A stretch of 54,562 bases of DNA from NCBI GenBank assembly GCA_024641785.1, contig JAHECK010000005.1:1-54562 (forward strand), written 5' to 3'. How positions within the stretch are numbered: position 1 is the stretch's first letter; each line of letters begins with the position of its first letter. The translations under genes were made by a program, and so were the position numbers. This document shows, piece by piece, positions 1-54,562 of the stretch. Origin of the DNA: Flavobacteriales bacterium. Its GTDB lineage: Bacteria; Bacteroidota; Bacteroidia; Flavobacteriales_D; JAHECK01. The notes beneath the pieces are model-generated. The model had not been told where the DNA came from. It ran no database searches and worked only from the letters and a program-made list of their open reading frames with translations.

Positions 1-1984
1 CGTGAACTAGTCCTGACTCTTTAATTCCAATGTTTACGAAAGCCCCGAAGTTTGTGATGTTATTTATAGTCCCGTTTAGTATCATCCCTTCTCTTAAATC
101 CTCAATACTCGAAATAGAGTTCCCTTCCATTTCAGATAGTGCTTCCCGGGGATCTCTTGTTGGTTTTTGAAGTTCTTTCATGATCAAATCAAGGGTAAAA
201 GGACTATACTTTTCTTTCAATTTATTTAGACTCTCTTGGCTTATCGACGACTTATGATCTAAAATATCTGCAATTGATGTTGCATTTTCTTTAGCTAATT
301 CCATGGCGATTTTATAGCTCTCAGGATGTATTATCGTATTATCCAAAGGATTTTTCCCATTTTCAATTCGTAAAAACCCGGCTGATTGTTCAAATGTTTT
401 CGCCCCCATTTTTGGCACTTTCATCAATTGCTTACGTTCTTTAAAGTCGCCGATCTCCTCTCGGTATTCAACAATATTTTTTGCCAGTGTTGGTCCTAGA
501 CCGGAAACATATGCCAGGATCGGATATGAGGCTGTATTAAGCTCGACACCTACATGATTTACACTGTATTCAACTACTTCATCCAATTTTTGTTTGAGCA
601 ATGGTTGATTAACATCGTGCTGGTACTGCCCTACTCCAATTGACTTCGCATCGATCTTAACCAATTCAGCTAAAGGATCCATCAATCTTCGTCCAATAGA
701 AATAGCTCCTCTAACGGTCAAATCCAGATCCGGAAATTCTTCTCTTGCAATTTCAGAGGCAGAATAGATACTGGCACCGGCTTCATTAACGGAAAAAATT
801 TGTACAGATCCATCCTTAAATAACTTCCTGCAAAGCAATTCCGTTTCTATTCCGGCAGTTCCATTGCCAATGGCGAGTGCATCGATTGAGTAGCGAGACA
901 CAAGGTCTGATAATAATTCTTCGGCCTCACGTTTTCGGTTTTGAGGAGGGTGTGGGTAAATGGTCTCATTTTTAACAAAAGCACCATTTTTATTTAAAAC
1001 TACCACTTTACAACCTGATCTAAAACCAGGATCAATAGCAAGTACATTTTTGGCGCCCAGAGGAGGTTGTAACAACAATTGCTTTAGATTCTCCGAAAAT
1101 ACAAGTATGGATTCTTTATCTGCTTTCTCCTTTAATTCCTTTTTTATTTCGGATTCAAAATTTGGCTGCAATATTCGTTTGTAAGCCTCCGAGATCGCTT
1201 TTTGTACAAATGAATTATCAGCATAGGAACGATCGATCATGTACGAAATATTTTGGATCGCTTTCTCCTCATCAACATCAATACTAAAATTAATAACCCC
1301 TTCTTTCTCGGCTCTAAACAAGGCTAAAATTCGATGCGAAGCCATCTTCTGTACCTTTTCATTATATTCGAAATAGTCTGAATACTTCTCCCCTTCAACT
1401 TGTTTTCCTTTTTTCACTTTAGCATTTGCTGTGGCAAAACGCTGAAATTGATCACGAAGGCGCTCTCTCACTCTAATGATCTCAGATATCCATTCAGCCA
1501 GAATATTTATCGCCCCATCCAGCGCTTCTTTATCACTCGTAATTTCACCTTTGATATAATTAACTGCATTTTTAAGTATGATCTCATCCCTTTCTTCCCT
1601 TTGAATTAAAATAGCTAAAGGTTTTAGCCCTTGTTCAATCGCTTTTTGACCTTTACTTTTGCGTTTAGGCTTATAAGGCAAATAAATATCTTCAAGATCT
1701 GTTATTGAAGTTATTCGGTCTATTTCTTTGCGTAATTCATCACTTAATTTTCCCTGAGATTCGATGCTTTGTATTACCGTTGCTTTTCTCTTCTCAAAAT
1801 CGATCCAATACTGATTCCTGTCTTTAATATTAATTAACTGAACTTCATCTAAATTTCCGGTAAACTCTTTTCGATAACGTGCGATAAATGGGATGGTAGC
1901 TCCTTCATCTATTAATGAAATCACCTTAAGTATTGCATTAGATGAAATATTTAACTCACTGCTAATCTGTAATATATGATTCAT
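1..1984 (-). CDS. tex: Tex-like S1 RNA-binding transcription accessory protein (3' end cut by window edge)
   Basis: This reading frame is open from an ATG at 1984 to the window edge and is missing from the ORF track because it has no stop here. Reading the reverse complement gives MNHILQISSELNISSNAI, then GATIPFIARYRKE, YLPYKPKRKSKGQKAIEQGL, LAIDPGFRSGCKVVVLN, ASIYSASEIAREEFPDLD and GVGQYQHDVNQPLL. These are the conserved blocks of the Tex family: N-terminal helical region, YqgF-like RNase H-fold domain, then helix-hairpin-helix. The last residues (ILNGTINNITNFGAFVNIGI) open the C-terminal S1 RNA-binding domain, so only the end of the S1 domain is lost. Tex is a cytoplasmic nucleic-acid-binding protein implicated in transcription processing and stress survival. 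The gene stands alone, divergent from the methyltransferase at 2172. About 661 codons are visible. Confidence 0.93.
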   Translation of the reverse strand, partial: MNHILQISSELNISSNAILKVISLIDEGATIPFIARYRKEFTGNLDEVQLINIKDRNQYWIDFEKRKATVIQSIESQGKLSDELRKEIDRITSITDLEDIYLPYKPKRKSKGQKAIEQGLKPLAILIQREERDEIILKNAVNYIKGEITSDKEALDGAINILAEWISEIIRVRERLRDQFQRFATANAKVKKGKQVEGEKYSDYFEYNEKVQKMASHRILALFRAEKEGVINFSIDVDEEKAIQNISYMIDRSYADNSFVQKAISEAYKRILQPNFESEIKKELKEKADKESILVFSENLKQLLLQPPLGAKNVLAIDPGFRSGCKVVVLNKNGAFVKNETIYPHPPQNRKREAEELLSDLVSRYSIDALAIGNGTAGIETELLCRKLFKDGSVQIFSVNEAGASIYSASEIAREEFPDLDLTVRGAISIGRRLMDPLAELVKIDAKSIGVGQYQHDVNQPLLKQKLDEVVEYSVNHVGVELNTASYPILAYVSGLGPTLAKNIVEYREEIGDFKERKQLMKVPKMGAKTFEQSAGFLRIENGKNPLDNTIIHPESYKIAMELAKENATSIADILDHKSSISQESLNKLKEKYSPFTLDLIMKELQKPTRDPREALSEMEGNSISSIEDLREGMILNGTINNITNFGAFVNIGIKESGLVH

Positions 1985-2138
1985 TAGTATTTATAATTAT
2001 TTGTATTTTTAAAAACCTTTTACAAGTTCAGTGTCAATCTATTAATTATTTAACATCTAAATTACATTATCAAATTCATCTCCATTGGAAATTGAATATT
2101 ATTATCACTTTTAATGGAAATAAATCTTGCGTAATTAG

Positions 2139-2146
2139 TACTTTTG
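2139..2146 (+). promoter_or_regulatory. Putative -7 promoter element (TACTTTTG) for the methyltransferase
   Basis: TACTTTTG is an exact match to the Bacteroidota -7 consensus TAnnTTTG and lies 26 bases before the ATG at 2172. No convincing TTTG was found at the -33 position, so the call rests on one element. Confidence 0.4.
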
Positions 2147-2171
2147 AAATTATCATCATAGTCTAGAATAA

Positions 2172-2831
2172 ATGAGCACTTCTAACAATAATCCATCATC
2201 TTCAAATTCTGAAATCGATCTAAAAGAACATTGGGATAAAGCTTACAGTAGAAATCCCATAGAAAAATTAGGTTGGTATGAAACCGATCTATCTCCTTCA
2301 TTAAATCTAATATCTTCCATAGGATTAGCTAAAAATGCTCGAATTATAAATATAGGTGCAGGAAGCACTACTCTTATCGATGAGTTATTGAATATGGGAT
2401 TTACTAATTTAATTGCAACCGATATCAGTGCTGTTGCTTTAAAGGATCTAGAAAACAGGACAGGGAGTAGTGATTATTTAGAGTGCATTACAGATGATAT
2501 TACCCAATCTGATAGAATCATAAATATTGAAAATGTAGACCTTTGGATCGATCGCGCTGTACTTCACTTTTTTGTAGGAGAGCATGATAAAAATGAGTAT
2601 TTCAAATTACTAAAGTCCAAGATCAGAAAAAATGCTTATGTAATTCTGGCAGAGTTTAGTTTAAACGGTGCTGAACATTGTTCAGGATTACCCGTTTGTA
2701 GATATAGTGAGAATTTGCTTCAGGAAAGACTAGGTTCGGAATTCAAATTACTTAAGTCCTTTGAATATAATTACACTATGCCATCAGGAGATAATCGGCC
2801 TTACATCTATACTCTATTTCAAAAAGTATAG
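2172..2831 (+). CDS. Class I SAM-dependent methyltransferase
   Basis: This 219-residue cytoplasmic protein has a Rossmann-type methyltransferase fold. The SAM-binding motif I is INIGAGSTTLIDELL (about residues 60-74). The acidic end of beta2 is in LIATDIS, and motif IV is DLWIDRAVLHFF. The N-terminus 'HWDKAYSRNPIEKLGWYE' matches a small-molecule methyltransferase-like family common in Bacteroidota, near the thiol/thiopurine and trans-aconitate methyltransferases. The substrate cannot be told from sequence. It starts at an ATG 26 bases after a perfect -7 element and ends one base from the stop of the convergent helicase gene, with no terminator between them. Confidence 0.85.
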   Translation: MSTSNNNPSSSNSEIDLKEHWDKAYSRNPIEKLGWYETDLSPSLNLISSIGLAKNARIINIGAGSTTLIDELLNMGFTNLIATDISAVALKDLENRTGSSDYLECITDDITQSDRIINIENVDLWIDRAVLHFFVGEHDKNEYFKLLKSKIRKNAYVILAEFSLNGAEHCSGLPVCRYSENLLQERLGSEFKLLKSFEYNYTMPSGDNRPYIYTLFQKV

Positions 2832-2832
2832 A

Positions 2833-4359
2833 TCAGGACTCTACTTTATTAAATTCCTGAGTAAGGGTTCTTCTCAGCTTCCTTTTAAAATCTTCTTTAA
2901 GCCATTTTAAATAACTATCGGAGCTTTTGCAAATACAATATGAATATTGCTTTACCTGATATTCTATAGCGTCTTCCAATTCTTCAGATATAATGCGTGC
3001 ATCGAAGATATCTTCTGTATTTATAAAGACAAGCTCTGCATAGAATTGAATCGATTGATTAATCGCATCTATTGGTCGAAGTCCATTTTCAAGGTTTACT
3101 TTATAGGCTTTTTTGATATCAAATTCAAAAACGGATGAATTTGGAAATTTTGCACGAAGACTTTCGGGCATTTTATATTTAAATCGGCGTTCTAATTCCA
3201 GATCACTTAATAGACTTTGATAATATTTATATGGAGAAATAAATATATCCTGCCAATCAATGTCAGAATCCCATAAGCCGAACCTCAAGGCATTATTACC
3301 TAAATCAATAACTGTAAATTCCTTCTTATCAGGTAAGATCCTGGAACCTCTACCTATCATTTGATGGTATAAGGTCAATGATTTAGTGGCTCGATTTAAA
3401 ATAATTGTTTCTATTGTGGGTTCATCAAAGCCGGTTGTAAGGATTCCTACCGATGTTAAAATTGCATTAGGTGTTTCTTTAAACCAAGTAAGAATATCGA
3501 TCCTATCTTGCTCATTTAAGGTACTATCAAGATGCATAATATTATAACCAGCAACCTTAAACATATTATAAACTCCTTTTGAGGAATTAATACCACTATT
3601 AAAAATAAGCGTTTTCTTACCTAATGATTGTTCTTCATAAGCATGAAGCAACTTTTCCTGCATATGAAAATCTGAATACAATTTATCTGAAGAACTTACA
3701 GTGTAATCCCCATTGATTCCAATTTTTAAGGTTTTAAGATCCACATCAAATCCATAAGTAGTCGCTTTTGCCAGAAAGCCTTTATCAACAAGTGAAGAAA
3801 TTGAATTACCAACGATCAATTCATCATAATTTGAATTCATTGGCAGCTTAATACTCGAGCTCAAAGGAGTAGCGGTTACCCCAAGAATAGAACTTTTATC
3901 CAGGAAAGTAAAAAGCTTAGTAAATGAATTATAGTGTGCTTCATCAATAATAACCAATCCAACATCAGGAATTTCGATCATCTCATCTTTAAGCCGATTA
4001 TTGAGTGTTTCAACCATGGCTACAAAACACATATACTCGTCCTGATCAGGTAATGACTTTACTTTAGAACTAATTACTTTGTTTTTAACAGAAAATTCAT
4101 CAAGTATGGCAGACGTTTGTTTACATAACTCAATCCGATGAGTAAGAATCAACACTTTTTTACCCGTTTCCTCAATAAATCGCTTTGCAATTTCAGAAAA
4201 GATAATGGTTTTACCTCCACCGGTTGGAAGTTGGAAAAGTAAGTTATGGCTTTGAGGGATATTCTTTAAGCGTATGAAAATTTCATTAATAGCCTTATGC
4301 TGATAATCGTAAAATTCCTTTCCTGCACTATTAATTTCTTTTTCAATTCCTTCACCCAT
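2833..4359 (-). CDS. DEAD/DEAH-box superfamily 2 helicase (SSL2/RadD-like)
   Basis: The 508-residue protein has all core SF2 motifs: Q-like region YDYQHKAINEI, Walker A LPTGGGKT (residues 44-51), motif Ia LILTHRIELCKQ, DEAH box IIDEAHYN (about 137-144), motif III GVTATP, then in RecA domain 2 SVGILTTGFDEPTIE (motif V) and HQMIGRGSR (motif VI). The C-terminal ~120 residues are helical and unrecognised. This architecture matches the compact SSL2/RadD-type helicases that act on duplex DNA or RNA, often in repair. No nuclease or methylase domain is present, and neither neighbour is a restriction or defence gene, so a restriction-system role is not supported. It is monocistronic and converges on the methyltransferase. 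Confidence 0.88.
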   Translation of the reverse strand: MGEGIEKEINSAGKEFYDYQHKAINEIFIRLKNIPQSHNLLFQLPTGGGKTIIFSEIAKRFIEETGKKVLILTHRIELCKQTSAILDEFSVKNKVISSKVKSLPDQDEYMCFVAMVETLNNRLKDEMIEIPDVGLVIIDEAHYNSFTKLFTFLDKSSILGVTATPLSSSIKLPMNSNYDELIVGNSISSLVDKGFLAKATTYGFDVDLKTLKIGINGDYTVSSSDKLYSDFHMQEKLLHAYEEQSLGKKTLIFNSGINSSKGVYNMFKVAGYNIMHLDSTLNEQDRIDILTWFKETPNAILTSVGILTTGFDEPTIETIILNRATKSLTLYHQMIGRGSRILPDKKEFTVIDLGNNALRFGLWDSDIDWQDIFISPYKYYQSLLSDLELERRFKYKMPESLRAKFPNSSVFEFDIKKAYKVNLENGLRPIDAINQSIQFYAELVFINTEDIFDARIISEELEDAIEYQVKQYSYCICKSSDSYLKWLKEDFKRKLRRTLTQEFNKVES

Positions 4360-4381
4360 AAAACCCGAATTTTGAGATTTG

Positions 4382-4389
4382 CAAAAATA
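4382..4389 (-). promoter_or_regulatory. Putative -7 promoter element (TATTTTTG) for the SF2 helicase
   Basis: On the minus strand TATTTTTG matches TAnnTTTG exactly and lies 22 bases upstream of the helicase ATG at 4359. No clear -33 TTTG was found. Confidence 0.35.
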
Positions 4390-4470
4390 CTCACTTTATT
4401 TCCAGTATCAGGTCTATTCTCAATATTATTTAGATAATGAATCATATTTTATTCTTTTTGAAAACGGATA

Positions 4471-4510
4471 AAAAAAAGGGCCGTTCATTTCATTTAAATA
4501 ATCGGCCCTT
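4471..4510 (-). terminator. Rho-independent terminator of the HYR-like T9SS protein gene
   Basis: On the minus strand AAGGGCCG and CGGCCCTT form a perfect stem around an AT-rich loop, followed by seven Ts. It sits just after the stop codon of the 1314-residue gene. Confidence 0.85.
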
Positions 4511-4531
4511 AAGGAATACAATTTATGCTAA

Positions 4532-7500
4532 TTAATTCTTAATTATTCTTTCACTTATAGTTCCAATATTATTCGTCCATTTAACAATATAAATACCACT
4601 ATTTAAATTACTTAAATCAACTACCTGAACATCTGGATCACTAACGATATAGGAAATCAAGCGCATACCTGAAATATCAAAAATTTCAATAATATCACCT
4701 TTTTCGATTCCTATATTGGTCGATATACTTACTTTCCCTAAGGTAGGTGAAGGATATACAGACATAGCGATTGAATAAGTCTCAAAAAGACTGATCGGGT
4801 TGATTTCAGAATTATCAGCACTAATTACCTGTACACAAGTACTTAAGTTTCCACAGGCATCAATAGCAGTCCAAGTCCTATAAATTGTAAAGCAATTAGT
4901 GTTCTCTTCATCGCAGATTAAATATCTATTATCAATATTTCCATCTACAAAATTCTCGTTTATACTACTTACTACGTGATTTAAATCGTTTGCCGAATAA
5001 TTACTACCACATACACCAATAAATCTATTAGCTTCTTCATAGATCTCTCCGACTGTCCAACCGGCAAACATTCCATCAGCAACAATTAGATTAGCTAAAG
5101 AACCAGTTGCTTCAGAAAAATCTTCATCATAATTATCAAAACCAATACTTAAGCCTAAAGCAACGATCTGTCCGGCAAGTGTATTTCCATATCCTACAGG
5201 ATTAATCATACTAACAGGCAATGGTAGAGGAGTTCCACCCGATGGTAAGAAATTCTGAACTGCCAAGGAGCTCGTTAAATCTAAAGTACGATCACATCCT
5301 ATGCTAAGTCCATTTGGAAATGCCAGATCAAAATGGTTATCCCGGTAAGTACCCGGATTTCCACCATGAGCTACACTACCCCATCCACCTTGTGTTTGAG
5401 TTCTATACTGACCACAATCATCAGACCCTCCAATTGTTTCACTTAATGTTATACTATCAGAATAAGTGATCTCAAAGGATGAACAATCATCTGTAGCAAA
5501 CGCAAATCCTGTAATTTCCGGATTTGGGTCCTCACTGCAACTAATTGTAATATCCTCTGGACATATTAATTCAGGAGCTGTAGTATCAATTATATTGATC
5601 ATCTGATAACATTGGGATGTATTTTGACATTCATCCATTGCGGTCCAAATCCTGTAAAAGTATTTTGGGCAATCACCCTGAATAGGAGTTTCTATATAAC
5701 TTAAGGTAACATCGCTATTACATTGATCAGAGACTTCCGGTATACCCGTAATATCCGTACTATAATCTCCTGATCCACAATCAATATTTATTGTTGGTGG
5801 ACAAACGATCACAGGAGCAGTATTATCAATAATGTTGATAATTTGTTCACAAGAACTCGTATTTCCACAATAATCACTTGCAGTCCATGTACGAATAAAC
5901 GACTGAGGACAAGACCCTTCGATCTCTCCGTCGGTGTAGCTTATACTCACGGTACTGCAATTATCATAAGCAGCAGCCATTCCTGTTACAGATGGTAACA
6001 TTGAAGAACCACAGCTAACCGATTTTGTAGGAGGACAATAAATAGTCGGACCAGATTCATCAATTACAGTTATTACTTGCTGACAGGAGCTGAAATTTCC
6101 ACATGCATCCATAGCTGTCCAAGTTCGGGTAAAGCTATAAGGGCAATCCCCCGAATAAACTCCATCAGAATAAAGCAGTTGATAATTTGAACAATCATCG
6201 GTAACAGTTGGAGTACCAGTAAAAGGGGGAGTTATATCACCAAAGGCACAATTAACAGTAATATCATCAACACAGCTTATGACCGGTGCAAGGTTATCAA
6301 TAAAACTTATTATCTGAACACAACTTGAAACATTTCCACATGTATCTGTGGCAGTCCAAATACGATGGATTTTAGGAGGACAATCATTCGTTAGATTTCC
6401 ATCTAAATGATTGATTGTTACATTATCTCCGCTGCAATTATCAAATGCAGTTGCGCTGCCGGATTCTGAAGGATCAGGAACCGGATCACCACAATTTAAC
6501 ACCACATCATCTGGACATGTTATTACTGGTCCTTGAGTATCATTTACATAAATAGATCGTGTTATCGAAGATGAATTTCCACATGAATCAATAGCGGTCC
6601 ATGTCCTAAAAACGGCCTTTTGACATCCTTGTCCATAAATTACTTCATTAAAAAGCACAGTTACAGAGTCATCTTGACATACATCAAATGCAACAACCAA
6701 AGGAGGTTCAGGAATTTCACCACATTGTTGATTCATATTTCCAGGAATTCCTATTAAAACTGGTCCCACATTATCTTCAATGCTAATAATTTGTTCATCA
6801 GAAACTGAATTTCCACAAGCATCTGTTGCAGTCCATACGCGAGTAAAAGAAGCAAAACAATTATCACCTTCGAGATCCCCATCAATGTAGGATATCGTCA
6901 CATAGGAACAAGCATCACTAGCCGATGCCATACCTGTAATGGATGGTAATGTCTCACTTCCACAATTTAAAGTAATGTCATTGGGCAATACTAGTGTAGG
7001 CGCCGTTGTATCGGTAATATATACAGTTTGATTACAGCTGGCACTATTTCCACAATTATCTACGGCAGTCCATACTCTCACAAAGGAGTCACAGGATTCA
7101 CCGATCATATTTACATAAGAAATATCAACATCAGTATCACAATTATCAATAGCTGTAGCCCAATTTAATGGGATCATTTCAATTGCAGAACATTCTGCAT
7201 TTTCGGAAGAAGGACAAGATATAAGCGGCGGCATATTGTCAATTACAATATAATTGTATACACAGTTGAGCGTTGTAGTACCATCATATACCGTATAGGT
7301 TCTAGTCAGATAAAGAGGATTTGATGTACAACCTGATCCACTTGTTTGATCTAGTACATTGATCGTTACCGGGCCACAATTATTTTGATAGCTTATAATT
7401 GATGTATCAGCTGCCGGTATCTCTTCAATACATGAAAATACAAATTGCGTATTTGGCGGACATGTAATGGAGAAGTCACAACAAATTGGCGCACTACCAC

Positions 7501-8476
7501 TGATATCATTGATCACACACTCATCATTATTGATCGCTTCAGAACAATTATCAATAGATGGGATAAGGGCATATACAGATGCAGAATAATTATTTGCAAT
7601 TGGATAGCTTAGTATAAAAGTGTAGGATGTTAATGCATTAATATCGCTAGGATCTCCAAGACAAATATATTGTCCGCTTCCGGAACTCGCATTTATATCT
7701 TCTACAATGTAAGTGGCATTATAACCACTCACTGTAATTTCAACACTATAATTGTTTTCATCAAAACAAAATGCGTTAACATCGTCAAGATTTAAGGCAC
7801 ATAAAATTGGAGATTCCGTATCATCCGGACAATCTAAGAAGCCATTATCGCTAATACCATCATCAAAATTTTCATTAATTGAAGTTAGGACTTCATTTAG
7901 TTCTATTGCAAAGTATTCGCTAGGACATCCTCCGATAAATTGGTTTGCTTCTTCAATCAATTCATAAACAGTAAAACCAATAAAAGGACCAGAATTTATA
8001 AGCAGATCTCCAAGGTTAATATCTGAACCCGAAAAATCGGCATCATTTTCATCAAATCCGATACTTAAAGTTAAAGCAACTAATTGGCCTGCAAGAACAT
8101 TTGAATAGTTTGACGGATCAATTAGATTTTCAGTAAATGCAGAAGCTGTACTTCCAGAAGGTAAAAAACTTTGTACCGCTGAAGCACTGGTTAATGTGAG
8201 CGTATAATCGCAACCGATGCTCAATCCATTTGGAAAGGCAGAATCAAAATACATATCCCGATAAACTCCCGGATTATTCCCAGCAGCATTGCTTCCCCAT
8301 CCTCCCATTGTTTGAGTTCGAAAATTTCCACAATCGAGTTCTACATTAATTGAATATTTTTCTAAAATAATATTGCTTTGATCTTGAAAAGCAAGAGAAG
8401 CGAATGAAACGAATAATAAAGAAAACATCGTAAATCCACTAAGCAAATTCGAGTTTAAAAGTATACGTTTTTTCAT
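4532..8476 (-). CDS. Secreted multi-repeat HYR-like protein with T9SS type A sorting domain
   Basis: The 1314-residue protein begins with a signal peptide (MKKRILLNSNLLSGFTMFSL...ASLAF). Next comes a ~170-residue domain with the signature QTMGGWGSNAAGNNPGVYRD and AFPNGLSIGCD. A cysteine-rich linker follows, then about eight ~80-residue HYR-like repeats of the pattern (A/G)P-x-I-x-C-P-x-D-x-x-x-x-C ... R-x-W-T-A-x-D-x-C-G-N. The eighth repeat is interrupted by a second copy of the GGWG domain (residues ~1020-1190) before its closing CFTIYRTWTAIDACGN half. The C-terminal ~80 residues (VYPSPTLGKVSIS ... GIYIVKWTNN) are a type A T9SS sorting domain, so the protein should cross the outer membrane and be released or anchored to surface LPS. 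Known HYR-like proteins are adhesive or structural; no catalytic motif is visible. It is monocistronic with its own terminator. Confidence 0.9.
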   Translation of the reverse strand: MKKRILLNSNLLSGFTMFSLLFVSFASLAFQDQSNIILEKYSINVELDCGNFRTQTMGGWGSNAAGNNPGVYRDMYFDSAFPNGLSIGCDYTLTLTSASAVQSFLPSGSTASAFTENLIDPSNYSNVLAGQLVALTLSIGFDENDADFSGSDINLGDLLINSGPFIGFTVYELIEEANQFIGGCPSEYFAIELNEVLTSINENFDDGISDNGFLDCPDDTESPILCALNLDDVNAFCFDENNYSVEITVSGYNATYIVEDINASSGSGQYICLGDPSDINALTSYTFILSYPIANNYSASVYALIPSIDNCSEAINNDECVINDISGSAPICCDFSITCPPNTQFVFSCIEEIPAADTSIISYQNNCGPVTINVLDQTSGSGCTSNPLYLTRTYTVYDGTTTLNCVYNYIVIDNMPPLISCPSSENAECSAIEMIPLNWATAIDNCDTDVDISYVNMIGESCDSFVRVWTAVDNCGNSASCNQTVYITDTTAPTLVLPNDITLNCGSETLPSITGMASASDACSYVTISYIDGDLEGDNCFASFTRVWTATDACGNSVSDEQIISIEDNVGPVLIGIPGNMNQQCGEIPEPPLVVAFDVCQDDSVTVLFNEVIYGQGCQKAVFRTWTAIDSCGNSSSITRSIYVNDTQGPVITCPDDVVLNCGDPVPDPSESGSATAFDNCSGDNVTINHLDGNLTNDCPPKIHRIWTATDTCGNVSSCVQIISFIDNLAPVISCVDDITVNCAFGDITPPFTGTPTVTDDCSNYQLLYSDGVYSGDCPYSFTRTWTAMDACGNFSSCQQVITVIDESGPTIYCPPTKSVSCGSSMLPSVTGMAAAYDNCSTVSISYTDGEIEGSCPQSFIRTWTASDYCGNTSSCEQIINIIDNTAPVIVCPPTINIDCGSGDYSTDITGIPEVSDQCNSDVTLSYIETPIQGDCPKYFYRIWTAMDECQNTSQCYQMINIIDTTAPELICPEDITISCSEDPNPEITGFAFATDDCSSFEITYSDSITLSETIGGSDDCGQYRTQTQGGWGSVAHGGNPGTYRDNHFDLAFPNGLSIGCDRTLDLTSSLAVQNFLPSGGTPLPLPVSMINPVGYGNTLAGQIVALGLSIGFDNYDEDFSEATGSLANLIVADGMFAGWTVGEIYEEANRFIGVCGSNYSANDLNHVVSSINENFVDGNIDNRYLICDEENTNCFTIYRTWTAIDACGNLSTCVQVISADNSEINPISLFETYSIAMSVYPSPTLGKVSISTNIGIEKGDIIEIFDISGMRLISYIVSDPDVQVVDLSNLNSGIYIVKWTNNIGTISERIIKN
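4905..5416 (-). repeat. Second copy of the 'GGWG' domain, nested in HYR-like repeat 8
   Basis: The encoded segment CGQYRTQTQGGWGSVAHGG to the stretch just before NCFTIYRTW aligns over its whole length with the N-terminal domain encoded at about 7830-8337. Shared landmarks are TQ-GGWGS, NPG-YRD, FD-AFPNGLSIGCD, AVQ-FLPSG, LAGQ-VAL-LSIGFD, EEAN-FIG-C and SSINENF-DG. Boundaries are accurate to about ten codons. Confidence 0.85.
7830..8337 (-). repeat. First (N-terminal) copy of the 'GGWG' domain
   Basis: This ~170-residue unit lies directly after the mature N-terminus and is the partner of the nested copy at 4905-5416. DNA-level identity is partial, so the duplication is old enough to have diverged. 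I do not know a function for the domain. Confidence 0.85.
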
Positions 8477-8570
8477 AAGCTCATATTTATATACAGTTTA
8501 TACGGAATGGAATTATAAATTGTTCAGAATGAATTTTATTTGAGATGAAATATTTCAAATTAAAAATCAT

Positions 8571-8599
8571 AAAAAAAGCCCGCTTAATTAGGCGGGCTC
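8571..8599 (-). terminator. Rho-independent terminator of the TlpA-like lipoprotein gene
   Basis: On the minus strand GAGCCCGCC-TAATTAA-GCGGGC forms a strong stem followed by seven Ts, directly downstream of the stop at 8621. Confidence 0.85.
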
Positions 8600-8620
8600 T
8601 TAATAAATTAATAAGTAGCT

Positions 8621-9973
8621 CTATAATAAGGCATTAAATTCCTCTCTTATTTTAGGATCACTTGGGCGACTCGCATCTGCAGAAATAATTTTACCTTCTT
8701 TATCTATTAAAATAAATCTTGGAATCCCTTCGATAGCATAAGCCTGAACGAAATCCGATTTCCAATCTTTATCTGCAAAAAGCTGAATTCCTTCCATTTC
8801 TTTTTCTGACATCATTGCGATCCATTTGTCGTAATCTTTTACTTCATCGATCGAAATACTAACAAAGGCGATGTCTTTACCTGTATATTCAGTAGTAAGT
8901 TCTTTTAAGAAAGGAATTTCACGTTTACATGGTCCACACCAGGTAGCCCACACATCTACATAAACTAACTTTCCCTTTAAATCTTTTAATGAAATAACTT
9001 TCCCATCTTTATTTGGATAAGAAAACTCAGGGGATTCATTTCCGGCTGTAAGATTCTCATATTTCTCAAACTTTTCTGTGATCATTATTTTAAAATCATC
9101 ATCGCTTGATGTTTCCATCATCAATGCATAAAAATGTTCTAATTCAGGATGTGCAGGTGAAAAGCTATAGCGAAAGCTGTTTAGAAGATCATTTTTAATC
9201 ATTCCGCTTTCAATCATCTGTATCCTAGTGAAAGTTGAATCTAAACCATCTAAATCGCTAATATCAGTTACATAGTGATTTGTAACTATCGTTTTATAGC
9301 TTGAAAAATTAGCGTAATCCTCTTCATTATCATAGTTAAAAGCATCAAATTCTGAATAGAAACCATCGCTTACAACAAAGGCTTCGTCTTTAGTAAGATA
9401 TAGATGATAGTCTTCATATGCTGATATATTCGCTAAATGATCATAATGGATTGCTTTTTTCTCCATTTCCACAAAATTATTATCGGGTATAGAAGATGAT
9501 GTTAATAAATCAAGTTCTTGAGAATAGATCAATTTATTCAGATCATTAAACTCATTTTCATTCAATGCAAAAAATTGGTCGAATGCAGGTGCGCTAATTT
9601 CGGATTGAAGATATTTTTTAGCGAGATAATTATTTTTCTCTGCCCCTTTACCAGTGTAACTTAGTGTTTCATCAAATTCAACAGTATTTACATCGACATG
9701 AATTTGATCACCCATATTTAAAAACATGGCACTCGACTCTCTTCCTTCTGCAAAGGAATAATATCCGGTCTGCGGAATCCATAATGTATCAGAAAAGGCA
9801 TTCTCATCATTAAGTAGTATTTCAATTTTATAATCATTCCCGCTGACTCGAACTTTATCACTTGTAGGATTTTCAACTGTTCCAGAGAAAAGTACATAGT
9901 TTATTTCTTCTTTTTTTGCGGTCTGACAAGAAATTATTGAGATAATTAAAAAGGTATACAATATGTTTTTCAT
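8621..9973 (-). CDS. TlpA-like thiol:disulfide lipoprotein with N-terminal DUF4369-like region
   Basis: The 450-residue protein starts with a lipoprotein signal (MKNILYTFLIISIISC; lipobox SIISC), so it should be anchored in a membrane facing the periplasm. The N-terminal ~120 residues are a beta-rich region like that found in front of Bacteroidota thioredoxins. A helical middle follows. The C-terminal ~140 residues are a TlpA/ResA-type thioredoxin fold: SPEFSYPNKDGKVISLKDLKGK, catalytic VWATWCGPCKRE (WCGPC near residues 344-348), and the cis-proline region GIPRFILIDKEG. Such proteins reduce disulfides in exported proteins or in apocytochromes. There is no cytochrome maturation gene nearby, so the partner is unknown. 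The gene is monocistronic. Confidence 0.9.
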   Translation of the reverse strand: MKNILYTFLIISIISCQTAKKEEINYVLFSGTVENPTSDKVRVSGNDYKIEILLNDENAFSDTLWIPQTGYYSFAEGRESSAMFLNMGDQIHVDVNTVEFDETLSYTGKGAEKNNYLAKKYLQSEISAPAFDQFFALNENEFNDLNKLIYSQELDLLTSSSIPDNNFVEMEKKAIHYDHLANISAYEDYHLYLTKDEAFVVSDGFYSEFDAFNYDNEEDYANFSSYKTIVTNHYVTDISDLDGLDSTFTRIQMIESGMIKNDLLNSFRYSFSPAHPELEHFYALMMETSSDDDFKIMITEKFEKYENLTAGNESPEFSYPNKDGKVISLKDLKGKLVYVDVWATWCGPCKREIPFLKELTTEYTGKDIAFVSISIDEVKDYDKWIAMMSEKEMEGIQLFADKDWKSDFVQAYAIEGIPRFILIDKEGKIISADASRPSDPKIREEFNALL

Positions 9974-10144
9974 AATAATAATTATAATATAAAATTATTT
10001 TTAAAAGTTTTCAAAGCCCCGAATATAGTAAAGTTTAATAGTATAGAATATAGATTATCAATAGATTATGATGAATGGTAATGCTATTTTTTTTCGTGTT
10101 TATTCTCATTTGAATTATTAAATCTTGATCACTTTTAAATATTA

Positions 10145-10177
10145 TTTGTTTTTATCAGAAAAAATATATTACATTTG
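10145..10177 (+). promoter_or_regulatory. Bacteroidota-type promoter of the MarR regulator gene
   Basis: TTTG at 10145-10148 and TACATTTG at 10170-10177 are exact -33 and -7 consensus boxes 21 bases apart. The -7 box ends 27 bases before the ATG at 10205. Confidence 0.65.
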
Positions 10178-10204
10178 TTGCCACAATATTAGTAATAACA
10201 AAAT

Positions 10205-10657
10205 ATGAAGATTTCAAAAGCCATAAAACAAGAGAAATTCAAATCAAATCAGAATATGGCTATTATTAATATTCTATATACTAGTAATTGGCTAAAAGAT
10301 TATTATAAATCGGTTTTTGACCCTTTTGAACTGAAGTCGCAGCATTACAATGTTTTACGAATATTAAAAGGTCGATATCCTAATGCTACTTCTCCCGGTG
10401 AAATAAAAGAAGTGATGTTAGATAAGGCTCCTGACCTCACACGCTTGATCGATAAGTTAGTGTTGATGAAATTAGTGGATCGAAACTTGTGTAGTGAAAA
10501 CCGTCGTAAAGTTGACGTTTTAATAAACAAAAAAGGAATTGAGCTGTTAGACAAGATTGATGTTAAAATGAATGTCTTTGATGAAATGTATAAATTGAAA
10601 TTAAACAATAAAGAAGCAGAACAATTGAGTAATCTACTTGACAAACTGAGATCATAA
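10205..10657 (+). CDS. MarR-family transcriptional regulator
   Basis: This 150-residue protein has the MarR layout: helical dimerisation ends around a winged helix (QHYNVLRILKG, SPGEIKEVMLDKAPDLTRLIDKLVLMKLVDR, then the wing ENRRKVDVLINKKGIELLDKID). MarR proteins are cytoplasmic dimeric repressors released by small ligands or oxidation; no redox-sensing cysteine cluster is obvious. It lies 79 bases upstream of a YceI gene in the same orientation. Adjacent MarR and YceI genes are common in Bacteroidota and suggest it controls the YceI gene or the pair. It has its own consensus promoter. Confidence 0.88.
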   Translation: MKISKAIKQEKFKSNQNMAIINILYTSNWLKDYYKSVFDPFELKSQHYNVLRILKGRYPNATSPGEIKEVMLDKAPDLTRLIDKLVLMKLVDRNLCSENRRKVDVLINKKGIELLDKIDVKMNVFDEMYKLKLNNKEAEQLSNLLDKLRS

Positions 10658-10705
10658 AATTTTTTGAGATCATATTTGTTAAAACAATTATAGTTAAAAC
10701 ATAAG

Positions 10706-10736
10706 ACAAAAAAACAAACAAAACAAACAAAACAAA
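10706..10736 (+). promoter_or_regulatory. A/C-only leader with CAAA repeats in front of the YceI start
   Basis: The bases before the ATG are almost only A and C (ACAAAACAAACAAAACAAA type repeats). There is no Shine-Dalgarno sequence. An unstructured A-rich leader is the known mode of ribosome recruitment in Bacteroidota; here it is extreme in length and regularity, suggesting strong translation. Confidence 0.5.
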
Positions 10737-11333
10737 ATGAAAAAAGTAACGACAATTTTAGTGATTGCATTATTCGCATTAAGCAATTTAAATGCAATTG
10801 AGCCAGTAAGTAACGGTAACCTTACCGTAAATGCAGAAAAAAGTAACATTAACTGGAAAGGTGAAAAAGTAACCGGAGAACACACAGGTACGATCAAGAT
10901 CAAGAGTGGTTCTTTAATGTTAAAAGAAGGTAAATTACAAGGTGGTGAATTCATTATCGATATGGCCAGTATTGAAAATACCGACTTAGATGGCGAGTAC
11001 AAAGGAAAATTAGAAGGTCACTTAAAATCGGATGATTTCTTCGGTACAGCGAAATTTCCGGAAGCAACTCTTAAAATAACAGGAGCTAAAGAAACAAGTA
11101 AAGCTGGTGTTTACACCGTAATGGCAGATCTTACAATTAAAGGGATCACAAACCCGATCACTTTTAATGCGACCTTATTAGATGATAAAGGAACAGTGGT
11201 TGCAAACGCAAATGTAGTTGTTGATCGTTCTAAATTTGATGTTAGATATGGTTCAGGAAGCTTTTTTGACAACTTAGGTGATAAAACTATTTATGATGAA
11301 TTTACATTAACTGTAAATCTTGTAACAAAGTAA
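10737..11333 (+). CDS. YceI-family periplasmic lipid-binding protein
   Basis: The 198-residue protein has a cleavable signal peptide (MKKVTTILVIALFALSNLNA) and a complete YceI lipocalin-like beta-barrel: SNINWKGEKVTGEHTGTIKI, then GEFIIDMASIENTDLDG, HLKSDDFFGTAKFPEATL, and the closing VVDRSKFDVRYGSGSFF. Family members bind isoprenoid or other amphiphilic chains in the periplasm. The length is typical. It is followed by a strong terminator and preceded by the MarR gene, with which it probably forms a regulatory unit. Confidence 0.92.
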   Translation: MKKVTTILVIALFALSNLNAIEPVSNGNLTVNAEKSNINWKGEKVTGEHTGTIKIKSGSLMLKEGKLQGGEFIIDMASIENTDLDGEYKGKLEGHLKSDDFFGTAKFPEATLKITGAKETSKAGVYTVMADLTIKGITNPITFNATLLDDKGTVVANANVVVDRSKFDVRYGSGSFFDNLGDKTIYDEFTLTVNLVTK

Positions 11334-11363
11334 TAGCACCTTACAAACAAGGAGTCAATAGTT

Positions 11364-11395
11364 AAGGGTGCTATTAATTTAGCACCCTTTTTTTC
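11364..11395 (+). terminator. Rho-independent terminator after the YceI gene
   Basis: AAGGGTGCTA and TAGCACCCTT form a near-perfect stem around a short AT loop, followed by a T run. It separates the YceI gene from the VWA gene and argues against the TTG start at 11399 proposed in the ORF track. Confidence 0.88.
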
Positions 11396-11455
11396 TGATT
11401 GTTAAAAGATCAAAAAAGAATTATTAGCATTTTAAAATTGATTAATTTTCGAGTC

Positions 11456-12580
11456 ATGTTAACAAGGAAAGCACAAGGTGGATTTATCTTTAAAAAGTAT
11501 GAGGCTCCTTTTCAAAGTCCTTTTGATAAGCTGTTCGATATCTTTAAGGAACTGATCACTTATACTTCTGGAGATGTTGATGAAGCCCTCGACTGGCTTA
11601 AGGAACTGGATAAAACCTATTCACTTACTGACGAAAATTATACTTTGGATGACTTTGTAGAAGATTTAAAAAAGAAAGGGTTTTTAAGAGAACAGCTTGA
11701 TGTTAATGGAGAAGGCGGATTAAAAATTACTCAAAAAACAGAACGTGCTATTCGCCAACAAGCACTCGATCATATTTTTGGAAAATTAAAACGCTTTGGA
11801 TCAGGAGATCACAAAACGAATTCAGTTGGAAAAGGCGACGAGCATACCGGTGAATTCAGAGAATATCATTATGGTGATTCTTTAGAGCAGATCTCGATGA
11901 CAGAGAGTTTGAAAAATGCTCAAATAAATCATGGTCTTGATGCCTTTAATTTAGATGAAAATGATCTTGTTGTAGAAGAAACTTCTTTTAAAGCGCAGAT
12001 GAGTACCGTTTTGATGATCGATATTAGCCATTCGATGATCCTTTACGGCGAAGACCGGATCACTCCGGCAAAAAAAGTGGCTATGGCAATGGCCGAATTG
12101 ATCAGCACTCGATATCCAAAAGATTCATTAGATATTATTGTTTTTGGAGATGATGCATGGAAGATCTCTATCCGAGACCTACCCTATTTACAAGTGGGGC
12201 CTTATCACACCAATACTGTAGCAGGTTTACATCTCGCTATGGATATTTTAAGAAGAAGACGAAATAGCAATAAGCAGATATTTATGATCACTGATGGAAA
12301 ACCATCTTGTATGATCGATAAAGACGGCTCGTTTTATAAAAACAGTTTTGGACTCGATCCAAATATCGTTGAGAAATGTTATAACACGGCCAGACAAGCA
12401 AGAAAGCTCCATATACCAATTACCACCTTTATGATTGCTCAGGATGAATATTTAATTCAATTTATTGAAGAATTTACCGAAGCAAACCAGGGAAAAGCAT
12501 TTTATACCGGCATTCAAAATTTAGGTGCCATGATCTTTGAAGATTATGAGCAAAATAGAAAAAAGCGTTTAAGAGGATGA
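11456..12580 (+). CDS. VWA-domain protein partner of a MoxR/Mg-chelatase-like ATPase
   Basis: I use the ATG at 11456 (374 residues) instead of the TTG at 11399, because the TTG lies only four bases past the T-tract of the preceding terminator. The N-terminal ~180 residues are helical and charged. The C-terminal half is a von Willebrand A domain with an intact MIDAS: STVLMIDISHSM (DxSxS), a mid-domain threonine candidate in NTVAGLHLAMD, and MITDGKPS. VWA proteins of this kind bind metal ions and work with an AAA+ ATPase to remodel or metallate a target, as in Mg chelatase or CoxE/CoxD-type systems. The stop overlaps the start of the ATPase gene by four bases (ATGA), so the two should be translationally coupled. 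The target is unknown. Confidence 0.85.
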   Translation: MLTRKAQGGFIFKKYEAPFQSPFDKLFDIFKELITYTSGDVDEALDWLKELDKTYSLTDENYTLDDFVEDLKKKGFLREQLDVNGEGGLKITQKTERAIRQQALDHIFGKLKRFGSGDHKTNSVGKGDEHTGEFREYHYGDSLEQISMTESLKNAQINHGLDAFNLDENDLVVEETSFKAQMSTVLMIDISHSMILYGEDRITPAKKVAMAMAELISTRYPKDSLDIIVFGDDAWKISIRDLPYLQVGPYHTNTVAGLHLAMDILRRRRNSNKQIFMITDGKPSCMIDKDGSFYKNSFGLDPNIVEKCYNTARQARKLHIPITTFMIAQDEYLIQFIEEFTEANQGKAFYTGIQNLGAMIFEDYEQNRKKRLRG

Positions 12581-14061
12581 AAAAGGAAGAAAACACAATA
12601 ACAAATTTAGGAGAGCTTAAAAAATCATCCTATAAATCAAGATCCATAAAAAATGAGTTACGCGAAAACTTAATAAAAAAGATCGAAGCAGGCGAAGATT
12701 CTTTCGAAGGCATCTGGGGATATGAAACCACCGTAATTCCTGAACTTGAACGTGCGATCTTATCGCGTCATAGCATCAATTTATTAGGTCTGCGCGGCCA
12801 AGCGAAGACAAGAATCGCTCGATTGATGATCAATCTACTCGATGAGTGGATGCCTTTTGTTAGTGGTTCTGAAATTCATGATGATCCCTTCCACCCTATT
12901 TCCAGATATGCTATTGAATTGATTAAGGAAAAAGCTGATGAAACTCCTATTTCATGGGTGCACAGAAATGAAAGGTATTTTGAAAAATTAGCGACTCCGG
13001 ATGTTACGGTCGCCGATCTTATTGGAGACGTAGATCCCATTAAGGCAGCTAACTTGAAATTATCATATGCGGATGATCGTGTAATACACTATGGAATGAT
13101 CCCACGAGCGAACCGTAGTATTTTTGTTATCAATGAGCTTCCTGATCTTCAAGCAAGGATTCAAGTAGCGCTTTTCAATATTTTACAGGAAGGAGATATT
13201 CAGATCAGAGGTTTTAAACTAAGAATGCCATTGGATATGCAATTTGTTTTCACCGCTAATCCTGAAGATTATACCAATAGAGGTAGCATCGTAACCCCTC
13301 TTAAAGATCGTATCGGATCTCAAATATTGACCCATTACCCCTATGATATTTCCATTGCCCAAAGAATAACTGAACAAGAAGCACAAATCACATCGGCACA
13401 AAAAGAACGAATTCATGTTCCTGATCTCGCGAAAAAAATTCTTGAACAAATCAGTTTTGAAGCTCGTGAATCAGAATTTATTGACCATAAAAGTGGTGTT
13501 AGCGCACGGATGAGTATTAGCGGATTCGAGAATTTAATGAGTGCAGCCGAACTTAGAATGTTGCGAAAAGGAAGCAAAAAAACAAGTCTTCGTTTAAGCG
13601 ACTTTCTTGGAGTGATCCCCGCTATTACAGGAAAAGTTGAATTGGTTTATGAAGGCGAACAAGAAGGTGCTCACGCGGTAGCTGAAAAGTGGATCGGTGA
13701 TTCGATCAAAACGCTTTTTGAGAACTATTTTCCGAAGATCGAAAAATTGGAAAGACCAAATGTGAATAGTCCGTATAAAAAAATCACTGATTGGTTTTTT
13801 GAAGAAAGTGGATTTGAGATCTCAGATGATCTTTCTGAAGAAGAATATTCAAAACTTTTAAAATCGATTGCCCCTCTTAATGAATTACTAGATTATTATC
13901 AAAAAGATCTGCCAAAGCAAGATCGTAATTTTATGCTCGAATTTGTATTATGGGGACTGGTTGAATATAAAAAACTAAGCAAAGACCGATATGATACAGG
14001 TGTTCAATTTAAAGATGTGATCGGTGGTTATATTAGCGGATTTGGTAATGAGAACGCTTAA
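12577..14061 (+). CDS. MoxR/magnesium-chelatase-like AAA+ ATPase
   Basis: This 494-residue protein has an AAA+ core with an atypical Walker A, GLRGQAKTR (residues 71-79). The Walker B-like IFVINELPDL contains a single acidic residue where most relatives have DE. It also has the sensor 1/helix-insert pattern FVFTANPEDYTNRGSIVTPLKDRIG and a C-terminal helical lid. This resembles sigma-54/Mg-chelatase subfamily ATPases. It is translationally coupled to the VWA gene upstream, and VWA plus MoxR is a well-known two-part chaperone arrangement. The combination suggests assembly or cofactor insertion in a protein complex, but no client gene is next to it: the neighbours are YceI and pyruvate carboxylase. 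Confidence 0.87.
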   Translation: MKKEENTITNLGELKKSSYKSRSIKNELRENLIKKIEAGEDSFEGIWGYETTVIPELERAILSRHSINLLGLRGQAKTRIARLMINLLDEWMPFVSGSEIHDDPFHPISRYAIELIKEKADETPISWVHRNERYFEKLATPDVTVADLIGDVDPIKAANLKLSYADDRVIHYGMIPRANRSIFVINELPDLQARIQVALFNILQEGDIQIRGFKLRMPLDMQFVFTANPEDYTNRGSIVTPLKDRIGSQILTHYPYDISIAQRITEQEAQITSAQKERIHVPDLAKKILEQISFEARESEFIDHKSGVSARMSISGFENLMSAAELRMLRKGSKKTSLRLSDFLGVIPAITGKVELVYEGEQEGAHAVAEKWIGDSIKTLFENYFPKIEKLERPNVNSPYKKITDWFFEESGFEISDDLSEEEYSKLLKSIAPLNELLDYYQKDLPKQDRNFMLEFVLWGLVEYKKLSKDRYDTGVQFKDVIGGYISGFGNENA

Positions 14062-14223
14062 ATAATTACTTTTCTTCTTTTTGATCTTTTCTGCAAAGGG
14101 TGAGGTAAATACTTTTATCGTACAGATTTAAAACCTGTATAAATTAGTGACAATTTTCCTTGTCGAACTCCATTTTGGGGCTTATATTTAGTAAATTCTA
14201 CCCTATTAAAGCCCTTTTCTAAA

Positions 14224-17200
14224 ATGAAAATCAAAAAAGTCCTTATTGCAAACCGCGGTGAGATTGCAATACGAATATTTCGTGCCTGCACCGAGCTGAA
14301 TATCAGCACTGTCGGTATTTATACTTTTGAAGATCGCTATTCTCTGCATCGATATAAATGTGACGAATCATATCAGATCGGAGAAGATAATGAACCTTTG
14401 AAACCCTATCTCAACATGCTAGAGATCATTAATCTGGCGAAATCAAAAAATGTAGATGCGATTCATCCAGGCTATGGTTTTTTATCTGAAAATGCGGATT
14501 TCGCAAGGCTTTGTGCTAAAAACGATATCATCTTTATTGGTCCTCGTCCTGATGTAATGGACTCCCTTGGAGATAAGATACAGGCGAAAAAAATTGCAAT
14601 AGAATGTGAGGTACCAATTATTAGGAGTAATAAAAAGCTTCTAATTGATCTGAAAACTGCCATCTCTGAAGCAAAAACTATTTCATATCCTGTAATGCTA
14701 AAAGCTGCTTTTGGCGGTGGTGGAAGAGGAATGCGAGTGATCTATAATGAGGAAGATCTAAAAGTGCATTTTGAAAATGCTAAAAGTGAAGCGCTCAATG
14801 CATTTGGAGATGACACCATGTTTCTTGAAAAATATGTAGCTAATCCAAAACATATAGAAATTCAAATTGTTGCTGATAATCATGGTACAATAAGACATTT
14901 ATATGAGCGTGATTGCTCCGTACAACGACGTTATCAAAAAGTAGTTGAAATTGCTCCTTCCTATAATCTGGACCAGGAGATCAAAGATAAATTATATGAA
15001 TATGCCCTCCGAATTGCTGAAAAAGTTAATTATAATAACGTAGGAACAGTCGAATTTTTAGTTGATGACGACGGGAGTATTTATTTTATCGAGGTAAATC
15101 CACGAATACAAGTAGAACATACTGTAACCGAAATGGTAACAGGAATCGACCTTGTTAAAACACAAATATTTGTAGCAGGAGGGTATAAACTCTCTGATAA
15201 GCAAATTAAAATATTCGAGCAAAAGGATATCCACACCACCGGTTTTGCATTACAATGTCGGGTAACTACAGAAGATCCTAAAAATGATTTTCAACCTGAT
15301 TATGGAACCATCACCACTTATAGAAGTGCAGCCGGAATGGGTATTCGTCTCGATGTAGGAAGTGTGTATCAAGGTTCTGCCGTTTCTCCTTTCTTTGATT
15401 CGATGTTGGTAAAAATATCCGCTCAGGGAAGAACTCTTGAAGGAGCGACCCGAAAAATGACTAGGGCTTTAAAAGAATTCAGAATAAGAGGGGTAAAAAC
15501 CAGTATTCGTTTTTTACAAAACATTGTTGCGCATCCCACTTTTTACGAAGGAAGAGCGACTGTAAATTTTATTAAAAACACCCCTGCCCTATTTAATATT
15601 AAAGAATCGCTCGACAGGGCTACAAAGATCACCAGTTATTTAGGTGATGTTATTGTGAACGGAAATCCGGATGTTAAATTTATTGACCATTCAAAAGTAT
15701 TTCATCAGCCTAAAATTCCGATTTATAGTCATTTCTCTGAATTTCCGAAAGGAAGCAGAGATCGTTTAAATGAACTTGGTGCTGTAGCTTTTACGCAGGA
15801 AATTCTAAGGGATAAAAAAATTCATTACACTGATACTACGTTCAGGGATGCGCATCAGTCCTTATTAGCAACACGGATGAGGAGTGTCGATATGTTAAAG
15901 ATTGCAGAATCTTATGCGAAAAATCATCCTCAGATATTCAGCATGGAAATGTGGGGAGGAGCTACTTTCGATGTTTGTCTGCGTTTTCTCCACGAAAATC
16001 CATGGAAACGGCTACGCGATCTTAGAGCGGCAATGCCAAATGTACTTTTTCAAATGTTACTGAGAGGTTCCAACGCCGTGGGTTATACAGCCTACCCTGA
16101 TAATTTAATTGAGAAATTCATTGTGAAATCTTGGGAAAATGGAATGGATATCTTTAGAATCTTCGATTCCTTAAACTGGATAAAAGCAATGGCTCCAAGT
16201 ATTGAGTATGTTCGAAAGCAAACGGATGCCATTGCCGAGGGTGCTTTATCTTATACCGGAGATATCTTAGACGCTTCAAAAAGCAAATACAATATAAAAT
16301 ATTATACTCAGCTTGCTAAGGATCTTGAAAATGCCGGAGCCCATATCATTGCAATAAAAGACATGGCAGGTTTATTGAAACCCTATGCTGCAAGTGAGTT
16401 AATTCTCGCTTTGAAGGACACTGTAAAACTACCTATTCATCTTCATACCCACGATACTTCGTCTATCCAGAGTGCAACTTATTTAAAAGCGATCGAAGCA
16501 GGAGTGGATATTATTGATGTTGCCTTAGGCGGTTTATCAGGCTTGACCTCTCAACCTAATTTTAACTCAATGGTCGAGATGATGCGATTTCATGAAAGAG
16601 AAAATCCAATGAATATTGATTCACTTAATGAATATTCAAGCTATTTTGAAAATGTAAGAGAATATTATTATCCCTTCGAAAGTGGATTAAAAGCCGGAAC
16701 AGCGGAGGTGTATAAACACGAGATCCCGGGCGGACAATATTCAAATCTTCGTCCACAAGTAAACGCACTTGGATTAGGCGAGCGCTTTGAAGAAGTTAAA
16801 AAAATGTATACTGAGGTGAATAAACTCTTTGGTGATATCATTAAAGTTACACCTAGTTCGAAAGTGGTTGGTGATATGGCAATTTTTATGGTAACGAATA
16901 ATTTAAATCCAGAAGATCTTCTTGAACGAGGTGAAGAATTATCCTTTCCGGAATCCATAATCAGTTTCTTTAGAGGAGATATAGGTCAACCCTATCAAGG
17001 ATTTCCAAAAGCTCTTCAAAAAATAATATTGAAAGATAAAAAAGCCTATACTGATCGACCTAATAAGCATTTAAAAGCCATTGATTTTGAAGTTGAATTT
17101 GAAGCGTTTTTAGCTAAATATCAAAAGGGATTTTCACGTGATCTGGAAATGGAAGACTTTTTATCCTATAAACTTTATCCGAAGGTTTTTGAAGATGCAT

Positions 17201-17682
17201 ATAGTACATTTAAAAAGTATGATAATGTTTCGGTTATACCTACCATAAATTTCTTTTATGGCATGAAGATCCATGAAGAAACGATGATAGAAATAGCTCC
17301 CGGCAAAACGATCATTGTAAAACTACTTTCTATCGGAAACGCTACAAAGGATGGAAACCGAACGGTTTTTTTCAAAGTAAACGGACAAACCCGGTTTATT
17401 GAGGTTCAAGATCATTCTCTTAATATTATTTCTCAAGAGAATGAAAAAATAGATGAAAATATTCCTGGTCAAATTGGAGCTCCATTGCAAGGAATGTTAT
17501 CTAAAATTTTAGTGAAAAAAGGAGAAGAAATTAAAAAGAACCATCCGTTATTTATTATTGAGGCTATGAAAATGGAAACAACTGTTTCTTCAACACACGA
17601 GGGTAAAATCAAATCTATTAACCTAAAAGCGGGAACAATGGTGAAGCAGGATGACCTAGTACTTACAGCTGAATATTTATAA
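14224..17682 (+). CDS. pyc: Pyruvate carboxylase
   Basis: The 1152-residue, single-chain biotin enzyme converts pyruvate, bicarbonate and ATP to oxaloacetate for anaplerosis and gluconeogenesis. Domains in order: biotin carboxylase (KVLIANRGEIAIRIFRAC, ATP-binding loop AAFGGGGRGMRV, FIEVNPRIQVEHTVTE); carboxyltransferase (DTTFRDAHQSLLATRMR, and HLHTHDTSS metal ligands); the conserved PYC region with the GGLSGLTSQPN loop; and a C-terminal biotinyl domain with EAMKMET, biotinylated Lys at residue 1116. The length equals the family norm and all key motifs are intact. It starts at ATG 14224, 162 bases after the ATPase gene. No biotin ligase or repressor is adjacent. Confidence 0.97.
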   Translation: MKIKKVLIANRGEIAIRIFRACTELNISTVGIYTFEDRYSLHRYKCDESYQIGEDNEPLKPYLNMLEIINLAKSKNVDAIHPGYGFLSENADFARLCAKNDIIFIGPRPDVMDSLGDKIQAKKIAIECEVPIIRSNKKLLIDLKTAISEAKTISYPVMLKAAFGGGGRGMRVIYNEEDLKVHFENAKSEALNAFGDDTMFLEKYVANPKHIEIQIVADNHGTIRHLYERDCSVQRRYQKVVEIAPSYNLDQEIKDKLYEYALRIAEKVNYNNVGTVEFLVDDDGSIYFIEVNPRIQVEHTVTEMVTGIDLVKTQIFVAGGYKLSDKQIKIFEQKDIHTTGFALQCRVTTEDPKNDFQPDYGTITTYRSAAGMGIRLDVGSVYQGSAVSPFFDSMLVKISAQGRTLEGATRKMTRALKEFRIRGVKTSIRFLQNIVAHPTFYEGRATVNFIKNTPALFNIKESLDRATKITSYLGDVIVNGNPDVKFIDHSKVFHQPKIPIYSHFSEFPKGSRDRLNELGAVAFTQEILRDKKIHYTDTTFRDAHQSLLATRMRSVDMLKIAESYAKNHPQIFSMEMWGGATFDVCLRFLHENPWKRLRDLRAAMPNVLFQMLLRGSNAVGYTAYPDNLIEKFIVKSWENGMDIFRIFDSLNWIKAMAPSIEYVRKQTDAIAEGALSYTGDILDASKSKYNIKYYTQLAKDLENAGAHIIAIKDMAGLLKPYAASELILALKDTVKLPIHLHTHDTSSIQSATYLKAIEAGVDIIDVALGGLSGLTSQPNFNSMVEMMRFHERENPMNIDSLNEYSSYFENVREYYYPFESGLKAGTAEVYKHEIPGGQYSNLRPQVNALGLGERFEEVKKMYTEVNKLFGDIIKVTPSSKVVGDMAIFMVTNNLNPEDLLERGEELSFPESIISFFRGDIGQPYQGFPKALQKIILKDKKAYTDRPNKHLKAIDFEVEFEAFLAKYQKGFSRDLEMEDFLSYKLYPKVFEDAYSTFKKYDNVSVIPTINFFYGMKIHEETMIEIAPGKTIIVKLLSIGNATKDGNRTVFFKVNGQTRFIEVQDHSLNIISQENEKIDENIPGQIGAPLQGMLSKILVKKGEEIKKNHPLFIIEAMKMETTVSSTHEGKIKSINLKAGTMVKQDDLVLTAEYL

Positions 17683-17848
17683 AATATAAGGGGCAGATAA
17701 CTCTTGACTTTATTACATTTGATTTACTTGGGAAATCAATCATCATTGTTTTGAACGTTGAGCATAGCTTGTTGTGTCATAGTGGGAACGAAAAAACTAA
17801 AGGCATTACTATAGATAAAACCCTCTATTAGGATTAAGTGTTATAATT

Positions 17849-17880
17849 TAAAAAAGGGAAGATTATTAAAACCTTCCCCC
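17849..17880 (-). terminator. Rho-independent terminator of the choice-of-anchor B gene
   Basis: On the minus strand GGGAAGGTTTTAATAATCTTCCC forms a stem-loop followed by six Ts, 22 bases after the stop at 17903. Confidence 0.8.
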
Positions 17881-17902
17881 TTAAAATTATGGTTATAAAT
17901 AC

Positions 17903-20290
17903 TTAGTTTTTAATGATTTTCAGTGTTTTTTCACTTGAACTTTCATTAGTAAGCTTTATTATATAAAATCCTTTTTCAAGGTTTTCTCCTATTCTTACTA
18001 TTCCTTCGGAAGCATTTAAATTATATACTTCCACTTTTTGTCCGATAGAATTATATACTTCCAAGTTCGAATTTATATCTTCTTCATTCACTTTGTAATT
18101 AATATAAAAGAAATCACTACTCGGATTTGGATAAGCGATTAGATTAATAGGGTTTGAAGGAAATTCATTGACTCCTGTTATTCCGGCGTCCCAAACTTTA
18201 AAGTAATCTACTCCAGCTTCCGAAGCAGAAGTGAAATTCGTGTTTGAATTCGCTTTAAATCGAACATTCATAGTAGATGTAGGTTCAATAATGGAAGCGA
18301 TATCAATCTCAGAAAACATCCATAGAATCTCTTCAAATACATCATAGCTAAATGAAGTGATCGTTTCCGTACTTATTCCATTTGATATTTTAATTTGGAA
18401 TTCATTTGTCCCCGGAAGTTGCGTATTCAAATTCAAATTAAAGAACCAGGTATAGAAGCTCAAATATGGACTTTCATATCCTGTAAGGTCAAAGCTAGGT
18501 GATATCAATTCAGCATTTCCTCCAACAAGCACCCCTCCATTTACATCGCTAATATTTCCGGTCACATAACAATAATTACCGGCATCTTCTGGAACATCTA
18601 AATTGGGTGTAATGTAAATCGGAACACCTGGAGGTTGAATTCCAATAGGAACTCCCCTTTCCCAATCACCGGTAAAGCCGGTATTATTTGAGGTCCATCC
18701 AAGATCAAGTGCAAAAATATCTTCATAACCTTCGATCAATTCTATTGCTATGCTATTATTACTCTCCGCTAAACTCTCATTTTCACTTACAAAGGTATTG
18801 TATCCCCATTTTCCTGAAAACACTTCATAGTCTCCTTCATAAAATTCATCTATCATAAAACTTCCATCCATATTGCTTTCCATCTCAAATTCAAATGTAC
18901 CGTTTCGAATTAGCACTTTTGCATTTGGAATCGGGTCTCCGCTTAAGGCATCAACTACTGAACCTGAAAATCCAAAACTTGCTAATGGAATAAGCTCAAC
19001 ATTTAAATAGCTTGTTGAATCATTTTGTAAGGCAATGCTCAATGTTTCAGATTGAAATCCCGGTTTAGAAACGGTTACATCATAAGTACCTGAAGTTGCA
19101 AAACCGGTAGCATAATCCCCGAATAGGTCAGAATGATCCAATACATTTGTGGTGACAATTTCGATGGAAGCATCTGCAATCGGGTTCCCATTATCTGCTC
19201 GGGTAATATTCCCTTCTAACCAACAAGCTCTGACATAATTAGGCTCCAGAACATACATTCCATTTCCAATATCAGAGACTAAAACCAATCCTGAAGGTAA
19301 GAAAGGATATGCTCCCCATGCACCGCTAAAACCGGTGCTTTCAGGAATGAAGGTGTCGAAATTCCCGACTTCTACTAAATTTGAAGGATTAGAACCATCT
19401 ACTAGAATACACCCATCCGTATAGTAAGAAATGATCAACCAATCGTCCCAAACATGCACATTGTGGGGAATCACTCCATCTCCTAAAGTTTCATAGGGAA
19501 CAAATTGATCTAATTCTTGAATATCACTTGGGTTTGTAACGTCATAAGCACCTACAGTAGCATTTGCTAATTCATCTGTTGTAAATAAAATCGTTCCATC
19601 ATCAGATAGCCATGAATTATGGGTAAAATTAAATTCAGTCGACTGACTTCCCAGAAATAAGGTGTTTTCTTTATCTTCTACATCATAAATCGAAAAATGA
19701 CCGGCATAGATCTCAGAAGAATACATTTTATTATCTCTTACATAAACATCATGCGCATAAATTGCAGGTCCATGTCCGGCATATTCAGGTGATCCAGGTG
19801 TTGTGGCAACATCTACATAAACGATCCCTCCACTATTTAAATTTGATCCTGCAAGGTAGGCATAACCAAATTCATCAATGTATATGTTGTGAATACTACT
19901 TAGCGTTCCTAATCCGGTAATTGTCGGCGTCCAATCACTTGATGAAGCACTTAATGGAAGATCGCTCAGATCAATAACCATAACTCCATTGGATGTCTCA
20001 TTGGTAACGTAAGCATATTCTCCCCATGTTTTAATATCTCGCCAAATGGAATTAACTCCATCCATAAAAAATAATTCTACCGGATTTGTAGGATCACTCA
20101 GATCCACAATTGAAACACCATTATAAACGCCAACAAGTGCATATTCTGCACTGTCAGAGGCTACATAACCCCATATATCGCTAAGATCTTCATCGTAGGA
20201 TATACTTCCTTGGAAAGTCATGTTCAACTGAGAAAATGTTGAGATACTTAATAATAATGAAAGAAAAATAGTCGTAGTAATAATTCTCAT
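17903..20290 (-). CDS. Choice-of-anchor B family protein with LVIVD repeats and T9SS type A sorting domain
   Basis: The 795-residue protein has a signal peptide (MRIITTTIFLSLLLSISTFSQ). An N-terminal beta-propeller-like region has LVIVD-type repeats (GVSIVDLSDPTNPVEL, GVMVIDLSD, GSNPSNLVEVGNF), the hallmark of the choice-of-anchor B family. Two carboxypeptidase-regulatory-like (CNA-B/transthyretin-like) units follow (LEGNITRADNGNPIADASIEI and FSGSVVDALSGDPIPNAKVLI). A beta-sandwich comes next, then a type A T9SS sorting domain (LIAYPNPSSDFFYINYK ... GFYIIKLTNES). It should be exported through the outer membrane. No catalytic site is visible; a binding or adhesive role is likely. It is monocistronic, with its own terminator. 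Confidence 0.88.
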   Translation of the reverse strand: MRIITTTIFLSLLLSISTFSQLNMTFQGSISYDEDLSDIWGYVASDSAEYALVGVYNGVSIVDLSDPTNPVELFFMDGVNSIWRDIKTWGEYAYVTNETSNGVMVIDLSDLPLSASSSDWTPTITGLGTLSSIHNIYIDEFGYAYLAGSNLNSGGIVYVDVATTPGSPEYAGHGPAIYAHDVYVRDNKMYSSEIYAGHFSIYDVEDKENTLFLGSQSTEFNFTHNSWLSDDGTILFTTDELANATVGAYDVTNPSDIQELDQFVPYETLGDGVIPHNVHVWDDWLIISYYTDGCILVDGSNPSNLVEVGNFDTFIPESTGFSGAWGAYPFLPSGLVLVSDIGNGMYVLEPNYVRACWLEGNITRADNGNPIADASIEIVTTNVLDHSDLFGDYATGFATSGTYDVTVSKPGFQSETLSIALQNDSTSYLNVELIPLASFGFSGSVVDALSGDPIPNAKVLIRNGTFEFEMESNMDGSFMIDEFYEGDYEVFSGKWGYNTFVSENESLAESNNSIAIELIEGYEDIFALDLGWTSNNTGFTGDWERGVPIGIQPPGVPIYITPNLDVPEDAGNYCYVTGNISDVNGGVLVGGNAELISPSFDLTGYESPYLSFYTWFFNLNLNTQLPGTNEFQIKISNGISTETITSFSYDVFEEILWMFSEIDIASIIEPTSTMNVRFKANSNTNFTSASEAGVDYFKVWDAGITGVNEFPSNPINLIAYPNPSSDFFYINYKVNEEDINSNLEVYNSIGQKVEVYNLNASEGIVRIGENLEKGFYIIKLTNESSSEKTLKIIKN

Positions 20291-20437
20291 AGTAATAGGT
20301 TTTATGTTTATTTCATGCTAAAAATATTCAATTCAATTACTTTAGTATAATTGATATGGATGAACGGTCTATATTCAATTTTGAATTGATCAAATATGAT
20401 CATAAACTGTTATTTAAAGAGCTATCAAAAAACGATT

Positions 20438-20977
20438 ATGAAAAGAGAGGAAGCAGTTGAACTATTGAAATCAATGACAAAGGGCGAAAGTTTATTAAGA
20501 CATGCAAGAAGTGTAGAATTAGTGATGGAAGCATATGCGATCCATTTTGATGAAGACCCTGAGGAATGGGCAAATTGTGGTTTATTACATGATGCGGATT
20601 ATGAAGCCTTCCCTGAGGAACATCCACATCGAATAGTAAAGATCTTGAATGATCTTGGAGAAAAAAAGATCGCTTATGCAATATCTGCTCATTACACTAA
20701 ATGGAATGTTCCTTACTTAAATACTATTGATAAGGCTTTATTAGCATGTGATGAATTAACAGGATTTATCATCGCTTGTTGTCAGATTAGACCTGAAGGA
20801 ATAGTGAATTTAAGTCCAAAGAGTGTGAAAAAGAAGCTCTCTAATCCCAAATTTGCTGCAAAGGTGGATAGGGATGAAATCAGACAGGGAATATCCCTTT
20901 TAGGACTTACTGAAAATGAACATATTCAGTTTATAATTAATGTTTTAGAAAGAAATAAAGAGGAGCTATCTATCTAA
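20438..20977 (+). CDS. HD-domain (HDIG-like) hydrolase
   Basis: The start is set at ATG 20438 (179 residues). The track start at 20396 adds 14 residues unlike the family, while MKREEAVELLKSM is a typical opening. HD-domain motifs are present: LLRHARSVELVMEAYA (first His), CGLLHDADYEAFPEEHP (HD pair) and a later DKALLACDELTG. Such short HD proteins are metal-dependent phosphohydrolases of nucleotides or related phosphates; the substrate here is unknown. It is divergent from the choice-of-anchor gene. A 430-base gap follows that holds a possible small RNA. Confidence 0.8.
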   Translation: MKREEAVELLKSMTKGESLLRHARSVELVMEAYAIHFDEDPEEWANCGLLHDADYEAFPEEHPHRIVKILNDLGEKKIAYAISAHYTKWNVPYLNTIDKALLACDELTGFIIACCQIRPEGIVNLSPKSVKKKLSNPKFAAKVDRDEIRQGISLLGLTENEHIQFIINVLERNKEELSI

Positions 20978-21186
20978 ATCTGATTAGTGAGAATCAAATT
21001 GATATGCCGAAAAACCAATATAAATCATATTATAGAAGCTTTATTAAATATACATTAAAACAATATATTTAATATATAAGCAACTATATCAAGCTATTAC
21101 ACTTTTAAGAATAGCAAATCCAATTTTTTTAATCCAATTGATATTAATCATAGTTTCAGCTACTCTATATTGTAAATTTGAAGTGT

Positions 21187-21309
21187 AAATTCCTTTTGTA
21201 AATAGGAGAAAACATAAATAAAATACACCATGCATTCTAAAAGCATGGTTCATGACTAAGTGATACACATTTAACTATAAAAGGCAGCTTGACTCGCTGC
21301 CTTTTTATT
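21187..21309 (+). ncRNA. Putative small RNA or orphan terminated transcript
   Basis: A perfect -7 element TAAATTTG (21173-21180) precedes a ~120-base stretch without a real ORF. The stretch contains a perfect 7-bp hairpin ACCATGC/GCATGGT (21227-21249) and ends in a strong terminator. The -33 box is poor (TTTC, 15 bases away), so the start is uncertain. It could instead be the long 3' end of the HD-gene transcript. It matches no RNA family I recognise. Confidence 0.35.
21279..21309 (+). terminator. Strong Rho-independent terminator with no gene directly upstream
   Basis: AAAAGGCAGC and GCTGCCTTTT form a perfect 10-bp stem around TTGACTC, followed by a T-rich tail. The nearest plus-strand stop is 300 bases upstream, which is why a small transcript is suspected. 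Confidence 0.85.
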
Positions 21310-21428
21310 TTCAATATCTCTCTCCTATTCACCAATTTAGTTCATATTTCCTGTTTTATAACAAATTAGATTCAAATTGCATTTCCATAAATCAACTATT
21401 TTGAAGAATATTGCAAAAAATAAATCTT

Positions 21429-23309
21429 GTGAAAAACATTTTCCCTTTTCTTCTATTTATATTATTCTTTTTTGGAAGCGAATTAGCTGCTCAAAATGAA
21501 AATAACGTTTGGTATTTTGGTGATGGTGCCGGACTTGATTTTAATGCAGGTGTTAATCCAACTGTTCTTGAAGATGGTAGTTCTGAGTTTGACTCCTTTG
21601 AAGGATGTTCTTCTGTAAGTAATCTTGATGGAGAATTATTATTTTATTGTGATGGACTTAGAGTTTTTAGATCGGATCATCAAGTAATGACCAACGGATA
21701 TGGTTTAAATGGAAATAGTAGTACCATCCAATCAACAATCATAGTACCTTCGCCGGCTAACGATGGATTATATTATCTTTTTACATTAGATACTGACTAC
21801 CTTTTAGGTTCAGCTACTTATACCGGTTTAAGTTATTCCATCATCGATATGAATCAATGGTTTGGTTTTGGTGCAGTTACTGATGTAAAAAACATTCAAA
21901 TCTCTGATTTACCATTGAATGAAGGTTTAACAGCAGTAATGCATGCAAATGGACAAGATGTATGGATTCTTACACAACAAATGGAAACAGATATTTTTGA
22001 AGCTTATTTATTAACTTCTGATAGTCTTAGCACCACCCCTGTTCTTTCTGACGCGAGTGTGATAGACCCATTAGGATTTCAAAGTTGTTTAAAGGTTTCT
22101 CCAAATGGATATAAAGTCGCTTCTGTTTATTCAGGCGCTTATAAAGGTGAAGTGTTAGATTTTGACCCTTATACTGGAATACTAAGTAATTCAATCGACT
22201 TAGAAATGGACCAGGATAATGTTCAAAACTGGTCACCTTATGGATGTGAATTTTCTCCGAGCGGAGATCGCTTATATGTTTCTCATCTTGATTATGGTCC
22301 GGTTGTTCAATATGATTTAACAGCAGATGATATTCCTGCTTCGAGAGCCGATGTAGGAATAAATAATGGCGTAAGTGGAAACGCACCATATTCAACTCTT
22401 CAACTGGCTCCAAATGGTAAAATATATGTTGCTTGTTTTTATGATGATTTTATTTCAGTGATCAATTCACCTGATGAACTTGCTGCAGATTGTAATTTCG
22501 AGGATACAGTGATTACCTTTGCAAACAAAACTTGCACTTTTGGACTACCCCAATTTGTTCAGGCAAGTCATATTTTAGAAGGATTTACTTACAATGAAGC
22601 TTGCAGAGGCGATACGATATTCTTTACTCCCGAAAGTGTTTATGATTCTTTATACTGGGATTTTGGAGATATAAACTCCGGTGATGATAATTTCTCTACT
22701 GATACAAATACATTTCATATTTATGAAGAAGCCGGCATCTATACTGTTACTTTAGAATCTTATTTAGGAGAAAATACCTTAGTCTTTACTGAAGATATTA
22801 ATGTTCCTGGGCCGACTTTGGAACTTGGACTTGGTGATTCAACCTGTCTAGATTATGTTGAGATCGATGCTACCATTGATGGAGCCGTTTCTTACCTATG
22901 GTATGATGATAGTACAGGTCCTAAAAAATGGGTTCAACCCCCGGGAGTATATTGGGTAACTGTTGATGAAGGTCTGTGTACAAGTACCGATACTGTTGAA
23001 TATTGGTCGGGAGACTGTGCCTATATGTTATTTCCAAACATCATCACTCCAAACGGGGATGAGCGTAATGATACTTTTTTACCTATACAACACTGGTTTG
23101 TAGTAAACTTTGAAATCCAGATCTATGATCGCTGGGGAAAACAGGTTTATGCTTCAGATCAATTTTTAGAAGGTTGGGATGGGAAAGATCAGAATGGAAA
23201 AGATGTTGCTGATGGTGTTTATTTCTATATGATCAAGTATAGTGGGAAATTTGCACAAGTGAAAGAAATTAACTCAACTCTTCAAGTAACCAGAGTTAGA
23301 ACCAGGTAG
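21429..23309 (+). CDS. Gliding-motility-associated C-terminal domain protein (T9SS type B) with PKD-like domain
   Basis: I prefer the GTG at 21429 (MKNIFPFLLFILFFFGSELAAQ, a clean signal peptide, 626 residues) over the track's TTG at 21411, which would be nearly leaderless behind a TATTTTG box. The first ~380 residues look like a beta-propeller (FEGCSSVSNLDGELLFYCDG, ... APNGKIYVACF). Then comes a PKD-like domain (YWDFGDINSGDDN ... YEEAGIYTVTLESYLG). The C-terminus is the CHU_C/gliding-associated type B sorting domain (NIITPNGDERNDTF ... IYDRWGKQVYAS ... GWDGKDQNGKDVADGVYFY). Type B substrates use the same T9SS but other anchoring partners than type A. No partner gene such as a PorP/SprF-like protein is adjacent. 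Confidence 0.9.
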   Translation: MKNIFPFLLFILFFFGSELAAQNENNVWYFGDGAGLDFNAGVNPTVLEDGSSEFDSFEGCSSVSNLDGELLFYCDGLRVFRSDHQVMTNGYGLNGNSSTIQSTIIVPSPANDGLYYLFTLDTDYLLGSATYTGLSYSIIDMNQWFGFGAVTDVKNIQISDLPLNEGLTAVMHANGQDVWILTQQMETDIFEAYLLTSDSLSTTPVLSDASVIDPLGFQSCLKVSPNGYKVASVYSGAYKGEVLDFDPYTGILSNSIDLEMDQDNVQNWSPYGCEFSPSGDRLYVSHLDYGPVVQYDLTADDIPASRADVGINNGVSGNAPYSTLQLAPNGKIYVACFYDDFISVINSPDELAADCNFEDTVITFANKTCTFGLPQFVQASHILEGFTYNEACRGDTIFFTPESVYDSLYWDFGDINSGDDNFSTDTNTFHIYEEAGIYTVTLESYLGENTLVFTEDINVPGPTLELGLGDSTCLDYVEIDATIDGAVSYLWYDDSTGPKKWVQPPGVYWVTVDEGLCTSTDTVEYWSGDCAYMLFPNIITPNGDERNDTFLPIQHWFVVNFEIQIYDRWGKQVYASDQFLEGWDGKDQNGKDVADGVYFYMIKYSGKFAQVKEINSTLQVTRVRTR

Positions 23310-23460
23310 TCAAACAGTTAGTTTTTTTAGGACGAGATATACTAAATGCTTGAATTTATGAATGTATAATTGCATAAATGAAATCGGGAAAGCATTTGAT
23401 TTAAAGGTATTTTCACTTCTATCTACCTTCATTCCGCATCAGTCTATATTTTTTTACTTT

Positions 23461-23487
23461 AAGCGCCGTGCTTCGAGCTTCCCGCTT
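23461..23487 (-). repeat. GC-rich imperfect hairpin downstream of the metallopeptidase gene
   Basis: AAGCG and CGCTT flank an inner GCT/AGC pairing, giving a GC-rich stem-loop in very AT-rich surroundings. On the minus strand it reads GAAGCTCGAAGCACG, an approximate tandem. It lies eight bases after the stop at 23496 and has no proper T-tract, so it is not a standard terminator. Confidence 0.35.
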
Positions 23488-23495
23488 ATTAACTT

Positions 23496-24335
23496 TCAAT
23501 TAAGAATCTCTCTTGCCGGGACAGTTCTATATCGTTTCATTAGGTCTTGTGCCGGCGTTCCTTCAACTTGGTCATCAATCGAACTGAGGATATCATTTAT
23601 ATTTTTATCATTTAAACGACAACAAGTCTGATAGATCTTCATGATCTCACCTAAGGATCTTCCATCATTACTTTCTAATATTTCATTTAATTGAAAAAAG
23701 AAGTATGCTCCACCCCAATACATTTGTGGATAATGATGTGATTTCCTTAATTCCATCGCTACTATTGCGAATGGCTCTTCTTCTTGATAATAAGGTCGAG
23801 CTGAATTCAATTTTTGCTCATATTTATTATTGATATCTTCTTGAGTGCATTGTTTCATCTCCAATAGGATTTCATTTTGCATATAGGTTGCAAATCCTTC
23901 GGCAAACCATGAATTTGATTTACCAACAAATGGTATTGCAAGATGACTGATCTCATGAGGAGCGGTCCAGTCTTTTATAAAATCCTCCAAAGTAAATCGT
24001 GTATCAACATGGAAATGGACTTCTTGTATACTTGATCTATCTGTATTTGCCCATGGAACAGGCTCAGACGAATTACTAGATCTATGAAGATATAAATGAA
24101 GATCAAAAGGATATTTACCTAGTGTTCTTTCCGTTCCTTTAACAGTTTCAATCAACCATTTTTCTAATTTTTCTTTTTCACCAGGAGTAAATTCATCTTC
24201 ATAATGAAAAAGAATTTCAGGCGATGAAATCACTAATTCTGCAACTTCTTGCGCCGATTTTTCATTTATATTAGAATAAGTTATGGCTACGCTAATTACG
24301 GCAACGGATAATAATACAGGGAGCAAATATTTCAT
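23496..24335 (-). CDS. Putative secreted gluzincin-type metallopeptidase
   Basis: The 279-residue protein has an N-terminal signal or membrane anchor (MKYLLPVLLSVAVISVAIT). The zinc-binding motif HEISH (HExxH) is in WTAPHEISHLAIPFVG. It is followed by NSWFAEGFATYMQN, where the Glu of AEGFATY is the expected third ligand of gluzincins, as in peptidase MA-like proteins. The protein should act in the periplasm or outside the cell. The N-terminal 120 residues are a beta-rich segment without a recognised family. It is a single gene on the minus strand, with no operon partner. The specific substrate is unknown. Confidence 0.75.
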   Translation of the reverse strand: MKYLLPVLLSVAVISVAITYSNINEKSAQEVAELVISSPEILFHYEDEFTPGEKEKLEKWLIETVKGTERTLGKYPFDLHLYLHRSSNSSEPVPWANTDRSSIQEVHFHVDTRFTLEDFIKDWTAPHEISHLAIPFVGKSNSWFAEGFATYMQNEILLEMKQCTQEDINNKYEQKLNSARPYYQEEEPFAIVAMELRKSHHYPQMYWGGAYFFFQLNEILESNDGRSLGEIMKIYQTCCRLNDKNINDILSSIDDQVEGTPAQDLMKRYRTVPAREILN

Positions 24336-24715
24336 TAATAATTCCTAAATAATTGTTTGCATAAAAGTAAACTGTTTTAAAAGGATTAATAGAATTCCCC
24401 ATAAAAACTGCATAATTGAATAATCATTGGTCTTGATTCTATGAATATCTAAATGAAAAAAGGCCTGTTCATCACAAGCCTTTTTACGGGAAGTAAGTTT
24501 AAGCTTTTCAGCTTTAATTACTTCATTATAACGCAGATATACCTTAACAGTTGCCAATATAATATAACGGTGATCCTAATTTACAGAAAGGACACCATAA
24601 ATAAAGGTGTTTCTAAAATCGTAACCATTTAGGATTCGACTTCGTTAAATACTCCATATAACACAAACAAAGAATTAATTATTCACTAATCTGGCGGGAA
24701 TCACGCAAATTTATT
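24336..24715. other. Intergenic region with alternative hairpins and an unassigned terminator
   Basis: No convincing gene is present. The region contains a terminator at 24456-24486 and a block in which GGACACC (24590-24596) can pair with either GGTGATCC (24569-24576) or GGTGT (24606-24610). A TTG-start ORF at 24345-24557 on the minus strand runs through the terminator and is doubtful. Confidence 0.5.
24456..24486 (-). terminator. Terminator-like hairpin without an assigned gene
   Basis: AAAAAGGC and GCCTTTTT form a perfect 8-bp stem around a 13-base loop, with T runs on both strands. On the minus strand it could end a short transcript starting near 24.6 kb. On the plus strand no gene ends here. 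Confidence 0.6.
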
Positions 24716-25108
24716 ATGGAAATGATTGTAATAGTTGCCACAGGAATATTCGTATTGATCGTTTTAACAAGCTTATTTCTTAAAAGAAAAAGTATTAAAG
24801 CGTTTTTTGATTCTATTGAAAGACGAAAAGAATGGGCTAGAAAAAGACATCTTTTTCTTAATAATATGAATGAAGGTGTCAATCCTTTTACAGGTTACCA
24901 ACTCATTTCCTATTCTATTAATGGAAAAAGAAATGAAAAAGCGATTATGTCTTTTAATATCCCATTAGAAGATTTGAATTGCAGAAATAAGTGGAGAACT
25001 TATCTAAATAATGACTTAAATAAATTTATTGAAACGTTGCGATCGCATGAGTTTAAAATGCTCGAAATAAGTGATTGCAATGGAAGTAAAAGAATTGTGA
25101 GATTGTAA
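24716..25108 (+). CDS. Small single-span membrane protein of unknown function
   Basis: The 130-residue protein has one N-terminal transmembrane helix (MEMIVIVATGIFVLIVLTSLFL), a positively charged stretch just after it (KRKSIKAFFDSIERRKEWARKR), and a soluble alpha/beta C-terminal part ending ISDCNGSKRIVRL. I do not recognise a family. The positive-inside rule puts the soluble part in the cytoplasm. The gene ends in a strong bidirectional terminator shared with the convergent reductase gene, which supports that it is real. Its upstream region has possible alternative hairpins. Confidence 0.65.
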   Translation: MEMIVIVATGIFVLIVLTSLFLKRKSIKAFFDSIERRKEWARKRHLFLNNMNEGVNPFTGYQLISYSINGKRNEKAIMSFNIPLEDLNCRNKWRTYLNNDLNKFIETLRSHEFKMLEISDCNGSKRIVRL

Positions 25109-25135
25109 TACCTAAATGATTACTTGCTAATCAAT

Positions 25136-25170
25136 TAAAAAAAGCAGCTCTAATGGAGCTGCTTTTTTTA
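25136..25170. terminator. Bidirectional Rho-independent terminator
   Basis: AAAAAAAGCAGCTC-TAAT-GGAGCTGCTTTTTTT is a near-perfect palindrome with A and T runs on each side. It lies between the stops of the convergent genes at 25108 and 25175 and can serve both. Confidence 0.9.
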
Positions 25171-25174
25171 TTTA

Positions 25175-26218
25175 CTAATCTTTCGATGAAAGTTGTTCTA
25201 CAAAATCAATTATAGTTTCTTCCAATGGTCGGTAATGTAGCTTTAGTTCATTCCTGCTTTTTGAATTATCAAATTTCAAATGCCATCCTACATTATTTTT
25301 TACCCAAGAAAAAGTAAAACCAATAAAAGGCACTGATAGATACATAAGAAATTTAGGAAGTTCTTTTTTAGCCACCGGAAATGTGTTCCCAAATTTATTC
25401 CCTATCATTTTTGCAATTTGAAGCATGCTTAATGAATCTGCAGAAATTATATGACGCCCACTAGCCTTTTCTAGGAAAGCTGCCTTATAATGTGCTTCTG
25501 CAAGATCTCTGACATCTATCACTCCAAATTCTAAAGCGGGAACTCCCATTTTAGTAGAGCCATCGATCATTTGTCTCATAAAATTGAAGCTTTCGCTTGT
25601 TTGATTGAGACTAATACCGGGTCCCATAACAAATGAGGGATTAATAACTACCATATCCCATCTACTTTGCTCCTTCTCTAACTCCCAAGCTCTTTTTTCT
25701 GCAAGTGTTTTAGAATAACTATAAGGTGAATTCTTTAGGGAACTAGTTGTATTCCAATTAGCCTCAGTAAATACTCCATTTGGAATAAGTTGAGCATCAC
25801 TCACATCTCCATAAATAGCAGCAACACTACTTGTTAAAACAACACGCTTCACGCTTGGCGTTTCATTTACAGTATTTAATATGTTTTCAGTTCCCTTTAA
25901 TGCCGGATCAATAAGTTCTTTCTGTGCATCTTTAATATTAAGATTGAAAGGGGAAGCAGTATGAAATACTAATTCACAGCCTTCCATTGCTTCTTTATAA
26001 GAATTTGCCTCGAGCAGATCTGATTTAAAATATTTAATACTTCCAGGACTATTTGATGCAATTGAATTGAGTCCGTTTAATTTATCAGTATTATTTGGAT
26101 CCCGAACTCCGGCATGAACGGTAAATCCTTCTTCCAGTAGTTTTTTAACTATCCAACCCGCTACATAGCCAGTAGCTCCGGAAATAAAAACAGGTTTTGA
26201 TCGATCTATGGTTTTCAT
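25175..26218 (-). CDS. NAD(P)-dependent extended SDR, dihydroflavonol-4-reductase/aldehyde-reductase-like
   Basis: The 347-residue cytoplasmic enzyme has the extended-SDR pattern: nucleotide-binding FISGATGYVAGWIVKKLLEEG (GxxGxxG-like), VFHTASPF, the active-site YSYSKTLAE (YxxxK), and the family sequence RWDMVVINPSFVMGPG. This is the subgroup annotated as DFR-like or aldehyde reductase, which reduces aldehydes or ketones with NADPH. The natural substrate is unknown. It starts 50 bases after the TonB receptor gene on the same strand and may be co-transcribed with it; the shared terminator lies at 25136-25170. Confidence 0.85.
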   Translation of the reverse strand: MKTIDRSKPVFISGATGYVAGWIVKKLLEEGFTVHAGVRDPNNTDKLNGLNSIASNSPGSIKYFKSDLLEANSYKEAMEGCELVFHTASPFNLNIKDAQKELIDPALKGTENILNTVNETPSVKRVVLTSSVAAIYGDVSDAQLIPNGVFTEANWNTTSSLKNSPYSYSKTLAEKRAWELEKEQSRWDMVVINPSFVMGPGISLNQTSESFNFMRQMIDGSTKMGVPALEFGVIDVRDLAEAHYKAAFLEKASGRHIISADSLSMLQIAKMIGNKFGNTFPVAKKELPKFLMYLSVPFIGFTFSWVKNNVGWHLKFDNSKSRNELKLHYRPLEETIIDFVEQLSSKD

Positions 26219-26268
26219 TTTATTAATCGTTTTGGCCTATAAAGTTAGCTATAAAACGCTTTAATAAT

Positions 26269-28584
26269 TTAAAAGGTCCATCTTAAGCCCACTTGTATAT
26301 TGATCCCGATATCATCTGCAAAGTAACGCCATCTATTTAAGTAATCCCGATAGCTTGTATTCAAAATGTTATCAATTCTTAAGTTAAATCCAAGATTCGA
26401 TTTGTTATAGAAACGAGTGATATCTCCACTAAATCCTAATAGAAAGTAGGAATCAGGAGGGCTCATGTAATCCTGTTCCGGGTTCACTCTGATCTGTTTA
26501 AAGGTATATTCAGACTTTATTCCAATTTGCGCATTTCCCCATTTATTATTCTCTCTAAAATGATAATTGAAATTCAATTTTAACCGATCCGGAGGCATAT
26601 TGATCAAATAATCATTTTCGATTAGATCCTGACCTCTTACAATCGCATATTTAAATTCAATATCAAATTTATCTGAAATGAGATAATCGATTGAGAAATC
26701 ATTTCCGTAAATCAGCGCATTTGTCTGATTATAAACATATACAGGATAGGCTCCTCTAATAGTAAGTCGATATTCATTGTTTGATTCTAATAATATATAA
26801 TTATCTACTTTTTGAATATAAGCAACGAATTGAAAATGAAGGTTTTTAATTCTATCTCCATCGATAGAAAACAAAGCTTTAACTGAAGTTTCAGATTCCA
26901 AATCTGGGTTTCCTTCTTCAATTGCTGCAACACCCTGGTGCAGACCATTACTATATAACTCATTAATATCCGGGGATCTTTGAGCCATATTCGCATTAAA
27001 CTTCGCAGTCCAACCAGGACTCCAAACATATTTTAAACTTCCAGAGAATGCGAAATTTGAATAGTCATTATTATAGCGAACAATTTCCCGGGGAACCGTT
27101 CTAGAAATTGTTGCTACATTAAATATTCGATAATTATATCTTATTCCAATATCAAAGCCCCAACGATCCTTATCTTTTTCTAAAATGGAGTAAAGCGAAT
27201 TGCTCCAGGAATAATAATCGGGGATTAAAGGAAAAACGCCTGTTTCGGGATCATTGGTATTGTCAAGTGAATTATATTGATAACCGTTAGTTAAAGTAAA
27301 TCCAGTATGAAAATGATGAACATAGGAAGCATCGATAGAATTTGTGATCAGATTTAAACTTAATGCCGGAATATCGGATCGATCTCCTCTTCTAACATCA
27401 TATTCTAATCTATTATCAACTTGCCAGGCATATTTAAAACTGAAAAAAGAATAAGGCTTTGTAAAATATTTAGCTTCATACTTGGCTAAATAATGCTGAA
27501 CATTTTGGCGAGGAGGATTGATCTGATAGGAAAATTGATCTTCAGTGAAAAATGGCTCTTCCCTTCCAATCGCTTCATCCAAATCACTGATATTTCCAAT
27601 ATGAGAACCTCTAAGAATCCCAATATTAGTATTGAAAACGCTAAAATATAATTCATTAAACCATTTTTTCTTTATGGTCTTATTTAACTGACCTGAAAAA
27701 TTCAATTCTGTTTTTCCAGTATTTGTAAGGTAATAATCAGGAGCGTAATTATCTCCTATTTTCTTTAAACTTGAAGTTAATCTCCATGCGGCCCATTTAC
27801 TTGTTTTTTCTAAGGAAGCATTAAGTGTAAGACCTAAACCATTACTCTGAAAAATACTGTTTATTTCACCATGTAAATTAGAATCTGTAGCAATATCAGC
27901 TGATTTAATGATAATTATATTCCCTAATGAATTTCCATCATATGCCAATACTCCGGCTCCTTTGATCACACTGATTTTTTGAGCACCGAAAGCATCTATT
28001 TCAGGTCCATGATCATTCCCCCATTGTTGACCAGATTGAGTAATACCTCTATTTACCGTAGTCACTCTATTTCCATACATTCCATGAATAATTGGCTTTG
28101 AAGCTCCTGTTCCCGTTTTCAATACATCCACTCCTTCGATACTCTCCAGCATATCTCCTAAGTTTTTATTACTCTGGATCGAAACGCTTTTTTGTTCGAT
28201 ACTTCCACCAATATAGCGCTGATCATGAGCATGATAATCTTCAACCACATCCACTCCTTTAAGCCATTCAGCTTTAGGATCAAGCTTTATAGTGACATTA
28301 GTATCCGCATTAATAATAAATTCTAATGTATCTGAATTATAGGCAATGTGTGATAAAATAATGGTTTGTTTTCCACGGCAACGATCATGGAAATGGAAAG
28401 TTCCATCCGGTTCGGTCATAATGCCTTGTCCCGAACCTATTATTAATATTGCAGCGAAAGGAATCGGTTCAAAGCTTTGTGAATCAACTAATTTACCTTC
28501 CAATAAGAAATTACATTTTTGCCCAAATGACAAAAAAGAAAGTCCAATAAAAAAAATCGAAAAATATAATTTATGTTTTTTCAC
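26269..28584 (-). CDS. TonB-dependent outer-membrane receptor
   Basis: The 771-residue receptor starts with a GTG immediately after the stop codon of the lipoprotein gene (TAG then GTG, no gap). It has a signal peptide (MKKHKLYFSIFFIGLSFLSFG), an N-terminal carboxypeptidase-regulatory-like domain (LLEGKLVDSQSFEPIPFAAIL), a plug domain (NLGDMLESIEGVDVLKTGTG, PIIHGMYGNRVTTVNRGI, WGNDHGPEIDAF, VIKGAGVLAYDG) and a 22-strand-type barrel ending in an aromatic residue (NIQVGLRWTF). The DHGPEID plug sequence and a preceding HAHDQRY stretch recall metal receptors such as ZnuD, but this is suggestive only. Together with the lipoprotein it forms an uptake pair of a type frequent in Bacteroidota; it is not a SusC/D pair, because SusD is absent. 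Confidence 0.9.
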   Translation of the reverse strand: MKKHKLYFSIFFIGLSFLSFGQKCNFLLEGKLVDSQSFEPIPFAAILIIGSGQGIMTEPDGTFHFHDRCRGKQTIILSHIAYNSDTLEFIINADTNVTIKLDPKAEWLKGVDVVEDYHAHDQRYIGGSIEQKSVSIQSNKNLGDMLESIEGVDVLKTGTGASKPIIHGMYGNRVTTVNRGITQSGQQWGNDHGPEIDAFGAQKISVIKGAGVLAYDGNSLGNIIIIKSADIATDSNLHGEINSIFQSNGLGLTLNASLEKTSKWAAWRLTSSLKKIGDNYAPDYYLTNTGKTELNFSGQLNKTIKKKWFNELYFSVFNTNIGILRGSHIGNISDLDEAIGREEPFFTEDQFSYQINPPRQNVQHYLAKYEAKYFTKPYSFFSFKYAWQVDNRLEYDVRRGDRSDIPALSLNLITNSIDASYVHHFHTGFTLTNGYQYNSLDNTNDPETGVFPLIPDYYSWSNSLYSILEKDKDRWGFDIGIRYNYRIFNVATISRTVPREIVRYNNDYSNFAFSGSLKYVWSPGWTAKFNANMAQRSPDINELYSNGLHQGVAAIEEGNPDLESETSVKALFSIDGDRIKNLHFQFVAYIQKVDNYILLESNNEYRLTIRGAYPVYVYNQTNALIYGNDFSIDYLISDKFDIEFKYAIVRGQDLIENDYLINMPPDRLKLNFNYHFRENNKWGNAQIGIKSEYTFKQIRVNPEQDYMSPPDSYFLLGFSGDITRFYNKSNLGFNLRIDNILNTSYRDYLNRWRYFADDIGINIQVGLRWTF

Positions 28585-29178
28585 CTATTGGATACTTATT
28601 TGAAAACTCACTTGAATATCCGTTTCTCCACCGGCATTTTCGATATCACCATCGGAAACTCCCGGAGCTGATTTATCAGGCTCGTGACGAAGAATTATTG
28701 TTAACTGTCCTGAAGAAACTGACGCACTGGAAAAAACAGTATGCAAGCCAACAGGATAGCCATTTGAATCAAAATCACTATAGGTAACTATTGCGTCCAG
28801 ATTGTTTTCTAAAAGATAAAAAAACTGGTGCTCATCTGCCTCCTCTTCTATTTCAGCTCCAATATCCAACACAGGTGAAACGGTTTCATTAAACAATTGT
28901 AATAAACCAATATAGGATGCATTCGCTGTAAGAACTCCTGATGTGATAATTGGAGGATCTCCACCATCCCCATCAAGATCATGAAAGCTTAAAATAACTG
29001 TGTCATTATTCAATGTGTCAATAAGCGTATAAATCATTGTGCTTATTAATTCCTCTTCATTTGGAATAATGGGATCCGGTTTTTCTTTAGTGCAGGATAT
29101 TGAAAAGAGAAATATGAAACTTGAAAACAGGCTAAGTATTGGAATAAAACTTGGAAGTCTAAATAAAGGAATTTTCAA
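28585..29178 (-). CDS. Lipoprotein paired with TonB receptor ('type 1 periplasmic binding fold'-annotated family)
   Basis: I start it at TTG 29178 (MKIPLFRLPSFIPILSLFSSF...FSISC, a lipoprotein signal, 197 residues). The track start at 29220 lies upstream of a perfect -7 box and would not be transcribed. The mature part has VILSFHDLDGDGGDPPII, GLLQLFNETVSPVLDIGAEI, EEEADEHQFFYLL and LRHEPDKSAPGVSDGDIENA. These are features of a Bacteroidota family often annotated as type 1 periplasmic binding fold protein and found next to a TonB receptor. It ends one base before the receptor start, so the two are co-translated. It probably binds the ligand or a cofactor at the outer membrane; the ligand is unknown. 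Confidence 0.8.
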   Translation of the reverse strand: MKIPLFRLPSFIPILSLFSSFIFLFSISCTKEKPDPIIPNEEELISTMIYTLIDTLNNDTVILSFHDLDGDGGDPPIITSGVLTANASYIGLLQLFNETVSPVLDIGAEIEEEADEHQFFYLLENNLDAIVTYSDFDSNGYPVGLHTVFSSASVSSGQLTIILRHEPDKSAPGVSDGDIENAGGETDIQVSFQISIQ

Positions 29179-29200
29179 AATAAACTGATATTTTACCCTA

Positions 29201-29208
29201 CAAAGATA
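29201..29208 (-). promoter_or_regulatory. Putative -7 promoter element (TATCTTTG) of the lipoprotein/TonB receptor operon
   Basis: TATCTTTG matches TAnnTTTG exactly on the minus strand and lies 22 bases before TTG 29178. It decides the start choice for the lipoprotein. No good -33 box was seen. Confidence 0.45.
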
Positions 29209-29288
29209 TAGAATCAACAATTATAAGTTTTCGACTTGAAAGGTCTTTCAAGATTTTTTTTTCTACTATTAAAAATATCAATAAAATA

Positions 29289-30620
29289 CTACATCAACTT
29301 AAGTTTTTTAAAAAGTGAAATAAGCTTGCTTTGCTGCTCAAGTAAGCAGTTTTTTTCTCTAGTTTTTATCCTAAAATAAAAATGGAGAAGTCGAAAAAAA
29401 CGATTTATGATCTTCCAGTAGAATAGCGTGATAAACCCTAAAAACGGTAAACTTATAATAAAAAACAAGGTCCATATTAATTCGTTGCTGATAAATTCTC
29501 TGAATAAAATAACATCAATCATATAAAAAACAGGAAAAACGATCATACCTGCCAGCATTAATATAGATGCGCGGTATTCAATTTCAGGTTTTATTAAACG
29601 AAATAACCAATCAGGAATTTTATAAGGGAGATAATTTGTAATTATACCAATTAAATAAAAAGGAAATAGAAAAAAAAGCTCAATAATATAGAGGAATATG
29701 ATCCATGCTTTATTCTTATTCAGGAAACGTGCCCTTAAAAATCCCGGAGACAATTTCAAACTACTTAAATCGAAAAAATAGCGCCGAAGTGCATTCGCAT
29801 TTTCTTCAAAAAATTCAGGATCTTCTTCCTGAATGGCTAACACTTTTTCTGCAAGTCTTTTTCTTAAGTCAAATGAACGAAGCGGATCGGCATATCTACT
29901 TAATGAGGGATCAATATATTCAGCATAAAATTTCTGAGCTAATAAAACCGTTTCTTCTTGTTCTTTGTTCTCGGTTATCGTGATCTGACCTTCCATTTCG
30001 TAACGTATTCGATCCGTTAATTTTTGGACTGCTAACTCCTGATCTTCTTCCCATAGCACTTTATAATCAGAAACTTTAAAAGGTGGATTGATTACTACAG
30101 ACGCCATACTTCTAAATTGGATTGGATCTGAATAATTTATCGCTACCGTATTAATTTGAAGATTTCCTTCGAAATTCCTTTCAGACTCATACCCCAAAGC
30201 GATCCAGGCGGTTCCTTTTTTAATGTCCCGAAGTTTTAATTCATGAACACTTGTCCCTTCAGGAAAAATGAGCAAAGCTCCTTCCTTGTCAAAAAACTCA
30301 TAACACTTTTGAAAACTTTTTGAATTATCTTGTTTTTCTCCGGGTTTTACATCTTTTTTTCGATAGACCGGAATGACCCAAAAATAATTGAAAATGGATT
30401 TTATCAGCTTATTTATAAAGATGGATGCATTAGCTAAAAAACCAACTTTCCTTTTAATTTGACTCGCAACAAGTAATGGATCAATCAAGGTATTTGGATG
30501 ATTGACCGCAATGATCAATGGTCCACTTGAAGGAATATTATTTTCACCTGAAATTACTTTTCTTCTAAACAAAATCAGAAAAGACCACTTAACAACTCTT
30601 TTTAAGAAGAGATAGATCAT
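29289..30620 (-). CDS. 1-acyl-sn-glycerol-3-phosphate acyltransferase-like membrane protein
   Basis: This 443-residue protein has a PlsC-type domain in the first ~220 residues: the catalytic AVNHPNTLIDPLLVA (the H...D spacing is HX5D, as in many Bacteroidota members), FWVIPVYRKKD, and FPEGTSVHELKLRDIKKGTAWIAL. The C-terminal half carries several membrane helices (KAWIIFLYIIELFFLFPFYL, ILMLAGMIVFPVFYMIDVIL, TLFFIISLPFLGFITLFYW). The enzyme is expected to acylate a lysophospholipid or glycerol phosphate at the inner membrane. It overlaps the upstream UMF1 transporter gene by four bases (ATGA), implying coupled expression. Confidence 0.88.
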   Translation of the reverse strand: MIYLFLKRVVKWSFLILFRRKVISGENNIPSSGPLIIAVNHPNTLIDPLLVASQIKRKVGFLANASIFINKLIKSIFNYFWVIPVYRKKDVKPGEKQDNSKSFQKCYEFFDKEGALLIFPEGTSVHELKLRDIKKGTAWIALGYESERNFEGNLQINTVAINYSDPIQFRSMASVVINPPFKVSDYKVLWEEDQELAVQKLTDRIRYEMEGQITITENKEQEETVLLAQKFYAEYIDPSLSRYADPLRSFDLRKRLAEKVLAIQEEDPEFFEENANALRRYFFDLSSLKLSPGFLRARFLNKNKAWIIFLYIIELFFLFPFYLIGIITNYLPYKIPDWLFRLIKPEIEYRASILMLAGMIVFPVFYMIDVILFREFISNELIWTLFFIISLPFLGFITLFYWKIINRFFRLLHFYFRIKTREKNCLLEQQSKLISLFKKLKLM

Positions 30621-31912
30621 GCAGTGTGTAGTTCTTTTTTTAATCCAGCATACTGAATAATAATATAACCAATAATAAAGAAAGTAGCCATAAATACCAT
30701 TGAATTCCTCATACTTCCAGTGGCTTGCTCAATTAATCCGTACGAAAAAGTACCGATTACAATAGCCAGCTTTTCAGTAATATCATAAAAACTAAAGTAA
30801 GAGGCGGTATCCTTTGTTTCAATTGGAATCAATTTTGAATAGGTTGATCTGGAAATAGATTGAATTCCACCCATGACAAATCCTAACATTGCAGCTAATG
30901 AATAAAACGACATTTTATCTTTTAAGAAATAACCGGAAATACATATAATGATCCAAATGATCAAAGAAATACTTATAGCAAATCCATTTCCTTTCCACTT
31001 TGATATAAATGCAAATAAATAAGCTCCGGCTACTGCTAGAATTTGAAGTATAAGAACAACCAGGATCATTTCATCTGCTCCCATTCCAATTTCTGCTTCA
31101 GCAAATAATGGTGCAAGTAGCATCACCGTTTGAACTCCCATACTGTAGAAGAAGAAACTAAATAAATAACGCTTCATTACCTGTCGACTATTCAAAGCAA
31201 CAAATACCTTTTTTAATTCTCTTAATCCATTTCCAAATACCTTTTTTGTGATCGTTTTTCCGGTAGGCTGGTCTTTAAGAAAATAAAAGGCAATTTGGGA
31301 AAATCCAAGCCACCACACCCCAACTAAAATAAACCCGAATTTAGTTGCATCGCCCTTTCCTGAAAATCCAAACATTTCGGGTTCTAATAATAAGATCAAA
31401 TTCAAAATAAGTAGGATGACGCTACCAATATACCCCATTGCAAAGCCTTTTGCTGAAATCCTATCCATCCGATCAGGAGTTGCTATTTCAGGTAGAAATC
31501 CATTGTAGAATACTAAAGATCCTGCATAACCAATACTTGCTAAAATGGCACAAATAATTCCGAATTCAACATTAGCACCATTAAAGAAAAACAAACTCAT
31601 ACAAGCTAATGATCCCAAATAAGTAAAGAATTTCATGAAACGCTTCTTTATTCCGGCATAATCCGCAACTCCTGATAGTATTGGAGAAAGGATGACGATC
31701 ATTAGAAATGAAAAAGAAATGGCATAAGTATAGAGTACTGTGTTCTTAATGCTTATACCAAAGAATGAAATTAAATCTCCACCAAATGCTTCTTTTGTTG
31801 CAGCGCTGTAATAAATGGGGAAAATTGCGGTGGTTACTATTAGGTTATAAACAGAATTAGACCAATCATAAGAAGTCCAGGCATTAATGATCCTTTTGTC
31901 GTTTTTTTCCAT
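30617..31912 (-). CDS. UMF1-family MFS transporter
   Basis: The 431-residue, 12-helix transporter opens with the UMF1 signature AWTSYDWSNSVYNLIVTTAIFPIYY. It has the MFS loop LSGVADYAGIKKRFMKFFTY and GFLPEIATPDRMDRISAKGFAMGYIGS, seen in UMF1 (Atg22-like) transporters. The fungal relative effluxes amino acids from the vacuole; the bacterial substrates are undefined. It lies 63 bases downstream of the PLP decarboxylase and overlaps the acyltransferase. An amine or amino-acid export role tied to the decarboxylase is possible but only inferred. Confidence 0.88.
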   Translation of the reverse strand: MEKNDKRIINAWTSYDWSNSVYNLIVTTAIFPIYYSAATKEAFGGDLISFFGISIKNTVLYTYAISFSFLMIVILSPILSGVADYAGIKKRFMKFFTYLGSLACMSLFFFNGANVEFGIICAILASIGYAGSLVFYNGFLPEIATPDRMDRISAKGFAMGYIGSVILLILNLILLLEPEMFGFSGKGDATKFGFILVGVWWLGFSQIAFYFLKDQPTGKTITKKVFGNGLRELKKVFVALNSRQVMKRYLFSFFFYSMGVQTVMLLAPLFAEAEIGMGADEMILVVLILQILAVAGAYLFAFISKWKGNGFAISISLIIWIIICISGYFLKDKMSFYSLAAMLGFVMGGIQSISRSTYSKLIPIETKDTASYFSFYDITEKLAIVIGTFSYGLIEQATGSMRNSMVFMATFFIIGYIIIQYAGLKKELHTA

Positions 31913-31975
31913 TGAGATTGTTTATTTGCCTAATATATTCAAATAAGATTAATTCGTATTTAGAAAACAAATAAC

Positions 31976-33430
31976 TTAGTTCTGAAGACTTCTGCCAAAT
32001 TCATTAACCAGCATTAATAAATTGTCTAAATCCTTTTCAGAACTTCTGATATTGACCAAACAGGCTCTTAACAAATACATTTCTTCCACATAGGCATTAG
32101 AAACAAAAGCTTTTCCTGACTTGAATATTTTTTGAAGTATCTCTTTATTCAATTCATTGATCGTTTCAAGATTTTCGGCTTCAGTGCCAATATATTTTTC
32201 AGGGATGTATCTAAAAGTGGTAATGCTTAAATGATTACTATAGGCTTCTATATAAGGGTACTCCCCTATTTTTTTATAAAGCAATCTCGAGAGATTGATG
32301 TCTTTATCGATCAGTTCTATAAAGCCGTTCTTTCCCAGTAATTTAAATCCCATCCATACTTTTAAAGCTCTGAAGCCTCGAGAATTTTGCATTCCATATT
32401 CATGGTAATCAATTTCTTGAGCTTGGGCACTAAACTCATAGTATGCAGGATGATGACTAAAGGTAGATCGAAGATGATTAGGGTCTTTAACAAGCGTACA
32501 TCCTACTTCTAATGCACTATAAAGCCACTTATGAGGATCAACAGCAATTGAATCCGCTAAATTAAGGTTCATTAATTCTTTTGGTGATAAACTTGAAGCT
32601 GCTGCCGGAGCTCCATAGGCTCCATCGATATGAAACCAGAGATCATGTTCGTTACAAATTCTGCTGATCTCCTTTAGTGGATCGACTGCTCCAAAACTAA
32701 CAGAACCTGCTGTTCCAACAACTAAAAAAGGCTTAAAGCCATTTTGAATATCTTTTTTTATGGTCTCATTTAATTCTGCACAATTCATCTCCCTATTTTC
32801 ATTGGTAGAAATCCATCTTACCGCATCTGTACCAATTCCAAAAAGGTCACTTGCCTTTTGAATCCATGTATGGGTCTCGATTGAGGTATAACATACTAAT
32901 TGCTTATCTAAAGCTTTTAATCCTTTTTTCTGGATCTCACTTCCCCCTTTGATTGTTTTAGCTGTTAAAAAGCCCAGAAAATTGGCCATGTTTCCACCAC
33001 TGACCAGAATTCCTCCACATTTTGGATCATAATTTAAAAACTCTGCGATCCATTGTATGGTCTGTCGTTCAATCTCAGAAGCCATAGGAGCTAAACGATA
33101 TCCTCCAATATTCTGATTTATAGTTGAAGCGATTAGATCTGCAATGGCCCCAATTGGTAAGGCGGATGAAGTGATATAGCCCATAAATCCGGGGTGCCCA
33201 TTATATAAAGAATGTTGTATTAATTTTTCAGTGATCTCTTTAACCAGTATACTTGCTTCTTCTCCATTTTCAGGCAGACTTAATTTTCCTAAAATTTTTT
33301 GAAGTTGTTCAGGCGTTTCTGCTTTCGTAAGAGCAATACTATCAATTGATTTTAAAAAGACAGATAGTTGATCTATAACTTCATGTCCTATTTTTTTATA
33401 TTGATCTGAATTAAGAAAAGTATTTTTCAT
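31976..33430 (-). CDS. PLP-dependent aromatic-L-amino-acid decarboxylase-like enzyme (group II)
   Basis: The 484-residue fold-type I PLP enzyme has HPGFMGYITSSALPIGAIADL, GGILVSGGNMANFLGFLTA, FLVVGTAGSVSFGAVDPL, WFHIDGAYGAPAAASS (the Asp that holds the pyridine nitrogen), and the PLP lysine in SIAVDPHKWLY (Lys301). These are the hallmarks of group II decarboxylases (tyrosine/DOPA/tryptophan decarboxylases), which make aryl amines, although some relatives are aldehyde synthases. Substrate specificity cannot be read from this sequence. It is followed by the UMF1 transporter and acyltransferase in one direction and preceded by a cupin gene with its own promoter. Confidence 0.87.
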   Translation of the reverse strand: MKNTFLNSDQYKKIGHEVIDQLSVFLKSIDSIALTKAETPEQLQKILGKLSLPENGEEASILVKEITEKLIQHSLYNGHPGFMGYITSSALPIGAIADLIASTINQNIGGYRLAPMASEIERQTIQWIAEFLNYDPKCGGILVSGGNMANFLGFLTAKTIKGGSEIQKKGLKALDKQLVCYTSIETHTWIQKASDLFGIGTDAVRWISTNENREMNCAELNETIKKDIQNGFKPFLVVGTAGSVSFGAVDPLKEISRICNEHDLWFHIDGAYGAPAAASSLSPKELMNLNLADSIAVDPHKWLYSALEVGCTLVKDPNHLRSTFSHHPAYYEFSAQAQEIDYHEYGMQNSRGFRALKVWMGFKLLGKNGFIELIDKDINLSRLLYKKIGEYPYIEAYSNHLSITTFRYIPEKYIGTEAENLETINELNKEILQKIFKSGKAFVSNAYVEEMYLLRACLVNIRSSEKDLDNLLMLVNEFGRSLQN

Positions 33431-33507
33431 TGATAGTGTGCTTTTAAAATGATTTTAAAAATACACTAAGAAAAAGACAAATAAAAGGGCTGAAAATAGA
33501 TTGAAAA

Positions 33508-33840
33508 TTACTCTGTTTTAAGCATAGTAAGTAACATTTTAAAAGATTCTCCAGCGCGTAATGCATGTGGAATATCAGCAGGCATAATGATACTTTCTCC
33601 TTTATTTACTTGATTTAAAACACCATCAATTATAATTTCTGCCTTACCATCAAGAATTTGGACCAATGCGTCGAACGGAGCGGTATGTTCACTCAATTCT
33701 TCTCCCATATCAAATGCAAAAAGACTAATATTCCCTCCCTTTGCGCTAATTATTTTTTTAGATACGATGGATTTATTTGAATAATCTATACTTGTATTAA
33801 ATGAAAATGCTTTTGCAAATTCAATTGCATTTTGTCCCAT
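33508..33840 (-). CDS. Small cupin-domain protein
   Basis: The 110-residue single-domain protein has a compact cupin beta-barrel: FAFDMGEELSEHTAPFDALVQILDGKAEI (motif 1; the usual metal His and Glu set is partly kept) and GESIIMPADIPHALRAGESFKMLL (motif 2). Such small cupins often bind a metal or small ligand, or act as quercetinase/isomerase-like enzymes or sensors. No specific role can be given. It lies 77 bases upstream of the decarboxylase gene on the same strand and has a strong promoter match. Confidence 0.85.
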   Translation of the reverse strand: MGQNAIEFAKAFSFNTSIDYSNKSIVSKKIISAKGGNISLFAFDMGEELSEHTAPFDALVQILDGKAEIIIDGVLNQVNKGESIIMPADIPHALRAGESFKMLLTMLKTE

Positions 33841-33863
33841 AATTATATGTTTTTATAATAAGA

Positions 33864-33893
33864 CAAAATTATCTGAATTAAAATGAATTCAAA
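33864..33893 (-). promoter_or_regulatory. Bacteroidota-type promoter of the cupin gene
   Basis: On the minus strand TTTG (33890-33893) and TAATTTTG (33864-33871) are exact -33 and -7 boxes 18 bases apart. The -7 box ends 23 bases before the ATG at 33840. Confidence 0.6.
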
Positions 33894-33920
33894 ATGATAT
33901 AAATCATCAAAAAAAGAAAA

Positions 33921-34349
33921 CTATTGATCTGATATTTGGAGTTCTTTCAACCACTTAATGGCAGCAGCATCATCGGTAAAAAAAGAGGTTGGCACCGGAG
34001 GATTATTCATAATAATGATGAAATTCGCAATAAGTTGCTGGGCATAAGAGGTGATCACAAATGCGTCAGCCAATTTATAAATACTTCCCTCTACAGAAGA
34101 AGATAATTTTCTGGCTTTATCATCTAAAAGAGTCCCTTTCCCTACCCTGATAAGATTTAAAAATTTTTTTCCCTTTCCAATTAAACCGGCTGCATCACGT
34201 AATTCTTCAAAATCACTTTTTTCAAAATATGAATTTTCATCAATATCAATTTGAAGAATACCATCATCCCTTAGGAATACAGTAAAACATCTTCCTTCTA
34301 TTTTTTCTGGTTGATGGATGGACATAACAATAGGTTTATTAGTTAGCAT
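33921..34349 (-). CDS. STAS/SpoIIAA-like small protein (DUF7793-like)
   Basis: The 142-residue protein shows RCFTVFLRDDGILQIDID, then SDFEELRDAAGLIGKGKKFLNLIRVGKGTLLDDKARKL and NFIIIMNNPPVPTSFFTDDAAAIKWLKEL. This is the alternating beta-alpha pattern of STAS/SpoIIAA-like proteins that Bacteroidota carry in several copies. The phrase PPVPTSFFTD...AIKWL is characteristic of that group. A regulatory or protein-binding role is likely and an enzyme is unlikely. It is a single gene, divergent from the M16 peptidase operon. Confidence 0.7.
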   Translation of the reverse strand: MLTNKPIVMSIHQPEKIEGRCFTVFLRDDGILQIDIDENSYFEKSDFEELRDAAGLIGKGKKFLNLIRVGKGTLLDDKARKLSSSVEGSIYKLADAFVITSYAQQLIANFIIIMNNPPVPTSFFTDDAAAIKWLKELQISDQ

Positions 34350-34376
34350 GGTAAATCCATCAAGAATCTACTTTGG

Positions 34377-34384
34377 CAAATGTA
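34377..34384 (-). promoter_or_regulatory. Putative -7 promoter element (TACATTTG) of the STAS-like gene
   Basis: Exact TAnnTTTG match on the minus strand, 27 bases before the ATG at 34349. No good -33 box was found. Confidence 0.35.
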
Positions 34385-34586
34385 CAAAATGTAGCAATAA
34401 AATCTTTTTATAAATCTGTTACATTTATTTTTTTTACTACCATTTAACATTCACATAAGCCGTCTATAAAGTCCTTCTTTTTATCGTAATTTAAAACCCT
34501 TTTCTTTATTAATTATTATAAAAAACTACTAAAAAAGTTGCTTATAAATTCTAATTCAACAATGAATCAAAACAAAAATTAATTTC

Positions 34587-35960
34587 ATGAAAAAACTAAA
34601 AATTCTTTTTTCTTTATTGATTTTACTACCCGCCTCTATGATGGCGCAACAAAATCTACCGGATAATTTTTATCTGGAAAAGCTCAGTAATGGACTTGAA
34701 GTATTAACAATAGAAGATAATACGGTTCCGTTAGCAACAATTGAGATTACCGTCAAAAACGGCGCTTATACAGAATCGCCTGAATATGATGGATTATCTC
34801 ACTTATATGAACACATGTTCTTTAAGTCGAATAAAGACTATGCTTCACAAGAAGAATTTCTTGCTAGAATGAATGAACTTGGGATTAGTTTTAATGGAAC
34901 TACTTCTGATGAGCGTGTCAACTATTTTATCACTTTAAGTAATTTGAAATTACAAGAAGGATTGGAGTTTATGAATTCTGCAATTCGATATCCTGCCTTT
35001 TTGGAGGATGAAATGAAAAATGAGAATCCAGTGGTGGATGGGGAATTTCAACGTGCTGAGTCAAATCCGGTATTCTTTCTATTTCAGGATGTGAACAAAC
35101 AAATGTGGGGAGATAATTATAGTCGTAAAAATACAATTGGAGATCATGATATTATTTTAACGGCCACTACAGAGAAAATGAGAACGGTTCAAAATAAATA
35201 CTATTATCCAAATAATTCAATCATAACCGTTGCAGGAGATGTGGATCATAATGAAGTTCTTAAAAGAGTTCAAGAAGTGTTTGGTGACTGGGAAGCATCC
35301 GATTTTGATCCATTTAAAAAATACCCAATTCCAGAATTTGCTCCTTTAAAAGAAAATGTATATGTGATTACTGAAAGTGAAAATGCACAAACACCCATAG
35401 CAATGATCTCTTATCATGGTCCTGATACCAGAAATGATATTAAAGCGACTTATGCTGCAGATGTTTTTTCTTTTATCACCTCACAACGATCTTCAAAATT
35501 ACAGCAAGATCTAGTGGATAGTGGTTTAGCATATCAAGTAGGTATTAGTTATCAAACTTTAAAATATGTTGGTCCAATTACTATTTTCTTAGTTCCAAAC
35601 CCAGGCAAAGTGAAAGAAGCCTTTCAAAAATTAGATGAAGAAATAAACCAATGGGCTTCAGATGATTATTTTACGGATGAGCAATTAGAAACAGCAAAAT
35701 CAATGCTGGCCATTCAAGATACTTATGGAAAGGAACAAACTTCAGATTATGTTCATACTGTAACCTATTGGTGGGCTTCTGCCAGTATCGATTATTACAC
35801 AAATTATGTAGATAATCTAAATAAAGTTACAAGGGAAGACATAAAGAAATACGTTAAAAAATACATCCTGAATAAAAATCATGTAACCGGTCTTTTATTA
35901 AGCCCTGCAATGGTTGAGCAAATGGAAATTGAAACTTTACAAAGCTATTTAGGAAAATAA
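34587..35960 (+). CDS. M16-family zinc peptidase, catalytic subunit
   Basis: The 457-residue protein has a signal peptide (MKKLKILFSLLILLPASMMAQ), so it acts in the periplasm. The inverted zinc motif HLYEH (His72, Glu75, His76) is intact, and an acidic residue for the third ligand lies ~75 residues on, in VVDGEFQRAES. The second half carries the usual M16 tail (IAMISYHGPDTRNDIKATYAADV ... LQQDLVDSGLAYQVGISY). It is followed after eight bases by an M16 gene lacking the motif, so the two should form the active/inactive heterodimer known for bacterial M16B peptidases. Likely substrates are peptides; the target is unknown. Confidence 0.93.
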   Translation: MKKLKILFSLLILLPASMMAQQNLPDNFYLEKLSNGLEVLTIEDNTVPLATIEITVKNGAYTESPEYDGLSHLYEHMFFKSNKDYASQEEFLARMNELGISFNGTTSDERVNYFITLSNLKLQEGLEFMNSAIRYPAFLEDEMKNENPVVDGEFQRAESNPVFFLFQDVNKQMWGDNYSRKNTIGDHDIILTATTEKMRTVQNKYYYPNNSIITVAGDVDHNEVLKRVQEVFGDWEASDFDPFKKYPIPEFAPLKENVYVITESENAQTPIAMISYHGPDTRNDIKATYAADVFSFITSQRSSKLQQDLVDSGLAYQVGISYQTLKYVGPITIFLVPNPGKVKEAFQKLDEEINQWASDDYFTDEQLETAKSMLAIQDTYGKEQTSDYVHTVTYWWASASIDYYTNYVDNLNKVTREDIKKYVKKYILNKNHVTGLLLSPAMVEQMEIETLQSYLGK

Positions 35961-35968
35961 TCAGTGTT

Positions 35969-37309
35969 ATGAAAAAAAGAAATTATATCTACATAAGTAT
36001 TGCGTTACTCATGGTCTTATTTATTGGCAAGACTAACGCACAAGGAACGATGGAATTCGAAGTAAACGGACTTAAAGTTATTTACAAGCAGGTTCCAAAA
36101 GAGATTGTTAGTGTCCGTTTATTTATTAATGGAGGAACTGCAAATTACAGTGTTGAACAAGAAGGAATCGAAAATTTCGCTTTTAATCTTGCCATAAATG
36201 GAGGAACAAAAAATATTGACCGCTTTGAATTTGCAAGTCAATTAGAAAAAATGGGAACCACGATTGCTGCAGGAACGAATTATGATTATGGTTTTATTAA
36301 TATGGTCTGCATTAAACAAAATTGGAACCTATCATGGGATCTATTTTCAGACGCTATTATAAATCCGGCTTTTAGCGGAGATGAATTTATAAACCTTAAA
36401 GAACAATTAATAGCTGCTGCAAAACAAGCAGAATCCGATCCCGACGAAAGTCTGAGAAGAGCTGCAATGGAAAATGTATTTGCAGGTAAAAATTACGCTA
36501 AGATCCCTAATGGAACAGAAACAAGTTTGAGTACATTAACTCTTGAAGACCTAAAAACCTACTACACTAATACAGTCGGAAAAGAAAGAAGCTTTTTAGT
36601 AGTTGTTGGTGATCTGGAAATAAATGATCTTAAAGAAAAGATAAAAAGTTCATTAGCTCAATTGCCCGAAGGAACGCTTCCAAAAATAGAAGAACGAACA
36701 ATGATAACGGAAGTTAAAAATTCTATACAGGAAAGAGATATTGCTACAAACTACATCAGAGGTTATATGAGTGCGCCTAAAATGGATGAAGAAGATGGCG
36801 TTGCTATGCTACTTGCTATGTCGATCTTAAGAAGTCGTTATTTCATTGAATTGAGAACAAAAAGAAGTCTTTCTTATGCGCCTAGTGCAGGATATGCCAA
36901 CAGCCTTATCAATAGTCCTTACAATTACATTTACATTTCTACAACCAACCCTAAAGAATCAATTAAAGTAATGGTTGATGAATTAAAAAAATTGAAAAAG
37001 GAAGGTTTTTCAGAAGAAGAATTGATCAATACTCAGCAAAAATTTTTAACGTCCTATTATATGGGACAGGAAACACTTGCTTCTCAATCCAATAGTCTTG
37101 GTGTTGCTGAACTACAAGGTGGCTGGGAAATGGCTGAAGAATTTACTTCTAAAGTAAATAGCATCACACTGGAAGATATCAATAGAGTAATCAATAAATA
37201 TTCAGATGTAATTGACTGGACCTATTTAGGAAAGGCTGAAGATATTAATGAAGAAGATTTTCTTCAACCAGTTGAAATGACAAAAAACATAAAAGTAGAT
37301 TCTAAATAA
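35969..37309 (+). CDS. M16-family inactive partner subunit
   Basis: The 446-residue protein has a signal peptide (MKKRNYIYISIALLMVLFIGKTNAQ). It aligns in architecture with the gene before it (NGLKVIYKQVPKEIVSVRLFINGG at the M16 start), but the zinc site is replaced by GIENFAFNLAINGG, so it cannot bind zinc. The C-terminal half keeps the substrate-binding arginine/tyrosine region (FIELRTKRSLSYAPSAGY). Non-catalytic M16 subunits close the chamber around the substrate and are needed for activity of the partner. It lies eight bases downstream of the catalytic gene and ends in a strong terminator. Confidence 0.92.
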   Translation: MKKRNYIYISIALLMVLFIGKTNAQGTMEFEVNGLKVIYKQVPKEIVSVRLFINGGTANYSVEQEGIENFAFNLAINGGTKNIDRFEFASQLEKMGTTIAAGTNYDYGFINMVCIKQNWNLSWDLFSDAIINPAFSGDEFINLKEQLIAAAKQAESDPDESLRRAAMENVFAGKNYAKIPNGTETSLSTLTLEDLKTYYTNTVGKERSFLVVVGDLEINDLKEKIKSSLAQLPEGTLPKIEERTMITEVKNSIQERDIATNYIRGYMSAPKMDEEDGVAMLLAMSILRSRYFIELRTKRSLSYAPSAGYANSLINSPYNYIYISTTNPKESIKVMVDELKKLKKEGFSEEELINTQQKFLTSYYMGQETLASQSNSLGVAELQGGWEMAEEFTSKVNSITLEDINRVINKYSDVIDWTYLGKAEDINEEDFLQPVEMTKNIKVDSK

Positions 37310-37328
37310 CATCACATTTAATATTGAT

Positions 37329-37361
37329 AAGCCCATGGAGTTTTCTTCATGGGCTTTTTTA
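37329..37361. terminator. Terminator of the M16 operon (bidirectional potential)
   Basis: AAGCCCATG(GAG) and (TT)CATGGGCTT form a strong stem followed by a T run on the plus strand. It lies 20 bases after the stop of the second M16 gene. Confidence 0.88.
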
Positions 37362-37409
37362 TTTCTTTTAACCTATAAGCAATGAAATATTATCTAATAG
37401 ATAATACAA

Positions 37410-37754
37410 TTATATCGTCTTTTCCTTCTTTTTGCTGGTCAATAAAAACCAATACAAAACATATAACTGGCCAATAATGAAGAATGGAAGCCCTAATTTC
37501 CAATCACTAAAATAACTGATCGCTACCCCACAAATAGTCATGATAAGTCCACCCAATCCTTCATGTCGCCATGACAAAACATAGGCAATACTCGAAATAA
37601 AAACAATCTCAAAAAAGAGGTAGTCTTTAAGGTTAAATCCTTTAATTAATTCACCCTGGAGTGCTTTATCAATAATTTCACTTGTAGCAATAAATAGGAA
37701 AAAGAAAGCTACTATAAATCCAAGGACTCTTGATACAATAAGCAATACCTTCAT
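37410..37754 (-). CDS. Small four-helix membrane protein (DUF7670-like)
   Basis: The ATG at 37754 is preferred (MKVLLIVSRVLGFIVAFFFLF, 114 residues). The track's TTG start overlaps the end of a TACTTTG box that resembles a -7 element. Four hydrophobic helices are visible, with the conserved-looking WRHEGLGGLIMTICGVAISYF between helices 2 and 3. This agrees with a small Bacteroidota membrane family annotated DUF7670 or left hypothetical. No function is known. It is a single gene converging on the M16 operon. Confidence 0.7.
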   Translation of the reverse strand: MKVLLIVSRVLGFIVAFFFLFIATSEIIDKALQGELIKGFNLKDYLFFEIVFISSIAYVLSWRHEGLGGLIMTICGVAISYFSDWKLGLPFFIIGQLYVLYWFLLTSKKKEKTI

Positions 37755-37855
37755 TTTATATGATTTTGAATTCAAAGTACTAAAGATAAGTGATTAATTG
37801 CAAGCTCTGATCCGAGCTTAAATTAGTTACTCACTCGAAATAAACATGTTAATGA

Positions 37856-38023
37856 TCAAGCGATATAATTAGGGCAACGTTTGCAAAGCTTTCCTTTCTT
37901 ATAGCTTTTACAACATTTTTTCTTTGTTTTTTTAGCAAAGGAAATGCTATTACAAGAGGCCATGTCACCTATTGAAGGGAAGGGAATCAATTCGGATTTG
38001 TAATTCTCTTTGTTTACGATCAC
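37856..38023 (-). CDS. Cys/Lys-rich mini-protein (35 aa from ATG 37963; up to 55 aa from GTG 38023)
   Basis: This gene is too short for the ORF track. From ATG 37963 it reads MASCNSISFAKKTKKKCC, then KSYKKGKLCKRCPNYIA and stop. Of 35 residues, 11 are Lys/Arg and 5 are Cys, in a C...CC...CxxC pattern. Upstream the frame stays open and sensible (NKENYKSELIPFPSIGD) to a GTG at 38023, giving 55 residues, so the true start is uncertain. The CC-x-YKKGK-x-CK-x-CP pattern recalls short, basic, cysteine-rich proteins that I believe occur widely in Bacteroidota, usually unannotated. The cysteines could bind zinc, and the basic tract suggests nucleic-acid or ribosome contact; both are inferred. It lies 94 bases upstream of nothing else on its strand except the small membrane protein, and downstream of acs. 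Confidence 0.6.
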   Translation of the reverse strand: MIVNKENYKSELIPFPSIGDMASCNSISFAKKTKKKCCKSYKKGKLCKRCPNYIA

Positions 38024-38117
38024 TTTATTTAGAATTATTCTAAATGAATGACAAACCTAATCTTCAAATGCTGTATAAGCAATACCCTTTTTAAGGTATT
38101 CTATTAAAAATTATATT

Positions 38118-40019
38118 TTATTTCTTATTTACTGATTTAATTATGGCATCAACAACTTCCGGGTTTAATAGTGTAGAAGTATCTCCCAGATTACTTGTAT
38201 CGTTTTCTGCAATTTTGCGCAATATCCTTCGCATTATTTTTCCTGATCGTGTTTTCGGAAGATCCGGAACAAATTGAATAATATCAGGTTTTGCCAACGG
38301 ACCGATCATATTGCTTACCATTTCTCGAATTTCCAGATTCAAACTTGCTTCTGACCGATTTGTCATATCGCATATAACATAAGCATAGATCCCTTGTCCT
38401 TTTATATCATGAGCGAACCCTACCACTGCAGATTCTACCACTAAAGGATGTTCATTTATCGCATTTTCCACTTCTGCCGTTCCTAATCGATGTCCGGAAA
38501 CATTGATCACATCATCAACCCTACCCAGAATCCTATAATATCCATCTTCATCCCTTTTTACGCCATCTCCGCTAAAGTAATAACCAGGGAATTGAGAAAA
38601 ATATGTTTCAAAACATCGTTTATGATCCCCATAGATAGTACGGATCATCGAAGGCCAGGGAAATTGAATACACAAATTTCCTTCCACGCTGTTTCCTATC
38701 AATTCTACTCCATCATTATCTAGAATTACGGGTAAAATACCGGGCATTGGTAAGGTTGCATAAGCCGGTTTAGTTGGGGTAACTCCTGCAATTGGAGAAA
38801 GCATTATTCCTCCTGTTTCAGTCTGCCACCAGGTATCAACAATAGGACAACGCCCTTTTCCGATATGATCATGATACCAATGCCATGCTTCTTCATTTAT
38901 GGGTTCCCCAACACTACCTAACACCTTTAAACTTGCCAATGAATGTTTTAAAACAGGTTCAATACCATGTGTTTGCAAGGCTCTTATCGCTGTAGGTGCG
39001 GTATAAAATTGATTCACTTTATACTTATCTACAATTTCCCAAAAACGACCCGCATCCGGATATGTTGGAATACCCTCAAACATTAAAGTAGTAGCTCCTG
39101 CTAGTAAAGGACCATAAATTATATAGGAATGACCTGTAATCCAGCCAATATCGGCGGTACACCAATACACATCTCCTTGAGAATATTGAAATACGTTTTC
39201 AAAAGTATATTTGGTATACACCATATACCCTCCTGTAGTATGTACTACTCCTTTTGGTTTCCCCGTTGAACCTGAAGTATAAAGAATAAACAACAAATCT
39301 TCAGAATCCATTGTTTCAGCTATGTTTACATCGCTTACTTCAGAAATCTCCTCATGCCACCAAAGATCTTGATGCGCTTTCATTGTAACTTCAGTTTTTG
39401 TTCTTTTAACCACAATAACCTTATTTACAGAACTACACTGTTTTAGCGCCTCATCTACAACATCTTTAACAGGAATGACCTTTGCTCCTCTATAATTCCC
39501 ATCAGAAGTCAAAACCATTTTAGCATCACAATCATTGATCCGCTCAGCTAATGACTGTGCTGAAAAACCGGCAAAAACGATAGAATGGACTGCTCCTATT
39601 CTAGCACAAGCTAACATCGCAATTGCAGCCTCAGGAATCATAGGCATATAAAGAATAACACGATCACCCTTTTTAATTCCATGCTTTAATAAGACGTTTG
39701 AGAATTTACATACTTCTATAAATAATTCTCGATAGCTTAAAGTAACCCCTTTTTCATTTGGATCATTTGCTTCCCAAATAATTGCCGGTTTATCTCCAAA
39801 GATGAAAAGGTTTTTCTCAAATATATTTTCTGTGATATTTAATTTCCCATCAATAAACCATTTGATAGAAAGCTTTTTAAAATCATGTTCAACTACTTTC
39901 GTCCATTTTTCCCGCCAATGAGAATTCTCAGCGATTCTGGACCAAAAACGATGGGGATTTACAATGCTTTTTTGATAATCATGGAAGTACCCACTTAGCG
40001 TTTCTATTTTTGAACTCAT
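38118..40019 (-). CDS. acs: Acetyl-CoA synthetase (AMP-forming acetate-CoA ligase)
   Basis: The 633-residue enzyme joins acetate, ATP and CoA through acetyl-AMP. Visible motifs: IVFAGFSAQSLAERI, the P-loop-like LYTSGSTGKPKGVVHT, YWCTADIGWITGHSYI, VDTWWQTETGG (the Trp that limits the acyl pocket to acetate), YYFSGDGVKRDEDGYYRILGRVDDVI, and C-terminal KTRSGKIMRRILRKIA with the regulatory acetylation lysine. Length and motifs match typical Acs. No acetyltransferase regulator is beside it. It is a single gene on the minus strand. Confidence 0.97.
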   Translation of the reverse strand: MSSKIETLSGYFHDYQKSIVNPHRFWSRIAENSHWREKWTKVVEHDFKKLSIKWFIDGKLNITENIFEKNLFIFGDKPAIIWEANDPNEKGVTLSYRELFIEVCKFSNVLLKHGIKKGDRVILYMPMIPEAAIAMLACARIGAVHSIVFAGFSAQSLAERINDCDAKMVLTSDGNYRGAKVIPVKDVVDEALKQCSSVNKVIVVKRTKTEVTMKAHQDLWWHEEISEVSDVNIAETMDSEDLLFILYTSGSTGKPKGVVHTTGGYMVYTKYTFENVFQYSQGDVYWCTADIGWITGHSYIIYGPLLAGATTLMFEGIPTYPDAGRFWEIVDKYKVNQFYTAPTAIRALQTHGIEPVLKHSLASLKVLGSVGEPINEEAWHWYHDHIGKGRCPIVDTWWQTETGGIMLSPIAGVTPTKPAYATLPMPGILPVILDNDGVELIGNSVEGNLCIQFPWPSMIRTIYGDHKRCFETYFSQFPGYYFSGDGVKRDEDGYYRILGRVDDVINVSGHRLGTAEVENAINEHPLVVESAVVGFAHDIKGQGIYAYVICDMTNRSEASLNLEIREMVSNMIGPLAKPDIIQFVPDLPKTRSGKIMRRILRKIAENDTSNLGDTSTLLNPEVVDAIIKSVNKK

Positions 40020-40086
40020 GAATTAATGCTTTAATTAATTATTTATTTATAGTAAGCAATAGCTTCTTTATATTAACCAATTGAAA

Positions 40087-40650
40087 TTAGATCAGGTCGG
40101 TGATCTTTGAATTGAGTGGTCCTGTGATGGAAAGGAAATAATCTATTAATTCTCCATTTTCATCCACCAAATATTTTTGAAAATTCCATTTTACTTTTGA
40201 ATTTTTAACTCCATTTTTAACCTTTTCTGTTAGCCACGCATAGAGTGGATGCTGATGATCTCCTTTTACATCCACTTTTTCAGTTAAGAAAAAAGTAACT
40301 CCATAATTAACCTGACAAAAAGTATTTATTTCATCGGCGCTTCCCGGTTCCTGCTTACCAAATTGGTTACATGGAATTCCAATCACTACCAGTTTGTCTT
40401 TGTAATTTTCATAAAGGGTCTGCAGATCTTCATATTGAGGGGTAAATCCACATTCAGAAGCGACATTGACGAATAATATTTTTTTTCCTTTAAAATCATT
40501 TAAGTTTATTGCTTCCCCTGACAAGGAATTGATCTCAATATCATAAAGAGATTCAAGAGATTGACTATCTGTTTTTTTATTCTCCATAAATGATAATACT
40601 ACTAGACAAAGCACAGTAATTAGAACGGCTAAAGCGATCGATCTTTTCAT
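40087..40650 (-). CDS. Glutathione peroxidase-family thiol peroxidase with N-terminal membrane anchor
   Basis: The 187-residue protein has an N-terminal hydrophobic segment (IALAVLITVLCLVVLSF), so it is either periplasmic-anchored or exported. The GPx domain is complete: VNVASECGFTPQYEDLQ with catalytic Cys67 (cysteine, not selenocysteine), VIGIPCNQFGKQEPGS with the conserved Gln and a candidate resolving Cys, and KWNFQKYLVDENG with the Trp-Asn of the tetrad. Cys-type GPx enzymes of bacteria normally use thioredoxin-like donors. It is transcribed alone, between acs and the hydroxyproline operon. Confidence 0.93.
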   Translation of the reverse strand: MKRSIALAVLITVLCLVVLSFMENKKTDSQSLESLYDIEINSLSGEAINLNDFKGKKILFVNVASECGFTPQYEDLQTLYENYKDKLVVIGIPCNQFGKQEPGSADEINTFCQVNYGVTFFLTEKVDVKGDHQHPLYAWLTEKVKNGVKNSKVKWNFQKYLVDENGELIDYFLSITGPLNSKITDLI

Positions 40651-40709
40651 AAAATCTAAATATGGAGTAATATAAGAACTTAAAAAGAAAGTGAAAAGTT
40701 TGCTTGAAT

Positions 40710-41963
40710 TCAGTTAAATCTTTCAGGATCTAATCGATCTGTATTTATTTTCGATCTTCCATTAAGTAATATTTCGCTTAGTACTTTTCCACTTATTGGA
40801 GCAAAACTTAATCCCATCATCGCATGTCCTGTATTAAAACTAAGGTTTGAAATGCTTTTACTTCTTCCTATATATGGCAAACCATCCGGAGATACCGGTC
40901 TAAGGCCGGCCCAGGGAATTAATCCATTAAATAAATTCTTATCAAATTTTTTAAAATACTTATCTACGCTGTTTTTTATCCCTTCTACCCTATTCTTATT
41001 GACACTTAGGTCTAACCCGGCAAATTCCATGGTTCCCGAAATACGAAGATCATTTAACATCGGTGTCATTGCCACTTTTGCTTCACATAATATCGATGGT
41101 GTTTTGAGTTGTAAAGGAACAGAAGGGATATGGAGATGGTAGCCTTTTCCTGCCTGAATAGGAAGATTGATTTGAAGCGTCTTTACCATTTCCTGACTCC
41201 AGCTTCCAGAACAAAGAATATATTCATCTGCTTCAAATTCTTCTTGAAGAGACTTGATGGATTTTATCCTGCCATTTTCTTTCACAATCGAATCGATCCT
41301 TTTATCATAATGGAACTGAACTCCCTTTTTTACAAGTAAATCAGTTATTTCTTCCATAAACCGTTGAGGAACAATATGGGCATCACTTTTATACCAAACT
41401 CCACCCAAAACATCTGCTTCCAGTTGATTTTCATGATCTCGAAGCTGAACAGCATTCAAGACTTCTATTTCTAATCCAAATTCCCTTGCTTTTTCAGCCA
41501 GATGCTCCTCTTCATCCTGATATGCATTTGTTTTGTATAACATCATTAAACCACCACGTTCGTAGTGATAATTTAGTGCTTCCTTATCTGAAATAGACTT
41601 AAATAGATCACGACTTTCAACATTCATCTCTAACAATAAGGGACCGGCTTCCTGAACATTCCTTGTATTCGAAGATTGAATAAAATGCCATAACCATGAT
41701 ATCAAATCAGCATTTAAGCGAGGTTTAATATATAAAGGACTTTGTGGGTCTAATAACCATTTAATTCCTTTTCGTATTACTCCAGGAGCCGCTAAAGGGG
41801 TTAAATGACTAGGAACGATCATCCCGGCATTGCCATAAGAGCAGCCATCCGAATCTCCTTTTTTTGAAGCACTAACTACGCTAACTTCAACTCCTTCCTT
41901 TTGAAGGAAATATGCAGTGCAAAGTCCGACTGCACCGCTTCCAATAACAATTGCTTTTTTCAT
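40710..41963 (-). CDS. FAD-dependent D-amino-acid dehydrogenase, probable D-hydroxyproline dehydrogenase
   Basis: I use ATG 41963 (417 residues), since MKKAIVIGSGAVGLCTAYFL is a canonical DAO-family start with GxGxxG; the track's longer start reads into the epimerase gene. Other signatures: GCSYGNAGMIVPSH, MLNDLRISGTMEFAGLD and the C-terminal SPDGLPYIGRS...NTGHAMMGLSFAPISGK. By operon position it should oxidise cis-4-hydroxy-D-proline, the epimerase product, to 1-pyrroline-4-hydroxy-2-carboxylate, passing electrons to the respiratory chain. It is the last gene of the operon, one base after the epimerase stop. A general D-amino-acid role is the alternative. Confidence 0.88.
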   Translation of the reverse strand: MKKAIVIGSGAVGLCTAYFLQKEGVEVSVVSASKKGDSDGCSYGNAGMIVPSHLTPLAAPGVIRKGIKWLLDPQSPLYIKPRLNADLISWLWHFIQSSNTRNVQEAGPLLLEMNVESRDLFKSISDKEALNYHYERGGLMMLYKTNAYQDEEEHLAEKAREFGLEIEVLNAVQLRDHENQLEADVLGGVWYKSDAHIVPQRFMEEITDLLVKKGVQFHYDKRIDSIVKENGRIKSIKSLQEEFEADEYILCSGSWSQEMVKTLQINLPIQAGKGYHLHIPSVPLQLKTPSILCEAKVAMTPMLNDLRISGTMEFAGLDLSVNKNRVEGIKNSVDKYFKKFDKNLFNGLIPWAGLRPVSPDGLPYIGRSKSISNLSFNTGHAMMGLSFAPISGKVLSEILLNGRSKINTDRLDPERFN

Positions 41964-41964
41964 A

Positions 41965-42966
41965 TTATAAAACCGAAAAGCCCTCCTTAAAGGGATCATC
42001 ATCATCAATTATAATTGTATTATATCCCATTATTCTAGCCCAGCCTTCAATACTCGGTAAAATGGCTTTAAATGTCCCTACCTTTGCTAAGCCTTCAATT
42101 CTTCCGATAAACTTCGAACCGATAATGCTTTCATGAATAAAATCCTCACCAACTTTCAATTTTCCCTTTGCATGCCATTGTGCCATTCGGGCAGAGGTCC
42201 CTGTTCCACAAGGTGAACGATCGATCGCCTTATCACCATAAAAAACAGCATTACGTGCAGTGGAATTAGGATCAATTGTTTTACCCGTCCACATTACATG
42301 ACTTAGTCCACCAATTAAAGGATTTTCAGGATGTTCAAAGTGGTATTTTTTATTCATTTCTTTACGAATCGCTCTGCTCCAGGGAATAATTTGAGCAGTC
42401 GTATAGTTTTCTAATCCTTTAAAATTTTTCTGTGGATCAACAATAGCATAGTAATTACCGCCATAAGCCACATCGACGATCAATGTTCCAAGATCCGGAC
42501 AATCTACTTCCAGATTTTCTACGGCAAGATAACTTGCTACGTTGCTTAGTTTAACGGAATTTACTCTTGATCCTTCGGTACTATATTCGACTTGAACTAG
42601 ACCGGCAGGAGTTTCTAATCTTAATTTTCCCGGTATTTTTGGAGTGATGATCCCTTCCTCTATGGCAATGGTTACGGTACCAATGGTTCCATGGCCACAC
42701 ATCGGTAAACATCCACTTGTTTCGATATATAAAACCGCAATATCATTTTCAGGGTTGTCAGGTGGATAAAGAATACTGCCCGACATCATATCATGTCCTC
42801 TGGGTTCGAACATCAATCCTTTCCTGATCCAGTCGAATTCTTCTAGAAAATGCTGTCTCTTCTCAAAAATATTCTTTCCAAGGAGCACTGGACCTCCTTC
42901 TTTAACAAGGCGAACAGGATTTCCGCAGGTATGAGCATCAATACATGAAAAGGTATATTTTGACAT
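41965..42966 (-). CDS. 4-hydroxyproline 2-epimerase (proline racemase superfamily)
   Basis: The 333-residue enzyme interconverts trans-4-hydroxy-L-proline and cis-4-hydroxy-D-proline by a two-base mechanism. Both catalytic cysteines are present: Cys90 in LPMCGHGTIGT and Cys253 in DRSPCGTGTSARM. That separates it from trans-3-hydroxyproline dehydratases, which have Thr at the second site. Other motifs: CIDAHTCGNPVRL and FEPRGHDMMSGSILYPP. It is two bases downstream of the dehydrogenase gene at 42969 and one base upstream of the FAD enzyme. Confidence 0.93.
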   Translation of the reverse strand: MSKYTFSCIDAHTCGNPVRLVKEGGPVLLGKNIFEKRQHFLEEFDWIRKGLMFEPRGHDMMSGSILYPPDNPENDIAVLYIETSGCLPMCGHGTIGTVTIAIEEGIITPKIPGKLRLETPAGLVQVEYSTEGSRVNSVKLSNVASYLAVENLEVDCPDLGTLIVDVAYGGNYYAIVDPQKNFKGLENYTTAQIIPWSRAIRKEMNKKYHFEHPENPLIGGLSHVMWTGKTIDPNSTARNAVFYGDKAIDRSPCGTGTSARMAQWHAKGKLKVGEDFIHESIIGSKFIGRIEGLAKVGTFKAILPSIEGWARIMGYNTIIIDDDDPFKEGFSVL

Positions 42967-42968
42967 GC

Positions 42969-44534
42969 TTAGATCTCCTTTTTACTTAATATTCCATCAA
43001 CAAGTCTAAAAATATCAAGTGGATTCGCATCTTTTAAACTATCAGGCAATAGTTGTTGGGGAGCATTTTGAAAGCAGATCGGTCTCACAAACCGCTTAAT
43101 AGCATTCGCTCCTACGCTTGTAAATCGAGCGTCTGTTGTGGCGGGAAAGGGTCCTCCATGGTGCATCGAATAACAGACCTCTACTCCTGTTGGGGTTGAA
43201 TTATAAATTAAACGCCCTACTTTATTCTGAAGCAGCGGAAACAATTCACTGTATTCTTCAAAATCGCTGGTATCAGCCATCACTGTTCCGGTTAATTGAC
43301 CTTCCAGCGTATTGACCACATCCATTATTTCTTCTTTATCATTACATTCTACTAGTAATGAATAAGGTCCGAATACTTCTTTATGAAGATTAGGGTTTTT
43401 AATAAAATCCGCTCCTGATACAAAAGCCAGAGTTGGGATAAGCTTGTCTTTAGAAGAAAAGGTATTCACACCAATTTGTTTAAGCATTTCTGATCTTAAC
43501 TTTTGAAAATTGGTTTCTATACCACGGTTAAGCATAGTATGCATTGGTAAAGCACTTAATTTATCTGAAAGAACAGTTTTAAACTTTTCAAGACCTTCTG
43601 ATTTAAGAGCGATCAATAAACCGGGATTGGTACAAAATTGTCCCACGCCCATCGTAATAGATCCTGCATACATTGTAGCAAGTTGATCCCCTTCATTTTC
43701 CAATTTTGAAGGCAAAAAGATAACGGGATTTATACTTCCCATCTCTGCAAAAACAGGTATAGGTTCCTTTCTTTTTTGTGCAATATCATAGAGCGTTTTT
43801 CCACCATTAAAAGATCCGGTAAAGGCGACGCCTTTAATTTCAGAATGCATAACTAATTGACTTCCTGTTTCATAGCCACTCCCATTTAAAGAAGAAAATA
43901 CACCATCAGGCATTGCTGTTTTTTTCGCAGCTCTAACAATTGCGGACGAAACTAAAGCGTTCACTCCTAAATGGGATTCATGCGCTTTAATAATCACCGG
44001 GCATCCTGCAGCAAATGCAGATGCAGTATCACCCCCTGCAGTTGAAAATGCAAGCGGAAAATTACTGGCTGTAAATATTGCAATAGGCCCAATTGCGGTA
44101 AGAACTTGTCTGATATCCGGTTTTGGAAGGGGTGACCGATCCGGTTTAGGAGTATCTATACTTGCTTCCACCCAATTCCCGTCTCGTAAAACTTTTGCAA
44201 ATAAGCGCAGCTGTCCGGTAGTTCTTCCCCGTTCTCCAATAAACCTTGCTTCAGGTAAACCCGATTCTAAAACTGCCTGCTCTATCAATCTATCTCCTAT
44301 AGCTTCAATTTCAATGGCGATCTGCTCGAGGAAATCGCCTCTTTTGTTCATTGCTAAGTTGGAAAATACTGGAAAAGCGCTTTTTGCTTTGCTTACTGCT
44401 CTATTAAGTTCATTTTCTGTTGCAGTAAAAAAGTAAGTAGGAAGTGCTTCATGCGTTTTTGCATTAAAACTTGTTATCTTAATATCACTTTCAGAGGATT
44501 TAGAAAAGCCAATAAAATTTTCACTTTGGATCAT
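42969..44534 (-). CDS. 2,5-dioxovalerate (alpha-ketoglutaric semialdehyde) dehydrogenase, ALDH family
   Basis: The 521-residue aldehyde dehydrogenase has the substrate/NAD(P)-site blocks GPIAIFTASNFPLAFSTAGGD, GCPVIIKAHESH and GVAFTGSFNGGKTLYDIA, the general base Glu in VFAEMGSINPV, and the catalytic Cys in GVGQFCTNPG. FCTNPG and AEMGSINP are typical of the NADP-dependent alpha-ketoglutaric semialdehyde dehydrogenases used in hydroxyproline, sugar-acid and arabinose breakdown. In this operon it would make 2-oxoglutarate from the semialdehyde produced by the deaminase. It lies 10 bases after the DapA-like gene and two bases before the epimerase gene. Confidence 0.92.
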   Translation of the reverse strand: MIQSENFIGFSKSSESDIKITSFNAKTHEALPTYFFTATENELNRAVSKAKSAFPVFSNLAMNKRGDFLEQIAIEIEAIGDRLIEQAVLESGLPEARFIGERGRTTGQLRLFAKVLRDGNWVEASIDTPKPDRSPLPKPDIRQVLTAIGPIAIFTASNFPLAFSTAGGDTASAFAAGCPVIIKAHESHLGVNALVSSAIVRAAKKTAMPDGVFSSLNGSGYETGSQLVMHSEIKGVAFTGSFNGGKTLYDIAQKRKEPIPVFAEMGSINPVIFLPSKLENEGDQLATMYAGSITMGVGQFCTNPGLLIALKSEGLEKFKTVLSDKLSALPMHTMLNRGIETNFQKLRSEMLKQIGVNTFSSKDKLIPTLAFVSGADFIKNPNLHKEVFGPYSLLVECNDKEEIMDVVNTLEGQLTGTVMADTSDFEEYSELFPLLQNKVGRLIYNSTPTGVEVCYSMHHGGPFPATTDARFTSVGANAIKRFVRPICFQNAPQQLLPDSLKDANPLDIFRLVDGILSKKEI

Positions 44535-44544
44535 TTGATTTAGA

Positions 44545-45456
44545 TTATAATGATAAGTAATTAGGCAAAATCGGTCGTGTAGCGAGGCTACGATCTATAA
44601 TACTCAATACATGTTTACGTTCTTCACCTATTAAAGGAAGTCTTGGCGCACGAACATTTTCAGTTCCTAATCCACAAGCCAGTTCTGCAAGTTTTATATT
44701 CTGAACTAAGCGTGCATTGATGTCTAATTCGAGCAAAGGCAGAAACCATCTGTAAATTTCTAAAGCCTCCTGATGTCTTCCTGATTTTTCCAGTCGATAG
44801 ATCGCAACCGTTTCTTTAGGGAAGGCACATACTAAACCAGCTACCCAACCATGGGCTCCCATCGATAAACTTTCTAAAGCAAGTGTATCAACACCTCCAA
44901 GTATTTTAAATCGCTCTCCAAATCGATTAAACATTCGGGTAACATTTGAAAGATCACGAGTTGATTCTTTAACAGATTGAATTGTATCGCATTCAGCAAG
45001 TTCTTCGAACATATCCAGACTAACCAAAGTTTTATAATCGACCGGATTATTATAGACCATAATTGGAAGTGAAGTAGCATTTGCAACCGCCTTGAAATAC
45101 ACCACCGTTTCCCGGTCGCTTGCAGCATAGCGCATTGGAGGAAGCATCATTAATCCATTTGCTCCGAGATCAGCTGCCTTTTTAGCAGCTATGATCGCTC
45201 CTTTTGTACTTTGTTCAGCCACGTTCATTATTACAGGGATCTTCCCTTTAACGGCTTCTAATGCCTTTGTCAATAAAAGATCCTTTTCAGCTACTTCTAA
45301 AGTGCTTGCTTCGCCAAGCGTTCCTCCAAGAATGATTCCGTTAACTCCAGCTTCTTGTTGTGCATGAATATTTTTAATAAAAGCCGGAATGTTAAGGCTA
45401 TCATCATCATTAAACTTTGTTGTCACAGCGGGAAATACTCCATTCCAATTTATCAT
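44545..45456 (-). CDS. 1-pyrroline-4-hydroxy-2-carboxylate deaminase (DapA/NAL superfamily)
   Basis: This 303-residue TIM-barrel aldolase-fold enzyme has GVNGIILGGTLGEASTL (phosphate-loop-like), VMVYNNPVDY region (PIMVYNNP, conserved Tyr) and the Schiff-base lysine in TIQSVKESTRD. A DapA paralogue inside an epimerase/ALDH/D-amino-acid dehydrogenase operon is the known deaminase that turns 1-pyrroline-4-hydroxy-2-carboxylate into alpha-ketoglutaric semialdehyde. Dihydrodipicolinate synthase activity is unlikely in this context. It is the first gene of the operon; the upstream region is shared with the divergent DUF1905/YdeI gene. Confidence 0.9.
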   Translation of the reverse strand: MINWNGVFPAVTTKFNDDDSLNIPAFIKNIHAQQEAGVNGIILGGTLGEASTLEVAEKDLLLTKALEAVKGKIPVIMNVAEQSTKGAIIAAKKAADLGANGLMMLPPMRYAASDRETVVYFKAVANATSLPIMVYNNPVDYKTLVSLDMFEELAECDTIQSVKESTRDLSNVTRMFNRFGERFKILGGVDTLALESLSMGAHGWVAGLVCAFPKETVAIYRLEKSGRHQEALEIYRWFLPLLELDINARLVQNIKLAELACGLGTENVRAPRLPLIGEERKHVLSIIDRSLATRPILPNYLSL

Positions 45457-45640
45457 ATTAAAAAGATTTTCTATTCATCTAATTATTAAAAATAATAGAA
45501 GTTTCACATATAATTTGAAGTAAATGTACATATATTGAGATAGAATAGTACCTCTTTTAAATGATAAACCTTTAATGTGATTTTAAATTAATGACTTATG
45601 AATTTGATCTATTAAAATGGAAAATAATTAACTTGTCCTC

Positions 45641-46177
45641 ATGTCTAAAGGAGATAAAAAGAGCCTTGTTAAATTAGAGAGTATCGTTGAAAAAATTAGT
45701 TCAACACTCCTTTGGGACTATAGAATAACCGTATTAAAAGAAGATGTTGAAGATTTGATCGGGAAGGATCGCAGAATGATCTGTTCTATTAATAATCAAA
45801 AAGAATTTAATTGTGGTCTTATTCCAAATGGGAAGGGAAATTTCTATATAAACTTAAATAAAGAATTAAGAAAAGAATTGGATCTTGATGTTGGTGATAA
45901 AATACTTATCACACTTAAAAAAGATGAAAGCGAATATGGAATGCCTATCCCTCCATCATTCGAAGAACTGCTTTTCCAAGATCCTGAAGGTGCTCTTTTA
46001 TTTAATGCTTTAACGCCCGGAAAAAGGAGAAGTTTACTCTATGTAATTGCTAAACCTAAAAGCGAACAAAAGCAATTGGAAAAAGGACTTATTGTCCTTG
46101 ATTATCTAAAAGATGTTGGTGGTAAATTAGATTTTAAGGAATTGATTTTAGCATTTAAAAACAATCGTTTTAGATAA
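45641..46177 (+). CDS. DUF1905/YdeI (OmpD-associated)-family protein
   Basis: The 178-residue cytoplasmic protein has a DUF1905-type N-terminus (RMICSINNQKEFNCGLIPNGKGNFYINLNKELRKELDLDVGDKI) and a C-terminal YdeI-like helical part (FEELLFQDPEGALLFNALTPGKRRSLLYVIAKPKSEQKQLEKG). Family members are linked to stress or peptide resistance in enterobacteria but are poorly understood. It is divergent from the hydroxyproline operon and not obviously part of it. Confidence 0.8.
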   Translation: MSKGDKKSLVKLESIVEKISSTLLWDYRITVLKEDVEDLIGKDRRMICSINNQKEFNCGLIPNGKGNFYINLNKELRKELDLDVGDKILITLKKDESEYGMPIPPSFEELLFQDPEGALLFNALTPGKRRSLLYVIAKPKSEQKQLEKGLIVLDYLKDVGGKLDFKELILAFKNNRFR

Positions 46178-46341
46178 GTTTGTTTTTATAAAAATAAGAT
46201 GCATCCTAAAAGAGTTTATACATTAAATTTTGAATATAAATAAGTTGAATGATTTATTTTGAATTATTAAATCCATGCTAATATTTAAACCTTTCATTTT
46301 TTGTTAATTTGTAGGCAGCATTATTTTACTTATCACCGATT

Positions 46342-48027
46342 TTGAGAAAATTCTATATCCACATATCAATATTATTAATACTATTTTCTTGTTCAGAATC
46401 TGCTGTTGATGAAAAAAAATACAGTGATGATGATTTTAGGCAAATTATCATCGAGAGTATTCAACTTGGAAATGAATTAAACTTTGAAGCCGCTTTTAAT
46501 AAACTGAATTTCTGCATAAAGGAAGCTAAAGAACAAAGTAATGTAGAATATGAAATTATTGCGACAATCAATTTTGGCTTGCTATATCATAAATTTAATG
46601 ATAGAGAACAAGCCCTATCTTATTATTTAACAGTTCTTGATCTCATAAATAAAAATGGGAAAGAAGAATTTTTAAATGCTGTTTATAATAATATAGGTAT
46701 TATTTATTCCGAGAATAAAAATTTCGAAGAGGCAGATAGTTATTTTAGAAAAGCGCTTTGGATAAGTCAAAAACAAAACAAAGAAGAAAGGGTTGCAATT
46801 AATTTGATAAACATTTCTAATATCAAAAAAGGACTGAATGAACTTGATTCTGCACTATTTTATAATTATAAGGCTCTTGAAATATTGGAATTCAATAATA
46901 TTGAAAATTTCCAATCAATCGCTTACAATAATATCGGTGAGATCCAGCTTATAAATGGGGAAATTAAAGCTTCCAATTCAAATTTCAGAAATGCAATTTC
47001 ACTGGAATTAAAAAATGGAGATCAATCTAATTTTGGTTTTTTGGAACTTAATTACGGGAAAAGTTTCATTCAATTAACCAATTATGATTCAGCAAAAATA
47101 CATTTAGAAAAGGCTTTATTTTATCTAAAAAAGATGAATAATGCCGAAGCTTTGTCAGAATGTTATTATTGGTTATCTAAAAATGAACTTCATGCTAAAC
47201 ACTCCAATTTAGCCTTTGTATATTTTGATAAAAGCCTTGCTTGGAAAGACACTTTATTGTTTCAATCGAAAGACAAATGGATTTCAGAAACTAAAATTAA
47301 ATATGAATTAGGAAAAATAGCAAAGGAGAATGAATACCTTGAGGAAAAATCACTGTTACAAAGAAGGATAATTTATTTTATTATCATTCTATCAATCTTA
47401 TTTATCATTTTTTTGGTATCAATTTGGAGAACAAGAAACAAAAACTTAAAACAAAAAAACATCATATTAACTAAGGAAAAAGAACTAGCTAAAGTTCTGA
47501 TAGAGAAAAATGAAGTCCAAAAATTGAAACTTCAAGAGGAGATGGAAAATCAGCAAAAATTAAACAAGATAAAACAAGATAATATCGAACTTGAATTAGA
47601 GCATAAGAATAAAGAAGTAGTTTCGAAAGCGATTCATTTAATGAATAAAAACGAGATCCTTTCTTTCCTATATAATTTGGTAAAACAAATAAAGATTGAT
47701 GATGAGGATCCAAACAGGAAGGCCTTGGAGGAAATGAGTCTTAGCATAAAGAATAATTTAAACCAGGATAAAGACTGGGAAGACTTCAAATTGCATTTCG
47801 AAAAAGTCCATCAAAGTTTTATTAAAAATCTCAATACAATACATCCTGAACTCTCCCCTACCGATTTGCGCTTATGCGCGTATCTATTGATTGACTTGAA
47901 CCCAAAAGAGATTGCTAATATCTCAAACATTTCACCGGAATCCGTTAGAAAAAGGAAGCAAAGACTACGTGAAAAAATGGGGATTGAGTCGACAGATAGT
48001 TTAGAAGATTATCTCAAATCATTGTAA
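46342..48027 (+). CDS. Membrane-tethered TPR protein with C-terminal LuxR-like HTH (probable one-component regulator)
   Basis: The 561-residue protein starts with TTG and a lipoprotein-like signal (FYIHISILLILFSC). Residues ~30-315 hold tetratricopeptide repeats (AVYNNIGIIYSENKNFEEADSYF, AYNNIGEIQLINGEIKASNSNF, and more), predicted outside the inner membrane. One transmembrane helix follows (RIIYFIIILSILFIIFLVSIW), then a ~110-residue coiled coil. The C-terminal LuxR/GerE-like HTH (LSPTDLRLCAYLLIDLNPKEIANI, ISPESVRKRKQRLREKMG) is cytoplasmic. This architecture is widespread in Bacteroidota, and the family couples an outside signal to DNA binding. The next gene starts 99 bases downstream, behind a GTCAC repeat array, and is its most likely target. 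Confidence 0.85.
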   Translation: MRKFYIHISILLILFSCSESAVDEKKYSDDDFRQIIIESIQLGNELNFEAAFNKLNFCIKEAKEQSNVEYEIIATINFGLLYHKFNDREQALSYYLTVLDLINKNGKEEFLNAVYNNIGIIYSENKNFEEADSYFRKALWISQKQNKEERVAINLINISNIKKGLNELDSALFYNYKALEILEFNNIENFQSIAYNNIGEIQLINGEIKASNSNFRNAISLELKNGDQSNFGFLELNYGKSFIQLTNYDSAKIHLEKALFYLKKMNNAEALSECYYWLSKNELHAKHSNLAFVYFDKSLAWKDTLLFQSKDKWISETKIKYELGKIAKENEYLEEKSLLQRRIIYFIIILSILFIIFLVSIWRTRNKNLKQKNIILTKEKELAKVLIEKNEVQKLKLQEEMENQQKLNKIKQDNIELELEHKNKEVVSKAIHLMNKNEILSFLYNLVKQIKIDDEDPNRKALEEMSLSIKNNLNQDKDWEDFKLHFEKVHQSFIKNLNTIHPELSPTDLRLCAYLLIDLNPKEIANISNISPESVRKRKQRLREKMGIESTDSLEDYLKSL

Positions 48028-48032
48028 AAGCA

Positions 48033-48069
48033 GTCACACTTTGTCACGCTTTTGGTCACGCTATGTCAC
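48033..48069 (+). repeat. Four GTCAC direct repeats, candidate operator array
   Basis: GTCAC occurs at 48033, 48043, 48055 and 48065, spaced 10, 12 and 10 bases. The surrounding bases also agree (TTTGTCACGC, TGGTCACGC, TATGTCAC). The near-helical spacing places all copies on roughly one face of the DNA. The array lies 33 bases upstream of a perfect -7 box and just after the stop codon of a DNA-binding regulator gene. Confidence 0.65.
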
Positions 48070-48101
48070 AGCATATTTTCTTTTATCTTTAGGTATAAAT
48101 T

Positions 48102-48109
48102 TACTTTTG
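48102..48109 (+). promoter_or_regulatory. -7 promoter element (TACTTTTG) of the Ig-like T9SS protein gene
   Basis: Exact TAnnTTTG match, 17 bases before ATG 48127, giving a very short leader. The -33 region (TTATCTTTAGG) lacks TTTG, which fits a promoter needing an activator bound at the GTCAC repeats. Confidence 0.55.
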
Positions 48110-48126
48110 TCGCAAAATTTATACTT

Positions 48127-51081
48127 ATGAAAAATATATTTACAGTAACATTATTTTTAGTAATTACTACGCTAAGTTTCGCTCAGACGCTTACTTTAAC
48201 TGTTCCTTCGGGATTAACAGAACCTTATGAAGTTACACCCGGAACAGAAGTAACCGTTCAGTGGGATTATTTTAGTTCAGAACCTAGTTCAATGTTTAGT
48301 TATGGCTCTGAACCTGTATTGGGTGATTGGGGATTCTTCCCTAATCCTGACTGGAATGCTTATAGCACTTATATCGACAATGGTGATGGAACCTATGATT
48401 TCACATTTACAGTAAATGAAGAAGTGTGGTTATTTGGAGGATTTCAAACTTTTTTCGATTATACTTACTCTAATACCATTCATATTAATATCGCATCTGA
48501 TGTAGTCCTAGAATTTGAAGATGGTATTATATGCCCTAGTGGTAGTGAAACAGAAACATTGACTATTCTTGGATCTTACACGAGCATTGTGTGGTATCAG
48601 AACGGAGTATTAATTGATGGAGAGAACGCTTCAAGTTATCTTGCAACAAGTGCCGGAAGTTATTATGCAATTGCAGATGGTATTCAATCAAATACATTGA
48701 TAATTCAAGATTTGAGCATTGATTTCACCGGGATGTTAAATGTTGATGCTACAGAAATCACATTTACTGCTAGTGCAGGAATGGATGCTTATCAATGGTT
48801 CTCAGGAACAGACGAAGGTAATATGACCGCTATTCCAGGAGCAACTAACCAAGAATATACTGCTACGATTACAAGCATATTAACCTACTATCATGTAGTG
48901 GGAACGCTGGGAACTTGTGATGTTACATCTAATAACAATTCTATTGATGAGGGAATGTTTACTCCTCCATTAATAATAATGAATGCTGATTCTAATGAAT
49001 TCAATCAAGTATGTGAAGGAAGCCTTATTACCCTTAGCATTGACGCAAATACAGAGAATTTTACCTGGTATAAAGATGGTTATGAGGCTTACTATACAAC
49101 TACTTCAATTGATATTACTAGCATTTGGTCGACCGGAGAATTTTATGTGATTAGCAATCCATCCCAATGGCCTGAGATCACTTTACAATCAAATACAGTT
49201 AATGCAAGCTATTTTGACATAATTGAACCTGCTTTATTTGGTGCAAGTAATAACTCAATTCATTGTAGTGGAGAAGAAATAACTATTGATATTGTTGATG
49301 AAGGTTATACTTATGCCTGGTATGCACATACAGATTATAATTACGTAGAAGCTGATTTGATTGATGTTCCGTCAAATTCCTACACTTTTACTTTTAGTGA
49401 AGGAATAAGAATTACTGTAGTTGCAATGTTTCAAGGTTGTGAATCTTCAAGTACAGTAAATTTAAATAGCTATGCCCAGCAATCTATTTATGTTGGAATC
49501 ACAAATTATGATCAACAATTCCTTTGCACAGATAGCATTGCAAATATTGGACTTAATGCCTACAATGCAGTAAATTATACAGACTTTACATGGTATGAAA
49601 TGGACGGCTCTAACTGGGTTGAAATCACAGGAGAAGTTTCGAATTACTATGGAGCAAATGAACCTGGATTCTACAAATTACAAGCAACTTCAATTAATTG
49701 CCCGACTGCTATTGTTGAATCAAACGAATATCAAGTTAAAGATTATCTGGAACGACCATTAAATCTTTACGCTGATCAAACAGAGATCTGTTTAGGAGAC
49801 ACAGCTAATCTGAATATTTGGTCGTCTTCATGGACTTCTATTCAGTGGTTAAAAGGAGATATTCAAATTGGCAATAATGGATATGAAATGATTTATATTC
49901 CTCTTTCTGGTGCAGGTACCCAAAGCTCAACAAATGTTACCGAATTTAATCATTATGTGATTAAAGCAAGACATAATTCATGCCCTAATGGATTAAAAAT
50001 AACTTCAAATCCTGTTGTGATAAAACCCTCTGTTAATCCAAATGTAATTGTTGACCTAGATGTGAATAATTATCAAATTGCACTTTGGGATTCATCCATA
50101 TTCTACCTAGACTGTACTGGAAATTCAATGACACTTTCTATTGAAGATGTTTATGATTCATACCAGTGGTATTCAGTTCTATATGCAGGAATTGATGATT
50201 ATGAATTGGGTGAACCTATAGCAGGTGCAACATCAGACTCTGTAACCGTTATTGTAGATGTTCAATGGGTGACTGCAGAAGTGGAGTTAAATGGTTGTAT
50301 TGGATATACAGACCCTATTCTTCTTGATGGCTGGGCTTTTCTAGATCCTGTTGTTGCTTCTTATAATAATAATCAGATCTGTGAAGGGGATTCTGCTTTG
50401 GTTAATTTAGGATTTCCAGGTACATGGATCGAGTATTATTGGACATTAGATAACGTAATCATTGAAGATTCAAATAATGATAGTTTATGGGTAACTGAAC
50501 CCGGAGAGTATGTCATTTTCGCTTATCCAGAAGCATGCCCTACTGCATTGTTTACAAGTGGTATTGGCCCAACATTAGAAATTTTTAATGCCTTGATTTT
50601 TGAAGAAGTAGATGAGTTTGGAAATCCATTTTTTTATGCATATCCATGGCAAGGAGTCTTCGAATATCAATGGTATATTGATGGTGAACCTATTGAAAAT
50701 ACCTCTGAGATACCTGCCGTTTTATGGAAAGAAGGTTTACCAGGTGGAGAAATTACTGTTGAGATCATCAATACAGATGGATGCACTAGCCTCTCTGAAG
50801 GTTTTATGTGGGATCCTTCAGTTGGAATTTATGAGAATGATCTAGTTGATCTTACTATCTATCCAAACCCTAGTAATGGTATTGTAAATATTGATGGGTT
50901 AAATTCTCAGTATGCTACTAATATTAAAGTATATAATACTCAAGGAAAAGTAGTTCGAGTTATAGATGTATTCGAAGAAAAAATTAAAGTCGACATTAGC
51001 GATTTAAACAATGGAGTTTACCTTTTCAGAATTCAAGATTCAAAGGGAAATACGAATACTTATACTGTAAATAAGCTATAA
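48127..51081 (+). CDS. Ig-like-repeat surface protein with T9SS type A sorting domain
   Basis: The start is ATG 48127 (984 residues), directly giving a signal peptide MKNIFTVTLFLVITTLSFAQ; the track start at 48052 lies upstream of the promoter. The body is a series of beta-sandwich Ig-like units marked by xICxGxxxxL ... YxWYxxG patterns (VLEFEDGIICPSGSET, WYQNGVLIDGENASSYLAT, QVCEGSLITLSIDANTENFTW, EICLGDTANLNIWSS, QICEGDSALVNLGF). It ends in a type A sorting domain (LTIYPNPSNGIVNIDG ... LNNGVYLFRIQDSKG). No catalytic site is seen; an adhesin or surface-layer role is likely. Its promoter region carries the GTCAC array. Confidence 0.88.
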   Translation: MKNIFTVTLFLVITTLSFAQTLTLTVPSGLTEPYEVTPGTEVTVQWDYFSSEPSSMFSYGSEPVLGDWGFFPNPDWNAYSTYIDNGDGTYDFTFTVNEEVWLFGGFQTFFDYTYSNTIHINIASDVVLEFEDGIICPSGSETETLTILGSYTSIVWYQNGVLIDGENASSYLATSAGSYYAIADGIQSNTLIIQDLSIDFTGMLNVDATEITFTASAGMDAYQWFSGTDEGNMTAIPGATNQEYTATITSILTYYHVVGTLGTCDVTSNNNSIDEGMFTPPLIIMNADSNEFNQVCEGSLITLSIDANTENFTWYKDGYEAYYTTTSIDITSIWSTGEFYVISNPSQWPEITLQSNTVNASYFDIIEPALFGASNNSIHCSGEEITIDIVDEGYTYAWYAHTDYNYVEADLIDVPSNSYTFTFSEGIRITVVAMFQGCESSSTVNLNSYAQQSIYVGITNYDQQFLCTDSIANIGLNAYNAVNYTDFTWYEMDGSNWVEITGEVSNYYGANEPGFYKLQATSINCPTAIVESNEYQVKDYLERPLNLYADQTEICLGDTANLNIWSSSWTSIQWLKGDIQIGNNGYEMIYIPLSGAGTQSSTNVTEFNHYVIKARHNSCPNGLKITSNPVVIKPSVNPNVIVDLDVNNYQIALWDSSIFYLDCTGNSMTLSIEDVYDSYQWYSVLYAGIDDYELGEPIAGATSDSVTVIVDVQWVTAEVELNGCIGYTDPILLDGWAFLDPVVASYNNNQICEGDSALVNLGFPGTWIEYYWTLDNVIIEDSNNDSLWVTEPGEYVIFAYPEACPTALFTSGIGPTLEIFNALIFEEVDEFGNPFFYAYPWQGVFEYQWYIDGEPIENTSEIPAVLWKEGLPGGEITVEIINTDGCTSLSEGFMWDPSVGIYENDLVDLTIYPNPSNGIVNIDGLNSQYATNIKVYNTQGKVVRVIDVFEEKIKVDISDLNNGVYLFRIQDSKGNTNTYTVNKL

Positions 51082-51102
51082 ATTAGCTGTTTATTTTTCA
51101 AA

Positions 51103-51132
51103 GAGAGGGGCTGGTGAAAACTGGCCCTTTTT
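51103..51132 (+). terminator. Rho-independent terminator of the Ig-like T9SS protein gene
   Basis: AGGGGCTGG-tgaaaa-CTGGCCCTT pairs with some G-T wobble and is followed by a six-T run, 22 bases after the stop at 51081. Confidence 0.75.
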
Positions 51133-51250
51133 TATTTTATAGAGTGAAACCCAAACTTAGGCGAACTTAATTTAGCATTTAAAGACAAACATTTTAAATG
51201 ATAATCGATAAAAATCATAGCAATCAATTAGTATTGAAATGGATATGGGC

Positions 51251-51280
51251 TTTGTTCTATGCATGGGAATTATATATTTG
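51251..51280 (+). promoter_or_regulatory. Bacteroidota-type promoter of the IF-2-N-like gene
   Basis: TTTG (51251-51254) and TATATTTG (51273-51280) are exact -33 and -7 boxes with an 18-base spacer. The -7 box ends 21 bases before the ATG at 51302. Confidence 0.65.
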
Positions 51281-51301
51281 TAATCGAAAAGTTTTAATTA
51301 T

Positions 51302-52114
51302 ATGCGTTTAGGTCAATTATCGAGAAAAATTAATGTCAAACCCACTGATATTATTGATTATTTAGACAAGGATCTGAAAGTAAAAATGAATAGTCATCTT
51401 AATTCGAAAGTAGAAGATCAATATGTTGATTTTATTATTTCTCATTTTTCAGTGAATAAAAAGGAAGAAGCAGTTAAATCAAAAGATAAAGAACCTCATA
51501 TTACTGAAAAGGAAGCTTCTGAAAAGAAGGAAAAAGAAGTTTCTGAAAAGAAAGAAAAAGTCAAAAAAACCAAAACGCCAGCGGAAATACCATTAGAAAA
51601 AATTGAGGAAGATAAAATTGAGACTATAAAAGCGAGCGCACAAAAATTAGATGGATTAAAAGTAATTGGCAAAATTGAGCTTCCTCCTCCACCTCCACCG
51701 GAAATGATCGAGATCGATGGAGTGATGTATGATAAGCAAGAAGTAAAGAAGCAACGAAAAGAAGAAAAAGAGCAAAGAAGAGCCCAACTTCAAAAGAGAA
51801 AAATTGAAAGTCCAAATAATCCTGAAGTAAAAAACCGCATTCATCCTCCTTTAGCTAAAAGACATTTAAGCTTCGAAGAAAAAAAAGAAGTGGATGATAA
51901 GGCCTATTTAAAGAGAAAACGGGTTGAAGAAAAATATCAAAAAGAAAAGCAGCGAAAACACTACGAAAAAATTCACTTATTAAAACCTGCTGCTAAGGGC
52001 GAAAAGAAAAAAACAAGCAAAAAAGTCAAGATCCAAGAACCTGAGATCATCATAGAAAGTAAGCCAAAACCTAAATCATTACTAGGGAAATTTTGGCGGT
52101 GGTTAAACACCTAA
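51302..52114 (+). CDS. Standalone protein resembling the N-terminal region of translation initiation factor IF-2
   Basis: The 270-residue protein opens with MRLGQLSRKINVKPTDIIDYL, which fits the IF2_N three-helix module. A Lys/Glu-rich low-complexity tract follows (residues ~58-110). The next part, ETIKASAQKLDGLKVIGKIEL, matches the linker wording seen before the GTPase of Bacteroidota InfB. A PPPPPP run then leads into EMIEIDGVMYDKQEVKKQRKEEKE and a very basic helical tail ending in SLLGKFWRWLNT. There is no G domain, so it cannot be a working IF-2. Its basic nature suggests RNA or ribosome binding. It is followed after 32 bases by a DUF481 gene and has its own consensus promoter. The IF-2 relationship was judged by eye only. 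Confidence 0.65.
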   Translation: MRLGQLSRKINVKPTDIIDYLDKDLKVKMNSHLNSKVEDQYVDFIISHFSVNKKEEAVKSKDKEPHITEKEASEKKEKEVSEKKEKVKKTKTPAEIPLEKIEEDKIETIKASAQKLDGLKVIGKIELPPPPPPEMIEIDGVMYDKQEVKKQRKEEKEQRRAQLQKRKIESPNNPEVKNRIHPPLAKRHLSFEEKKEVDDKAYLKRKRVEEKYQKEKQRKHYEKIHLLKPAAKGEKKKTSKKVKIQEPEIIIESKPKPKSLLGKFWRWLNT

Positions 52115-52146
52115 AAGGTAAATTCAAAGAATTTAAATTAAAGATT

Positions 52147-53160
52147 ATGCACTTAAATAGAATTTTCGGACTATTCGTAGTTTTATTATTTGCGATCAAT
52201 AGTTCCGCACAAAACGATTCTTTAATATTAAAAAACAACAATGTAATTATTGGCGAAATAAAGTCAATGAACCGAAGTGTAGTTATCATTGAAACGGATT
52301 ATAGCGACTCGGATTTTAAGGTTGAATGGGGAGGAATAAAGGAGATTTATACCGAACAGGTATTTATAATAAATGTAGTTGGTGGTGAATTATTTACGGG
52401 ACGGATTAAAACTACTGCTCCTGAAATAGTCAGTATAATCGGAAGTAGTGAAAATAATAAAATCCATATGGATTCAATTGTTTATTTGGATAAGTATGGG
52501 AATGACTTTTTAAGTAATTTTTATGCTTCTTTCGGACTTGGGATGAATTTGACAAAAGCGAATGATTTCACTCAATTTAGTTTAAATCTAAGCGCTGGAT
52601 ATCTCGCAAAAAAATGGTCATTAGACATGTACTTTAATAGTTTAAATTCTACACAAGACGAGATCGACGATATTAAACGAAGTGATGCAGGTTTGGAATA
52701 CCGATTTTTATTACCCAAAAATTGGTATTTAGCTATTGCAGCAGATTTCCTTTCTAATACAGAGCAGGCAATAGCACTTAGGTCCAATACTAGACTTGGA
52801 GTTGGGTATTTTCCAATTAAAAATAACAAGCTTTATTGGGGAATTGGCGCAGGTGCTAATACCAACTTAGAAAAATTCTCAAATGACAGTCCGAATCGGC
52901 AAAGTTTAGAAGCATATATCGGAAGTGAGATTAATCTATTTAATATCAATGATTTTAGTTTATTGTCTAATATTTATGTCTTTCCAAGTCTCACGGAGGC
53001 TGGTCGACTTCGTATTGATTATATGTTAAATACTAAATACGATCTTCCTCTTGACTTTTATATCGGATTAAATTTTTCACTTAATTATGATAACCGCCCA
53101 GGAGAAATAGGAAAGGAAACGGATTATATATTTGGAGCCTCTTTTGGATGGAGTTGGTAA
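52147..53160 (+). CDS. DUF481 outer-membrane beta-barrel protein
   Basis: ATG 52147 is preferred (337 residues), giving signal peptide MHLNRIFGLFVVLLFAINSSAQ; the track start lies inside the preceding gene. The N-terminal ~110 residues are a small beta domain (LILKNNNVIIGEIKSMNRSVVIIET, FTGRIKTTAPEIVSI). A DUF481-type barrel follows with alternating aromatic strands (LSAGYLAKKWSLDMYFNSL, AGLEYRFLLPKNWYLAIAADF) and ends IFGASFGWSW with a terminal Trp suited to BAM insertion. Family members are outer-membrane proteins of unknown role. It probably shares a transcript with the IF-2-N-like gene. Confidence 0.83.
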   Translation: MHLNRIFGLFVVLLFAINSSAQNDSLILKNNNVIIGEIKSMNRSVVIIETDYSDSDFKVEWGGIKEIYTEQVFIINVVGGELFTGRIKTTAPEIVSIIGSSENNKIHMDSIVYLDKYGNDFLSNFYASFGLGMNLTKANDFTQFSLNLSAGYLAKKWSLDMYFNSLNSTQDEIDDIKRSDAGLEYRFLLPKNWYLAIAADFLSNTEQAIALRSNTRLGVGYFPIKNNKLYWGIGAGANTNLEKFSNDSPNRQSLEAYIGSEINLFNINDFSLLSNIYVFPSLTEAGRLRIDYMLNTKYDLPLDFYIGLNFSLNYDNRPGEIGKETDYIFGASFGWSW

Positions 53161-53207
53161 TCGAATAGCTAAAAACCTTTATCTACTCATTTTCGTATGA
53201 TGAATGT

Positions 53208-53939
53208 ATGAAATTCATTCAGCGAATATATAAATTGGTACTACTTATAAGTATTATCATTATTGCAGGTTGCACAAAAGATAGCTGCATTCACGGGAGT
53301 GGCCCTATTGTTTCACAGGAATTAACTCTTAACCATTTTGATGGTTTCAATTTGCGAGGAAGCTTTAATATCACTTACAAAAAGGGAAGTGAACAAAAGG
53401 TAATAGCAGTGGGTCAGCAAAACATCATTGACCAACTATCTTACACATTTGATAATGGAATATGGATCGTTGAATTCGTTGATGGTTGTTACAGCGATTA
53501 TCAGTTAACGATTCAAATCACATCTCCTAGTATAGATGAGATCAGGAATAACTCTGCAGGAAATATTCAACTTTTAAATCGAATAGATTCATTAACTACG
53601 CTAAGTATATTTAATAATGGTACTGGTTATATCAGTTCTTATGACTCGGTTATTGTCGATAATATTTTAAATATCGGACTTACAAGTAGTGGCCATATCG
53701 ATTTAATTGGAGTTGCGAAAAATCAAAATATTAATCTTTCAGGGTCAGGTAATTATTATGCTTTTGGATTATTATCAGAAGACTGTACTATTTCATTGCC
53801 CGGTTCAGGTAGTTGTGAGATCAATGCAAGCAATACTTTAGAAGCATTTATTAGTGGAAGCGGAAATATTTACTACACCGGAACACCTACAATAATTTCT
53901 TCTATAACAGGCTCCGGAAATTTGATCAATTCGAATTAA
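53208..53939 (+). CDS. Head-GIN domain (DUF2807) lipoprotein
   Basis: The 243-residue protein has a lipoprotein signal (KLVLLISIIIIAGC; Cys follows AG). It then has a putative auto-adhesin-type right-handed beta-helix/GIN domain: LTLNHFDGFNLRGSFNITYKKG, then repeats with GSGN-type turns (NINLSGSGNYYAFG, ISLPGSGSCEINAS, AFISGSGNIYYTG, SITGSGNLI). Such proteins sit at the cell surface or in the periplasm and their role is poorly known. It lies 47 bases after the DUF481 gene and converges on the MscS gene. Confidence 0.87.
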   Translation: MKFIQRIYKLVLLISIIIIAGCTKDSCIHGSGPIVSQELTLNHFDGFNLRGSFNITYKKGSEQKVIAVGQQNIIDQLSYTFDNGIWIVEFVDGCYSDYQLTIQITSPSIDEIRNNSAGNIQLLNRIDSLTTLSIFNNGTGYISSYDSVIVDNILNIGLTSSGHIDLIGVAKNQNINLSGSGNYYAFGLLSEDCTISLPGSGSCEINASNTLEAFISGSGNIYYTGTPTIISSITGSGNLINSN

Positions 53940-53946
53940 TCAGAAC

Positions 53947-54562
53947 TTATTCGTTAACTGTATTATCAACCAGGATCCTTTGAGTAGGATAAGCGAATTG
54001 AATCGAATCATGCTTTTCAAATTGATTTAAAATAGCCTCCCAGATAAGATTTTCGGTAGATCTTCTTTTTTTAGGATCCACGAGGAACCTCATATATAAA
54101 CAAACGCCGGAATCCTTTATGGTCGTATATACGATCGGTGTGAGCACATTGTAATAGATCATGAATTTTTTTGATACTTCAATTAGACTGGATTTCGCAC
54201 TTTCCGTCAAATGGGCACTGTGTTCTTCTACTATTTCAGATAAAATTGATTTTGCTAATTTCCAGTCACTTTCAAATGTGATCGTAATATTCATTTCATT
54301 CCAAATATGACTAAATCCTTGAGAATAATTTGCCTGTGTAGTTGTAAAGACAATTCCATTTGGGATATGAATGATTCTTCCGGTACTTTGATCCGCCTCT
54401 ACCCAATTTCCAATTTCATTGATCGTAAATTGAAATAATCGAATATCGATCACATCCCCTTTGTTTTCACCAATCTGTACACGGTCGCCAATTTAAATGG
54501 TTGTCGTGCAAGTATAAACAACCATGCAGCTAAATTTACAATAGGATCTTTCAAAGCAATAG
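53947..54562 (-). pseudogene. MscS-family mechanosensitive channel, frameshifted and cut by window edge
   Basis: The ORF track lists only 168 residues from an internal GTG (54453). Reading further upstream, frame zero gives IGDRVQIGENKGDVIDIRLFQ preceded by a TAA. The neighbouring frame gives AIALKDPIVNLAAWLFILARQPFK right up to the same point. Joining them restores PFKIGDRV, the conserved start of the MscS beta domain, if one A is added to the AAA at 54492-54496 (minus TTTAAATTGG, expected TTTAAAATTGG). Downstream the beta domain (RIIHIPNGIVFTTTQANYS) and C-terminal alpha/beta domain are intact. The gene is therefore a single-base frameshift: either a real loss, phase variation, or a sequencing error in a short A run. 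Confidence 0.8.

Follow-up and report, generated by a model that had tools for sequence, protein, structure and literature searches.

A probable stand-alone paralog of the IF-2 N-terminal domain with a putative membrane-targeting helix in Flavobacteriales and Cytophagales

We describe a short gene of Bacteroidota whose product is, judged from its sequence, very probably a paralog of the IF-2 (InfB) N-terminal part that stands on its own. The gene lies in a window of 54,562 nucleotides, by which we mean the whole stretch of DNA analysed (GCA_024641785.1, Flavobacteriales bacterium, contig JAHECK010000005.1, positions 1–54,562 of the forward strand; contig C202 of genome G000). It is complete from ATG to TAA and encodes 270 amino acids (51302..52114, + strand) in an intact open reading frame with full-length homologs. 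An earlier note on this DNA had taken it for a separate gene encoding only the N-terminal part of IF-2, and this description holds: the protein combines an N1 module with an InfB linker motif and has no G domain.

Domain content of the short protein

The first 50 residues (51302..51451, + strand) correspond to an IF2_N (N1) module, which was recovered by Pfam and by profile-profile alignment (hhalign) to InfB N1 and was modelled by AF2 with a pLDDT of ~97. The Pfam match of the window protein covered residues 1–33 and stayed below the gathering threshold (score 20.1 against 25.3, E=5e-4); the syntenic copy on contig C140, which is 59% identical, matched over residues 1–49 above that threshold (score 26.9, E=4e-6), and 16 out of 49 relatives matched IF2_N (PF04760) at E<=0.01. 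The N1 of the short proteins was aligned to InfB N1 with E=1.6e-23 and to InfB N2 with E=1.3e-5; the single, N-terminal module of the window protein is thus nearer to N1 than to N2. On these comparisons we assign the window protein to the IF2_N domain family, as the earlier note had anticipated when it suggested such a module at the start and a profile comparison with IF-2 N domains. A search of PDB sequences with the family profile returned six matches at E<10, all of them IF-2 and all weak (E 2.5–5.4).

Apart from IF2_N, nothing was detected in the window protein by Pfam, and NCBIfam gave no match. The lack of a G domain (GHVDHGKT), already remarked from the letters, was confirmed by both collections, which also revealed no domains II–IV, and no InfB-type N2 module preceding a G domain was found in this protein. 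The genome's own InfB (contig C70) contains N1, N2, the G domain and all remaining domains according to Pfam.

A linker motif shared with InfB

The N1 module is followed by a charged, low-complexity and fast-evolving linker (residues 51–105; 51452..51616, + strand) with low pLDDT after residue ~60, and then by the InfB linker motif ETIKASAQKLDGLKVIGKIELP (residues 107–128; 51620..51685, + strand), in which K120, K124, L127 and P128 were invariant among 65 sequences. The true infB was located on contig C70, with a second copy on C118, and both linkers contain a counterpart of this motif (ATIVARAERLQGPTVLGKIVLPEK in C70 and ATIKARAERLVGPTVLGRIVLPEK in C118).

With K[VI]x[GD]KI[DE]LP written as a strict degenerate DNA pattern, we searched 120 genomes of the order and obtained matches in 36 of them, with 0 matches for the reversed-pattern control. 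Among the 33 motif loci that were read, including a few from an earlier 8-genome run, 13 were InfB, 19 belonged to the short family (one cut by the contig end) and 1 was a chance match. As far as the sequences of these loci go, the LxGxKVxGKIxLP motif is therefore exclusive to InfB and the short family, bar that chance match, and the InfB-like wording that had been noticed in the linker is real and specific (32 of the 33 loci). We know of no partner for this InfB motif; the family singles it out, at ~20 residues, as a shared IF-2 feature. Many Bacteroidota InfB proteins carry KVxGKIxL twice (e.g. L001, L106, L116, L119 and L122), the first copy often ending in LDK and the second in LP, and the single copy of the short family is most like the second.

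The hexaproline reported previously was also present (residues 128–133; 51683..51700, + strand); the run is retained as PPPPPP in the C140 copy and nearly so, as PPPPP, in genome G001. Most relatives read LPEP at this position and the proline run was restricted to close relatives of the window and a few others; sequence comparison thus identifies it as a local variant and not a family trait. EF-P is encoded in the genome, so EF-P-dependent translation of the window protein is plausible in this species.

Basic helix and C-terminal helix

The second half of the protein contains a basic helix ending in ...RKHYEK (residues 191–227; 51872..51982, + strand; AF2 pLDDT ~95), with Y221 conserved in 98% and K214 in 92% of the sequences. 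The protein terminates with the amphipathic Trp/Lys helix PKSLLGKFWRWLNT (residues 257–270; 52070..52111, + strand), in which W267 is invariant. AF2 placed a helix at residues 260–269 (pLDDT ~90), and the window sequence has a hydrophobic moment of 0.72 and a charge of +3. Across the family the median moment was 0.69 and the net charge +3, Trp was found in every non-redundant member, and 79% of members passed the amphipathic-helix cut-off versus 4.8% of other C-termini; the tail of the genome's own FtsA scored a moment of 0.70 by the same measure. A few members have a low net tail charge, or GAYDNY after the tail. The AF2 models follow one plan of ordered ends with disorder between them (confident N1, disordered linker, basic helix, confident C-terminal helix), and a distant Ohtaekwangia member showed the same plan, basic helix included. 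The basic tail of the earlier note was accordingly right as to its basic character and wrong as to a simple basic ending, since a conserved amphipathic Trp helix is terminal.

In its moment, positive charge and aromatic residues, the C-terminal sequence is that of an amphipathic membrane-targeting helix. The natural reading is that it probably serves as a membrane anchor, and it could instead bind a protein groove or rRNA.

Distribution and phylogeny

We collected 106 short sequences of 237–358 amino acids (68 after removal of near-copies) from the window's own relatives, the order, the class and a named genome collection. By reading of the match tables, we counted 38 carriers among the 299 genomes searched in the order and 16 among 395 in the class, and the remaining matches were InfB. 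Checking for conservation, as had been suggested, showed that the gene is kept across at least seven families, with named carriers among Flavobacteriales (including Crocinitomicaceae and Vicingaceae) and Cytophagales (including Roseivirga, Fulvivirga, Ohtaekwangia and Chryseolinea). A phylum-wide genome draw, which overlapped the class draw heavily and so tested other lineages weakly, added no carrier outside the class. The gene was missing from many related genera and is therefore not essential for the phylum. The protein opens with the conserved block MRLGQLARKL...PN.K and closes with PK...GKF..WLN; the third block is the E.IKAPK..L.GLKV.GKIDLP motif, and the basic helix adds the conserved residues K214 and Y221.

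A tree built from N1 and the motif (77 columns; L112, an InfB on a long branch, was omitted) united the InfB sequences in a single clade with 100/99 support and kept them separate from the short proteins, which thus look like an old paralog group and not like repeated recent truncations. The tree does not favour a recent duplication from the own infB; an AU test on the 77 columns did not reject the grouping of own InfB with own short protein (p=0.31). No earlier description of a short IF2_N family was found in the open-access literature searched.

Promoter, gene copies and selection

A predicted Bacteroidota-type promoter (51251..51280, + strand) precedes the gene, with TTTG at 51251–51254, a spacer of 18 nt and TATATTTG at 51273–51280, and the latter box lies 21 nt from the ATG. 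Such a box was present 10–45 nt upstream of 48 out of 61 family members (79%) and of 17 out of 201 other gene starts (8%), which indicates that transcription usually starts from the gene's own promoter with a short leader.

Genome G000 carries infB on contigs C70 (L001) and C118 (L002), and the short gene on C140 (L003) and C202 (the window). Paralogy of the two short genes within one genome was considered and rejected, because both share one order of flanking genes and infB, too, is present in two copies; the two copies fit two related co-binned strains (6.15% contamination) rather than a gene duplication. Between these strains pN/pS was 0.25 for N1, 0.12 for the motif and 0.10 for the C-terminal helix, compared to 0.59 (residues 51–105) and 0.55 for the linkers, and ~0.35 for the whole gene, with synonymous sites saturated. 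The sequence comparison thus identifies three constrained blocks under purifying selection.

Proposed function and alternatives

The homology, the motif in common with InfB, the conservation, the gene's promoter, the selection and the anatomy are established. From these we propose that the short protein may act as an adaptor or decoy, and we give a probability of about 0.4 to this mechanism as a whole, which takes in the partner, the binding of RNA, the docking on the membrane and the net effect. In the stand-alone paralog, the basic helix and the C-terminal amphipathic helix stand in place of the N2, GTPase and tRNA-binding domains. N1 and the motif would grip the partner of IF-2's own N-terminal domain, which by E. 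coli precedent would be the KH2/AR region at the C-terminus of NusA, with NusA bound to RNA polymerase during transcription, or otherwise the initiating 30S subunit, while the basic helix would hold RNA and the tail would dock on the inner membrane. As a result, transcription-translation complexes would be kept at the membrane, or the access of IF-2 to them would be limited.

A membrane-tethered mimic of Domain I is proposed because E. coli IF2 binds NusA through Domain I (N1 plus the following residues up to 90), which is both required and enough for this contact (PMC12297416). Cross-links between the two were located at residues 13, 50 and 88, with a predicted contact at KH2/AR1, and the authors consider the contact regions poorly conserved (PMC12297416). 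A further activity of the IF2 N-terminal region is that it drives condensation at cold temperatures (PMC11838494). In our genome the NusA gene lies beside infB, and the NusA C-terminus is weakly similar to the RNAP alpha-CTD (E=0.08). To our knowledge, the IF2-NusA contact is known in E. coli only.

The strongest alternative, close to the ribosome-associated regulator raised in the earlier note, is a soluble protein that regulates initiation or rescue on the ribosome; this reading also keeps an IF-2 partner and differs on which partner that is and on the role of the tail. N1 and the motif would then bind at the site of IF-2's N domain on the 30S subunit or on the pre-initiation complex, where they would either compete with IF-2 or help it, and the basic helix and Trp tail would lie on rRNA or a ribosomal protein; we regard this combination as quite possible but less than probable. 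The basic helix agrees with it, as do a motif and an N1 common only to IF-2, and so does a neighbour. ArfB is an alternative ribosome-rescue hydrolase, and in 11 Cytophagales loci (L049, L054, L055, L056, L060, L062, L074, L076, L103, L121 and L123) its gene was directly upstream on the same strand, the gap ranging from an overlap to ~370 nt. Three of these 11 neighbours were checked with the NCBIfam equivalog and scored above the cut-off, and in two further loci (L069 and L095) ArfB or a relative lay ~2 kb from the family gene. The adjacency hints at a connection with translation in Cytophagales; it is limited to that group, where the family gene has its own promoter, and thus does not establish a shared operon. 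Against a soluble regulator, the moment, charge and Trp content of the C-terminal helix are typical of membrane anchors and point to the membrane, and E. coli N1 contacts NusA and shows nucleoid-associated, not ribosome-associated, behaviour (PMC12297416), a precedent that by analogy points to NusA/RNAP rather than to the ribosome.

A membrane-tethered nucleic-acid binder, in which N1, as a small HTH/MerR-like fold, would contact DNA or RNA and the IF-2 partner would be lost, appears improbable. HTH and MerR DNA-binding domains were among the matches of a fold search with the full model, and one family member weakly matched MerR, but all fold matches were weak (best E 0.22), IF-2 ranked second and third (E 0.33 and 0.59), and the IF-2-specific motif conserved beside N1 argues for a shared IF-2 partner.

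The earlier note had also raised a relic of duplication, and a drifting infB remnant would agree with a homology that covers part of InfB. We consider this reading practically discarded by the intact frames in 106 collected sequences, the own promoter, conservation in at least seven families and a C-terminal motif of its own with an invariant Trp; the relaxed selection of a pseudogene or recent partial duplicate was not observed in the conserved blocks, where pN/pS was ~0.1–0.25. A spurious likeness due to low-complexity Lys/Glu, for which only linker 51–105 and parts of the tail would speak, is equally improbable, since N1 and the motif are not of low complexity, the motif is specific with a reversed control of 0, and N1 matches its InfB counterpart closely.

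Comparison with known systems

The short protein shares with InfB (PF04760 for Domain I/N1; TIGR00487 for the whole protein) the same N1 at the very N-terminus, a charged linker and LxGxKVxGKIxLP, whereas N2, the GTPase, EF-G_D2 and the IF-2 C-terminal domains are missing, an amphipathic Trp helix of its own is added, and the gene is separate, outside the nusA-infB locus. As a natural protein it resembles the artificial NusA-binding fragment of E. coli, IF2-alpha Domain I alone (PMC12297416). Only the short protein has a membrane-type tail, however, and its NusA binding is proposed by analogy. We know of no such natural stand-alone gene in E. coli.

The C-terminal helix of FtsA is a known kind of membrane anchor, and RNase E has an internal one. 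The putative anchor of the short protein is likewise a short, flexibly tethered helix of similar moment, but in many members it contains at least two Trp, and its net charge is higher than that of FtsA. In its way of working the protein may be compared to RfaH, a specialised paralog of the general expression factor NusG, in that it could divert a partner; the two are not homologous, and RfaH retains both NusG-type domains.

Bacteroidota do not use Shine-Dalgarno initiation. It is conceivable, though rather doubtful, that several of their lineages encode a protein devoted to membrane anchoring, a mimic of the IF-2 N-terminal domain that keeps RNA polymerase-NusA, or ribosomes in initiation, on the inner membrane. 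If so, it would be a built-in device coupling transcription, translation and membrane insertion, and a link of the expression machinery to the membrane would be relevant to the coupling of transcription with translation in bacteria that lack Shine-Dalgarno initiation. The role of IF-2 N1 is only now emerging, from NusA binding in E. coli and cold condensates, and a natural gene that encodes hardly more than N1, the Bacteroidota linker motif and a probable membrane anchor offers an independent handle on it.

Genomic neighbourhood

No universal neighbour gene was found across the family loci compared. In the window, the next gene upstream encodes a large T9SS-secreted protein with Por_Secre_tail and Ig-like repeats (48052–51081). 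A DUF481 protein gene comes after the family gene in the window and two close relatives, followed by a DUF2807 protein gene in the window and G001. A DUF1905/OmdA-type gene, not present ahead of the family gene in the window, occupies that position in C140 (L003:884-1402), and an ORF resembling this type is found there in the distant relative G032 (L012:512-1045). Finally, a DUF4268-like gene, recognised by eye, was located downstream at L101 and seven other loci, mostly ~0.8–1 kb from where the family gene starts, and a PPIase-like gene, also named by eye, recurred upstream in six other loci.
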